Positions 1-46,439 of a stretch of 46,439 bases of DNA are shown here, one piece after another. Under the pieces are notes generated by a model. It worked only from the letters and a program-made list of their open reading frames with translations, was not told the DNA's origin and did not search any database. The position numbers and the translations under genes are program-made. Position 1 is the stretch's first letter. Every line of letters begins with the position of its first letter. Source of the DNA: Acidobacteriota bacterium (lineage in GTDB: Bacteria > Acidobacteriota > Terriglobia > Bryobacterales > Bryobacteraceae); assembly GCA_016213725.1 (NCBI GenBank), contig JACQZS010000093.1, positions 1-46,439 on the forward strand. The letters are read 5' to 3'.

Positions 1-94
1 GGAGACTCTGGCTGACGAACACGACGCAGTAGCGCTGTCTGAAATCGCCATGTCGGACGCGGGCTCGACTGTTCAGGAGTCGCCTACGAAATGA
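1..94 (+). CDS. 3' end of an unidentified protein (partial)
   Basis: An open frame enters from the left edge and gives about 30 codons ending in ...GSTVQESPTK and a TGA stop. The stop overlaps the next start codon as ATGA, so the two genes are translationally coupled and in one operon. The visible tail is acidic and Ser/Thr-rich with no recognisable domain. In related genomes a CpxP/Spy-like gene often follows a sigma factor/anti-sigma pair, but nothing in this fragment proves that identity. Confidence 0.6.
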   Translation, partial: ETLADEHDAVALSEIAMSDAGSTVQESPTK

Positions 95-492
95 AGCGGT
101 CGAACCTGAGCCTGGCGCTCTCGCTGATTCTGGTCTTTGCTAGCGGCGTGGCCGTGGGAGCCCTTGGACACCGCTACTTTGCCGCCCCTGCTCAGAAGCG
201 GGAGGCCCGCAAATCCCCCGAAGAGTACCGCCGCGCTTATGTCGGCGAGATGACTACCCGCCTGAAGCTCGATGATGCTCAGGTGAAGAGCTTGAACTCC
301 ATCATGGATGAGACCTGGAAGAAGTTCCGGGAGCTGCGCGAGAAGCAGATGCCGGATTTCAAGGCGATTCAGGACGGCCAGGTGGCCGCCATCAACGCCA
401 TGCTCAGCCCCCAGCAGCAGGCCGAATACGCCACGATGCGCAAAGAGCGGGAAGCGAAGCGGAAGAAATCAGAAAAAGAGCGCGGACAGTAG
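91..492 (+). CDS. CpxP/Spy-like small periplasmic protein
   Basis: A 133-residue protein with an N-terminal hydrophobic segment (about residues 7-25, LALSLILVFASGVAVGALG) that acts as a signal peptide or anchor. A charged all-helical region follows. The helical part contains two repeats of the kind 'L-x-L-[DS]-x-x-Q' (TRLKLDDAQVKSL near residue 56 and AMLSPQQQAEY near residue 103), typical of the CpxP/Spy/ZraP (LTXXQ) group of envelope-stress or metal-sensing periplasmic chaperones. The C-terminus is very Lys/Glu-rich. The start overlaps the stop of the upstream gene as ATGA. The last codons lie inside a strong hairpin that looks like the terminator of the convergent rpmE gene. The family assignment rests on motif and composition only; the ligand or stress it answers to is unknown. 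Confidence 0.6.
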   Translation: MKRSNLSLALSLILVFASGVAVGALGHRYFAAPAQKREARKSPEEYRRAYVGEMTTRLKLDDAQVKSLNSIMDETWKKFRELREKQMPDFKAIQDGQVAAINAMLSPQQQAEYATMRKEREAKRKKSEKERGQ

Positions 493-502
493 TCCGCGCT
501 CT
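471..502 (-). terminator. Intrinsic terminator of rpmE, inside the convergent gene
   Basis: An 11-bp perfect stem (477-487 with 492-502, loop 488-491) is followed on the minus strand by a run of five T, the complement of the A-run at 473-477. It sits 50-80 bases past the rpmE stop and covers the stop codon of the convergent CpxP-like gene. On the plus strand the hairpin is followed only by CTTGATT, so it is a better terminator for rpmE than for the plus-strand gene. Confidence 0.75.
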
Positions 503-516
503 CTTGATTCCAGCGG

Positions 517-537
517 GGCCGGCTGATTACGCCGGCC
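517..537. other. Second hairpin between the convergent genes
   Basis: A 7-bp perfect GC stem (517-523 with 531-537) has a 7-base loop. It has no T-run on either side, so it is not a canonical intrinsic terminator. It lies directly between the convergent CpxP-like gene and rpmE and may protect the 3' end of one transcript. Confidence 0.4.
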
Positions 538-551
538 GATTCCAAACAGTC

Positions 552-800
552 TTAAGCGACCGGAGCGGTCTTCTCGGCGCGCTTCGCCTTGATGCCGGCC
601 GACTTCAGCAGCTTCTTCTGGAAGCGGTCCACGCGACCTTCGGTATCGACCAACTTCTGGCGGCCGGTGAAGAACGGGTGGCAGCTTGAACAGATTTCCA
701 CGCGGATGTCACCCTTGTGGGTGGAACGCGTCTTGAACGTCGAGCCGCACGCACAGGCCACGTTCACTTCATTGTAGGCGGGGTGAATTCCAGCTTTCAT
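552..800 (-). CDS. rpmE: 50S ribosomal protein L31, zinc-binding type
   Basis: An 82-residue protein with the L31 signature: MKAGIHP at the start, then C16-x-C18, C37-x-x-C40 and [17 protein letters not shown]. All four zinc ligands are present, so this is the zinc-containing (C+) paralogue rather than the Zn-independent form induced in zinc starvation. The open frame extends 19 codons further upstream, but the ATG at 800 matches family N-termini, and an AAGGA lies about 11 bases before it. An extended -10 box (TGCTATACT) lies just upstream and a hairpin terminator 50 bases downstream, so the gene is probably monocistronic. The C-terminal tail ([13 protein letters not shown]) is a little longer than the minimal family length. 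Confidence 0.95.
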
Positions 801-825
801 TGGGAGGGCAATCCTTAACCATCTC

Positions 826-834
826 AGTATAGCA
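826..834 (-). promoter_or_regulatory. Extended -10 promoter of rpmE
   Basis: TGCTATACT reads on the minus strand and is a full extended -10 element (TGn plus TATACT). It places a start site about 20 bases before the L31 start codon. No good -35 is present, as expected for extended -10 promoters. It lies downstream of the terminator of the small minus-strand unit, so rpmE does not depend on that transcript. Confidence 0.5.
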
Positions 835-850
835 AACCAGGGGCCAACAT

Positions 851-889
851 AAAACAAACCCCGCAGCCGGACACCGGCGACGGGGTTTG
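851..889 (-). terminator. Intrinsic terminator of the small minus-strand transcript
   Basis: A 9-bp stem (855-863 with 881-889, CAAACCCCG/CGGGGTTTG) is topped by a 5-bp inner stem (866-870 with 874-878). On the minus strand it is followed by TTTTATG. It closes the small transcription unit that starts near 1070 and separates it from rpmE. Confidence 0.7.
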
Positions 890-994
890 CGGTAGCCTGG
901 TTTTCAGACCTGCGGCCTGAACAACGCGCTCAGTGATCGGTTTCCCACTTTGGCCCTGCACTGAAGATGGGCCAGAGTGTGACCAGAGTGAGCT

Positions 995-1039
995 TTAGCA
1001 GTCGACCACCTCACGCGGGCAATAACTACCAGATCTCAT
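995..1039 (-). CDS. 14-residue micro-ORF, MRSGSYCPREVVDC
   Basis: The ATG at 1039 opens 14 codons ending in TAA. The peptide has two Cys, one being the last residue. The upstream sequence on the same strand can pair with the 16S rRNA 3' tail over about 18 consecutive positions, far beyond a normal Shine-Dalgarno site. Codons 10-12 (GAG GTG GTC, 1012-1004) repeat part of that anti-16S sequence, so a ribosome terminating at the final Cys-stop would sit with an SD-like element about 8 bases behind its P-site codon, the best spacing for pairing. This suggests the RNA-rRNA contacts matter as much as the peptide. The promoter and terminator show that the unit is expressed on its own. No function is assigned; conservation in relatives would decide whether it is a real coding sequence. 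Confidence 0.5.
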   Translation of the reverse strand: MRSGSYCPREVVDC

Positions 1040-1044
1040 GTTTA

Positions 1045-1062
1045 CTGGACCACCTCCTTTCT
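1045..1062 (-). promoter_or_regulatory. Exceptionally long Shine-Dalgarno match
   Basis: On the minus strand this reads AGAAAGGAGGTGGTCCAG. Against the usual bacterial 16S 3' end (CUGGAUCACCUCCUUUCU) it gives 18 consecutive pairs with a single G-U wobble. The AGGAGG core lies 13 bases before the micro-ORF ATG, longer than the usual 5-9. Confidence 0.6.
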
Positions 1063-1076
1063 TCAGTGATGGCCCG

Positions 1077-1105
1077 ATAATAAGGGACAGATTGAGGATT
1101 GTCAA
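1077..1105 (-). promoter_or_regulatory. Near-consensus sigma-70 promoter of the small transcript
   Basis: On the minus strand TTGACA (1105-1100) and TATTAT (1082-1077) are separated by exactly 17 bases. This is the best promoter in the window and predicts a start near 1070, a few bases before the long Shine-Dalgarno match. Confidence 0.75.
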
Positions 1106-1281
1106 CTGGAAATTGGATATGCCACACAAGATTTAGGGGGCATGTGTGCGTTGCCCCTACGCTCAGTAGCTCCCCTCCCATATCCTTCCGCCTCAGTTCA
1201 GGCCCACACCCCCCATTTGGCTGGCGAATGGCAGACTAGAGGCGCAATATCGCCATAAACACTTTCAATACATCAGCCATC
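1106..1281. other. Intergenic stretch between the small RNA promoter and the ilv leader
   Basis: No gene is supported here. It holds one hairpin (1135-1142 with 1152-1158, AGGGGGCA/TGCCCCT with one bulged G), nested inside a wider inverted repeat (GGATATG near 1115 and CATATCC near 1180). Neither is followed by a T-run. These could be operator sites for the divergent units, but nothing identifies the regulator. Confidence 0.3.
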
Positions 1282-1310
1282 TTGCATTTTCTCCGTTTGC
1301 CACCTAAGCT
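1282..1310 (+). promoter_or_regulatory. Candidate promoter of the ilv leader and operon
   Basis: TTGCAT (1282-1287) and TAAGCT (1305-1310) lie 17 bases apart. The predicted start falls at about 1317, where the leader ORF begins with GTG followed by ATG. The leader RNA would therefore have almost no 5' untranslated region, in line with other likely leaderless starts in this window. The match is moderate. Confidence 0.4.
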
Positions 1311-1319
1311 GGAAGAGTG

Positions 1320-1433
1320 ATGGCGCTTGACACTTCAGTCTGTTACCAGCAGCTCCTGAAGCGCAGCTCTGTCTCCAACATTGTCATCGTAGGGATTATT
1401 CGGATTGGAGTAGCCGTACCGGCCTCCGCCTGA
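1320..1433 (+). CDS. ilv operon leader peptide (attenuation)
   Basis: A 37-codon ORF (ATG at 1320, possible in-frame GTG at 1317) whose residues 19-33 read SNIVIVGIIRIGVAV. Of the 13 residues 21-33, five are Ile and four are Val, exactly the products of the operon that follows. A terminator hairpin with T-run starts 25 bases after the stop codon, and ilvB begins 100 bases later. This is the layout of transcription attenuation by a leader peptide as known for ilv operons of enterobacteria: when charged Ile/Val tRNA is scarce the ribosome stalls on these codons and the terminator does not form. GGAAG lies 4 bases before the ATG. Function is inferred from composition and position; the 7-base complement between 1426-1432 and 1466-1472 is the only antiterminator pairing I could find. 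Confidence 0.8.
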   Translation: MALDTSVCYQQLLKRSSVSNIVIVGIIRIGVAVPASA

Positions 1434-1458
1434 GTGAGCCTTACACGAGCAAAAATCA

Positions 1459-1496
1459 GGGCCACCAGGCGGGCAAACCCCGGCGGTGGCCCTTTT
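1459..1496 (+). terminator. Attenuator terminator upstream of ilvB
   Basis: The stem GGGCCACC (1459-1466) with GGTGGCCC (1485-1492) is followed by TTTTCGTT. It lies between the Ile/Val-rich leader peptide and ilvB, so it can end transcription before the structural genes. CAGGCGG (1466-1472), at the loop edge, is complementary to CCGCCTG (1426-1432), which covers the leader stop codon. That is a possible but weak antiterminator. Confidence 0.8.
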
Positions 1497-1597
1497 CGTT
1501 AAGTGCCCAGCCGGTTCGAGCCGAACCTGAGCCCCCACCCCCCGGGGAGCGCGAGAAGCACGGGGCACGAAAACAACGAGAGGAACGAAGGCAAGAG

Positions 1598-3331
1598 ATG
1601 TCGAACACGATGAATGGCGCACGCATCCTGTTGGAATGCCTGGTGCGGGAAGGCGTGGACGTGATCTTCGGATACCCCGGCGGCGTGACGCTGCCGCTGT
1701 ATGACGTGATTTACGACCACGAGATCCGGCACGTGCTGGTGCGGCACGAAGAGAACGCGTGTTTCGCGGCCTCCGGCTACGCCCGGGCAACGGGCAAAGT
1801 GGGCGTGGCCTGCGCCACGTCGGGACCTGGCGCGACGAACCTGGTCACCGGACTGGTGGACTGCATGATGGACTCGATTCCGGTGGTTGCGCTCACCGGC
1901 CAGGTCACCTCCAAACTCATCGGCAGCGACGCCTTCCAGGAAGCCGACACATTCGGCATCACGCGCTCCGCCACCAAGCACAATTACCTGGTCCGCGACA
2001 TCAAGGAACTGGCCGACACCGTCCATGAAGCGTTCCACATCGCCTCCACGGGCCGCCCCGGCCCGGTGCTGATCGACATCACCAAGGACGTTCTTCAGGG
2101 GCAGGCGCACTACACCCCGATCCACGAGATCCATCTGCCGGGCTACAAGGTGGTGACCGACGGCCACGCAGGACAGATCCGCCGCGCCGCGCAGATGATG
2201 TGGGAGGCGCAGCGGCCCTACATTTACGCCGGCGGCGGCATCATCGCGGCGGGCGCGCACAACGAACTGCGCGAGCTGACCGAAACGCTCGACGCTCCGG
2301 CCGTCTGCACCCTGATGGGCCTGGGCGCGCTGCCGGGCTCGCACCCGAACTTCATCTCCATGCCGGGCATGCACGGCTCCTACGCCTCCAACATGGGAAT
2401 GTACGAGTGCGATCTGCTCATCGCCCTCGGAGTTCGCTTCGACGACCGCGTCACGGGTCGGCTGGCCTCCTTCGCGCCCCATGCGAAAGTAATCCATGTC
2501 GACATCGACCCGGCCGAGATCGGCAAGAACCGCACGGCGGACCTGCCGATTGTCGGCGATGCGAAGAAGGTGCTCTCGAAGCTGGTTCGCGTGCTGAAGG
2601 AACTGGAGCCGGAGATGGCGCCCGCGCGCGCGCAGGACCGCCGGGAATGGTGGAAGCAGGTGCGGACCTGGATGGAAGAGCATCCGCTGGAACCGGTGTT
2701 CTCTCCCGACGAGATCAAACCGCAGCACCTGATGCACGAGATCAACCGCATCTCCGACGGCAAGGCGATTGTCTCCACCGACGTCGGCCAGCACCAGATG
2801 TGGGCCGCACAGCACATCCGGTTCGACGAGCCGCGGCACTGGCTCTCGTCGGGCGGGCTGGGCTCGATGGGCTTCGGCCTGCCGGCGGCCATCGGCGCCC
2901 AGATGGCGCACCCGGACAAGCTGGTGTTCTGCATCTGCGGTGACGGCGGCTTCCAGATGGCGCTGCCTGAGGTGGCCACGCTGGCCAACCAGGGGCTGCC
3001 GGTGAAGGTCGTCATTATGAACAACGGCTACCTGGGTATGGTGCGGCAGTGGCAGGATCTGTTCTACCAGAACCGCCTCTCTTCCGTGCAGATCGAGGCC
3101 TTCCCGAACATCGAGATGTTCGCGGCCGCTTACGGCCTCCGCGGCCGCATTGTGGAGAAGCCCTCGGAACTCGCCGGCGCGCTGAAGGAAGCCGTGGAGC
3201 ACCCCGGCCCGTTCCTGCTGGACGTGCGCGTGTCGAACTTTGAAAACGTCTACCCGATGGTGCCGGCCGGCGCGGCCATCAATGAGATGGTTCTGGCTCC
3301 TCCCCAGCCGGTTCCGGTGCCCGCGCAGTAA
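1598..3331 (+). CDS. ilvB: Acetolactate synthase, large catalytic subunit
   Basis: A 577-residue thiamine-diphosphate enzyme. It joins two pyruvates to acetolactate (valine/leucine branch) or pyruvate with 2-oxobutyrate to acetohydroxybutyrate (isoleucine branch). The N-terminal domain has FGYPGG near residue 24 and the catalytic Glu in RHEENA (E51). The central FAD/transhydrogenase-like domain includes the RFDDRVTGR motif. The C-terminal domain carries the ThDP/Mg motif GDGGFQMA...NN near residues 447-475, followed by GYLGMVRQWQ. Length and the FDDRVTG motif mark the biosynthetic, FAD-containing type. The ATG is preceded by an AGGCAAGAG stretch. It is first in ilvB-ilvN-ilvC-cimA and lies behind the attenuator. 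Confidence 0.97.
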   Translation: MSNTMNGARILLECLVREGVDVIFGYPGGVTLPLYDVIYDHEIRHVLVRHEENACFAASGYARATGKVGVACATSGPGATNLVTGLVDCMMDSIPVVALTGQVTSKLIGSDAFQEADTFGITRSATKHNYLVRDIKELADTVHEAFHIASTGRPGPVLIDITKDVLQGQAHYTPIHEIHLPGYKVVTDGHAGQIRRAAQMMWEAQRPYIYAGGGIIAAGAHNELRELTETLDAPAVCTLMGLGALPGSHPNFISMPGMHGSYASNMGMYECDLLIALGVRFDDRVTGRLASFAPHAKVIHVDIDPAEIGKNRTADLPIVGDAKKVLSKLVRVLKELEPEMAPARAQDRREWWKQVRTWMEEHPLEPVFSPDEIKPQHLMHEINRISDGKAIVSTDVGQHQMWAAQHIRFDEPRHWLSSGGLGSMGFGLPAAIGAQMAHPDKLVFCICGDGGFQMALPEVATLANQGLPVKVVIMNNGYLGMVRQWQDLFYQNRLSSVQIEAFPNIEMFAAAYGLRGRIVEKPSELAGALKEAVEHPGPFLLDVRVSNFENVYPMVPAGAAINEMVLAPPQPVPVPAQ

Positions 3332-3343
3332 GGAGTACTCAGC

Positions 3344-3865
3344 ATGTTGATGACGATATCCATCCTCATGGAAAACAAGCCGGGCGCGCTGATGCGCGTG
3401 ACGGGGCTGCTGTCGCAGCGCGGCTACAATATCGAGAGCCTTACCGTGGCGCGGACCCTGGACCCGTCGCTCTCGCGCATGACCATCGTGGTCGACGTGG
3501 AGTCGCGCCAGCGCGCGCAGGTAATCAAACAGATGACCCGCCTGGTCAACGTGCTCCAGACCACTGATCTCACGGAAGCGCCCGCAGTGCTGCGCGAGAT
3601 GGTGCTGGTGCGCGTGCGCGCCACGCAGGAGAACCGCACGGCCATCCTCAAGGAAGCCGAGATCTTCGCCGCCCGCGTGGTGGACAGCTCGGTGGAAGGC
3701 TTCGCGCTGGAGGCCACCGGCGATCCGGAGAAGCTCGAAGAGTTCATCGCCGTCATGGAGACATACGGCGAAATTGAAGTGACGCGATCTGGGATGGTGG
3801 CGGTGTCGCTGGAAGCGAAGAAACTCCGCTTGGCGCCCCCGATTCCAAAGACGCAACCGGCGTAA
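3344..3865 (+). CDS. ilvN: Acetolactate synthase, small regulatory subunit
   Basis: A 173-residue partner of the catalytic subunit that confers valine feedback and raises activity. The first 75 residues are an ACT domain beginning TISILMENKPGALMRVTGL, with the typical N-x-x-G-A-L effector-binding turn. Residues 80-165 are the conserved small-subunit C-terminal domain (REMVLVRVRA...VDSSVEGFALEATG). It starts 12 bases after ilvB, with AAGGAG about 9 bases ahead of the ATG, so the two subunits are co-translated. The gene is also called ilvH; the sequence does not distinguish isozymes. Confidence 0.95.
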   Translation: MLMTISILMENKPGALMRVTGLLSQRGYNIESLTVARTLDPSLSRMTIVVDVESRQRAQVIKQMTRLVNVLQTTDLTEAPAVLREMVLVRVRATQENRTAILKEAEIFAARVVDSSVEGFALEATGDPEKLEEFIAVMETYGEIEVTRSGMVAVSLEAKKLRLAPPIPKTQPA

Positions 3866-3909
3866 AGACGTAGATTTGATTTACTGAGAGAGAAGGAAGT
3901 ATCACCCAC

Positions 3910-4917
3910 ATGGCAAAACGGTTTTACGAACAGGATGGATCGCTGGCGCCGCTGCAGGGCAAGACGGTCGCCATCATTGGTTACGGTTCTCAGGGCCACG
4001 CGCACGCACTGAACCTTCGGGATTCGGGCGTTCAGGTGGTGGTGGGCCTGCCCGCCGGCTCGAAGTCGAAGGCCAAGGCCGAAGGCGCCGGGCTCACCGT
4101 GCTGGCGCCCGCCGAAGCCGCCGCCCAGGCCGACTTCATCATGATCCTGGTGCCGGACCACATTCAGGCCAAGCTTTATGAGAGCGACATCGCTCCGTCG
4201 ATGAAGCCTGGCAAGACGCTGATGTTCGCCCACGGCTTCAACATCCACTTCGGATTTATCGCCCCGCCGGCCGGCGTCGACATCTCCATGGTGGCGCCCA
4301 AGGCGCCCGGCCACCGCGTGCGCGAGGTCTTCACTGAAGGCCAGGGCGTGCCCGCTCTGGTTGCCGTCGCTCAGGACGCCTCCGGGAAAGCGCTGGAGAA
4401 CGCGCTGGCCTACGCGCTGGCGCTCGGCTCGCTGAAGGCAGGCGTGATCGAGACCACCTTCAGGGAAGAGACCGAGAGCGACCTCTTCGGCGAACAGGCC
4501 GTGCTCTGCGGCGGCGCCTCCGAACTGATCCGCGCCGGCTTCGAGACGCTGGTGGACGCAGGCTACGCGCCCGAGATCGCCTATTTCGAGTGCCTGCACG
4601 AGCTGAAGCTGATCGTCGACCTCATTTATGAAGGCGGCCTCAGCTACATGCGCTACTCCGTCTCCGACACCGCCGAGTACGGCGACTACAAGATCGGCCC
4701 CCGCATCATCACCGAGCAGACCCGCCAGGAGATGAAGAAGGTGCTCGCCGAGATCCAGTCCGGCCAATTCGCCCGCAACTGGATGGCGGAGAACCAGGGT
4801 GGCCGCGGCGGCTTCCTGGCCATGCGCGATGCGGCCCGCAAGCAGAAGATCGAGACCGTCGGCGCCGAACTGCGCGAGATGATGACCTTCCTCAAGAAGA
4901 AGAAGGTCGAAGACTAA
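3910..4917 (+). CDS. ilvC: Ketol-acid reductoisomerase
   Basis: A 335-residue class I (short) enzyme that isomerises and reduces acetolactate or acetohydroxybutyrate, using NADPH and Mg. The Rossmann motif [17 protein letters not shown] is near residue 24. The cofactor-specificity loop [12 protein letters not shown] keeps two Ser and several Lys, as in NADPH-preferring members. Metal and substrate ligands are visible in [20 protein letters not shown] and [11 protein letters not shown]. It is third in the operon, 44 bases after ilvN, with GAGAGAAGGAAG ahead of the ATG. Length and motifs are standard. Confidence 0.97.
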
Positions 4918-4972
4918 CTCCAAGCCCGAAGGGGGCGCGGCTATCCGCGCCTCCTCCGATTCAGGAACGAAT

Positions 4973-6583
4973 ATGCGGATCTGGACATTCGACACCACCC
5001 TACGCGACGGCACGCAAGGCGAAGCCGTCTCCTTCTCGGTGGAGGACAAGCTTCTCATTATGCAGAAGCTCGACGACCTCGGCATCGACTACATCGAGGG
5101 CGGCTGGCCGATGTCCAACCCCAAGGACAAAGAGTTCTTCGAACGCGCCAAGTCCGTCAAGCTCAAGCACGCCCGGCTTACCGCCTTCGGCTCCACGCGC
5201 TTCGCCAAGAATCCCGTGGAGAAGGACGCCAACGTGCTCGCCCTGCTCGGCGCGGAAACGCCCGTGATCTCGATCTTCGGCAAGACGTGGGACATCCACG
5301 CCACGCGCGTGCTGGGCATCTCTCTGGATGAGAACCTGTCTCTGATCGCCGATACCGTGCGCTTTCTGAAGGAACACGGCCGCGAGGTGGTCTACGACGC
5401 CGAGCACTTCTTCGACGGCTACGCGGCCAACCCGGACTACGCGCTGCGCACCCTGGAGGCCGCCAAGAGCGCCGGCGCCGACGTGCTCTGCATGTGCGAC
5501 ACCAACGGCGGCACGCTCACCACGCGCCTGGCCGAGATCGTCGCCGAGGTCCGCAAGCGCTTCGACGGCGTGCTGGGCATCCACTGCCACAACGACTGCG
5601 ACCTCGCCGTGGGCAACACTCTGGCCGCCGTCGATCAGGGCGTCACCCACGTGCAGGGCTGCATGAACGGCTACGGCGAGCGCTGCGGCAACGCCAATCT
5701 CTCCAGCGTCATCGCCAATCTCGAAGCCAAGCTGGGCCACTCCACCATCGGCCCGGAAAAGCTGGCCTCGCTGACCTCAGTCGCCCACTACATCGCCGAA
5801 CTCTCCAACCTGCCTCTGCTGCCCAATCAGCCTTTTGTGGGCCGCAGCGCCTTTGCGCACAAGGGCGGCGTGCACGTCTCGGCCGTGCTGAAAGACTCGC
5901 TCACTTACGAGCATATCCGGCCCTCCGTGGTGGGAAACCGCCAGCGCGTGCTGCTCAGCGACATGAGCGGGCGCGGCAATGTGCTTTACAAACTGGAGCA
6001 GTTCGGCCTCAGCGCCCGCATGACCGACGAAGCCAAGCGCGAACTGCTGGACCGCATCAAGACCATGGAGTACCTCGGCTACGAACTGGAAGCCGCCGAG
6101 GGCACCTTCGAACTCCTGGTGCGTGAAGCGCTGCAGCCCGGCCTGCACTTCTTCGAAGTGGTCAGCTTCGAAGTGGAGACGCGCAAGATCGGCACCCGGG
6201 ACTCGGTCACCTCCGCCACCGTCATCCTGCGCGTGAACGAGGCCATCCACTCGGCCACGGCCACCGGCGAAGGCCCCATGAATGCGCTCGACCTCTGCCT
6301 GCGGCAATGCCTGTCCACCGTCTACCCGGCCATCGCCGAAGTCCGGCTGACGGACTACAAGGTGCGCGTGATCAGCACCGAACGCGGCACGGCCTCCAAG
6401 GTCCGCGTGCTGGTGGAGTGGTCGGACCACCGCCGCAGCTGGGCCACGGTGGGTGTCAGTGAAAACGTCCTGGAGGCCTCCTGGAACGCGCTTGTCGATG
6501 CGATCCGGCTGGAGCTGATGCGCATCTCCGACAAGGACGAATCGATCGAAAAGGCCGTGGAAGACTACTGCTGGGGCGTGTAG
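4973..6583 (+). CDS. cimA: (R)-citramalate synthase
   Basis: A 536-residue member of the isopropylmalate/homocitrate synthase family. The TIM-barrel part begins FDTTLRDGTQGEAVSFSVEDK and contains EGGWPMSNPKD, HDNC-type metal ligands in GIHCHNDCDLAVGN and the NGYGERCGN motif. The C-terminal third is the LeuA-type dimerisation/allosteric domain. DTTLRDGTQ followed by EGGWP-SNPKD is characteristic of citramalate synthase (TIGR00977) rather than LeuA. The enzyme condenses pyruvate with acetyl-CoA to citramalate, leading to 2-oxobutyrate and isoleucine without threonine deaminase. Its place at the end of ilvBNC fits: it feeds the substrate that IlvBN uses for isoleucine. 2-isopropylmalate synthase is the alternative, judged less likely. 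Confidence 0.88.
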   Translation: MRIWTFDTTLRDGTQGEAVSFSVEDKLLIMQKLDDLGIDYIEGGWPMSNPKDKEFFERAKSVKLKHARLTAFGSTRFAKNPVEKDANVLALLGAETPVISIFGKTWDIHATRVLGISLDENLSLIADTVRFLKEHGREVVYDAEHFFDGYAANPDYALRTLEAAKSAGADVLCMCDTNGGTLTTRLAEIVAEVRKRFDGVLGIHCHNDCDLAVGNTLAAVDQGVTHVQGCMNGYGERCGNANLSSVIANLEAKLGHSTIGPEKLASLTSVAHYIAELSNLPLLPNQPFVGRSAFAHKGGVHVSAVLKDSLTYEHIRPSVVGNRQRVLLSDMSGRGNVLYKLEQFGLSARMTDEAKRELLDRIKTMEYLGYELEAAEGTFELLVREALQPGLHFFEVVSFEVETRKIGTRDSVTSATVILRVNEAIHSATATGEGPMNALDLCLRQCLSTVYPAIAEVRLTDYKVRVISTERGTASKVRVLVEWSDHRRSWATVGVSENVLEASWNALVDAIRLELMRISDKDESIEKAVEDYCWGV

Positions 6584-7030
6584 GTGTTTGAGCGCCACAA
6601 GCTCGAGCGCGCCCTGCTCCGCGAGGCGTCGCGGCCCGATAACGAGCGCGACGCCGCCATCCTAGCCATCATCCGACTGATTCCGAAAGGCCGGACCGCC
6701 GCCTACTCCGCCATCGCCGCGGCGGCGGGCTACCCCATGTACCACCGCCTCGTCGCCAAGCTTCTGCACACACACGGCGGCGCCCTGCCCTGGCAGCGCG
6801 TCACCGGCGTGAAGGGCGAGATCAAGCTGCATCTGGACGCCGCGCTCGAACAGCGCATGCGGCTCGAGATGGAGGGCGTGCAATTCCACGGCAAGCGGAT
6901 CGCACCGAAGCATATACTGTCCTCGGAGGATCTCGTATGTCTTCGCATCCGTGCCGAGTCGAGGAAATCAAAGCCCGCCGGGAAATCACGCGCCGCAGCT
7001 TCGGCGCCTTCCTCGCGGCGCCGCTCCTGA
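6584..7030 (+). CDS. Alkyltransferase-like (ATL) DNA-lesion binding protein
   Basis: A 148-residue protein of the O6-methylguanine-DNA methyltransferase fold. The helix-turn-helix region (RLIPKGRTAAYSAIAAAAGYP, broken here by residue 50) and the active-site loop are clear. The loop reads LPWQRV (W70) where true methyltransferases have PCHRV, so the alkyl-accepting Cys is replaced by Trp. Proteins of this kind bind alkylated guanine and hand it to nucleotide excision repair. It uses a GTG start directly after the cimA stop codon and so is at the operon end. The first 24 residues are an extra extension. The last 31 residues (Arg/Ser/Lys-rich) overlap the start of the next gene in another frame, so the tail may be dispensable. 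Confidence 0.85.
   Translation: MFERHKLERALLREASRPDNERDAAILAIIRLIPKGRTAAYSAIAAAAGYPMYHRLVAKLLHTHGGALPWQRVTGVKGEIKLHLDAALEQRMRLEMEGVQFHGKRIAPKHILSSEDLVCLRIRAESRKSKPAGKSRAAASAPSSRRRS
6913..6929 (+). promoter_or_regulatory. -10 box and ribosome site inside the ATL gene
   Basis: TATACT (6913-6918) is followed by GGAGG (6925-6929), 7 bases before the ATG of the DUF1080 gene. The Shine-Dalgarno site decides that start. No clear -35 is seen. The -10 box suggests the downstream gene can be transcribed separately from the ilv operon. Confidence 0.4.
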
Positions 7031-8463
7031 ATGCCCAGAGCGGCGACTGGGTCAGCCTCTTCAACGGCCGCGACCTCGACGGCTGGAAGCCCAGCGAGAA
7101 CCTCAACTCCTGGAAGGTGATCGACGGCGCGCTGGCCGCGGACGGTCCGCGCTCTCATCTCTTCTACAGCGGCCCCGTCCGCTCGGCGATGTTCAGGAAC
7201 TTCGAACTTGAAGCCGAGGTGATGACGCAGCCCGAAGCCAACTCGGGCATCTACTTCCACACCGCATTCCAGGAGAAGGGCTTCCCGCAGAAGGGCTTTG
7301 AAGTCCAGGTCAATAACACAGCCAAGGGCGAAGGCGCCTACCGCGAACGCAAGAAGACGGGCTCGCTCTACGGCGTGCGCAACGTCTACAAACAGTTTGT
7401 GCGCGACGGCGATTGGTTCAAGCTCAACGTCCTCGTGCGCGGAAAGAACATCCAGATCCGCCTCAACGGCATGCTGGTGGTGGACTTCACCGAAGCCACA
7501 CCCCCAGTGTTGGCCGAAGGCAGTGAGCGCGGCCGCCTGCTCGACCGCGGCACATTCGCGCTGCAGTGCCACGACCCCGGCTCCAAGGCGCGCTACCGCA
7601 GCATCCGCGTGCGTCCGCTCGCCGACGGCGAACCCACGCCGGCCGGCGCCGAAGCACCCACCGTGGACGAAGCCTACCGCGACATCATCACCCTCGGCGC
7701 GAAGAACTATCCCATGGTGGATTACCACGTCCACCTCAAGAACGGCCTCACTCTGGAGCAGGCCCTGGCCCGCTCCCGCCGCGACGGCATCTTCTACGGA
7801 CTTGCCGTCAACTGCGGCAAGGGCTTTCCCGTAGAGGACGACGCCTCCACCATCAAGTTCTTCGAAACGATGAAAGATCAGCCGTGCTTTGTCGCCATGC
7901 AGGCCGAGGGCCGGGAGTGGACGCAGATGTTTTCACGCCGCGCCGCCGGTCTCTTCGACTACATCTTCACCGACTCCATGACCTGGACCGACAACCGCGG
8001 CCGCCGCATGCGCACCTGGATGCCCAACGAAGTGGGCACCATCACAGACCCGCGCGAATTCATGGACACTCTCGTCGCCCGCGCCACCGGCATCATCGAC
8101 AACGAGCCCATCGACATCTACGTCAACCCAACTTTCATCCCGGACCAGATCGCCAAAGACTACGACACGCTCTGGACCGAGGAGCGCATGAAGAAGGTGC
8201 TCTCCGCGCTGGTGCGCAACGGCGTAGCCATGGAGATCAACGACCGCTACAAGCTGCCCTCGGCCAGCTTCATCAGGATGGGCAAAGCCATGGGCGTCAA
8301 GTTCACCTTCGGCACCAACAACACCGGTCCCACGGACCTCCGCCGCAGCGACTACGGCCGCCAGATGATCTCCGAATGCAAGCTGACCTGGCAGGACTTC
8401 TGGGCGCCCGGCGCCTTCGGCCTCAGAGCCGTGGAGCGCAAGGGCTCTGCCCTCAAGGCCTGA
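6937..8463 (+). CDS. Tat-exported DUF1080 (3-keto-disaccharide hydrolase) plus PHP-like metallohydrolase fusion
   Basis: A 508-residue two-domain secreted protein. The N-terminus has a twin-arginine signal (ITRRSFGAFLAAPLLNA, R19-R20). Residues about 35-230 are a DUF1080 concanavalin-like domain (WVSLFNGRDLDGWKP...NSGIYFH...VQVNN...GTFALQCHDPGSK), a family linked to glycoside or 3-keto-disaccharide hydrolysis. Residues about 250-495 form a second domain with YHVHLKNGL, AMQAEGREW, NPTFIPDQ and AMEINDRY, resembling a PHP/amidohydrolase barrel. The first HxH is present, but the fourth motif reads FTFGTNN instead of the usual SD-H. The fusion is not one I know by name. Sugar-related activity on the first domain is a family inference; the second domain's substrate is unknown. 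Confidence 0.8.
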   Translation: MSSHPCRVEEIKARREITRRSFGAFLAAPLLNAQSGDWVSLFNGRDLDGWKPSENLNSWKVIDGALAADGPRSHLFYSGPVRSAMFRNFELEAEVMTQPEANSGIYFHTAFQEKGFPQKGFEVQVNNTAKGEGAYRERKKTGSLYGVRNVYKQFVRDGDWFKLNVLVRGKNIQIRLNGMLVVDFTEATPPVLAEGSERGRLLDRGTFALQCHDPGSKARYRSIRVRPLADGEPTPAGAEAPTVDEAYRDIITLGAKNYPMVDYHVHLKNGLTLEQALARSRRDGIFYGLAVNCGKGFPVEDDASTIKFFETMKDQPCFVAMQAEGREWTQMFSRRAAGLFDYIFTDSMTWTDNRGRRMRTWMPNEVGTITDPREFMDTLVARATGIIDNEPIDIYVNPTFIPDQIAKDYDTLWTEERMKKVLSALVRNGVAMEINDRYKLPSASFIRMGKAMGVKFTFGTNNTGPTDLRRSDYGRQMISECKLTWQDFWAPGAFGLRAVERKGSALKA

Positions 8464-8481
8464 GCCGCCCCCTCGAAGCGA

Positions 8482-8487
8482 TAAAAT
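8482..8487 (+). promoter_or_regulatory. -10 box (TAAAAT) of a leaderless gene
   Basis: TAAAAT ends exactly 6 bases before the TTG start codon at 8494. A normal start-site distance puts the first transcribed base at the start codon. There is no Shine-Dalgarno sequence. Confidence 0.5.
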
Positions 8488-8493
8488 CGAAGA

Positions 8494-9042
8494 TTGAAGT
8501 ATTTCATCTCAGAGCACATCCCGGAGTTCCGGCGTGTCGTGCTGGTGGAGAGCGGCTCTCGCTACCTGATTGAGCATCTGCTGCCGGGGCTCTATTCGAA
8601 CCACCCCAAGAACGAGCGCGTGGACCTCATCACCTGCTTCCCCGGCCTGCCCAAGGGCTTTGACGAATCACGCGGGCAGGTCTTCCGTACTCCGGACTTC
8701 CAGGGCCGCGCCGGGCGCAAACGCCTCTACGCGCACCTCAAATCCACCGGCTACGACATCCTCGGCCTCATCTGCTCCGGCGAGCCCATCATGACCAAGT
8801 GGAAATGGGCCCTCGCGCTGCAGGCGCCATCCAAGGTCTTTATCCTGAATGAAAACGGAGATTACTTCTGGCTGGATCGCGGCCAGTGGAACACCATCCG
8901 TCACTTCGTCCTCTATCGTGCGGGGCTGTCGGGCGCCGAAGGCGTGGCCACACTCACCCGGCTGGCTCTGTTCCCGCTGACTTTTAGTTACCTGCTGCTG
9001 TTCGCGGCATACGTTCATCTGCGGAGGGCCATTCGAACATGA
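8494..9042 (+). CDS. Unknown protein with Rossmann-like core and C-terminal membrane helix
   Basis: A 182-residue protein I do not recognise. It alternates hydrophobic strands and helices (RRVVLVESGS, RVDLITCFPGLP, GYDILGLICSGEP, KVFILNENGDYFW), the look of half of a GT-B/Rossmann domain. It ends in a hydrophobic segment (about residues 153-177, LTRLALFPLTFSYLLLFAAYVHL) that should anchor it to the inner membrane with a short basic tail inside. The start is TTG, 6 bases after a TAAAAT box and without a ribosome site, so the mRNA is probably leaderless. Its stop overlaps the next start codon as ATGA, which couples it to the quinone reductase gene. A truncated glycosyltransferase is possible but unproved. 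Confidence 0.65.
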   Translation: MKYFISEHIPEFRRVVLVESGSRYLIEHLLPGLYSNHPKNERVDLITCFPGLPKGFDESRGQVFRTPDFQGRAGRKRLYAHLKSTGYDILGLICSGEPIMTKWKWALALQAPSKVFILNENGDYFWLDRGQWNTIRHFVLYRAGLSGAEGVATLTRLALFPLTFSYLLLFAAYVHLRRAIRT

Positions 9043-10007
9043 AAGCTGTCTTCGTTACGGAATTCGGCGGAACCGACAAGCTCCGCCATGAGGACCTGCC
9101 CATGCCCACCCTGGGCGATGGGCAGGCGCTGGTCAAGATCAAGGCGAGCGGCGTCAACTTCATCGACATCTACTTCCGCACGGGCCTCTATCCCGCCCCG
9201 CCCCCGGTCGTGCTCGGCATGGAGGCCGCCGGCGTGGTGGAGCGCGTGTCCGCCGGCGTCACCAGCGTCCAGCCCGGTGACCGTGTCGCCTATGCCATGG
9301 CCCGCGGCTCCCACGCCGAGTTCGCCGCCGTGCCCGCCTGGCAGCTCGTTAAGCTCCCGGAGGGCATCAGCTTCCGCCAGGCCGCGGCCTCCATGCTGCA
9401 GGGCATGACGGCCCATTACCTCACCCACTCCACTTACCCGCTGAAGCCGGGCGATACCTGCCTGGTGCACGCCGCCGCCGGCGGAGCCGGCCAGTGGATT
9501 GCCGCTGCCGCCAAGCTGCGCGGCGCACGCGTCATCGGCACCACCTCCACGGCTGCCAAGGCTGATGCCGCCCGCGCGGCCGGCTGTGACGAGGTGATCA
9601 ACTACGCCGAGGACGACTTCGAGTACCAGACCAAGAAGCTCACCGGCGGCAAGGGCGTGGATGTGGTCTACGATTCCGTGGGCGCCTCCACCTGGGAGAA
9701 AAGCCTGAACTCGCTCAAGCCTCGGGGGATGATGGTGACCTTCGGCAACGCCAGCGGCCCCGTGGAGCCGTTCCCGCCACTGCTTCTGAACCAGAAAGGT
9801 TCGCTTTTCGTCACTCGCCCCAGCCTGGGCCACTACGCCGCCAACCGGGAGGAGATCGAGTGGCGGACCGGCGACATCTTCCGCTGGTTGCTCGACGGCA
9901 GCTTCAAACTCCACATCGATCACGTCTACAAGCTCAGCGAAGCCGGCGCCGCGCAGGACGCCCTGGCGTCGCGCCGCACCACCGGCAAACTCCTGTTGGA
10001 GCCATAG
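9039..10007 (+). CDS. Zinc-independent NADPH:quinone oxidoreductase (MDR family)
   Basis: A 322-residue medium-chain dehydrogenase/reductase of the quinone-reductase (Qor) type. The N-terminal GroES-like part has SGVNFIDIYFRTGLYPAPPP and LGMEAAGVVERVSAGV. The nucleotide-binding part has VHAAAGGAGQWIAAAAKLRGARVIGT, here a modified GGxGxxxxQ-type Rossmann turn. GVDVVYDSVGASTWEKSLNSL and KPRGMMVTFGNASGPV follow, both typical of Qor. No zinc-ligand Cys cluster is present. It would reduce quinones or enones with NADPH in the cytoplasm. It is translationally coupled (ATGA) to the preceding membrane protein. Physiological substrate unknown. Confidence 0.9.
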   Translation: MKAVFVTEFGGTDKLRHEDLPMPTLGDGQALVKIKASGVNFIDIYFRTGLYPAPPPVVLGMEAAGVVERVSAGVTSVQPGDRVAYAMARGSHAEFAAVPAWQLVKLPEGISFRQAAASMLQGMTAHYLTHSTYPLKPGDTCLVHAAAGGAGQWIAAAAKLRGARVIGTTSTAAKADAARAAGCDEVINYAEDDFEYQTKKLTGGKGVDVVYDSVGASTWEKSLNSLKPRGMMVTFGNASGPVEPFPPLLLNQKGSLFVTRPSLGHYAANREEIEWRTGDIFRWLLDGSFKLHIDHVYKLSEAGAAQDALASRRTTGKLLLEP

Positions 10008-10017
10008 GACCATCGCA

Positions 10018-10431
10018 ATGCCAATCTCCAGACGAAACCTCGCAACGCTCCTGCCCCTCCTGGCTCAGGCGCAGAACGCCGCCCCTCTCAAATCCACCAC
10101 CTGGCGCTTCGAAGACCTGCCCGTCAAGCAGAACAAGACCAGCAGGACTCGCGCCGTCTTCAACGGCTCCACCAGCCGCGGCACCGGGATCGAGCTGCAT
10201 ATGACGGAGATCCCTGCCGGCGAGGCTCCGCATGGCTCGCACCAGCACTTGCACGAGGAACTGGTCTTCGTTCTGGAAGGAACCGTCGAAGTGGATATCG
10301 AGGGCCGGAAATCGCGCATCGGCCCCGGCTCGGTGGCCTACATCGGCAGCGGCGAGGAGCACGGGTTGCTCAATGTGGGCAGCACGCCCGCGCGCTACTA
10401 CCTGTTTACGATGGGCCGCGAAAAGGCCTGA
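10018..10431 (+). CDS. Exported cupin-domain protein
   Basis: A 137-residue single-domain cupin. Both motifs are visible: motif 1 APHGSHQHLHEELVFVLEG, with metal-binding His and Glu, and motif 2 GPGSVAYIGSGEEHGLLNVG. The N-terminus PISRRNLATLLPLLAQAQ has a twin Arg followed by a short hydrophobic stretch and an AQA cleavage-like site, so export by Tat is plausible though the hydrophobic part is short. It starts 10 bases after the quinone reductase stop and probably shares its transcript. The convergent mqnE gene ends 8 bases away. Enzymatic or ligand-binding role unknown. Confidence 0.8.
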   Translation: MPISRRNLATLLPLLAQAQNAAPLKSTTWRFEDLPVKQNKTSRTRAVFNGSTSRGTGIELHMTEIPAGEAPHGSHQHLHEELVFVLEGTVEVDIEGRKSRIGPGSVAYIGSGEEHGLLNVGSTPARYYLFTMGREKA

Positions 10432-10439
10432 CGGCCGCG

Positions 10440-11573
10440 CTAGACCAGAATGGCGAACGTGGCATCGGTCCGCTGCACGCGGTTGTAGGCGGTATCCCGC
10501 TCCATCGGCTCGCGCCCCGCTTCTCGAATCAGCCGCAGCAGCTCGCCGCGCCGCATGCCCTGCGACGTCTCCGCGCCGGCGTCATGGTAGATCTTCTCTT
10601 CCACCACCGTGCCGTCGATGTCGTCGGCTCCGAAGCGTTGCGCCACCTGCGCGATCTTGGGCGTCATCATCACCCAGTAGGCCTTGATGTGCGGGATGTT
10701 GTCCAACATCAGCCGTGCCACGGCGATGTTCTTCAGGTCGGCGAAGCCCGTAGTCTTGGGTACATGCTCCAACGGCGTGTTGTCCGGGTGGAACGCCAGC
10801 GGGATGTAGGTGACGAAGCCGCCGGTTTCGTCCTGCACGGCGCGCAGCTTCACCAGGTGGTCCGCACGGTCCTCTTCGTTCTCGATGTGGCCGTAGAGCA
10901 TGGTGCAGTTGGACTTGACGCCCATCTTGTGAGCCATGGCGGCAATCTGCAGCCACTCTCCGCCGTCGATCTTGTGATCGCAGATGATGCGCCGCACGCG
11001 TTCGCTGAAGATCTCCGCGCCGCCGCCCGGCATCGAATCCATGCCCGCCTCGCGCAGCTTCCGCAGCACCTCCTCCAGCGGCATCTTGAAGCGCTTGGCG
11101 AAGTAGGCGATCTCCACCATTGTGAACGCCTTCAGATGCACCTGCGGGAAGCGCTCCTTCAGTCCGCGCAGCATCTCGCAATACCAGTCCACCGTCAGCT
11201 CGGGATGCAGGCCGCCCACGATGTGGAACTCCGTCACTGCTTCGTTCACGCCGTGCGCCGCGCGCGCCCAGACGTCTTCCAGCGACATCGTGTAGGCGTT
11301 CGGATCGCGCACCTTCTTGCCGAAGGCGCAGAGCTTGCAGGAGGCCACGCAGACGTCTGTGGGATTGATATGGCGGTTGACGTTGAAGAAGGTGACGTTG
11401 CCGTGCAGCCGTTCGCGCACCAGGTTTGCCATGTAGCCGACGGCCAGCAGATCCGGCGAACGAAACAAAGCCAGGCCGTCCTCGTAGGTCAGCCGCTCCT
11501 GGCGCCGCACCTTGTCCAGGATCGGCAGCAGGCGCTGGTCTTCGAAGACGGGTTGAGAGAGATCAGGCGTCAT
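10440..11573 (-). CDS. mqnE: Aminofutalosine synthase (radical SAM)
   Basis: A 377-residue radical SAM enzyme of the futalosine route to menaquinone. It adds the adenosyl radical of SAM to 3-[(1-carboxyvinyl)oxy]benzoate to give 6-amino-6-deoxyfutalosine. The cluster motif is CVASCKLC (CxxxCxxC), followed by AFGKK. NRHINPTDVCVASC, TEFHIVGGLHPEL, MPGGGAEIFSERVR and IPLAFHPDNT are MqnE/CofH-type landmarks. The start ATG overlaps the mqnP stop as ATGA. MqnC is the main alternative in this family, but the length, the GGGAEI segment and the adjoining mqnP favour MqnE. The convergent cupin gene ends 8 bases past its stop. Confidence 0.9.
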   Translation of the reverse strand: MTPDLSQPVFEDQRLLPILDKVRRQERLTYEDGLALFRSPDLLAVGYMANLVRERLHGNVTFFNVNRHINPTDVCVASCKLCAFGKKVRDPNAYTMSLEDVWARAAHGVNEAVTEFHIVGGLHPELTVDWYCEMLRGLKERFPQVHLKAFTMVEIAYFAKRFKMPLEEVLRKLREAGMDSMPGGGAEIFSERVRRIICDHKIDGGEWLQIAAMAHKMGVKSNCTMLYGHIENEEDRADHLVKLRAVQDETGGFVTYIPLAFHPDNTPLEHVPKTTGFADLKNIAVARLMLDNIPHIKAYWVMMTPKIAQVAQRFGADDIDGTVVEEKIYHDAGAETSQGMRRGELLRLIREAGREPMERDTAYNRVQRTDATFAILV

Positions 11574-12499
11574 GAATGGAGGCTCCCAGCTCGGAAGAAG
11601 AAGATGTCGGCTGCCCAGAACACAAAGAATAGCACGCTCACCCAGCCGTTCATGGTGAAGAAGGCGGCATCCACGCGCGAGAAATCGTCGGCCCGCACCA
11701 GGCTGTGCTCGTAGATCAGCAGCGCCGCCACCGCCGCAATGCCCGCCCAGGCCAGCCAGCCCAAAGCGAAGGCCGGCACCATGCACGCCAGGCAGACGAT
11801 CATGCCCGCGTGAAACAAGCGCGAAACCGTCAAGGCCCCGCTCAACCCCAGCTTGGCCGGCAGGCTGAAAAGCCCCTCGCGGCGGTCGAACTCGTAGTCC
11901 TGGCAGGAGTAGATGATGTCGAATCCGGCGGTCCACAAGGTCACGGCCACCGTCAGCAGCACGATGCGGGCGTCCAGGGAACCGCGCGCGGCAATCCAGG
12001 CCGCGGCCGGAGCGATGCCCAGCGCGAAGCCCAGCACCACGTGCGAAAGCGACGTGAATCGCTTGGTCCAGGAGTAGAAGAACACCACCCCCAGCGCCAG
12101 AGGCGCCAACTGCAGGCACAGAGGATTCAGCATCCCCGCCGCCAGCAGGAACAGCACTGCGGTCACGCCAATGAAACCCCAGGCAAATGAACGGGATAGC
12201 AGCCCCGCCGGGATGTGCCGGCCCTGCGTGCGCGGGTTTCGCGCATCGATGGCGGCATCCAGCACCCGGTTGAACGCCATGGCGGCCGAACGCGCCGCCA
12301 CCATCGCCACCAGGATCCAGCCCAGCTTGCCCCACGCCCCTTCGGCGGCAAAGCCGTCTTCCCGCCAACCCAGCAGCGCCCCGGTCAATGCAAACGGCAG
12401 CGCAAAGACGGAGTGCTCGAAGCGGATCATCTCCAGCGTCAGGACAAAGCGCTTCCACAAGGCGGGCACGGCATCGGTGGCGGAATTGGCTTGCTGCAT
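11570..12499 (-). CDS. mqnP: UbiA-family prenyltransferase of the futalosine menaquinone pathway
   Basis: An integral membrane prenyltransferase of about 309 residues with many hydrophobic helices. The two Asp-rich motifs are NRVLDAAIDARNPRT and DYEFDRREGLFSLP, which bind the Mg-prenyl diphosphate. FEHSVFALPFAL near the N-terminus and overlap with mqnE support MqnP, which prenylates the naphthoate ring, over the 4-hydroxybenzoate enzyme UbiA. The frame is open for eight more codons to an ATG at 12523. That ATG lies within a candidate -10 box (TAAAAT, 12527-12522), so I prefer the Met at 12499. Its stop overlaps the mqnE start (ATGA). Confidence 0.88.
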   Translation of the reverse strand: MQQANSATDAVPALWKRFVLTLEMIRFEHSVFALPFALTGALLGWREDGFAAEGAWGKLGWILVAMVAARSAAMAFNRVLDAAIDARNPRTQGRHIPAGLLSRSFAWGFIGVTAVLFLLAAGMLNPLCLQLAPLALGVVFFYSWTKRFTSLSHVVLGFALGIAPAAAWIAARGSLDARIVLLTVAVTLWTAGFDIIYSCQDYEFDRREGLFSLPAKLGLSGALTVSRLFHAGMIVCLACMVPAFALGWLAWAGIAAVAALLIYEHSLVRADDFSRVDAAFFTMNGWVSVLFFVFWAADIFFFRAGSLHS

Positions 12500-12517
12500 T
12501 CCAGGTGGGATTCTCGA

Positions 12518-12527
12518 TACCATTTTA
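12518..12527. promoter_or_regulatory. Interlocked divergent -10 boxes
   Basis: TACCAT (12518-12523, plus) lies 8 bases before the DUF192 ATG. TAAAAT (12527-12522, minus) overlaps it and points toward mqnP. One AT-rich site seems to serve both directions. The -35 regions are unconvincing on both sides. Confidence 0.35.
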
Positions 12528-12531
12528 ATCT

Positions 12532-12999
12532 ATGCGTCTCGATGTACTCCGGATGGCCCTGGCCGCCGTCCTGGCGCTCGGCCTGGTCTCCTGCAGCGAA
12601 GAGAAGAAATCCGTCCGTGCGGAAGACTACCGGACGATCCCTTTGAAATACCCCAACGGCAAGGTGATCCGCGTCGAACAGATGATCAATCGCGACCAGG
12701 TCACCACCGGCATGATGTTTCGCGACTCGCTGGCCCCGGACCGCGGGATGCTCTTCTACCACGGCAGAGAAGCGAACCGCGGCTATTGGATGTTCCAGGT
12801 CAAAGTCCCGCTCGACCTCGTCTGGCTCGACATGCACAAGCGCGTCGTCCAGATCGTCCACAAGGCCCCGCCCTGCCCCGGCCCATCCAACACCTGCCCG
12901 TCTTATGGCGGCGCATTCCCCGCGGCTTATGTGCTGGAAGTGCCAGCCGGCAGCGTGGCGGCCAACGGCCTCAAGCCCGGCATGCAGCTCGATTTCTAG
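12532..12999 (+). CDS. DUF192 lipoprotein
   Basis: A 155-residue protein with a lipoprotein signal ([12 protein letters not shown], lipidated Cys at about residue 19). One DUF192 domain follows: [56 protein letters not shown] and a C-terminal [20 protein letters not shown]. These domains occur as small exported proteins of unknown function. A Cys pair (CPGPSNTC) inserted in the last third might form a disulfide. No Shine-Dalgarno site precedes the ATG; a TACCAT box 8 bases upstream suggests a leaderless or near-leaderless message. larB follows 16 bases after the stop. Confidence 0.85.
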
Positions 13000-13015
13000 C
13001 CGCGAGGAGAAACCC

Positions 13016-13762
<747 letters not shown>

Positions 13763-13765
13763 GCG

Positions 13766-14149
13766 CTAAACGGCGGCGCGCAGCGCGCCTTCCAGCACCG
13801 GTTCGGCAAAGACGTAAATGCCGAACAACGGAGTAGGTTCGCCCCGGCCCCAGCGATTCATCTTCCACTCCACCCGAAGATACTTCGTCTCCGGCGCGTC
13901 GCTGAGGTCGAGATAGAGGCTGTAAACACCGCAATAGAACTTCTGCGGAAATGCGGCAAGCGGCTTATCGCCCCAGACTTCACCGTCCGCGGAGCCCTTG
14001 ATGCAGACATCCAGGCTCTCCTGCTCGAGGATCCGGTTGATCCCCAGCGTCACGGTGAACGCAGTACTGGCGGCCGCGGGGATCTCCACCGCGGGTCCGG
14101 TGCCGTTTTGCCGGATCTCTTGTTCTGGCAAAAGGAAGTTCGGTAGCAT
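13766..14149 (-). CDS. Conserved-looking small beta-rich protein, unknown
   Basis: A 127-residue cytoplasmic protein (no signal or membrane segment) that I cannot assign. It is rich in predicted beta strands: FTVTLGINRIL, DVCIKGSADGEVWG, YSLYLDLSDAPETKYLRVEWKMNRWG, PLFGIYVFAEPV. The pattern resembles a jelly-roll or discoidin-like sandwich. It is the last gene of the minus-strand run that starts at xdhC and lies 21 bases after the aminotransferase stop. It ends 3 bases from the larB stop, so the two genes converge with no terminator between them. A weak AGAGAG precedes the ATG. Confidence 0.65.
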   Translation of the reverse strand: MLPNFLLPEQEIRQNGTGPAVEIPAAASTAFTVTLGINRILEQESLDVCIKGSADGEVWGDKPLAAFPQKFYCGVYSLYLDLSDAPETKYLRVEWKMNRWGRGEPTPLFGIYVFAEPVLEGALRAAV

Positions 14150-14170
14150 CTTGGCTCTCTGGCGTCGGAA

Positions 14171-15343
14171 CTAGAACGCTCCTAATAAGAGTCGTCCTGC
14201 TTCCTTCAGAGTCTCATACTTTTTGCAGAAACAGAAGCGGATAAAGCCGGCGCCCAGCTCTTTACGGCTGAAAAAACTACTCCCTGGCACCGCCGCAACC
14301 CCTATCTTTTCAATCAGATGACGACTCAGGAGAATGTCATCTGGAAATCCAAAGGACTCTGTATCAGCTATCACGTAGTAAGCCCCGCGCGGCAGGTGGT
14401 AGCGGATGCCGGCCTGCCTCAGGAATCCGCAGATCATCTCTCGCCGCTCCTGGTAGTGCGCAGCCAGATCCGCGTAGTAGGAATCCGGCATGGACAGCGC
14501 CGTCACCCCCGCCTGCTGCAGCGGTGCCGCGGCGCCCACCGTGAGAAAATCATGCACCTTCCGGACCGAGGTGGCGATCTCCGGCGGCGCCAGCACCCAG
14601 CCCACGCGCCACCCGGTGACGGAGTAGGTCTTCGACATCGAATTTACCAGCACCGTCCGCTCCCGCATCCCGGGCAGCGTCGCCATCGGGATGTGCGGAG
14701 CGCCGTCATAGACGATGTGCTCGTAGATTTCGTCCGTCAGGCACAGCGCGTCGAACTCCTGGCACAGCCCGGCGATCACCTCCAACTCCTGGCGGCTGAA
14801 GACGTTACCCGTCGGGTTGTGCGGCGAGTTGACGATGATCGCCTTCGTCCGCGGCGAAAACGCCGCCCGCAGTTCGTCCGGATCGAAGCTCCAGTCCGGC
14901 GCATGCAGCGTGACGTAACGCCGCCGGGCTGAGCAGAGATCGGCGTCCGGGCCGTAGTTTTCGTAGAACGGCTCGAACATCACCACTTCGTCTTCGGGGT
15001 TGGTGGTGGCCAGCAGAGAGGCGATCATGCCCTCGGTGGATCCGCACACCACCGTCACCTCGCGCTCCGGATCCAGCTCCAGGCCGTAGTGCCTTTTGTA
15101 TTTCGCGGCGATGGCGTCGCGCAGCGGCTTGGCGCCCCACGTGATGGCGTACTGATTGAAGTCCTCAGCCACCGCCCGCGCGGCCGCCTCCTTCAGTTCC
15201 TGCGGCGCGGGGAAATCCGGGAAGCCCTGCGCCAGATTCACGGCGCCGTGCTTTAGCGCCAGCCGGGTCATCTCGCGAATGACACTCTCCGTGAAGTGCG
15301 CCGTCCGATGGGCGCGAAAGCGTTCACTTTTTGCGGGTTGCAC
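14171..15343 (-). CDS. Class I/II PLP aminotransferase
   Basis: A 390-residue fold-type I aminotransferase. Landmarks are AVNLAQGFPDFPAP at the N-terminus, VVCGSTEGMIASLLA, NSPHNPTGNVFSRQELEVI, LTDEIYEHIVYDG and the PLP-lysine motif SMSKTYSVTGWRVGW. The FTESVIREMTRLA opening and QGFPDF motif are typical of the methionine/glutamine or kynurenine aminotransferase subgroup, so the likely amino donor is a neutral or aromatic residue; the sequence does not fix the substrate. The GTG at 15343 is chosen because it lies just before conserved sequence with AAAGG 8 bases ahead. It overlaps the end of the lytic transglycosylase gene by 20 bases. The longer open frame upstream is only basic low-complexity sequence from the neighbouring frame. 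Confidence 0.85.
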   Translation of the reverse strand: MQPAKSERFRAHRTAHFTESVIREMTRLALKHGAVNLAQGFPDFPAPQELKEAAARAVAEDFNQYAITWGAKPLRDAIAAKYKRHYGLELDPEREVTVVCGSTEGMIASLLATTNPEDEVVMFEPFYENYGPDADLCSARRRYVTLHAPDWSFDPDELRAAFSPRTKAIIVNSPHNPTGNVFSRQELEVIAGLCQEFDALCLTDEIYEHIVYDGAPHIPMATLPGMRERTVLVNSMSKTYSVTGWRVGWVLAPPEIATSVRKVHDFLTVGAAAPLQQAGVTALSMPDSYYADLAAHYQERREMICGFLRQAGIRYHLPRGAYYVIADTESFGFPDDILLSRHLIEKIGVAAVPGSSFFSRKELGAGFIRFCFCKKYETLKEAGRLLLGAF

Positions 15344-17528
15344 TCGATTTGCCTTTGGTGGTTTTGGATTTGCTGGCAGGCGTGGGGGACTGCGTCTTCT
15401 TTGACGCCGCGGCTGGCGCGGCCGGGGCTTCCGCATCCGCCTTCTCCGCTGCCGGCAGCGGATCGGCGGCATAGAGCCAGCGATAGATGTCGGCGTTTCT
15501 CAGGATGATCTGCACGTAGTCGCGCGTCTGCCCGAACGGGATAGTCTCGACGAATTCGGCCGGCTCGCGGTAGTCGCCCCAAGTCTTCCACACGGGCACT
15601 CGGCTCGGCCCGGCGTTATAGCCGGCCAGCGTCTCCTCCACGCTGCCGTTGCGAGCCTCCAACTGCCGCTGCAGAAAGTAGGTGCCCAGGTTCAGGTTCA
15701 GCGTCGGATTCTTGAGCGAGGACACGCGCACCCCCTTCACCCCCACCTTCCGGCCCAACTCCCTGCCCGTGGCCGGCATCACCTGCATCAGCCCGATTGC
15801 ATTCGCCGGCGACACCGCCTGCGGGTCGAACTCAGACTCCTGCCGGATCAGCGCCGCCACCAGGTATGGATCCAACCCGCGCTGCTTGGAGTAGTTCACA
15901 ATCGCCTGCCGGAAGGGCATGGGAAACGCCAGCTTCCAGAAGCTCCGCGGCGCGGCCTCGCGAGGCACCCACAAGTACTCGGGCACGGTCGCCTTCAGCA
16001 GCCGCAGGCCTACCTCCGGCGCCCCTCGTCGCGTGGCGGTTTCCGCCATCTCCACGGCAAGTGCGAAACGATTACCGCCATTGCGCGCCGCATAGCGCAA
16101 CTCAAACTCGGCCCACTTCTCCAGTCCGGCAGCGGCCAGCACGCGCGCCCTGGCGATCCGCTGCGCGGAGGCGGCGTCCGGCCGGAAATCCGGGCTCTGA
16201 TTCCGCTCCGGCCATCGGATGCGCGCCAGAAATTGATCAGCCGCCACCGACGATCCAGCACGCTGCAGCACAGCGCCTTTCAGACGCTCACCAGCCAGCA
16301 GTGTGTAGTAGTAGTTCGGAAACCTCGATTGCAGCTCGCCGTACAGCCGGCGCGCATAGGCGGCGTCGCCGGTCTCCTCGGCCAGCCGGCCCAGGAAGTA
16401 CACCGCCGCGCCGGCCTTCTCCGACGAAGGGAACCGCACCAGGTGCTCCCGCAGCAGCTCCGCCGCCGAACTGCGCCGGTCCAGATACGCCCTCCAAACC
16501 ACTTTCCAGTGGCAATACGGCGCGTCGGCGGACTCCGCAAATGCCTCCGCGCAAGCGGAGTAGAGCGGCAGGTAGCGGTTCGGATCGTTCCGCACCAGCC
16601 CCTCGTTCCCGGCCAGCACCAGCGCCTTCAGCCGCCACGGCGAGTTCGGCGCCCGCCGGCTCAATTCATCCAGTGCCGAATACATCGCTTCATCGGCATC
16701 CTGCCGCCGGTACGAGGCGACAATGTAATACCGCCGCTCTGCGTCGGCCTCCGCTTCCGTCAATTCCAGAGCCCGCAGCCACTCCACTGCCGCCTCGGTT
16801 CTCCGTTGGTGATAGAGCGCCGCTCCTACCCGGACCTGCGCCTGCTGCCGCTCCAGTCCGCCCAGCAGCGGAGCCATCCGTTCAAACTCTTCCTTCGCCT
16901 TCGCCGCCCGCCGGCCTTCCATCAGGATCCGCGCCCGCTCCAGCCGCGCCTGCGGCAGCACGGGCGGATACTTCTCGCCCAACTCCCGCTCCAACCGCGC
17001 CAGGCACGCGCCGGCCTCTTCGGCCTCATCCGATAGCGGGTACCCATAGAACACACCCTGATATCGCGCCGCCGCACTCAGCGCATCGCCCGAATCCTCC
17101 GTCGCTCGCGCCAGCAGAAGACCCGCCTGCGGCTGCGGCAACTGGTTGGCCGGGACGCGCCGCAACATCTGCAGTGCGGCCTCCGGCTGATTGAGTTCCA
17201 CCAGCGACCTGGCGGCCATCACCGCCGCCCGCCCCGCCAGAGGCGATTCCGGCCGCACTTTCCACAGCGGCTCCAGCAGTTGCGCGACAGCGCCGTGACG
17301 CTTCAGCTGCGCTTCAGCCTGCGCCTGGAAAAAAGCCGCGTAGTCCGCCACCTGCGGAACCTCCGCCGCCACCCCGGCCAACACCCGCGCCGCCGTCGCG
17401 CCGTCCCCCTTGTCCAGCGCTTCCGAGCCCGCCTTTAAGCGCGCCAGGGCGTCCGGCCTTGTCTGGGCCGCCAGCCACGCGGCCGCCAGCGCCGCCGGCA
17501 GAAACGCCGCTCTATGCCAGCGGGCCAG
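15324..17528 (-). CDS. Soluble lytic transglycosylase (SLT family), probable CTG start
   Basis: A periplasmic muramidase-like enzyme of about 734 residues that cleaves peptidoglycan to 1,6-anhydro products. The long N-terminal region is an alpha-superhelix of TPR-like repeats. The C-terminal SLT domain contains the catalytic Glu in LIRQESEFDPQAVSP, then AIGLMQVMPATG and LAGYNAGPSRV. The last 40 residues are Lys/Ala/Thr/Ser-rich and strongly basic. With the first ordinary start (GTG, 17384) there would be no signal peptide and no ribosome site. A CTG at 17528 has GGAGG 6 bases ahead and opens MARWHRAAFLPAALAAAWLA, a convincing signal peptide, right after an in-frame stop. It overlaps the upstream gene by 17 bases. 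Confidence 0.82.
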   Translation of the reverse strand: MARWHRAAFLPAALAAAWLAAQTRPDALARLKAGSEALDKGDGATAARVLAGVAAEVPQVADYAAFFQAQAEAQLKRHGAVAQLLEPLWKVRPESPLAGRAAVMAARSLVELNQPEAALQMLRRVPANQLPQPQAGLLLARATEDSGDALSAAARYQGVFYGYPLSDEAEEAGACLARLERELGEKYPPVLPQARLERARILMEGRRAAKAKEEFERMAPLLGGLERQQAQVRVGAALYHQRRTEAAVEWLRALELTEAEADAERRYYIVASYRRQDADEAMYSALDELSRRAPNSPWRLKALVLAGNEGLVRNDPNRYLPLYSACAEAFAESADAPYCHWKVVWRAYLDRRSSAAELLREHLVRFPSSEKAGAAVYFLGRLAEETGDAAYARRLYGELQSRFPNYYYTLLAGERLKGAVLQRAGSSVAADQFLARIRWPERNQSPDFRPDAASAQRIARARVLAAAGLEKWAEFELRYAARNGGNRFALAVEMAETATRRGAPEVGLRLLKATVPEYLWVPREAAPRSFWKLAFPMPFRQAIVNYSKQRGLDPYLVAALIRQESEFDPQAVSPANAIGLMQVMPATGRELGRKVGVKGVRVSSLKNPTLNLNLGTYFLQRQLEARNGSVEETLAGYNAGPSRVPVWKTWGDYREPAEFVETIPFGQTRDYVQIILRNADIYRWLYAADPLPAAEKADAEAPAAPAAASKKTQSPTPASKSKTTKGKSSATRKK

Positions 17529-18654
17529 GATATTCCTCCCCCATCAACGCCGCATCCTCATTCGCCAGCGTCCTGACCACCTCTACGTGGAAGTAATCCA
17601 CCATCGATGCTGTCGTCATGAACTCGTGCTTGAATTGCGCCCGTCCGCGATCCATCTCTCCGCGCAAGGCCGCATACAGGTTCCCTTGTTCCCTGCCCTT
17701 TCGCACCGCCTGCGCCTGGTAGAGCCGCATCTCCGCCACCCGCACCCGCGCAAAGCGCTGCGCCCGCGCGTGCAGTTCCTGCTCATCGCGCGGCAACTCG
17801 CTCCACGACAAAGACGCCGGTGCGGGCCGGGCCACTGCACTGCCGCCGGTGGCCGGCACAATGCTCAACACGGCGCCCGCCGGCGCTGCCGGAGCCGCCC
17901 GCTGCACCGCGTGCCGGCTGTCCAGCGTCATGCCCGCAAGCGCGGCAATCACCTCGAGCAGGTTAATATCCACCAGCTCCCCGCCGCCTTCGGCGTAAAG
18001 CACCGCCGCTACCCGGCGCTTGCCCTCGCTCTGCCCCACCAGGATGGGCAGCAGGAACACGCGTTTCTCTTCCGCGCCGCCCAACGCATCCGCCAGCGTT
18101 TGCGAAATCTCACCCGGCGTCGCCATCGCGATCACTGCATCAAGCGATTCGATCACGCCTCCAAAGGCAGCCGCCTCCGTCAGCGGAATCCGCCGCTCGC
18201 CCAGTTCGTCCAACTGCAATTCGCCCATCGAGCGGTGGTCTTCATACTGCAGTTCTCCGCCGATCACGCTGAAGAGCAGCACGCGCGGCGCCACGGCAAA
18301 TGCGCCGTCCAGCAGCGCCGCCGCCCACCCATCCGTGGATTCGGCCTGCTCCAGCCGCCGCGCCGTCTGGTTCAGCCGCTCGCTGAACATCCGCAGCGCG
18401 CCGCAGATCGCCCGCTCATGCTCCTCCGCCACCCGTGCGGACACGCGCGCTTCCAACTCCTGTTCAAACGTCGCTTCCAGCGAGGTGAAACGGTCGTCCA
18501 GCGCACGCTCCACGTGCTCGCGCCAGCCCCGCTCCATCTGGTCCTGCATCGCCTCGACGTGCAGTTGCCACGCCGCCGCAATCTGCTCCTGCGCCATGCG
18601 GCGCTCGCCCTCAAACAACCCCTGCGCCGGCTGTGGCGCGTTATCGAGTTCCAT
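17512..18654 (-). CDS. Coiled-coil protein with GAF-like region, unknown
   Basis: A 380-residue cytoplasmic protein with no signal or membrane segment. Residues about 10-105 are charged and helical, predicted coiled coil (GERRMAQEQIAAAWQLHVEAM onward to RRLEQAE). Residues about 108-245 alternate strands and helices like a GAF sensor domain (WAAALLDGAFAVAPRVLLFSV, LTEAAAFGGVIESLDAVIAM, RVAAVLYAEGGG). A proline-rich linker follows. The helical C-terminal part (RVRVAEMRLYQAQAVRKGREQG...FHVEVVRTL) is a region I have no name for. GGGAAGG stands 6 bases before the ATG and a TACACT box lies further upstream, so it can be transcribed apart from asmA. The downstream transglycosylase overlaps its end. 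Function unknown. Confidence 0.65.
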   Translation of the reverse strand: MELDNAPQPAQGLFEGERRMAQEQIAAAWQLHVEAMQDQMERGWREHVERALDDRFTSLEATFEQELEARVSARVAEEHERAICGALRMFSERLNQTARRLEQAESTDGWAAALLDGAFAVAPRVLLFSVIGGELQYEDHRSMGELQLDELGERRIPLTEAAAFGGVIESLDAVIAMATPGEISQTLADALGGAEEKRVFLLPILVGQSEGKRRVAAVLYAEGGGELVDINLLEVIAALAGMTLDSRHAVQRAAPAAPAGAVLSIVPATGGSAVARPAPASLSWSELPRDEQELHARAQRFARVRVAEMRLYQAQAVRKGREQGNLYAALRGEMDRGRAQFKHEFMTTASMVDYFHVEVVRTLANEDAALMGEEYPGPLA

Positions 18655-18693
18655 GTTTACCTTCCCTCGGCTGTCATGCAGTGTAGCGCGCTC

Positions 18694-21081
18694 TCAACGA
18701 ACCGCGGGCGCCATTTCAAAGGGTACCGGCGTCAGGTGCAGCCGGATGGGACGCCTCGCCGCCGGAAACTCCAATTGGAGCTTCCCCTCCGCCGCTCCGC
18801 TGCTCTGCCCCATCACCCAATCGGAGCCCATCTGGGCCTCCAGACAGTTGAACTTCAACCGCTGCCCGGCGCGCGCCGCATCGTAATCCAGACACGCGTT
18901 CAGCAGCCGCGCCTTCTCATCACCCAAGTCCACGTTCCGCCCCGCGATCTGCGCCGTGCCCGACAGCACGCCGGAGATCTCGCCCGACAATCCAGCCGCC
19001 GCCAGGTCCACCTCGGCGTCAAATTGGCCCAGCGCCGTGTGCGCTCCGTCCAGCCTGCCCTGCAACCGGTACTGCTGCCGTGCTCCACCCAGCCGCACCG
19101 AAGCCCGGCCCGAGAACTTCCCCTCGCTCCACTGCGCTACCAGATCCGGCATCTCCACCGTCGCGCCGTCCCAGAACACCAGCGCCTTTACGTCGGCGAA
19201 CTCTTCGTCGCCCAGCTTCAATCTCCCGATGCGCAGCGTCCCCTCCGCGTGCCGCCCGCGCAGCCACGCCGGCGCCGGCGGTTGCCGCCGCAGCGTGCGG
19301 TCAATGAACCCCTGCCTGCGAGACAGGGCGGGTTCGAACATCTGGTCCAGGTCCGCGCCCTCCAGTTCCTTCACCGCGATCTCGAAATGATAAGGCCTGC
19401 GCCCCGCCGCGCGCGCCAGGCTCGCGGTCCACTCGTGGCCGCCGGCTTCCAGCGCCGCCTGCCGCAGCCCCCATCCTCCCTTGCGGAACGCCAGCACTCC
19501 ATGATGGAGCTTCACCGGTTTCGGCATCCCCTCCAGCACGCAGTTGCTCTCCTGCAACTCGATTTCGCCGCTCCACGACTCGGCCGCCCTCAGCCCGGCA
19601 TCTTCCCCCTGCGTCACCACCCTTTCAAACCGCAGGCTGCCCCGCGCATCTCCGTCCCGGCAACTCTTGCCCAGCGGGCTGGGAGGATCGATCCCAAGCC
19701 GGCCGGCCGCGGCGATTACGTCGTTCAGGCCCAGCTTCTCGCTGGCCAGGTCTATCTCCATCGCCTCAGACTGCACGTCCCATTTGCCGCTCACCGTCGC
19801 TTCCGCGCCGCTCACCGACGTCATGGCGGCAGGCGCCAACAACACCTGCGTGCCCGCCAGCGTGACTTGCGCCTCCGCTACCGCTACCTTCTCCGAATCG
19901 GCCATCGACACGTTGGCGTTCTTCAGCGTCACCGAGCCCTCCACCGGTTTCGCCTGCGCATACTTCAACTGGCCCGTCATCTCGCCTTCCACCGCCAGAC
20001 CCTGCGGCATCCGCGCACCGAGCCTGCGCGCCAAATCCAGCACCAGCGGCGCCGGCACTCCATCCAGCGTCAAGCCCGCCTCCCAGCGCGGCTCCACCAG
20101 CATCTTGTTCCCCGCCAGTGTGACGTTGAACGGCAGCCCTGCCTTCTTGCCGTCGGGCTTCGTAGAAGCCAGCTCCAGCGACTGCCCCGTCAGGTCAAGC
20201 CGCCCCTCGTAGGGCATCGAAAACTCGTGCGATCCTAGCCCGAAGAATCCCGGACGGTCCACGTCTTCCAGTTCCACCGAACCGCGGATCTTCAGATCGT
20301 GAATCGGCCCGTCCAGCGTGGCCCGCGTCGTAAAACGCCCCTTCACGCCCAGATCGCTGCCCGTCACCAGAGTCAGCAACTCGGCTATGGCGCTGCGTTC
20401 CAGCTCCAGGTCCACCGACAACTGGCTGTTGCCGCCCGGCGCGGGTGTCCACCGCCCCCTCCCCGTGAAGCGGCCGAAGCCTTGCTCGAAGCGGTCAGTC
20501 CGCGCGGGCGAGGCCTCATACTTCCACACCAGCGCGCCGCCCACCGAGGCCGGCGGCTCCAGATCCACATCCACTCCGTTCAGGAACAACCCGGACTTCA
20601 GCGTCCCCGTGCGGAAGTTGATCCGGCTCTCGCGGATCTTCACCTGCGGCGCGTCGCTGCCATCCTTCACCCCGACGAAGATCTTCTGCAGCAGCGCGGC
20701 GAAGTTCCACCCGGCGTCTTCCTTCCGCGCCAGATTCACACTCGCATCCACCAGCCGCACCGACGAAACGTCCATGTGCCCGGTGATCATCCCCAGATAC
20801 CCCAGACCCACCTGCATCTCCCCCACGTAAGCCAGCGGCTCGCGCCCAAACTCCGGATCGTCGGGGATTACCAGGTCGCGCGCCGTCAGCCCCGGCGCCG
20901 GGTAGAGCTGGTATCGCACCGACGAAAACTCCACCGGACGGCCCAGCGTCTTCGCCAAAGCATCCGACAAGGGCTGGCGGAACCGGCTGGCGTCGATCTC
21001 CGGCGCCACCAGCGCCGTCACAACGCCCGCCACCAACAGAACCACGAACACAAGAGCCAACCGGCCCCAACGAATCTTCAA
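18694..21081 (-). CDS. AsmA-like inner-membrane protein
   Basis: A 795-residue protein of the AsmA/TamB-like group. One N-terminal membrane helix (LALVFVVLLVAGVVTALVAP) is followed by a long beta-rich periplasmic region. The AsmA start region is clear (ASRFRQPLSDALAKTLGRPVE, then VRYQLYPAPGLTARDLVI), and later segments repeat the pattern of short strands with Gly turns seen in lipid-channel proteins. Members bridge the periplasm and help move lipids to the outer membrane. I place the start at the TTG at 21081: it overlaps the stop of the nucleotidyltransferase gene as TTGA and has AAAGGAG 7 bases ahead. Longer open frame upstream belongs to that gene's shadow. Substrate not predictable. Confidence 0.8.
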   Translation of the reverse strand: MKIRWGRLALVFVVLLVAGVVTALVAPEIDASRFRQPLSDALAKTLGRPVEFSSVRYQLYPAPGLTARDLVIPDDPEFGREPLAYVGEMQVGLGYLGMITGHMDVSSVRLVDASVNLARKEDAGWNFAALLQKIFVGVKDGSDAPQVKIRESRINFRTGTLKSGLFLNGVDVDLEPPASVGGALVWKYEASPARTDRFEQGFGRFTGRGRWTPAPGGNSQLSVDLELERSAIAELLTLVTGSDLGVKGRFTTRATLDGPIHDLKIRGSVELEDVDRPGFFGLGSHEFSMPYEGRLDLTGQSLELASTKPDGKKAGLPFNVTLAGNKMLVEPRWEAGLTLDGVPAPLVLDLARRLGARMPQGLAVEGEMTGQLKYAQAKPVEGSVTLKNANVSMADSEKVAVAEAQVTLAGTQVLLAPAAMTSVSGAEATVSGKWDVQSEAMEIDLASEKLGLNDVIAAAGRLGIDPPSPLGKSCRDGDARGSLRFERVVTQGEDAGLRAAESWSGEIELQESNCVLEGMPKPVKLHHGVLAFRKGGWGLRQAALEAGGHEWTASLARAAGRRPYHFEIAVKELEGADLDQMFEPALSRRQGFIDRTLRRQPPAPAWLRGRHAEGTLRIGRLKLGDEEFADVKALVFWDGATVEMPDLVAQWSEGKFSGRASVRLGGARQQYRLQGRLDGAHTALGQFDAEVDLAAAGLSGEISGVLSGTAQIAGRNVDLGDEKARLLNACLDYDAARAGQRLKFNCLEAQMGSDWVMGQSSGAAEGKLQLEFPAARRPIRLHLTPVPFEMAPAVR

Positions 21082-21686
21082 AACCGAACTCCTTTGACCA
21101 GCATCTCGTACTCCGCTGGCGTGTCCACATCCGTCGCCACCCGCTCGTCTTCCACTTCCACATACCGGTTCCGCTCCGCCTGCGCGCGCACCAATTCCCG
21201 CGCCGACGCCTCCGCCGGCAACGCCAGCATCGCCGCCACCCAACTTCCGTCCATCAGCACGGGATGACCGTGCCTGCCCGCATGCTGCGGAATGGTGAAC
21301 GGCGGCTTCACCTCCGCATTCCCCCACTCGGCAATCAACCGCTGCAGTGTTTCCGCGTGCACCCCTGGCCCGTCCACCGGCAGAAAGAACACCGCGTCGC
21401 TGCCTTCCACCGCGCGCAGACCGCTCTGCAGCGAGGACAACTGCCCCCGCTCCGGCCGCGGATTCAATACCACCACCGCCTCCGCCGCGCGCCGCGCTCC
21501 GGCCGCCACCTCCTCAACCGCGTACCCCAGCACACACACCACCTTCCGGCACACGCCCGAAAACAGGAGAATCTGCCGGTCCAGCAGCGTCGCCCCCTCG
21601 AACTCCAGCAACGCCTTCGGGCGGCCCATCCGGGAACTCGCCCCAGCCGCCAGAATCACCGCCGCGATGTTGGGTGGCTCGCTCAC
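21078..21686 (-). CDS. MocA/MobA-like nucleotidyltransferase (molybdenum cofactor)
   Basis: A 202-residue nucleotidyltransferase with the signature VILAAGASSRMGRPKALL at the N-terminus. GQLSSLQSGLRAV and FLPVDGPGVHAETLQ follow, with the Mg-binding Asp, then PQHAGRHGHPVLM. The pattern fits MocA, which makes the cytosine-dinucleotide form of the molybdenum cofactor, better than MobA. It sits with an XdhC-type gene, as is usual for maturation of xanthine dehydrogenase or CO dehydrogenase-type enzymes. The GTG start overlaps the xdhC stop (GTGA) and the stop overlaps the asmA start (TTGA), so translation is tightly coupled. No molybdoenzyme subunit is in the window. Confidence 0.85.
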   Translation of the reverse strand: MSEPPNIAAVILAAGASSRMGRPKALLEFEGATLLDRQILLFSGVCRKVVCVLGYAVEEVAAGARRAAEAVVVLNPRPERGQLSSLQSGLRAVEGSDAVFFLPVDGPGVHAETLQRLIAEWGNAEVKPPFTIPQHAGRHGHPVLMDGSWVAAMLALPAEASARELVRAQAERNRYVEVEDERVATDVDTPAEYEMLVKGVRF

Positions 21687-22519
21687 TTCTGCAGCGCCTT
21701 GATCCCGTCTTTCGCAAACATCGACTTCGACAACGCTTGCCAGTCCGACTCCGGCCCGCGGCGCACCGCAATCATCTCCGCCGCCACGCTCACCGCGATC
21801 TCTTCCGGCGTCAATGCCCCGATGTCCAGCCCCATCGGCGCCGATACGCGCGCGAAGCTCCCGGCCGGAATCCCTTCTTTCTCCAACTCCCGCACCACGC
21901 TCAGCACCTTGCGCTTGCTGCCGATCATCGCCACATAGCGCGCCGGCGTCGTCACCGCCCATCTCAACACGCGCATATCGTCGCGGTGCCCGCGCGTCAC
22001 AATCACCAGGTACGAAGACCGGTTCACTTCCAGCTTTCCGAAGATCTCCTCGTACTCGCCCGCCAGCACTTCGTCGGCCATTGGGAACCGCTCGCGGTTC
22101 GCAAAGCTCTCCCGGTCGTCGATCACCGTCGTGCGGAATCCCGCCAGCCCGGCCACCTGGCACAGGCTCTTTGAAATGTGGCCGGCGCCGAAGATCAACA
22201 CCGCCGGCTGCGGCTCCAAGGGTTCGATGAACACTTCCAGCTGGCCTCCGCAGATCAGTCCGTTATCGTACGCCGCGTCCTGTCCTAATGAGAAATTCAG
22301 GCGCCGCGGCTTGCCTGTCTCCATCGCTTCCCGCGCCGCCGTCCACACCTCGGCCTCCACACACCCCCCGCCGATGGTCCCTGTCATCGACCCGTCGTCG
22401 CGCACCAGCAGCTTCGCGCTCGTATAACTGGGGATCGATCCATTGGCCTGAACGATCGTCGCCAGTGCACACGCGCGACCCGCCTTCCGCAAGCGCACTA
22501 GTTCCTCGAATACGTCCAT
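21683..22519 (-). CDS. xdhC: XdhC/CoxI-family molybdoenzyme maturation protein
   Basis: A protein of about 278 residues that binds molybdenum cofactor and delivers it, sulfurated, to xanthine dehydrogenase-type enzymes. The N-terminal XdhC part has ALATIVQANGSIPSYTSAKLLV and GTIGGGCVEAEV. The C-terminal Rossmann part has VLIFGAGHISKSLCQVAGLAGF, RGHRDDMRVLRWAV and YVAMIGSKRK. The usual GSTPRKPGA motif is here GSIPSYTSA. Two Met codons are possible: ATG at 22525, or ATG at 22519, the latter exactly 7 bases after a TACAAT box. I choose 22519 as a leaderless start; the difference is two residues. First gene of the long minus-strand run. Confidence 0.88.
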   Translation of the reverse strand: MDVFEELVRLRKAGRACALATIVQANGSIPSYTSAKLLVRDDGSMTGTIGGGCVEAEVWTAAREAMETGKPRRLNFSLGQDAAYDNGLICGGQLEVFIEPLEPQPAVLIFGAGHISKSLCQVAGLAGFRTTVIDDRESFANRERFPMADEVLAGEYEEIFGKLEVNRSSYLVIVTRGHRDDMRVLRWAVTTPARYVAMIGSKRKVLSVVRELEKEGIPAGSFARVSAPMGLDIGALTPEEIAVSVAAEMIAVRRGPESDWQALSKSMFAKDGIKALQK

Positions 22520-22526
22520 CTTCATT

Positions 22527-22532
22527 ATTGTA
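22527..22532 (-). promoter_or_regulatory. -10 box (TACAAT) of xdhC
   Basis: TACAAT reads on the minus strand and ends 7 bases before the second Met codon of xdhC (22519). No Shine-Dalgarno site exists, so the message probably begins at the start codon. No good -35 is visible. Confidence 0.45.
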
Positions 22533-22589
22533 GCCGCCCCGGCACGGCTCCCTCACGGCCCTGAAAACAGGGCCCCTGAGGCGATGTGC

Positions 22590-22595
22590 TATCAT
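22590..22595 (+). promoter_or_regulatory. -10 box (TATCAT) of the HAD gene
   Basis: TATCAT ends 8 bases before the GTG at 22604, consistent with a leaderless or nearly leaderless mRNA. It lies inside the longer open frame that begins at the GTG at 22586, which argues against that upstream start. Confidence 0.4.
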
Positions 22596-22603
22596 GCCCG
22601 CGA

Positions 22604-23281
22604 GTGTTTGAAAATCTGCAGGTTGCCCCTGGCCTCGCCTTCCTTTTCGATATGGACGGCGTCCTCATTGAATCCACCGACATCCACACCGAGGCATGGG
22701 AGATCTATCTGCGGCGCCACGGCATCGATCCCGCCGGCGTCATGGCCAAGATGCTCGGGAAACGCAACGACGACATCGTCCGCAGCCTGTGGGGCGGCCA
22801 GCTCTCCGCGGAGGAGAATTTCCGCCACGGCGCCGACAAGGAAGTGCTCTATCGCGAGCTGATGACACCCGTCTTCGAAGAGCACGTCGTCAAAGGCGCC
22901 CGCGAGTTCATCAACGCCGCGGCCGCCCGCGGCATCCCCTGCGCCCTCGGCACCAACGCCGAACCCGCCAATGCCAGTTACGTGCTCGAGCGCACCGGAC
23001 TCCTCAATTGCTTCCGCGCCGTCGTCGACGGCCACCAGGCCAAACACCCCAAGCCGGACCCCGAAGTCTACCTCACCGCCGCCGCGCGCCTCGGCGTCGA
23101 TCCCCGCAACTGCGTCGTCTTTGAAGACTCTCCCGGCGGCATGCAGGCCGCCCGCTCCGCGGGCGCTCACGTCGTCGCCCTGCTCACCACGCTCGACCAA
23201 GCCCCGGCCGCCGACCTCGCCGTGCCGGATTTCCTCGACCCGCGCCTTTCGCCATGGCTCTCCCGCTTGACTCCTCGCTGA
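22604..23281 (+). CDS. HAD-superfamily phosphatase/phosphomutase (beta-PGM-like)
   Basis: A 225-residue HAD hydrolase of the beta-phosphoglucomutase/phosphatase subgroup. The four motifs are visible: FLFDMDGVLIES (nucleophile and acid Asp), GTNAEP (Thr), the Lys in KHPKPDPEVY and VFEDSPGG (metal-binding acids). A helical cap follows motif I (HTEAWEIYLRRHGIDPAGVMAKMLGKRNDD, broken across residues 24-53). It would act on a small sugar phosphate in the cytoplasm. The start is either GTG 22586 (GAGG ahead) or GTG 22604; I choose the latter because a TATCAT box lies 8 bases before it. Its 3' end overlaps the next gene by 28 bases. Confidence 0.85.
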   Translation: MFENLQVAPGLAFLFDMDGVLIESTDIHTEAWEIYLRRHGIDPAGVMAKMLGKRNDDIVRSLWGGQLSAEENFRHGADKEVLYRELMTPVFEEHVVKGAREFINAAAARGIPCALGTNAEPANASYVLERTGLLNCFRAVVDGHQAKHPKPDPEVYLTAAARLGVDPRNCVVFEDSPGGMQAARSAGAHVVALLTTLDQAPAADLAVPDFLDPRLSPWLSRLTPR

Positions 23282-24747
23282 ATCTCGCCACCCTCACCAC
23301 CGCGCTGGTTTCCATCGCGCTGGCGTCCCTTGTCTGGTGGCGCCGCGTCGCCCGCCTCACCCTCCTCCGGGAGCGCATCGCCCGCATCCACGCCCTTTCC
23401 GAAGAGATCCTCAGCCTCGCCTCGGCCGAGCAGGCCGCTGACCTCCTCCAATCCAGCCTCGCCGACATCTTCCCCTCCTGCAGCACCGGCCTCTTCCTCC
23501 TCGACTCGTCCTCCGGCGAACTCCAGCGCGCCAGTGATTCCAAGTCCGTCCCGCCGGGTGCCGCCGAGTGCCTCCGTTCCGGCAAGTTCCACGCCGCCGG
23601 TGACACCATCTACTTTCCCGCCGTGGCGCAGCAGAAGGCCGCCGGCGTCCTCTCCCTCAGCGGCCCCCAGGACTGGCGCCCCCAGGCCGACGAAGCCGCC
23701 GCCCTCCACCACCTCGCCAACCAGACCGCCATCGCCATCCACCTCATGGGCCAGCGCCACCTCCGGGAGCAACTCGCCCGCAGCGAACAACTCGGCGCCA
23801 CCGGCGTGCTCGTCTCCACCGTCGCCACCCAGCTCCGCACCCCTCTTTCCCGCATCATCTCCGCCGCCGCCCGCGAAGGTCTCGAACCCCTGGCCGCCGA
23901 GGCCTCCGCCGCCATGGAGTTGCTCGACCGCATCGTCGCCATCAGCCGCCCCGAACAGGTCCGCACCCAGCCCTTCGACCTCAATCAAGCCATCGCCCAG
24001 CTGGCCGAATTCCGCGCCCGCGCCTGGCGCCTGCGCGCCCTCTCCGTCTCTCTCGAGCTTGTGCCCGGCACCCTCCCGGTTCTTGCCGCCCGCGGCCAGC
24101 TAGAACAGGCCGTCCTCAGCCTCCTCGTCGCCGCCGAACAGAGCCAGGAGGAGTCGCCCACTCGCAGCATCCGCATCGAAACCTCCGAACGCAACGGAAA
24201 TGCCGTTCTGGCCATCTCTTTCGGCGCCGGCTCGCCGATTGTCAACGATGCCTCCTCCGGCATCGCCGCCGCCCGCAGTTTGCTCGAAACCCATGCCGGA
24301 ACGCTCGAATTTCATTCCGCCCCTCAGTCCACTTACTTTGAAGTCACGCTCCCTCTCGCCACCAGCAAGGTTCCCGACCTGCCTGCCGGCGATCCCCCCG
24401 AATCGGCCCGCTCCCTCACCCTCCTGCTCGCTCATCCGGACCTCACCGCCCTCCGTCCCCTCATCTCCGCCCTCGGCGAACGCGGCCACCGCGCCATCCC
24501 CGCCGACTCCGCCGGCCTGGCCCTCGACCTCGCCTCCCGCATGCGCTTCGACGCCCTCCTCGCTTCCCGCTCCCTTGCCGATCTCGACTGGCCCGGACTC
24601 GCCGCCGCCGGCCAGAAAACCGGCCTCCCCATCGCCCTCCTCTGCGCCCACTCCGAACTCGCCCCTTCCGGCATCCCGTCCCTCCAACTCACACCCGATG
24701 AAGTCGAACTCGACCGCCTCTTGGCGCAACTCGCCGAAACCGCCTGA
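23254..24747 (+). CDS. Degenerate hybrid sensor kinase (GAF, pseudo-kinase, pseudo-receiver)
   Basis: A 497-residue protein with an N-terminal membrane helix (about 11-29) and a short coiled linker. A GAF domain spans about 45-165 (FPSCSTGLFLLDSSSGELQ...LANQTAIAIHLMGQ). The kinase core follows. The H-box reads VATQLRTPLSRI where active kinases have SHELRTPL, so Thr192 replaces the phospho-accepting His. The N-box reads LEQAVLSLLVAAEQ without its Asn. The end of the ATPase fold (LETHAGTLEF, STYFEVTLPL) is preserved. Residues about 387-495 match a receiver fold, but the acidic pair is Ala-His (393-394) and the phosphorylated Asp is Ser438. It overlaps the HAD gene by 28 bases. It appears to be a signalling scaffold that cannot transfer phosphate, not a functional kinase. 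Confidence 0.75.
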   Translation: MALPLDSSLNLATLTTALVSIALASLVWWRRVARLTLLRERIARIHALSEEILSLASAEQAADLLQSSLADIFPSCSTGLFLLDSSSGELQRASDSKSVPPGAAECLRSGKFHAAGDTIYFPAVAQQKAAGVLSLSGPQDWRPQADEAAALHHLANQTAIAIHLMGQRHLREQLARSEQLGATGVLVSTVATQLRTPLSRIISAAAREGLEPLAAEASAAMELLDRIVAISRPEQVRTQPFDLNQAIAQLAEFRARAWRLRALSVSLELVPGTLPVLAARGQLEQAVLSLLVAAEQSQEESPTRSIRIETSERNGNAVLAISFGAGSPIVNDASSGIAAARSLLETHAGTLEFHSAPQSTYFEVTLPLATSKVPDLPAGDPPESARSLTLLLAHPDLTALRPLISALGERGHRAIPADSAGLALDLASRMRFDALLASRSLADLDWPGLAAAGQKTGLPIALLCAHSELAPSGIPSLQLTPDEVELDRLLAQLAETA

Positions 24748-24782
24748 GTCCTCCGCCCATCAAAATCGGTGAGAATATCTCT

Positions 24783-25298
24783 ATGCGCCTCCTGGTAAGC
24801 CGCTCCCTCGCCGCCTTGCTTTTCCTCGCCTTGCTTCCCGGCGCCGGCATGGCGTTGGCGCAATCCCAACGCAAGTACACCGGCCCTCGCCCGCCCAAGC
24901 CCGACGTGCCTTTCCTCCTCCACGTCGGCAAACTCATCGAGGCCGAAACCCTCACCGCTACCGAATCCCAGACGAAAGACGGCTCCCTCTACACCATCTC
25001 CGGCGCCGCTTCCTCCGTGCGCACCCCCGTTCCCGAGCCGATCTTCCTCTTCCAGTCCGATAAGGTCAACCCCGACAAGCTCACGCTGTTCAAGATGGAG
25101 TCGCGCGGCGGAAGCCGCACTCTCTTGCTGCCCGCCGCCGGCAAACGGAAGAAGGACGGGCCGCGCCCCCTCTTCGTGCTCGTCTCTCCCCTCGCGCCCG
25201 GCCTGTTCAAAGTTGAAGTGAACGAAATCCTCGCCGACGGCGAATACTGCATGTCTCCGGAAGGCTCCAACCAGGTCTTCTGCTTTACTGCTTACTGA
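24783..25298 (+). CDS. Secreted protein of unknown function
   Basis: A 171-residue protein with a clear Sec signal peptide (LAALLFLALLPGAGMALA, cleavage near AQS, residue 26). The mature part is rich in Lys/Pro at its start and in beta strands: FLLHVGKLIEAET, GSLYTISGAASSVRTPVPEP, RTLLLPAAGKRKKDGPRP, FVLVSPLAPGLFKVEVNE. Two Cys lie near the C-terminus (GEYCMSPEGSNQVFCF) and could form a disulfide. No family recognised. It starts 35 bases after the degenerate kinase gene, without an obvious ribosome site, and is separated from the following membrane protein by that gene's own -10 box. Confidence 0.7.
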   Translation: MRLLVSRSLAALLFLALLPGAGMALAQSQRKYTGPRPPKPDVPFLLHVGKLIEAETLTATESQTKDGSLYTISGAASSVRTPVPEPIFLFQSDKVNPDKLTLFKMESRGGSRTLLLPAAGKRKKDGPRPLFVLVSPLAPGLFKVEVNEILADGEYCMSPEGSNQVFCFTAY

Positions 25299-25313
25299 CG
25301 CGCTCCAGCCCCG

Positions 25314-25319
25314 TACAAT
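25314..25319 (+). promoter_or_regulatory. -10 box (TACAAT) of a leaderless gene
   Basis: TACAAT ends exactly 6 bases before the TTG start codon at 25326, with no Shine-Dalgarno site, the same arrangement as at 8482-8494. Confidence 0.5.
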
Positions 25320-25325
25320 AGTCGA

Positions 25326-27476
25326 TTGCCTCCTTTGCTTGCCATCGCCGGCGGCGCCGCGCTGGTCCTCGCGGCCTCAACCGCTCTCGGACGCTTCGCC
25401 TGGAGCTTCAGTGCCCCGCATTGGACTTATGCTCTTTCCTCCGGCGTCCCGCTTCTCTCCTTGTGCTTCTTCGCGCTGCTCGTCACCGGCAAAGCCACCC
25501 ACGCCGCGGCGCTCGCACTCTGCGCGGCGGCCGCCGCCCTGCTCCTGCTCCGTCCGCCCCGGCCCGCGCGGCCCGTCCTTCCCCACTGGAGTGCGCTCGC
25601 CTTCCTGCCCTTCTTCGCTTTCTACCTGATCCACGCCCTGGCTCCTGAAATCCAGCCCGATGCCGTCACCTACCACCTCGGCCTGGTCTCGGACTGGATC
25701 CGCAATGCCGCGCTCTCCCACCGCATCGGCTTCTATGACCTCCTCCCCCTGGGCCTGGAGACCATCTTCTTCCCCGCCGTTGTCGCCGGCGGCTTCAGCG
25801 CCGCCAAGCTCGTTCACTTTGCGCTGCTCTGCGCTACCTTGCCCCTCATCGCGCGCCTCGCTCAACTGTTCGGACTCGACCGCACGCAGGCCCTCGCCGC
25901 CGCCGGGCTCTACTTCCTCTCGCCCGTCGCCGGCATCTCCGGCACCGCCGCCTACAACGACGCCGCCCTGGTCTTCTTCAGCCTCGCCGTCCTGGCCCTC
26001 CTCGCCGAAGACGCCGCCCAGCCGCATGACTCGCTCCTCTTCCACGCCGGCCTCGCCGCCGGCTTCTGCTATGCCATCAAGATCACCGGTGCTGTCGCCG
26101 TGGCCGGGCTCCTCGGCTGGCTGCTCTGGAAACGCCGCTGGCGCGGCGCCCTGCTGGCCTCTCTTGCCGCCCTGCTCTCCGTCGCCCCCTGGATGCTGCG
26201 CAGCCTCCTCCTCTCCGGCAATCCGCTGGCGCCGCTGGGCAACCGGCTCTTCCCCAACGATTTCTTTCATGCCTTCAACGAGGAGATCCTGGCCCGCTAC
26301 CTCAGCGACTACGGCGGCCTCGCCTGGCACCGCATTCCCTGGACCCTCGCCATCGACGGCTCCATCCTCCAGGGCCTCTACGGCCCGCTCTTCCTCCTGC
26401 TGCCTCTCGCCCTCTTCGCCCTCCGCACGCCCGCCGGCCGCGCACTGCTCGGCGCCGCCCTCATCCTGGCGCTGCCCTGGACCCGCAACATCGGCGCGCG
26501 CTTCTTCATGCCCGCCTTCGCCCTGCTGGCCCTCTCTCTGGTACTCGTCCTCCCCCGCCGCCTGGCCCCGGTGCTGCTCCTGCTACAGGCGCTGCTCTGC
26601 TGGCCCGCCGTCCTGGACCTCTATTCCAGCCCCAACGCCTGGCGCCTCCGCGGCTTCCCTTCCGATGCCGCTCTGCGGATCGAATCCGAAGACCACTACC
26701 TGGAACGCAGCCTCCCCGATTACCGCTTCACCCGCCTCGCTGCGCGCCAGCTGCGCGAGAACGAACCGCTCCTCGATCTCACTGCCCTGCCCTTCGCCTA
26801 CCTCAATACCGTCCCCACCGGCCCGCTCTCATCCTCTCAATTCGACAACATCGTCCAGACCCTCAATACCGCTTACGGCGCCGCCCCGGAACGCCTCTAC
26901 CCCGTCCGTTGCCGCTTCCCGCTCACCTTTGCGCGCGGCATCCGCATTCGCCTCAATGAGCCCCTGCCCGGCTCCTGGTCCATCTCCGAGGTGTCGGTGG
27001 AGCGCCACGGCGCCGCGCTTCCCATCTCAAGGAACTGGCTGCTGCGCGCGTCGCCCGAACCCGGCGATGCCTGGCTGGCCATCGATGGCAACCGCGCCAC
27101 CCGCTGGTCTTCGCTCCACGACGGCAAGCCCGGCATGTCGTGGGAGCTGCGCTTCGATCGCCCTACCCCCATCGACGGTCTTTCGCTCATCCTACCCAAC
27201 TACCCGCGGACAACCATCGCCGCCATCGAGGTGGAGAACATTCCCCGGCGCTGGATCCAGGTCTCCCGGCAGGCGGAAATTGGAACGCCATGGCGGGTGT
27301 TCTACCGCCATGGCGCAATTCGCTTCCTGAAACGCGAGGGCTTCCGCTGGATCGCCGCCCGCCTCGGCGCCGACGGCCACGGCCCCACGGCCGAGTCGCT
27401 CGTCGCTCTGCGCGAAGCCTGGGGCGTGGAACTCGCCGTCCGCCAGGCCGACCTCGTCCTCCTCCGCCTGCGCTAG
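25326..27476 (+). CDS. GT-C-like polytopic membrane protein with C-terminal discoidin-like domain
   Basis: A 716-residue protein. About the first 440 residues form 10-12 hydrophobic helices. The first large loop contains IHALAPEIQPDAVTYHLGLV, with acidic residues where GT-C glycosyltransferases (PMT/ArnT-type) carry their catalytic Asp. This suggests a lipid-linked sugar transferase. The soluble C-terminal part contains, around residues 575-650, WLLRASPEPGDAWLAIDGN, TRWSSLHDGKPGMSWELRFD and GLSLILPNY, the pattern of an F5/8 type C (discoidin-like) sugar-binding fold. Start is TTG, 6 bases after TACAAT, so probably leaderless. Its stop overlaps the lon stop by 4 bases. Donor and acceptor unknown. 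Confidence 0.75.
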   Translation: MPPLLAIAGGAALVLAASTALGRFAWSFSAPHWTYALSSGVPLLSLCFFALLVTGKATHAAALALCAAAAALLLLRPPRPARPVLPHWSALAFLPFFAFYLIHALAPEIQPDAVTYHLGLVSDWIRNAALSHRIGFYDLLPLGLETIFFPAVVAGGFSAAKLVHFALLCATLPLIARLAQLFGLDRTQALAAAGLYFLSPVAGISGTAAYNDAALVFFSLAVLALLAEDAAQPHDSLLFHAGLAAGFCYAIKITGAVAVAGLLGWLLWKRRWRGALLASLAALLSVAPWMLRSLLLSGNPLAPLGNRLFPNDFFHAFNEEILARYLSDYGGLAWHRIPWTLAIDGSILQGLYGPLFLLLPLALFALRTPAGRALLGAALILALPWTRNIGARFFMPAFALLALSLVLVLPRRLAPVLLLLQALLCWPAVLDLYSSPNAWRLRGFPSDAALRIESEDHYLERSLPDYRFTRLAARQLRENEPLLDLTALPFAYLNTVPTGPLSSSQFDNIVQTLNTAYGAAPERLYPVRCRFPLTFARGIRIRLNEPLPGSWSISEVSVERHGAALPISRNWLLRASPEPGDAWLAIDGNRATRWSSLHDGKPGMSWELRFDRPTPIDGLSLILPNYPRTTIAAIEVENIPRRWIQVSRQAEIGTPWRVFYRHGAIRFLKREGFRWIAARLGADGHGPTAESLVALREAWGVELAVRQADLVLLRLR

Positions 27477-29827
27477 CCCTGGACCGGAGCCTCTTGCCGA
27501 ATCAACTCGGGGATGGCCACCTTGAACACCTCCTCGATCCGCTCGGCGAAGTGGAACTCCATCTCCTCGCGAACGTTCTCCGGCAGGTCGCGCAGGTCCT
27601 TCGCATTGGCCTTCGGCAGAATCACGCGCTTCATGCCGGCGCGCCGCGCCGCCAGCACTTTTTCCTTCACGCCGCCGATCGGCAGCACCCGCCCGGTCAG
27701 CGTGATCTCCCCGGTCATCGCCGTATTCGGCCGCGTGACTTTCTTCGAGTACAGCGAGGCCAGCGCCACCGCCAGCGTGATGCCCGCCGACGGGCCGTCC
27801 TTCGGAATCGCGCCCGAAGGCACGTGGATGTGCACGCCGAAATCGGCGAATAGCTCCGTGTTCAGTCCATAGTCGCCCGCGTGCGCCCACAGATAACTCT
27901 GCGCCGCCTTGGCCGACTCCTGCATCACGTCGCCCAACTGCCCCGTCAGCGTCAATCCCTTCCCCTTCGGCAGCAGCATCGCTTCGATATACAGCACATC
28001 TCCGCCCGATGGCGTCCACGCCAGCCCCGTCGACACGCCCGGCGGCAGATTCTGCTGAGCGCTCTCCGGCAGGAAGACCTCCGGCCCCAGCATCTCCACA
28101 ATCGTCTCCGGCACCAGGTCGATCGGCTCCGTCCTGCCCTCGGCGAACTTCAACGCCGACTTCCGGCACAGGCTCGCAATGTTGCGCTCCAAATTCCGCA
28201 GGCCGGCTTCCCGCGTGTAGGAGCCGATCAGCTTGCGCAGCCCTTCATCGGCAAAGCGCGCCAGCTCCGTCGTGAGCCCCGTCTCCTTGAGCTGCCGCGG
28301 GATGAGGTAGCGGTTCGCGATCGCCACTTTTTCTTCCTCGCTGTAGCCCGACAGCCGGATCACTTCCATGCGGTCCAGCAGCGGCTGCGGCAGCGTGTCC
28401 AGGCTGTTCGCCGTCGTGATGAACATCACCTTCGAAAGATCGAAAGGCAAGTCCAGGTAGTTGTCGCGAAACGTCGAGTTCTGCGCCGGATCCAGCACCT
28501 CCAGCAGCGCCGAGGCCGGATCGCCGCGGAAATCGCGCCCCAGCTTGTCCACTTCGTCCAGCATCATCACCGGGTTCTGCGCCCCGGCGCGCCGCATCGC
28601 CTGGATCAGCCTGCCGGCCATCGCCCCGATGTAGGTCCGCCTGTGGCCCCGCAGTTCGCTCTCATCGTGCAGCCCGCCCAGGCTCATCCGTTCAAACTTG
28701 CGCCCCAGGGCGCGCGCCACGGATTGGCCCAGCGAAGTCTTGCCCACGCCCGGAGGCCCGACAAAGCACAAAATCGGCGCTTTTGCTCCCGGATTCCGCT
28801 GCAAAACGCCCAGATGTTCGAGGATCCGTTCCTTCACGTCGTCCAGCCCGTAGTGGTCTTCGTTCAGCACCTGGCGCGCCCGCGCGATGTCGAGGTTGTC
28901 CTCCGTCGTCTTCTGCCAGGGCAGCTCCAGCACCAGGTCCAACCACGTGCGGATCACGTGCCGCTCCGGCGACTGGTCCGGCAACCGCTCAAAGCGCTTG
29001 AATTCGCGCTCGGCCTCTTTCCGGGCCTCCTCCGGGAGCGCGGCCTCCATCAGCCGCTTGCGCAGATCCTCGGTCTCCGCCTTGGCCGGATCGTCCTCGC
29101 CCAGCTCCTGCTGGATCGCCTTCATCTGCCGCCGCAGCACGTACTCGCGCTGCTCCTTCGTCATCTCCTCCTGCGCGTCGCTGACGATCTTCTGCCGCAC
29201 CTCCAGCACGCGCGCTTCCTCTGAGAGGTAGTTCACCGCCAGTTGGAACGCCTCTTTCAGCGAAGAGGCCCCCAGCAGATTCTGCATCTGCTCCATGTCG
29301 AGATTGAACGCGGTGGCCAGCAGCCACATCACCTGCTGCGGATCGTCGGCCGAATTCAGCAGCGCCGAGATCTGCTCGGCCGCCTGCGGGTTCACCTTCT
29401 CGATGGCCTTCGCCGCCAGCTCGAACAACGCCGCCTGCAGCGCCTTCTCTTCCGTCGAGTGGTCGTGCAGCAGCGGCTTGAGCTGAGCCTCGGCCTGGAG
29501 GTATTCGCCCTCCTGCGCAACCGCGACTATGCCCACCCGCTCCAAACCCGACACCACGATTTCGATCAGGCTCTGCGACGTCCGCAGCACCTTGCGCACC
29601 CGCGCATGCGTGCCGAAGTTGAACAGGTCCGCCGCGCCCGGCACGTCCACCTCCGGGCTGCGCTGCGACACCAGGATCAGCTCTCCGTCGTGCTGCTTGA
29701 TCGCCGCTTCCACCGCCGCGCGCGACGCGTCCCGGCCCACCGAAAGCGGCAGCACCAGCTTGGGGAACAGCACCACGTTCTTCAGCGGCAGCACCGGCAG
29801 CTTCAGCATTTTCTGTTGTTCTTCCAT
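27473..29827 (-). CDS. lon: ATP-dependent protease Lon
   Basis: A 784-residue Lon (LonA) protease that degrades damaged and regulatory proteins. The N-terminal LON substrate domain begins LPVLPLKNVVLFPKLVLPL. The AAA+ part has Walker A GPPGVGKTS and Walker B VMMLDEVDKLGRD. The protease domain carries the catalytic Ser in PKDGPSAGITLA and the Lys in GGVKEKVLAA. Length matches the family. It lies 57 bases downstream of clpB on the same strand, so the two are probably one heat-shock transcript. AGGAA lies 11 bases before the ATG. The final codon and stop overlap the convergent GT-C-like gene. Confidence 0.97.
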   Translation of the reverse strand: MEEQQKMLKLPVLPLKNVVLFPKLVLPLSVGRDASRAAVEAAIKQHDGELILVSQRSPEVDVPGAADLFNFGTHARVRKVLRTSQSLIEIVVSGLERVGIVAVAQEGEYLQAEAQLKPLLHDHSTEEKALQAALFELAAKAIEKVNPQAAEQISALLNSADDPQQVMWLLATAFNLDMEQMQNLLGASSLKEAFQLAVNYLSEEARVLEVRQKIVSDAQEEMTKEQREYVLRRQMKAIQQELGEDDPAKAETEDLRKRLMEAALPEEARKEAEREFKRFERLPDQSPERHVIRTWLDLVLELPWQKTTEDNLDIARARQVLNEDHYGLDDVKERILEHLGVLQRNPGAKAPILCFVGPPGVGKTSLGQSVARALGRKFERMSLGGLHDESELRGHRRTYIGAMAGRLIQAMRRAGAQNPVMMLDEVDKLGRDFRGDPASALLEVLDPAQNSTFRDNYLDLPFDLSKVMFITTANSLDTLPQPLLDRMEVIRLSGYSEEEKVAIANRYLIPRQLKETGLTTELARFADEGLRKLIGSYTREAGLRNLERNIASLCRKSALKFAEGRTEPIDLVPETIVEMLGPEVFLPESAQQNLPPGVSTGLAWTPSGGDVLYIEAMLLPKGKGLTLTGQLGDVMQESAKAAQSYLWAHAGDYGLNTELFADFGVHIHVPSGAIPKDGPSAGITLAVALASLYSKKVTRPNTAMTGEITLTGRVLPIGGVKEKVLAARRAGMKRVILPKANAKDLRDLPENVREEMEFHFAERIEEVFKVAIPELIRQEAPVQG

Positions 29828-29884
29828 GTGTCAGTCGTTCCTCATTCGTTCAATTCGTTCGTAGGTGCGTTCCCCCGAAGCCTC

Positions 29885-32434
<2,550 letters not shown>

Positions 32435-32469
32435 AAGAGTTCCCCCCACGCAAGGTGGTTCGCAAGACC

Positions 32470-32478
32470 ACTATAGCA
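32470..32478 (-). promoter_or_regulatory. Extended -10 promoter of clpB-lon
   Basis: TGCTATAGT on the minus strand is an extended -10 element, giving a start site about 30 bases before the clpB ATG. An AT-rich stretch lies upstream (32480-32515). There is no recognisable -35 and no inverted repeat for HrcA or HspR. Confidence 0.45.
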
Positions 32479-32549
32479 CGGGTGAGCAAATGTATATACG
32501 ATTATATGAGTTCACATCTATCAGATGTTTATTTCTTCCGCCTTTTCTT

Positions 32550-33266
32550 TCACTTGCCACCACCACCGGACCCGCCCGCCCCCAACATCTGCTCCATCAG
32601 CCACAAATAGAAGTTCAACACCGGCCCCTCAATCCCCGTCTTGGCCCCTAACCCGAAGTCCGTCAACATCATCCGTATCTCGTCGGACTCCGCCGACACC
32701 ACCCCGATCGGCGCGCACTCCTCGCTCACCACCGCCCGAATCACCTTCCCCTTCCGGTCCTCGGCCTCCACCAGAATCGCCGCCAGTTGCCGCCCCGCCA
32801 CCTGCAGCGTACGCCTCTCCACCTCTTTCCTGACAAAGGCCTCCGCCGCCGGCGCCACCGCCGCATCCTTCTGATTCTGATAGAACTTCTTCGGCACCCG
32901 GAAGGCCGTCATGCCATGCACCTGCACAATCACATCGGCCATTTCGCCGGGCCCATCCGGCGTCTCCTGCACCAGCAGCCGCGTCACTACGCGCGGCTGT
33001 TTCTCCAGCCGCGCATCGATTTCCATCCAGCGGTATGGCTTGCCCTTCTGCTTCTTCGTGTCCAGGATCGCGAACGTCAACTCATAGCGCTCCTGCTTCA
33101 CATTGTCCAGCACGTCGTAGCGGGCCCATGCTCCGGGGACGAAGCGGAACTTGCCATCGATGAGAATGGCCGTCCGCTGGCCGGGCACGGTCTCCTTCTT
33201 GGCGTCCGCCGCCACGGCGGCGCTCACCGCGCCCGCTACCAGCAAAATGGCAAATCTATGGCACAT
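32550..33266 (-). CDS. Secreted protein of unknown function
   Basis: A 238-residue protein beginning MCHRFAILLVAGAVSAAVA, a Sec signal peptide with cleavage near AADA. The mature part is beta-rich with many charged residues (ERYELTFAILDTKKQKGKPY, RWMEIDARLEKQPRVVTRLL) and ends in a glycine-rich tail (LGAGGSGGGGK). I recognise no family. GGAAGG 4 bases before the ATG at 33266 supports this start; an alternative Met is four codons upstream. Its promoter overlaps that of the divergent DUF3592 gene. The clpB promoter follows about 70 bases after its stop. Confidence 0.7.
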   Translation of the reverse strand: MCHRFAILLVAGAVSAAVAADAKKETVPGQRTAILIDGKFRFVPGAWARYDVLDNVKQERYELTFAILDTKKQKGKPYRWMEIDARLEKQPRVVTRLLVQETPDGPGEMADVIVQVHGMTAFRVPKKFYQNQKDAAVAPAAEAFVRKEVERRTLQVAGRQLAAILVEAEDRKGKVIRAVVSEECAPIGVVSAESDEIRMMLTDFGLGAKTGIEGPVLNFYLWLMEQMLGAGGSGGGGK

Positions 33267-33294
33267 AAAGCCTTCCATCAACAGACCTGAATCT

Positions 33295-33302
33295 CCTATA
33301 CT
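33295..33302. promoter_or_regulatory. Symmetric divergent -10 element
   Basis: TATACT on the plus strand (33297-33302) and TATAGG on the minus strand (33300-33295) share four base pairs, within CTCCTATACTCC. The plus start codon is 59 bases away and the minus one 29 bases away. Neither direction has a strong -35. Confidence 0.4.
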
Positions 33303-33360
33303 CCAATCCAGGAGTGGGAGCAAGCCAGTCGAGCCGGCCGCCACGCCTGGGAGGATTGGC

Positions 33361-33804
33361 ATGAAGGAAGCCGCCGCCGCAATCGTTTTGGGCGCCCCGT
33401 TTTTCTTTTGGGGCCTCTCTCAATACCGGAAGTCCAAAGCCACCGCCTCCTGGCCCTACATTCAGGGCTGGGTGTTTCACTCCGCCGTCAGGAGCGATTT
33501 CACTCGCGGAGATAACGACTCTGCCGACACCTGGACCTACACCCCCGAGGTGCGCTACCAATACCAAGTCGATCGCCAGGTCTATCAGGGAAGCCGCATC
33601 ACCGTCGCCACCCACGGCTATCAGCATCCGCAGCAGGCCCAGGCCGCCCTGGCTTATTTCCCCGCCGAAACGCCCTGCTACGTCTACTACAATCCGGCCA
33701 AACCCCAGGAATCCGTGCTCGTCCCGGGCAAAACCGAGGGCATTCTGCCGCTGCTGATCGGCGGCGTCCTCCTCGCCCTCGGACTCGCTGCCCTCTTCGT
33801 CTAG
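33361..33804 (+). CDS. DUF3592 membrane protein
   Basis: A 147-residue protein with two membrane segments, at the N-terminus (AAAIVLGAPFFFWGLSQY) and the C-terminus (LPLLIGGVLLALGLAALFV), around a small extracytoplasmic beta domain. That domain has the DUF3592 look: WPYIQGWVFHSAVRSD, YTPEVRYQYQVDRQVYQGSRI, AALAYFPAETPCYVYYNPAKPQESVL. GGGAGG lies 7 bases before the ATG at 33361, so the longer upstream open frame is not used. The gene ends 9 bases before the convergent protease gene. Function of the family unknown. Confidence 0.85.
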   Translation: MKEAAAAIVLGAPFFFWGLSQYRKSKATASWPYIQGWVFHSAVRSDFTRGDNDSADTWTYTPEVRYQYQVDRQVYQGSRITVATHGYQHPQQAQAALAYFPAETPCYVYYNPAKPQESVLVPGKTEGILPLLIGGVLLALGLAALFV

Positions 33805-33813
33805 CCCGGCGTC

Positions 33814-36252
33814 CTAGTTGCCGCTCACTTCCAACGTGACACCCGGCTGCGACGCCCGCCCGTCGCAGATCAGAAAGATCGCTGCGGCGCCGGTCGGCGT
33901 TCCCTCCGGCACCCGGAACGTCACGCGCCAGACGCCCGGCCGGCCTTCCACCCGGCTCACTTCTTCGGGGTCCAGATCCGCTTCACCCAGGCTCACTTTC
34001 GTGGTCAACCCCTCGCCGAGGCCGGTGGCGGTTACTTCCACCAGCTCGCCGGCGCGCACGGCACGGTCCAGCGCCCGGCCGTGTCCGCTGCCGTCCACGG
34101 TATAAATACCGGGGCTCCTCGAGAGCACGCCCAAGTCCACAGAAGTAGCCCCCAGCCGCCCGTTCACCACTTGGACGGATACATTCTGCTCGCCGCGAAT
34201 CGTCTCCGGCACGACGCACAGCACTTCCTCTTTGCTCACCGAAAGCAACCCGCATCGCTCCCGGTTGTTGAACCGCACCTCCACACCGCCCAGTGACGTG
34301 GGCAGCGGCTCGCCCTCCGGTGCGGACACCGGCGCCTCCGGGTTCATGCCCTGCCAGTAAATGCGCAGCCGCGCACCCGGCACCAGCACGTCCGGCTGCC
34401 GCGTGGCGTCATTCACGATCGACCCCGGGTTCAGATAGCCGAACGAGAGGAAGTTGCCGATCACCACCTTCGGTTCGTCCAGCCGCAGGCGCAGAGTGGA
34501 GTCCTTCCCGGCGCCGTCTCCGTACCAGTTCACCAGCTTCCACATCGGTTGCGAGGGAGCCGTCACCTCCACCTCGCTGCCGGCGAGGAAATAGCCGTAA
34601 TCGTCGGCAGGCGAGAACGTGAAGTCGTTCGCGCTGGGCCGCGTGCCGCCGCTGATGTAATAATCCACCACCGCGTCGAGGTAAAACCAGGTCTCCGTCG
34701 CTACCCGCAACTGTGCGGATTTGTCTCCGGCCAGCCAAGGCAGGCCGCTTCGATCCGAAGTGCCGTCCGGGGTTTGCCAGAGCTTGAATTCGTAATCGCG
34801 CGCACCCGTATAGTCGGAGCCCCACAGCGCCAGCACCGTGTGGGTGCTGCCCGGCTTCCACGCAAACCGCGCGGGCGCCGACGCGTACTTGCCATCCACG
34901 CTCAGGTACATGCTCGGCGAATCGGCCACAATCTCCGTCACCGGTCCTTCCGTAAAGCGCCCCGTCAGCTCCACCGGAGCTTCACCCACGATCAACGCCA
35001 GCGGATTCGGCGAGGTGCCGTAGAAACGCCAGGAGAAGACATCTGCCCCTTTCTCCATCTGCTTCCAATCCAGGAACTGCGTGCCTTCTTCGGCCAGCGC
35101 CTGGATCCTCACGCGCGTGCCAGGCACGTAGAACCCATCCTCAGACCGGGGCTCCAACACAAACCGCCCCTGCGGCACGCCCTCTCCCGCCACATTCACC
35201 GCCGACACCCTCACGCGCTGGCGGAAGCGCGCATCCAGCACGCGCTGCTCCGCGCTTACGGTGAACGTGTGCTCCCGCTCTCCGCCGTCCGACCAGTTCG
35301 CGAACTCGTACTTCCGGCCGTTGGCGCCGTCGCCCTGCTTCTCCAGCGCGCTCACCGTATGGGTTTCGCCCTCGCTGCAGGAAAACTCCGCCGGTGTCAC
35401 GGCCTCGTTGCCGTCTACCACCACCTTCAGCCCCGCCGGCGTCGAGCTAATCATGCACTTTTCGAACGCCTTTCCATATAGAACGTGCACGGCGCGAATA
35501 TCCAGCGCGCTCAGCGCCGTGGCCTCGCCCACGGGAATGCCGGCCGGAACGGTCTGCATGGTCGGCCCCCCGTTGGAGCTGAATCCCCAGGTGGGATAGT
35601 GCATGATGGAGCCGTAATCGTAGGGGCCCACGTCCTTGCCGTCGGTAATGTGCTGCGTATACTGCGGCCATGATAGGCGGTCCACATTGTCGTATCTCAC
35701 CCGGATATATCGATCCCGGTCGATTCTGGATTGCGTGTGGAACAACCCCACCACGTGCCCGATTTCATGCACAGTTTCCTTCGTTCCGCAGCCCAGTTCC
35801 AGGCTCACCACCGAAGCCGGTCCACGATTTCCAACCGTGGAGTAGCAGCCGTCGAATCCCCATTCGAACGTGACGTAATTCACCTCGTTCGTCCGTTCCA
35901 CAAACCGGAGAGGGGTCTTCTCCTCCCAGTGCTTGATGGCATCGCGAACGCGCGCAGGCAAGGGGAATCCTTCTTCAATCACGTAGGGAATCACGCCGCC
36001 GTCCCACAAAAGGAGCTGCGAAGTGACGGCCGAGGAGGCACGGCCGCCGCCGTCTTTCCCGCGCGGCGCCAGCGCCACTTCGCTCACCGGCGCCAGCAGA
36101 ATATCGCCCTCCACTACGGCCCATCCGTTGCGGACTTTGTACTGAATCGGCTGGCCGTTCCATGAACCGGCCTGTAGTCCACCCGGCCTTTCACGGCCCG
36201 AGGAGAGAAGAAAGGAAGCGCAAGCGAGAACGACAACTCGACTGTAAGACAT
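33814..36252 (-). CDS. Secreted astacin-family (M12A) metalloprotease with TIGR03437 C-terminal domain
   Basis: An 812-residue secreted protein with an N-terminal hydrophobic signal (VVVLACASFLLSSG). The catalytic domain (about 75-260) has the astacin zinc motif HEIGHVVGLFH (His162, His166, His172) followed by TQSRIDRDRYIRV, then the Met-turn SIMHYP (Met217, Tyr219). Residues about 265-600 are repeated beta modules of the PEGA or InlB-repeat kind. The last part (about 605-805) begins GYLNPGSIVNDATRQPDVLV and contains VRFNNRERCGLLSVSKEEVL, typical of TIGR03437, abundant in Solibacter and relatives. The ATG has CGGAG 5 bases ahead. Substrate unknown; likely digests protein outside the cell. Confidence 0.88.
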   Translation of the reverse strand: MSYSRVVVLACASFLLSSGRERPGGLQAGSWNGQPIQYKVRNGWAVVEGDILLAPVSEVALAPRGKDGGGRASSAVTSQLLLWDGGVIPYVIEEGFPLPARVRDAIKHWEEKTPLRFVERTNEVNYVTFEWGFDGCYSTVGNRGPASVVSLELGCGTKETVHEIGHVVGLFHTQSRIDRDRYIRVRYDNVDRLSWPQYTQHITDGKDVGPYDYGSIMHYPTWGFSSNGGPTMQTVPAGIPVGEATALSALDIRAVHVLYGKAFEKCMISSTPAGLKVVVDGNEAVTPAEFSCSEGETHTVSALEKQGDGANGRKYEFANWSDGGEREHTFTVSAEQRVLDARFRQRVRVSAVNVAGEGVPQGRFVLEPRSEDGFYVPGTRVRIQALAEEGTQFLDWKQMEKGADVFSWRFYGTSPNPLALIVGEAPVELTGRFTEGPVTEIVADSPSMYLSVDGKYASAPARFAWKPGSTHTVLALWGSDYTGARDYEFKLWQTPDGTSDRSGLPWLAGDKSAQLRVATETWFYLDAVVDYYISGGTRPSANDFTFSPADDYGYFLAGSEVEVTAPSQPMWKLVNWYGDGAGKDSTLRLRLDEPKVVIGNFLSFGYLNPGSIVNDATRQPDVLVPGARLRIYWQGMNPEAPVSAPEGEPLPTSLGGVEVRFNNRERCGLLSVSKEEVLCVVPETIRGEQNVSVQVVNGRLGATSVDLGVLSRSPGIYTVDGSGHGRALDRAVRAGELVEVTATGLGEGLTTKVSLGEADLDPEEVSRVEGRPGVWRVTFRVPEGTPTGAAAIFLICDGRASQPGVTLEVSGN

Positions 36253-36316
36253 CAGATCTCCGTACCTGTAACTCTACAATATTCGTACGGAATTTGCCGC
36301 CCCTGCCTCGAGGATT

Positions 36317-37663
36317 CTACAGCGGCCGGAACTCGCACGAAAAGTGGCGCAGAAATTCCGGCTGGCGCGTGATTTCGTAGCCCTTCAGCTCGTGCTTGCG
36401 CTCGTTTACTTCCAGAATGGCTTCCACCACGTAGTCGATGTGGCTCTGCGTATAGACGCGCCGCGGGATGGCCAGCCGCAGCAGTTCATTGCGGGCGTGT
36501 CCGCCGAACATCACCGAGCCGATCTCCACGCTGCGGATGCCCGCATGACGGTACAGCGCAACGGCCAGGGACTGCGCGGGAAATTCGTGTTTGGGAATGT
36601 GCGGGAGCATGCGTCCGGCATCGATGTAGATGGCGTGGCCTCCGGGCGGCTCCACGATGGGAACGCCGCGGTCTGCAATGTGGCGGCCCAGGTAACCGGT
36701 GCTGGCGATGCGGTATTCGAGGTAGTCCGGCTGCAGCACTTCGTCCAGGCCGACGGCGATGGCGTCCAGATCCCGCCCGGCCAGGCCGCCGTAGGTGGGG
36801 AAACCCTCCGTGAGGATCAGCAGGTCTTTTTCCTGGCGGGCCAGCACGTCATCGTTGGTGCAGAGCAGGCCGCCGATGTTGGCGAAGGCGTCTTTCTTCG
36901 CCGAGAAAGTGCACCCGTCGGCCAGGGAGAACATCTTGCGCGCGATCTCGCGCGGCGTCCAACTGCCGTACCCATCCTCCCTCTCTTTGATGAACCACGC
37001 ATTCTCGGCGAAACGGCAGGCGTCCAAGTAGAAGGGAATGCCTTGGCGCCGCGCCACGCCGCTCACCGCTTCGATGTTGGCCATCGAGACGGGCTGCCCG
37101 CCGCCGGAGTTATTGGTAACGGTGAGCATGATCAGCGGAATCCGCCCCGCGCCCCGCTCCCCGATAGTCCGCTCCAGCGCCTCGACATCCATCCCGCCTT
37201 TGAACGGCAGACGGCTCTGCGTGTCGGCGGCCTCTTTCATGGGGAGGTCCAACGCTTGCGCGCGCGTGAATTCAATGTTGGCCCGAGTGGTGTCGAAATG
37301 CGTGTTGTTGGGCACCACCTGGCCTTCGCGGCAGAGGCACGCGAAGAGAATGCGCTCCGCCGCCCGGCCCTGATGCGTGGGGATCACGTGGCGGAAGCCG
37401 GTGAGTTCCTCCACGGCGTGCTTCAGCCGGAAGTAAGATTCGCTGCCGGCATAGGATTCATCGCCGCGCATCATGGCCGCCCACTGTTCGGTGGACATGG
37501 CGGAGGTGCCGGAATCGGTCAGCAGGTCGATGAGAATGTCGGCGGCCGGAATGAGAAAGAGATTGTACCCGGCACGGGCCAGAATGGCGGCGCGCTGCTC
37601 GGGCGTGGTGCGGCGCAGTGGCTCTACGGATTTGATGCGGAAAGGTTCGATGATTGTGCGCAT
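36317..37663 (-). CDS. tnaA: Tryptophanase (beta-eliminating lyase)
   Basis: A 448-residue PLP enzyme of the tryptophanase/tyrosine phenol-lyase family. The PLP lysine lies in FSAKKDAFANIGG (Lys257). HVIPTHQGRAAERILF, VTNNSGGGQPVSM, FYLDACRFAENAWFI and the C-terminal TIPR-like LAIPRRVYTQSHIDYVVEA all match. IRSVEIGSVMFGG corresponds to VEIGSFLLG of tryptophanases; tyrosine phenol-lyases have an Arg here for the phenol, so I call tryptophanase, which splits Trp into indole, pyruvate and ammonia. The usual loop after that site is shortened by several residues. No tnaC-like leader peptide or tnaB transporter is present. A terminator for the upstream gene lies just before it. Confidence 0.88.
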   Translation of the reverse strand: MRTIIEPFRIKSVEPLRRTTPEQRAAILARAGYNLFLIPAADILIDLLTDSGTSAMSTEQWAAMMRGDESYAGSESYFRLKHAVEELTGFRHVIPTHQGRAAERILFACLCREGQVVPNNTHFDTTRANIEFTRAQALDLPMKEAADTQSRLPFKGGMDVEALERTIGERGAGRIPLIMLTVTNNSGGGQPVSMANIEAVSGVARRQGIPFYLDACRFAENAWFIKEREDGYGSWTPREIARKMFSLADGCTFSAKKDAFANIGGLLCTNDDVLARQEKDLLILTEGFPTYGGLAGRDLDAIAVGLDEVLQPDYLEYRIASTGYLGRHIADRGVPIVEPPGGHAIYIDAGRMLPHIPKHEFPAQSLAVALYRHAGIRSVEIGSVMFGGHARNELLRLAIPRRVYTQSHIDYVVEAILEVNERKHELKGYEITRQPEFLRHFSCEFRPL

Positions 37664-37713
37664 GGCTGGACGGCTTTGAGTGTACCGCCTGCGGCAGCAC
37701 CGCGGCCAAACGC

Positions 37714-37751
37714 AAAAAAAGGGCGGACACCGGAGGAGTGTGTGCCCGCCC
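37714..37751 (-). terminator. Intrinsic terminator after the secreted protein at 37884-38861
   Basis: On the minus strand GGGCGGGCACAC and GTGTCCGCCC form a strong stem (one bulge) followed by seven T (complement of the A-run 37714-37720). It separates the upstream minus-strand gene from tnaA. Confidence 0.8.
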
Positions 37752-37763
37752 CCAACAAAGAGG

Positions 37764-37789
37764 CCAGGTGGCGGCTTGCCGCCGCCTGG
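37764..37789. other. 11-bp hairpin with tetraloop in a 3' region
   Basis: CCAGGTGGCGG (37764-37774) pairs with CCGCCGCCTGG (37779-37789) with one G-T pair and a CTTG loop. It lies directly before the terminator on the minus strand; a third hairpin (GGAAAATG/CATTTTCC) is near 37840-37860. Confidence 0.5.
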
Positions 37790-37883
37790 GTCGTTCGCTC
37801 AACGACTCTCTTCACCCAGATAGACGGCAATGCCGGGAAAATGTTTCCGCCATTTTCCGCGCGGCCCCGACGCCGGCCGCGGT

Positions 37884-38861
37884 CTACTTCAGCCCCGTCG
37901 CTTCCGCGGCTTTCTTCAACGAGCGTCCCGTGCTGCGCAATGCCCGCGACAGCGCGTTGCCCGTGCTGCTGGCCGCCTGGTCCAGCGCCGAGGTGGCGTG
38001 CCGGTCGGCCTTCTGCAAAGCCTTGTCCGTCTGCTGCCCGGCCGTCTGCACGCCGCCCGCCGCCTCCCCGCCGGCCATCATCACGGCCTTCACCGGCGCC
38101 AGCGAGCTGTTCACGCTGCCGCTCCCCTCGGGGCCGAGCCCATCGAACATGGCCAGCGCCGCCGGCGTGAAATCCGGCTGGAATTTCGGCTTCATGCTCC
38201 ACGGCCCGCCGCGCACCCAGGTGGCGCCGTTGCGCAAATGATCCCATTCGCCGAGATTGATCAGCGGCCCCTCGGGCGCCAGGACCATGTCCCGGCACAG
38301 GTCCCCTCCGCAGCCGCGTACCTTGCAGAGCTCCAGCGTGAGATAGGACGCATGCTTTCCGTGCGAAAGCCACACGTGCGGCCCTTTGCGCTCCGCGTCC
38401 AGCGACTCGGCGCGCGCCCCGTTGCCGGCGTCACAGAGCGTGTCTTCGTGCGCCGCGGCATACCAGTAGACGGCCTTCCAGTCATGAACGGGCGCGTCAA
38501 TCGCCGGCGCCGTGAGAAGCGCCGAAACGTGCTCGGCATCCAGGGCGTGGCCGGCGCGGCCGCAGTCCTGCTTCCACAGATGCAGATAGTGGACTTCCAG
38601 AAAGAACCCGCTGCGCCCCGTGGTGGCCAAGGGGAAGACCTGCCCGTAGATGGCGCCGTTCCGGGCCACTGACTTGGGCGCCTTGGCGCCAGGTTCGAAC
38701 TCCGACGGCAGAACGTCGCAATCCGTGCGGCTGACATGGAACTTGGGGCGGAACACCTGCAGAATCCGGTCCTCGAACTCGTCCGGAAGGCTGTCCTGGT
38801 CCGCGTCGGCCGGCGGGCCGTCCGGAAGCAGCAGCCAAAGCAGGATGAAGAAGACGGGCAA
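37884..38861 (-). CDS. Secreted protein with calcium-type repeat and amphipathic tail, unknown
   Basis: A 325-residue exported protein with a short N-terminal hydrophobic segment (VFFILLWLLLP). A thrombospondin-3-like Ca motif follows (DADQDSLPDEFED). The central region is rich in His, Cys and Trp: RPKFHVSRTDCDVLPSEF, LEVHYLHLWKQDCGRAGHAL, VYWYAAAHEDTLCDAGNGA, WLSHGKHASYLTLELCKVRG. This resembles a VPS62-like family of unknown role in bacteria. The last 60 residues are an amphipathic helix (VQTAGQQTDKALQKADRHA onward). A TTG start at 38861 has GGAGG 4 bases ahead. A strong terminator follows its 3' end. Confidence 0.72.
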   Translation of the reverse strand: MPVFFILLWLLLPDGPPADADQDSLPDEFEDRILQVFRPKFHVSRTDCDVLPSEFEPGAKAPKSVARNGAIYGQVFPLATTGRSGFFLEVHYLHLWKQDCGRAGHALDAEHVSALLTAPAIDAPVHDWKAVYWYAAAHEDTLCDAGNGARAESLDAERKGPHVWLSHGKHASYLTLELCKVRGCGGDLCRDMVLAPEGPLINLGEWDHLRNGATWVRGGPWSMKPKFQPDFTPAALAMFDGLGPEGSGSVNSSLAPVKAVMMAGGEAAGGVQTAGQQTDKALQKADRHATSALDQAASSTGNALSRALRSTGRSLKKAAEATGLK

Positions 38862-38977
38862 GACTCCTCCACTCTACCCGATCACAAATTCACTCACACG
38901 GCAGCGCCGCCAGTCCGATGAGCGAAGCAGCGGGATACCCCCATGCCGGGCGCGCCCCGCCAAGGAGTAGATCCGCC

Positions 38978-39886
38978 ATGCTACAGGTACAGCATCCTCA
39001 GCCAGTTGCGCAGCCGGCGCGTGCCGCGGCGCCATCGGGGCCCGGCCCCGCGCTGCCATGCCCCCATCCCACAACGCCGTGGGCACTGGACAACCTGCCG
39101 CCGTTTTCTCCGGTGGCCCTCAAGCTACTGAACGTGCTGAACGACGAGCGGATCCACGTGGACCAGGTGAGCCGCTTCATCACCGCCGAGCCCGTCTTCT
39201 CGGCGCGCGTTCTGCAGATTGCCAACTCGCCGCTGTTCGCGCTGCAGCGGCAGGTCACCTCCATCCCGCACGCGGTCATCGTAGTCGGGCTGGACAAAGT
39301 GAAAGCCATTGCGCTCACCCGCGCCCTGGGAGACTACATCGCGCCCGTGCTGCGCCGCAAGGCGCTGCTGGTGTGCTGGCGCAACACGCTGGCCGGCGCT
39401 CTGCTGGCGGAGATGCTGGCCCCGGCCTGCGGCCTGGATGCCGGCGAGGCCTACACCGCCGGCCTGCTGTGCGACATCGGCCGCTTGGCCCTGCTGGTGA
39501 AGTACCCGGAAGCCTACACGAACGTGATCACGCTCTCGGGCGAGCACAGCCACGACCTGCTGACGACTGAGCGAACGCTGTTCGAAATCGATCACTGCCA
39601 GGCCGGCTGCTGGATTGTCGGGCAGATGGCAATGCCCGCCTGGGTGCAGGAAGCCGTGGCGCACCACCATGATGAGGAGCCGGCGGCGCCCTTCCGCCTC
39701 GTCCACGTGGTGCGCGCCGCAGACCGTCTGGCCGACACGCTGGGCTACTCCATCCTGCCCTCGCAGGAACAGCCCTGCTTTGAAGCGTGGATGAACGAAC
39801 TGCCGCCGGAATTCGCCGCCAGGGTGAACCTGGATCCCGAAACGCTGCGGGCTGAAATCGAGCGCAAGCTGCAGGCCTGGAGCTGA
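38978..39886 (+). CDS. HDOD-domain signalling protein
   Basis: A 302-residue cytoplasmic protein whose core (about residues 35-245) is an HDOD domain, a degenerate HD fold found in chemotaxis, competence and cyclic-di-GMP-linked signalling. Landmarks are LPPFSPVALKLLNVLND, ITAEPVFSARVLQIANSPLF, SIPHAVIVVGLDKVKAIAL, TAGLLCDIGRLALLVKYPEAY and EAVAHHHDEE. The HD residues needed for hydrolysis are not all present, as expected. Start chosen at 38978 with AAGGAG about 10 bases upstream; an alternative ATG lies 20 codons earlier. The N-terminal 30 residues are Pro/Ala-rich. Ends 7 bases before the convergent etfA gene. Confidence 0.85.
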   Translation: MLQVQHPQPVAQPARAAAPSGPGPALPCPHPTTPWALDNLPPFSPVALKLLNVLNDERIHVDQVSRFITAEPVFSARVLQIANSPLFALQRQVTSIPHAVIVVGLDKVKAIALTRALGDYIAPVLRRKALLVCWRNTLAGALLAEMLAPACGLDAGEAYTAGLLCDIGRLALLVKYPEAYTNVITLSGEHSHDLLTTERTLFEIDHCQAGCWIVGQMAMPAWVQEAVAHHHDEEPAAPFRLVHVVRAADRLADTLGYSILPSQEQPCFEAWMNELPPEFAARVNLDPETLRAEIERKLQAWS

Positions 39887-39893
39887 GGCCGCC

Positions 39894-40877
39894 CTACAGC
39901 AGCTTTTCGAGTTCGCGCATCACCTCGAAGGCGTCGGCAACGTAAAGGACGTCCGCCTTGCCGCGCGCCCAACCGCAGGCGGCATCGAGATTCACGGCGC
40001 GCCGTTCGCTGATGAAACGCCAGCCCACCACGTGCGGCTCTTCGCCGTGGCAGCAGGTGGCCAGTCCCTTCCGATGGCGCGGCGTCGACCCGGTCTGGCC
40101 CACCTGATGGAGGTGCGTCAGGAACGGCAGCACCGCCTGGCCTTCTCCGGAGAGATCCACCAGCGACTTCGACGAACCCAGCGAAGACTGCGTCCTCTGC
40201 ACGAAATTCAGAATCAGGTTCCCGCCTTCGTCTGTATGCGTGGCGCCGTCCTTCTGCTTCTTGGTCCAGCCGGCGCCGGCCACCAGCAGCAGGGGTGCAT
40301 CGGGGCGGATGGTCTGCTGATCAGCCGGCGGGGAGACCACGCCGGTCACTTCCGTGCGGGTTTCCACACTCACCGCCACCGTCTGCGCGGCGGCGCCCGC
40401 CTGAGCGGCGGCAGCCGGTTGAGACCCGGGCTCCACCACAATGATCCACGGCCGCGCCGTACGTGCCAGCGTCGCTTCCATGCGCTGGCGGTAGTACCAG
40501 CGGCGAACGTTCAAAGACTCATCGAGACCCACCACGTGCGTCTCCACCGCGCCGTTGAGCCGTGCGGCCACGCCGGGCAGAGCGCGCGCAAAGCGCATGG
40601 TTCCGGGCGCCAGCACCACCTGCGCGCCGGAGGCCTGGATGAGCGCCTGGCAGGCGGCGGCGTCCGTGGCATAGCGGGACTGGGCGAAGGCATCGCCTTC
40701 GACGGCGAAGACCTGGGCCGCGCCGCCGGAAACGGATTGGGCCGCGGCGCCGGCGCCGGCGCCCACCACGGCCCCGTCGAATGCGGCGCCCAGCGCTTGA
40801 GCCAAACCGAGCGTCTCCAAAGCCGCCGGCGGCAGCGCGCCTTCCACCGTGTGCATCAGGACAAGAACTTTTTCCAT
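39894..40877 (-). CDS. etfA: Electron transfer flavoprotein alpha subunit (FixB-like), divergent FAD domain
   Basis: A 327-residue alpha subunit that holds FAD and passes electrons to the ETF:quinone oxidoreductase. The N-terminal half matches EtfA/FixB (VLVLMHTVEGALPPAALETLG, QVVLAPGTMRFARALPG). The FAD domain keeps HQVGQTGSTP, but the usual ASRAAVDAG reads SSKSLVDLS. The GISGAIQH and NKDPEAPIF segments are replaced by GLATCCHGEEPHVVGWRF and DAACGWARGKADVLYVAD. FAD binding may therefore differ. The ATG at 40877 has GGGAG 7 bases ahead and lies 11 bases after etfB. Last gene of the acd-fixCX-etfB-etfA operon. Confidence 0.85.
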   Translation of the reverse strand: MEKVLVLMHTVEGALPPAALETLGLAQALGAAFDGAVVGAGAGAAAQSVSGGAAQVFAVEGDAFAQSRYATDAAACQALIQASGAQVVLAPGTMRFARALPGVAARLNGAVETHVVGLDESLNVRRWYYRQRMEATLARTARPWIIVVEPGSQPAAAAQAGAAAQTVAVSVETRTEVTGVVSPPADQQTIRPDAPLLLVAGAGWTKKQKDGATHTDEGGNLILNFVQRTQSSLGSSKSLVDLSGEGQAVLPFLTHLHQVGQTGSTPRHRKGLATCCHGEEPHVVGWRFISERRAVNLDAACGWARGKADVLYVADAFEVMRELEKLL

Positions 40878-40888
40878 TTCGCGGCTCC

Positions 40889-41686
40889 CTACTGCTTGAT
40901 CCATTCGGCGATCTCGCGCGCGATATCGGCGGCGGGAACGTCCTTGACGATGCGCGTTTCGCGCGTCACGGCCGGCAGCGCCACCTGGGCGAAAGTCAGG
41001 GCGGTGGTGAGGCTGGCGGGCTTGGCCTTCTGCAGTGCCGGCATCATGGCGCGCATGTTGGCCATGCCGGTCTGGGGATGGTTCGCGGGCTCGGGCAGGT
41101 TGCCGGTGGCCCAGGCCAGCACGGCCGGCGGAGCCGAGCAGCGGGAGACCTGGTGCCGGCCGCCTTCGATGCGCTCCTTGATCACCAGCGCTCCGCCGTC
41201 GATCTGCAGCTCGTCCACGGCCAGAAACTGTTCCGTGATGCCGAGCTTCTCACCCACCATCTGCATGACGGCTCCGGCGCCGCGGGTGGCGGACTCCCAG
41301 CCGCCGAACACCAGCAATTGCGAGTGGTCGAGGCCCGGAATGGCGGCAATGGCTTCCGCCAGCGCGGCGGCCACGCTGGCCGCGTCCGTGAATCCGCCGA
41401 TGGGGCCGTCCAGCGGCACCAGTTCGAACGGCACCTTCTGCGCCACGGTCATCATCACCTGCTGCAGCTTCGCCTTGGGCGCCAGGCTCACCACCTTGAT
41501 GGTGGAGCCGGCATGCTGCTTGGCCAGGTTCGCGGCTTCATACAGCGCATGCGACGCCCAGGGGTCGAAGACCGCCGGAAGCATCATCTCGTTCTTCAGG
41601 CCCGGCCCCGTGGGCGTGGTGACCGGCTCGAGGGTTTGCAGCGGATCGGGCGCCAGCCCGCCGCAGACGACAATCTGATACGGCAT
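40889..41686 (-). CDS. etfB: Electron transfer flavoprotein beta subunit (FixA-like)
   Basis: A 265-residue beta subunit, partner of the downstream alpha subunit; it carries AMP or, in bifurcating FixAB-type pairs, a second FAD. IVVCGGLAPDPLQTLEPV, LKNEMMLPAVFDPWASHALYEAANLA, TIKVVSLAPKAKLQQ and LLVFGGWESATRGAGAVMQMVGEKL follow the EtfB pattern. ETF-signature-like sequence is seen in VSRCSAPPAVLAWATGNLPEPA. It starts 12 bases after the FixCX gene, with only a weak AGAGAGAG ribosome site. Whether it binds AMP or FAD cannot be read from the sequence. Confidence 0.88.
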   Translation of the reverse strand: MPYQIVVCGGLAPDPLQTLEPVTTPTGPGLKNEMMLPAVFDPWASHALYEAANLAKQHAGSTIKVVSLAPKAKLQQVMMTVAQKVPFELVPLDGPIGGFTDAASVAAALAEAIAAIPGLDHSQLLVFGGWESATRGAGAVMQMVGEKLGITEQFLAVDELQIDGGALVIKERIEGGRHQVSRCSAPPAVLAWATGNLPEPANHPQTGMANMRAMMPALQKAKPASLTTALTFAQVALPAVTRETRIVKDVPAADIAREIAEWIKQ

Positions 41687-41698
41687 AGAAACTCTCTC

Positions 41699-43498
41699 TT
41701 AATTCTCCGCGGAATGGAGGCCGCCGGGTGCGGCGGTGAATTCGATATTGGCTTCGGGACAGTTCCAGAGGCACGCCCCGCAATGGACGCACTTCTCGCG
41801 GTCGAAGCCGGGAACGCCGGCAGGATCCTCGGCCGAGACGTGGATCGCCTCGCCCGAACAGATCTCGACGCACAGGTGGGTTTCACAGGTGCGGCAGACC
41901 TGGCTCTGCCGGAAGACGACGTGGTTCGGAAATTCTCCGGAAGCCTGCACCTTGCCGCCCATCAGCAGGGCGTCCTGGTGCGAAACCAGCAACTGGCCGT
42001 CGTACTCGATGGCGGGCCAGCCGCAGAGGTCCATCAACTGATCGTGCAGCGGCTTGCCTTCGCGCTCGGCGCGCGCCTTGGCGCGCTCAATCTCAGAACG
42101 CGACAGCCGCCCGACGTAGAACTCTTCAGGCTTGCGCGGCTCCGCGTCGTGTTTCGGCCGCGGCATGAAGAACCCGCCGCCGGTGAGCCCCGCCAGCCCC
42201 ATGCCGAGGAAGCCCTGCAGCACACCGCGCTGGAAGCCGTTGCGCGCGTTTTCCGCCACCTTCGACTCCCGCTCCAGCCACGACGCCCGCCGCCGCGCCA
42301 CATACTTCGCTTCCAGGCTCTCCTTCGTGAAAGGCAGCCCTTCGCGGTAGATCTCCAGCACGGCCTCGGCCAGCTGCGTGCCGGTGAGCCAGGCTTCATC
42401 CACCCCCGATCCGGTGAGCACGTTTGTCGAACCCGAGTTCTCGCCGATGCGGGCAAAGCCGTCGCCGGCCAGAAAGGGCTCGCCGCGGCGGCCGGATTCG
42501 AGCAGCGATTTCGCGCCCCAGCTCCGCATGCGGCCGCCCTTCAAGTAGCGCCACAAATAGGGGTGCTGCACGAAGTGCTGCAGGTAGCGGTAAGCGGTGC
42601 GCACCGGGCTTTCCAGCCACGACGGAACAAAGATGCCGACGCTCGCCACGCGGCCCGGATGCACGTAAAAGAAACCGAAGATCTCCGGCTCCGGGTAGCC
42701 GAGGGTGTGGAATACCAGCCCTTCGGGCAGCTCGCAATGGTCGGGCAGCTCCACCACCATCTTCATGCCCACCGCCCATTCGTCGCGGCGATGGCCCTCG
42801 GGCATGCCCAGTTGCTCGTCGAGCTTGCGGCTCACCTGGCCCACCGGGCCGTCGCCCACCACGGTGAGCGACGCGCGCACCTCGGTGCCGTCGGCCGCCA
42901 GCACCACGCCGGCCACCTTTCCGTCTTCCATCAGCGGCGCGGCGACGGGCGTCGAGGGCCAGATCTGCGCCAGGCCGGTCATCATCACCTGCTGGCCCAC
43001 CCACTGGTTGAACTGGCCCAGCGAGAAGATGAAACCGTCTTTCTTATGCAGGAAATCGGGGCAATACGGCAGCTCGAAGCCGTCGTGCTCCAGCCCCAGC
43101 AGGCCGCTGACGGCGCGGAAAACCTGGTCGCCCAGCTTCATCAACGCCGGCCGCCGCGAAGCCCCGTGCGGATCCAGCAGGTAGACCAGCTTCTCTTCCT
43201 TCACGCGTGTTGACATCGGGATCTCTTCCGGATTCAGCTCCGGAAAAGAGTCCTTGATGGCGCGCGCCCGGGTTACCACGCCGGAGACGCCGAAGGCGAT
43301 GTCGTCGGCCCGCTCATAGCAGATCACCTGCGGCGGCAGGCCGGGCATGGCGCGGGATTCGATGGGCGTCTCTGAGATCTCCTGCAGGCCACGCGTCAGC
43401 GTGGTGAGGAAGCCGCCCATGGCAGGCCCGAAGCCCGTGCAGACGATGTCTGCGTCGAGCGGCTTGGCGTCGATGGAAAGAGGCGTGTCCGGGTTCAT
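41699..43498 (-). CDS. FixC-FixX fusion (ETF:quinone oxidoreductase-like)
   Basis: A 599-residue membrane-associated flavoprotein that would take electrons from EtfBA and give them to quinone. The N-terminal FAD-binding turn reads DIVCTGFGPAMGGF. The middle has LPDHCELPEGLVFHTLGYPE and a FixC-type ARIGENSGSTNVLTGSGVDE. A hydrophobic segment (FLGMGLAGLTGGGFF) lies near residue 450. The last 65 residues equal a FixX ferredoxin: C535-x2-C538-x4-C543-x3-C547, then C570-x2-C573-x2-C576-x3-C580-P. FixC and FixX are usually separate genes; here they form one chain. It follows the acyl-CoA dehydrogenase gene by 9 bases. No Shine-Dalgarno site is clear. Confidence 0.85.
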   Translation of the reverse strand: MNPDTPLSIDAKPLDADIVCTGFGPAMGGFLTTLTRGLQEISETPIESRAMPGLPPQVICYERADDIAFGVSGVVTRARAIKDSFPELNPEEIPMSTRVKEEKLVYLLDPHGASRRPALMKLGDQVFRAVSGLLGLEHDGFELPYCPDFLHKKDGFIFSLGQFNQWVGQQVMMTGLAQIWPSTPVAAPLMEDGKVAGVVLAADGTEVRASLTVVGDGPVGQVSRKLDEQLGMPEGHRRDEWAVGMKMVVELPDHCELPEGLVFHTLGYPEPEIFGFFYVHPGRVASVGIFVPSWLESPVRTAYRYLQHFVQHPYLWRYLKGGRMRSWGAKSLLESGRRGEPFLAGDGFARIGENSGSTNVLTGSGVDEAWLTGTQLAEAVLEIYREGLPFTKESLEAKYVARRRASWLERESKVAENARNGFQRGVLQGFLGMGLAGLTGGGFFMPRPKHDAEPRKPEEFYVGRLSRSEIERAKARAEREGKPLHDQLMDLCGWPAIEYDGQLLVSHQDALLMGGKVQASGEFPNHVVFRQSQVCRTCETHLCVEICSGEAIHVSAEDPAGVPGFDREKCVHCGACLWNCPEANIEFTAAPGGLHSAEN

Positions 43499-43507
43499 GA
43501 GGGCGTC

Positions 43508-45730
43508 TTATTGGGGATAGTCGAGAGCCGCCGGGATCATCACCTTCTGCAGCGACTCGGCGGCGCGGTCCTTGGCCAGCAGCGCGCCCGACAGGCAGCC
43601 GTCGAGCTTGGAGCGGAGCTTGGCGAAGTCCGCCAGGCCCGGAGCGCGGACGCACGGGCCGGCCTTGGTGGCGTGCGTGCCGTCTTCCATGATGTATTCC
43701 GAGGTGAAGCCGGAGGCGCCCGGGATGAGGCCTTCAATCTGCTGCAGCTCTTCTTCCTGGAAGCAGGAGTTGCACTCGCGGGCTTTGTCCCAGGAGGGAT
43801 GGCGCATGTAGCCGAATACCAGCTCGGAGCAGATGCGGGAAACTTCCCCGGCCGCGCGCGACGCCTGGATGTGGCAGAGGTCGGTGAGGAAGTCCACTGT
43901 GCCCTGGAAGCCTTCCTGGACGGCGCCCGCGCCATCGCGCCGCAGCGCTTCCACGTCGAGAATCTGCGCGCGGGAGGCCAGCAGCCAGCACAGCGCGTCG
44001 GCCATGGGGAAGGTAACACCCTGGCGGTTGGACTGGTAGAGCTTCTGCCCGTTGGCGTCCTTGGCCTGCTGCAAGTGCTCCAGCGTCCAGATCCACAGGT
44101 GCATGGCCGAGGCCAGCGTGCACGCGCCCGTGCCGGGCTCGGCCGCCGCGATGCGCCGCATCTCGTGGATCCAGGTGCGGAACTGCGCCAGGAATACTTC
44201 GCTGGTCATGGTCAAAGAAAGCTGCCGCCGCTGTACCGCTTCCGGACCTTCATAGGTGGCTTCCAGCTGCGTGTCGATCCACTTGTAGCCCAGGAAGCCG
44301 GGGCAATCTTCGGTAATTCCGTAGCCGCCCATCAGGCTGACGGCCTCCCGCATGTACCGCGAGCCCACGCCCGTGTTCCACAGCTTCGTGGCCGGGCAAA
44401 GGACGTTGGCCTGCGCGTCGAGCACGAGGTACTGGATCACCGGATCGGCTTCCAGCGCCGCAAAGCGCGCCTTGTTGCGCAGCGCCTCGCTGCGGGACTG
44501 CTGATCCAGAAACTCAATCGCCTCCACGCTGCGCTTCCGCAGCGCCTTCACCATCGACATGCCGCCGGTGATGCCCTGCTCGGCCAGCACGCGGTCCTTC
44601 TCTCTCTCGATCGGGTCCAGCTGGTCGAAGATGCGCGCCGCGGAGAAGCCCAGGCTGGCGCACGCTTCGCCAATCGACCAGACCTCCAGCAGGCGGTGCG
44701 TCACGTCTTCCTTCTGCTGCAGACCCAGGTCATACCGGGGTGAGCCGGGGGCACCGGCGCCGGAGCCGCGGAAACGGTCGCGGTGATAGCGGATCAGCGG
44801 CTCGATGGCGCTCAGCAGCTTGGCGGCCGTGATCAGGCCCACCGTCACGCGCGTCCGCCGGAACACGGCTTCGATGATGGCGCCGTGGTCGTAGTTGGGG
44901 ATGATCTTGCCGTCCACCACCTTGTAGCCGCCGATGATGCGCGATGCGGGCACTTTCAGCTGGAAGACCGGGTCTGAGGTGGACGAGAGCTGGTGAACCA
45001 GCTTCTTCGTGGGCGTGCCGCGGTCGAAGATGCCGGGGTCGCCTTCCTCCAGAATCACCATCATCGTGCCGTGCATGCGCGGGTCGTCAGACTCCACCGC
45101 CGCCGAAACGATGTTGGCGAAGCCCATGCCGGTGATGAAGCGGCCGCGCTTGTTCACTTCGAGCATCGGCTCTTCGCCTTCGTTCCATTCCGCAATCCGC
45201 ACCTTGCCGGAAAGCAGGCCGGTTTCGACACCCACATAGGGGATCGGCTCAGTCAGGGCAAAGGCGGCGCGCTTCGGTTCCGCGCCCATGCCCGGAACGC
45301 AGAGGCTCATGTAGTGGGCTTTCTGCTCCGGGGTGCCCCGCTCGTGAATGGGAGCCAGGCCCAGATGCGTGGCCATCGAACCGGTGGCGGCCCCGGCATC
45401 CACCCAGGCGATTTCAAACGCGATCAGGGACAAGGCCAGGTTCTTCGGCCCTTCCAGGTAGCCGCCCTCTTCCGGCTCCATGAACGATGCCGTGATGCCC
45501 GCCGCGTCGTACTCGGCCAGCAGGGCGTTCTTCTCCGGGGTCCAGTCGTGGGTGAGGCGGCCGCCCTGCGCCACCAGCCGGGCCACGGGGCCGCGGGCCA
45601 CGGCGCGGACGCTCTGCACCAGCATTTGCAGATCGTAACGGTCCGCGAAGCGCCACAAGAGCTGACGGATATCGTCGCCCGGGAGTGTCCTGAGGTATTC
45701 TCGCTGGCTAGTCGTCGTGGATGCCGCCAT
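43508..45730 (-). CDS. Large acyl-CoA dehydrogenase with extra C-terminal helical domain
   Basis: A 740-residue acyl-CoA dehydrogenase, longer than the usual 380-600. The N- and middle domains have FMEPEEGGYLEGPKNLALSL, AFALTEPIPYVGVETG and the beta-domain motif TGMGFANIVSAA. The catalytic base lies in QLEATYEGPEAVQRRQLS (Glu494). After residue 510 comes an extra helical region of about 230 residues containing CNSCFQEEEL (Cys653, Cys656). GGAGA lies 7 bases before the ATG. It heads the operon with fixCX, etfB and etfA, so its FADH2 should pass to EtfBA. Substrate chain length cannot be predicted; a role in fatty-acid or aromatic-acid CoA oxidation is likely. Confidence 0.88.
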   Translation of the reverse strand: MAASTTTSQREYLRTLPGDDIRQLLWRFADRYDLQMLVQSVRAVARGPVARLVAQGGRLTHDWTPEKNALLAEYDAAGITASFMEPEEGGYLEGPKNLALSLIAFEIAWVDAGAATGSMATHLGLAPIHERGTPEQKAHYMSLCVPGMGAEPKRAAFALTEPIPYVGVETGLLSGKVRIAEWNEGEEPMLEVNKRGRFITGMGFANIVSAAVESDDPRMHGTMMVILEEGDPGIFDRGTPTKKLVHQLSSTSDPVFQLKVPASRIIGGYKVVDGKIIPNYDHGAIIEAVFRRTRVTVGLITAAKLLSAIEPLIRYHRDRFRGSGAGAPGSPRYDLGLQQKEDVTHRLLEVWSIGEACASLGFSAARIFDQLDPIEREKDRVLAEQGITGGMSMVKALRKRSVEAIEFLDQQSRSEALRNKARFAALEADPVIQYLVLDAQANVLCPATKLWNTGVGSRYMREAVSLMGGYGITEDCPGFLGYKWIDTQLEATYEGPEAVQRRQLSLTMTSEVFLAQFRTWIHEMRRIAAAEPGTGACTLASAMHLWIWTLEHLQQAKDANGQKLYQSNRQGVTFPMADALCWLLASRAQILDVEALRRDGAGAVQEGFQGTVDFLTDLCHIQASRAAGEVSRICSELVFGYMRHPSWDKARECNSCFQEEELQQIEGLIPGASGFTSEYIMEDGTHATKAGPCVRAPGLADFAKLRSKLDGCLSGALLAKDRAAESLQKVMIPAALDYPQ

Positions 45731-45963
45731 CGACTGTCTCCTTCCTTCGCTTCTGCAGTTCGCTCCTGGGGTTCTCGCAATTCAGGTTCCAACGTCAAGA
45801 TTTGAAGAAGTGCCCCAGCGTCAGCGTTTCAGACCGAAGAGTCCATTTTTGCATGGGGGATATGGCCCAGTCCAGCCTCCTCACGAATCCGTACCAAGGG
45901 GTCAAATCACCCGCAGCAATTCCGCTTCGGCCGGAAGTGGCCAGGTATAGAATGGCGGACATC

Positions 45964-46439
45964 ATGAGCAGTTCTCCCGTTGGCCGCCGCAGTTTTCTCA
46001 AGACAACCTCCGCGCTCGGAGCGGCGCTGGCCCCGGCTCCGGCCGTGCTGGCGCAAAAGAACCCTAACGACAAGATCCGCCTGGCCATGGTGGGCGTGGG
46101 CACGCGGGGCATCTACCTGCTGGAACAGATGCAGGAGTGCCCGAACACGGAGATCGGCATCATCTGCGATCTTTACGACTCCAACATCGCCCGCGCCCAG
46201 AAAGCCGCCTTCAACAAGAAAGCCGAGGTGACCAAGGAATGGGAGCAGGCCGTCGCGTCCAAGGACGTCGACGCCGTGGTCATCGCCACGCCGGACTTCT
46301 GGCACGCCACCATGGCGGTGCGCGCGGCTCAGTTGAAGAAGCACGTCTACGTGGAAAAGGGCATCTGCCGCACACTGGAAGAAGCCAAGGCCATCCGGAA
46401 AGCCGTCACCGAGAACGGCGTCACCCTGCAGCTCGGCCA
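45964..46439 (+). CDS. Tat-exported Gfo/Idh/MocA-family oxidoreductase (partial)
   Basis: The reading frame continues past the right edge. The first 159 codons give a twin-arginine signal (VGRRSFLKTTSALGAALAPA, cleavage near LAQ) and then the Rossmann domain IRLAMVGVGTRGIYLLEQM. DAVVIATPDFWHATMAVRAA and KHVYVEKGICRTLEEA follow. The family's EKP motif is here EKG, a variant I would expect in some secreted sugar dehydrogenases. A TAGAAT box ends about 10 bases before the ATG, leaving a very short leader with no ribosome site. Substrate is probably a sugar or sugar derivative outside the cytoplasm. Confidence 0.88.
   Translation, partial: MSSSPVGRRSFLKTTSALGAALAPAPAVLAQKNPNDKIRLAMVGVGTRGIYLLEQMQECPNTEIGIICDLYDSNIARAQKAAFNKKAEVTKEWEQAVASKDVDAVVIATPDFWHATMAVRAAQLKKHVYVEKGICRTLEEAKAIRKAVTENGVTLQLG

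Follow-up and report, generated by a model that had tools for sequence, protein, structure and literature searches.

In the window, the whole 46,439-nt stretch of DNA analysed, the minus strand encodes a predicted small structured RNA in which an extended Shine–Dalgarno (SD) sequence ahead of the start codon and an internal SD-like site at a fixed distance from the stop codon bracket a mini-ORF of largely free sequence. Of 150 genomes sampled from the order, 143 have the RNA; its members extend over at least 23 numbered families of a major soil phylum, and it appears to be undescribed. Sequence comparisons make it very likely, close to certain, that this RNA family exists and that its reading frame is under selection. 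There is the possibility, with chances that we judge evenly balanced, that the RNA captures a ribosome at the extended SD and keeps it in place once it reaches the stop codon; we infer the holding and the output. An earlier note on this DNA had proposed that the RNA may titrate or hold 30S subunits or serve as a translation sensor, which is plausible; the second SD-like site, the pseudoknot and the spread across many families of the phylum were absent from that note.

Organization of the locus

The earlier note had described a TTGACA-17-TATTAT promoter and an intrinsic terminator framing about 220 nt, and a 14-codon ORF between them; all of these are present on the minus strand (Table 1), and about 220 nt separate the T-run from the predicted start. 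The promoter carries 11 of the 12 consensus letters, and two promoter-like sites were found in the 6 kb scanned, where 0.7 are expected. TTGACN-15..19-TANNNT precedes 91 of the 111 R1-type members with enough upstream sequence, nearly all of them from the source's own order, and the spacer is 17 nt long in 65 of these 91. The terminator was missed by a simple terminator scan and was found by folding. The GGCTACC sequence has TTCACCG or CTTACCG as its counterpart ahead of the terminator in other families, as judged by eye. CTACCG of the order could pair with GGTAG of the early ORF codons.

Table 1. Features of the small RNA locus in the window
Feature	Position	Strand	Remarks
Promoter	1077..1105	-	TTGACA 1105-1100, 17-nt spacer, TATTAT 1082-1077; predicted start near 1070
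Pseudoknot 5′ strand CACTGA	1063..1068	-	Directly 5′ of the SD; pairs with the P2 loop
Extended SD AGAAAGGAGGTGGTCCAG	1045..1062	-	18 positions complementary to the 16S 3′ end
Mini-ORF MRSGSYCPREVVDC, stop TAA	995..1039	-	Frame conserved; stop three codons past GAG-GT(G)
P1 helix, 5′ strand (ORF end)	1003..1016	-	Covariation, distant group included
Internal SD-like site GAGGTG	1007..1012	-	9 nt before the stop codon; overlaps the P1 5′ strand
P2 hairpin TGGCCC/GGGCCA	951..974	-	Loop TTCAGTG (965-959) supplies the 3′ strand of the pseudoknot
P1 helix, 3′ strand CGATCACTGAGCGC	926..939	-	Covariation count
Conserved GGCTACC	891..897	-	Directly 5′ of the terminator; by eye
Intrinsic terminator	851..890	-	Stem -29.3 kcal/mol, then T-run

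Extended Shine–Dalgarno sequence

AGAAAGGAGGTGGTCCAG (1062-1045) is the sole match to AGAAAGGAGGTGRTCCAG in the window when up to three mismatches are allowed, with 0.02 expected, and AAAGGAGGTGRTCCAG occurs a single time in the 6.05-Mb assembly. Because the 16S 3′ end was looked for in the source assembly and was not found there, the tail was taken from relatives, in which it reads GGCTGGATCACCTCCTTTCT. Against this tail the pairing claimed earlier is borne out, with 18 consecutive positions that include one G-U. The pairing energy is -32.9 kcal/mol, compared with -4.7 to -17.8 kcal/mol for the best candidate starts of the 29 predicted genes of the window. The median across members is -32.4 kcal/mol, and when G-U is counted as a pair, the ungapped run that pairs with the tail is 18 positions long in the median and 21 at most, twelve members being at 10 (n = 164). 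In one lineage an extra base splits the SD, and the outer 16S complement, TGATCCAGCC or TGGTCCAGCC, is kept in 11 of its 12 members. An extra GC-rich hairpin is seen by eye just 5′ of the SD in the distant members L034-L037, L042-L046, L048 and L055.

Internal Shine–Dalgarno-like site

In 160 of 164 distinct members, exactly three sense codons separate an in-frame GAG-GT(G) from the stop; since the script favoured ORFs with an in-frame GAGGT and most of the 164 came from a pattern or models containing GAGGTG, it is the three-codon distance and the stop that are free of this choice. The first codon of the site is GAG in 160/160 and the second is GTG in 153/160, and the neighbouring codons vary. 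The spacing is also present in 21 of the 23 loci found by an SD 15-mer alone, a query that does not include GAGGTG, and in 28 of 29 matches of covariance model R2 that were not used to build it (24 by script and four, L231, L242, L245 and L253, by eye; a single genus contributes 11 of the 29), L258 being the one without it. The four exceptions among the 164 are L009, L010, L096 and L207. L010, L096, L207 and L258 deviate from GAGGTG, and inspection by eye places the site of L010 one base away; L009 has lost the amino acids EV and retains GAGG-N8-codon-stop, again by eye.

The internal site pairs with the 16S tail at a median of -12.6 kcal/mol. The usual SD spacing is eight nt, which is also the distance between GAGG and the last sense codon, and therefore a ribosome with the stop codon in its A site would meet GAGGTG with its anti-SD. 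The 160 of 164 members thus have the arrangement of a minigene-like ribosome trap, with an SD-like sequence as far from the P site at termination as an SD usually is. The constancy of GAGGTG may be due to P1 pairing or to something else, although its partner strand mostly varies between G-C and G-U, on one side.

Reading frame and peptide

The script collected 166 distinct elements, and removal of L125 and L219, for which it had picked the wrong site, left the 164 members; L186 and L220 have no SD core for the script. In a count made without any choice of frame, the first ATG located 4-20 nt past GGAGG shares the frame of GAG in 147 of 148 members, and the remaining 12 of the 160 have no ATG in that range. 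The ORF is 11-22 aa long. Start codons interchange (ATG 147, GTG 10, TTG 3; n = 160), and so do stop codons (TGA 63, TAA 49, TAG 48; n = 160).

Synonymous fractions were compared in 148 close pairs, which are not mutually independent and in which RNA structure also constrains the codons near the stop. The fraction is 0.21 in the N-terminal part, where 0.18 is expected if the amino acids are irrelevant, 0.47 against 0.31 expected for codons 6-8 ahead of the stop, and 0.54 against 0.22 expected for the last five codons. The view of the earlier note that the RNA does not only make a peptide agrees with N-terminal amino acids that look unconstrained. Since changes in this part are near the amino-acid-neutral level, the frame and its end are kept and, as far as is visible, the N-terminal peptide is not. 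The ORF thus seems to be preserved because it is translated and not for the sake of the peptide made.

RNA structure

The structure was drawn by hand from the same 21 sequences that were used for the pair counts, and in these aligned sequences 83.3% of the cells of pseudoknot, P1 and P2 are paired, compared with 78.4 ± 0.6 when shuffled and 32-46% when slid. Twelve pairs are changed on both sides, a count that 1/500 shuffles equals, and the covariation score is reached by 0/500; of five pairing measures, four are reached by none of the 500 shuffles and one by a single shuffle. Five of the seven P2 pairs are changed on both sides. The pseudoknot, which in the order links CACTGA near the 5′ end to the P2 loop, is paired in 96% of cells, with compensatory changes in 4 cells. 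Alignments A3 and A4 exclude the diverged L002, L009, L010, L025 and L062 and the near duplicates L003 and L020, and alignment A5 excludes L033 and L028-L032. Column-wise covariation in A5 is weak, its double-change measures being reached by 165 and 317 of 500 shuffles and its covariation score by 22, probably because of register shifts.

In the distant group (n = 12), the lower part of P1 pairs with its own partner at -8.23 kcal/mol and with swapped partners at -6.16 ± 0.50 kcal/mol, and 0/2000 permutations reach the group mean. In a whole-region swap, which is a cruder test than the lower-P1 swap, own partners are favoured in the R1-type set (-30.06 vs -26.83) and are not favoured in family f8 (-17.34 vs -18.72) or in the distant group (-26.05 vs -26.04).

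An alternative pairing of the start SD with the 3′ part reaches -17.3 compared with -15.4 when shuffled and is better in 76% of members, which supports a universal switch of this kind only weakly. In L062, L119 and L122 the 3′ part holds a clear mimic of the 16S tail that is able to pair with the member's own start SD. As a trait of the whole family, such mimicry is no more than suggested.

Distribution across Acidobacteriota

The exact SD 15-mer AAAGGAGGTGGTCCA occurs in 23 of 61 genomes, the source genome included, with one copy each, and the reversed 15-mer used as a control gives four sporadic matches; most of the 23 loci share promoter, SD, ORF, hairpins and terminator, as judged by eye. 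The covariance model R1, built from 21 sequences, matches 143/150 genomes and 59/60 genera of the source's order, so that the conservation of promoter, SD and ORF in relatives, which the earlier note had proposed to examine by covariance search, is strong. Each genome has a single match except G500 and G509, which have two each; both of those in G509 are at contig ends (G509:C37 ends at 33097 and C178 starts at 1).

In the phylum sample R1 matches 42/392 genomes, two of the matches being false on reading (L268, a coding ORF, and L271, the antisense of 16S itself), and model R2, built from 12 distant sequences, matches 40/392; two genomes are true for both models, and G280 and G450 hold further members found by pattern alone. 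Most of the 392 genomes have no match with either model. R1, R2 and the pattern together place members in at least 80 of about 392-396 sampled genomes, a lower bound because both models are lineage-biased. Members were read in 23 of the 92 numbered families of the phylum (f1-f4, f8, f9, f15, f24, f26, f27, f32, f34, f36, f45, f47, f53, f62, f71, f76, f79, f85, f88 and f92), of which we infer f8 to be Acidobacteriaceae. An over-specific pattern run on genome contigs gave two matches, the named loci in Paludibaculum and Candidatus Korobacter versatilis. Pattern-search loci judged on reading to be chance were dropped (L026, L027, L040, L041, L047 and L050-L054), as were five rows without a locus (the second places of G236 and G084, and G145, G182 and G240). 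A phage origin was rejected, all 10 viral matches to the exact pattern being chance matches in coding sequence by eye, and plasmid and E. coli collections gave no blastn match.

Genomic context

L31 is encoded within 700 nt downstream in 28 of the 44 order-level members with enough sequence and is not found there in the other 16. Elsewhere the next gene encodes L13, TsaD, ThiG, an aminotransferase, CarB, MFS or an integrase, and at two loci the gene that follows, identified by Pfam as glycosyltransferase or OPT, is on the opposite strand. Since the downstream genes differ in this way, a leader of L31 (rpmE) was rejected on synteny. The independent transcript proposed in the earlier note is supported at the sequence level by the RNA's own promoter and terminator and by neighbours that vary among lineages, and by sequence the small RNA is a separate transcription unit.

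Between the terminator and rpmE, TGCTATACT at 826-834 (minus strand) resembles an extended -10 site, and similar sites are seen by eye in other members of the order; it is probably the own promoter of rpmE (L31), past the terminator. A strong hairpin at 474-505, listed as a terminator, lies between rpmE on the minus strand and the convergent ORF 91-492 on the plus strand. On the plus strand, positions 1320-1500 hold a leader peptide, MALDTSVCYQQLLKRSSVSNIVIVGIIRIGVAVPASA, with an Ile/Val run, followed, as seen by eye, by a GC-rich hairpin and a T-rich tail, upstream of the acetolactate synthase-like ORF 1598-3331, and this region is a probable ilv attenuator.

Proposed mechanism and alternatives

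Capture of a ribosome followed by its holding at the stop codon is the explanation that accounts most simply for two anti-SD sites around a largely sequence-free ORF, and we give it middling confidence. The 30S subunit would bind the start SD almost irreversibly, and the bound ribosome would translate the mini-ORF into a throw-away peptide. At the stop codon it would be gripped again by GAGGTG, because its anti-SD would be at the usual SD distance from this site with the last sense codon in the P site, and termination or recycling would therefore be delayed. The parked ribosome would keep P1 open, leaving the P1 3′ strand free to pair elsewhere, and in some families this strand would pair with the start SD to admit one ribosome at a time. 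The RNA would then report or buffer free ribosomes through ribosome-dependent folding or stability.

Ribosome binding can stabilise an RNA, as in STAB-SD, and the RNA may instead be a trans-acting dual-function small RNA whose structured 3′ part with CUACCG/UUCACCG pairs with mRNAs, translation just stabilising the RNA or regulating its folding. The stand-alone unit, the conserved promoter, a C-rich stretch ahead of the terminator conserved by eye in several families and a frame conserved as expected of a translated ORF are consistent with this alternative, which we regard as rather unlikely; it leaves the fixed GAGGTG-to-stop spacing and the kept frame unexplained. An ordinary highly expressed gene with a strong SD and a functional micropeptide would account for the conserved frame, the EVA-like C-terminus and the synonymous excess in the last five codons. 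However, the variable length, the unconstrained N-terminal part, a Glu that is always GAG and a Val that is nearly always GTG, the nucleotide spacing kept in L009 while its amino acids changed, and a covarying RNA structure within the same codons all argue against it, and we consider a micropeptide gene improbable.

The layout resembles that of a leader peptide, and with L31 so often downstream a cis leader (attenuator) can be envisaged for the downstream gene, here rpmE, with ribosome occupancy of the ORF selecting either P1 or terminator readthrough. But the 16 members without L31, the varied next genes elsewhere, two of them on the opposite strand, and the TGCTATACT promoter that L31 seems by eye to have past the terminator make this very improbable. 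The lowest probability is given to a guide or check for maturation of the 16S rRNA 3′ end, in which the long complement would bind immature or bS21-free 30S tails. It would agree with a complement that spans the whole tail and is retained in the lineage with a bulged SD, and with the link reported in S. aureus between extended SD pairing and missing bS21 (PMC13009471), but it requires neither a translated ORF nor an internal SD.

Capture and stop-codon holding can be extended to a more tentative proposal, which we consider possible with the balance somewhat against it: a new class of ribosome-parking RNA, old in Acidobacteriota, in which two anti-SD docks bracket an ORF translated only as a ferry, the parked ribosome refolds the pseudoknotted 3′ domain, exposing a 16S-tail mimic in several members, and the free-ribosome pool is measured and buffered. 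The RNA itself would be a natural case in which conservation falls on translating an ORF and not on what is produced, and in which SD pairing seems to serve at termination. The family makes testable the sensing of free ribosomes by bacteria and the holding of a terminating ribosome by an internal SD.

Comparison with known systems

We know of no described RNA with such an arrangement. The window has no Rfam 15 match at the gathering score; in a relaxed search the lowest E-value at the region is 0.68 (CC2171, 14.5 bits against a cut-off of 75), and the covariance models of Acido-1 (RF01686) and Acido-Lenti-1 (RF01687) give no match. The literature searched held nothing resembling the RNA. In agreement with the earlier note, the family thus appears to be undescribed; the Solibacter-1 motif (Weinberg 2010) is given for Solibacter usitatus with no Rfam accession (PMC2864571).

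A substitute for tmRNA was rejected, because the locus has no RF00023 match and a canonical tmRNA is found elsewhere in the genome at 170 bits. tmRNA is a structured RNA with a pseudoknot and a mini-ORF, and the small RNA shares this anatomy but differs in having its own SD and start codon. Leader-peptide attenuators of the trp/ilv type combine a short ORF, alternative pairing and a terminator, as does the small RNA, whereas the latter lacks a regulatory codon run and a fixed downstream gene, and its ORF is of largely free sequence. Inhibitory minigenes such as phage lambda bar have a tiny ORF with an SD near the stop codon, which would stall the terminating ribosome. The likeness lies in this close SD, but here an additional, internal SD takes that place, and the gene is chromosomal, structured and present in many families.

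The Downstream-peptide and yfr6 RNAs are likewise small structured RNAs with a short ORF maintained by in-frame indels; their conserved structure is the 5′ UTR and their ORFs are typically 17-100 aa, whereas here most of the structure is downstream of or within the ORF, the SD has the length of the 16S tail complement and a second SD precedes the stop (PMC2864571). In Staphylococcus aureus, SD pairing on native mRNA extends two base pairs past the canonical helix and is linked to missing bS21; the small RNA also pairs beyond the canonical helix, but over about 18 positions in one dedicated RNA rather than two base pairs (PMC13009471).
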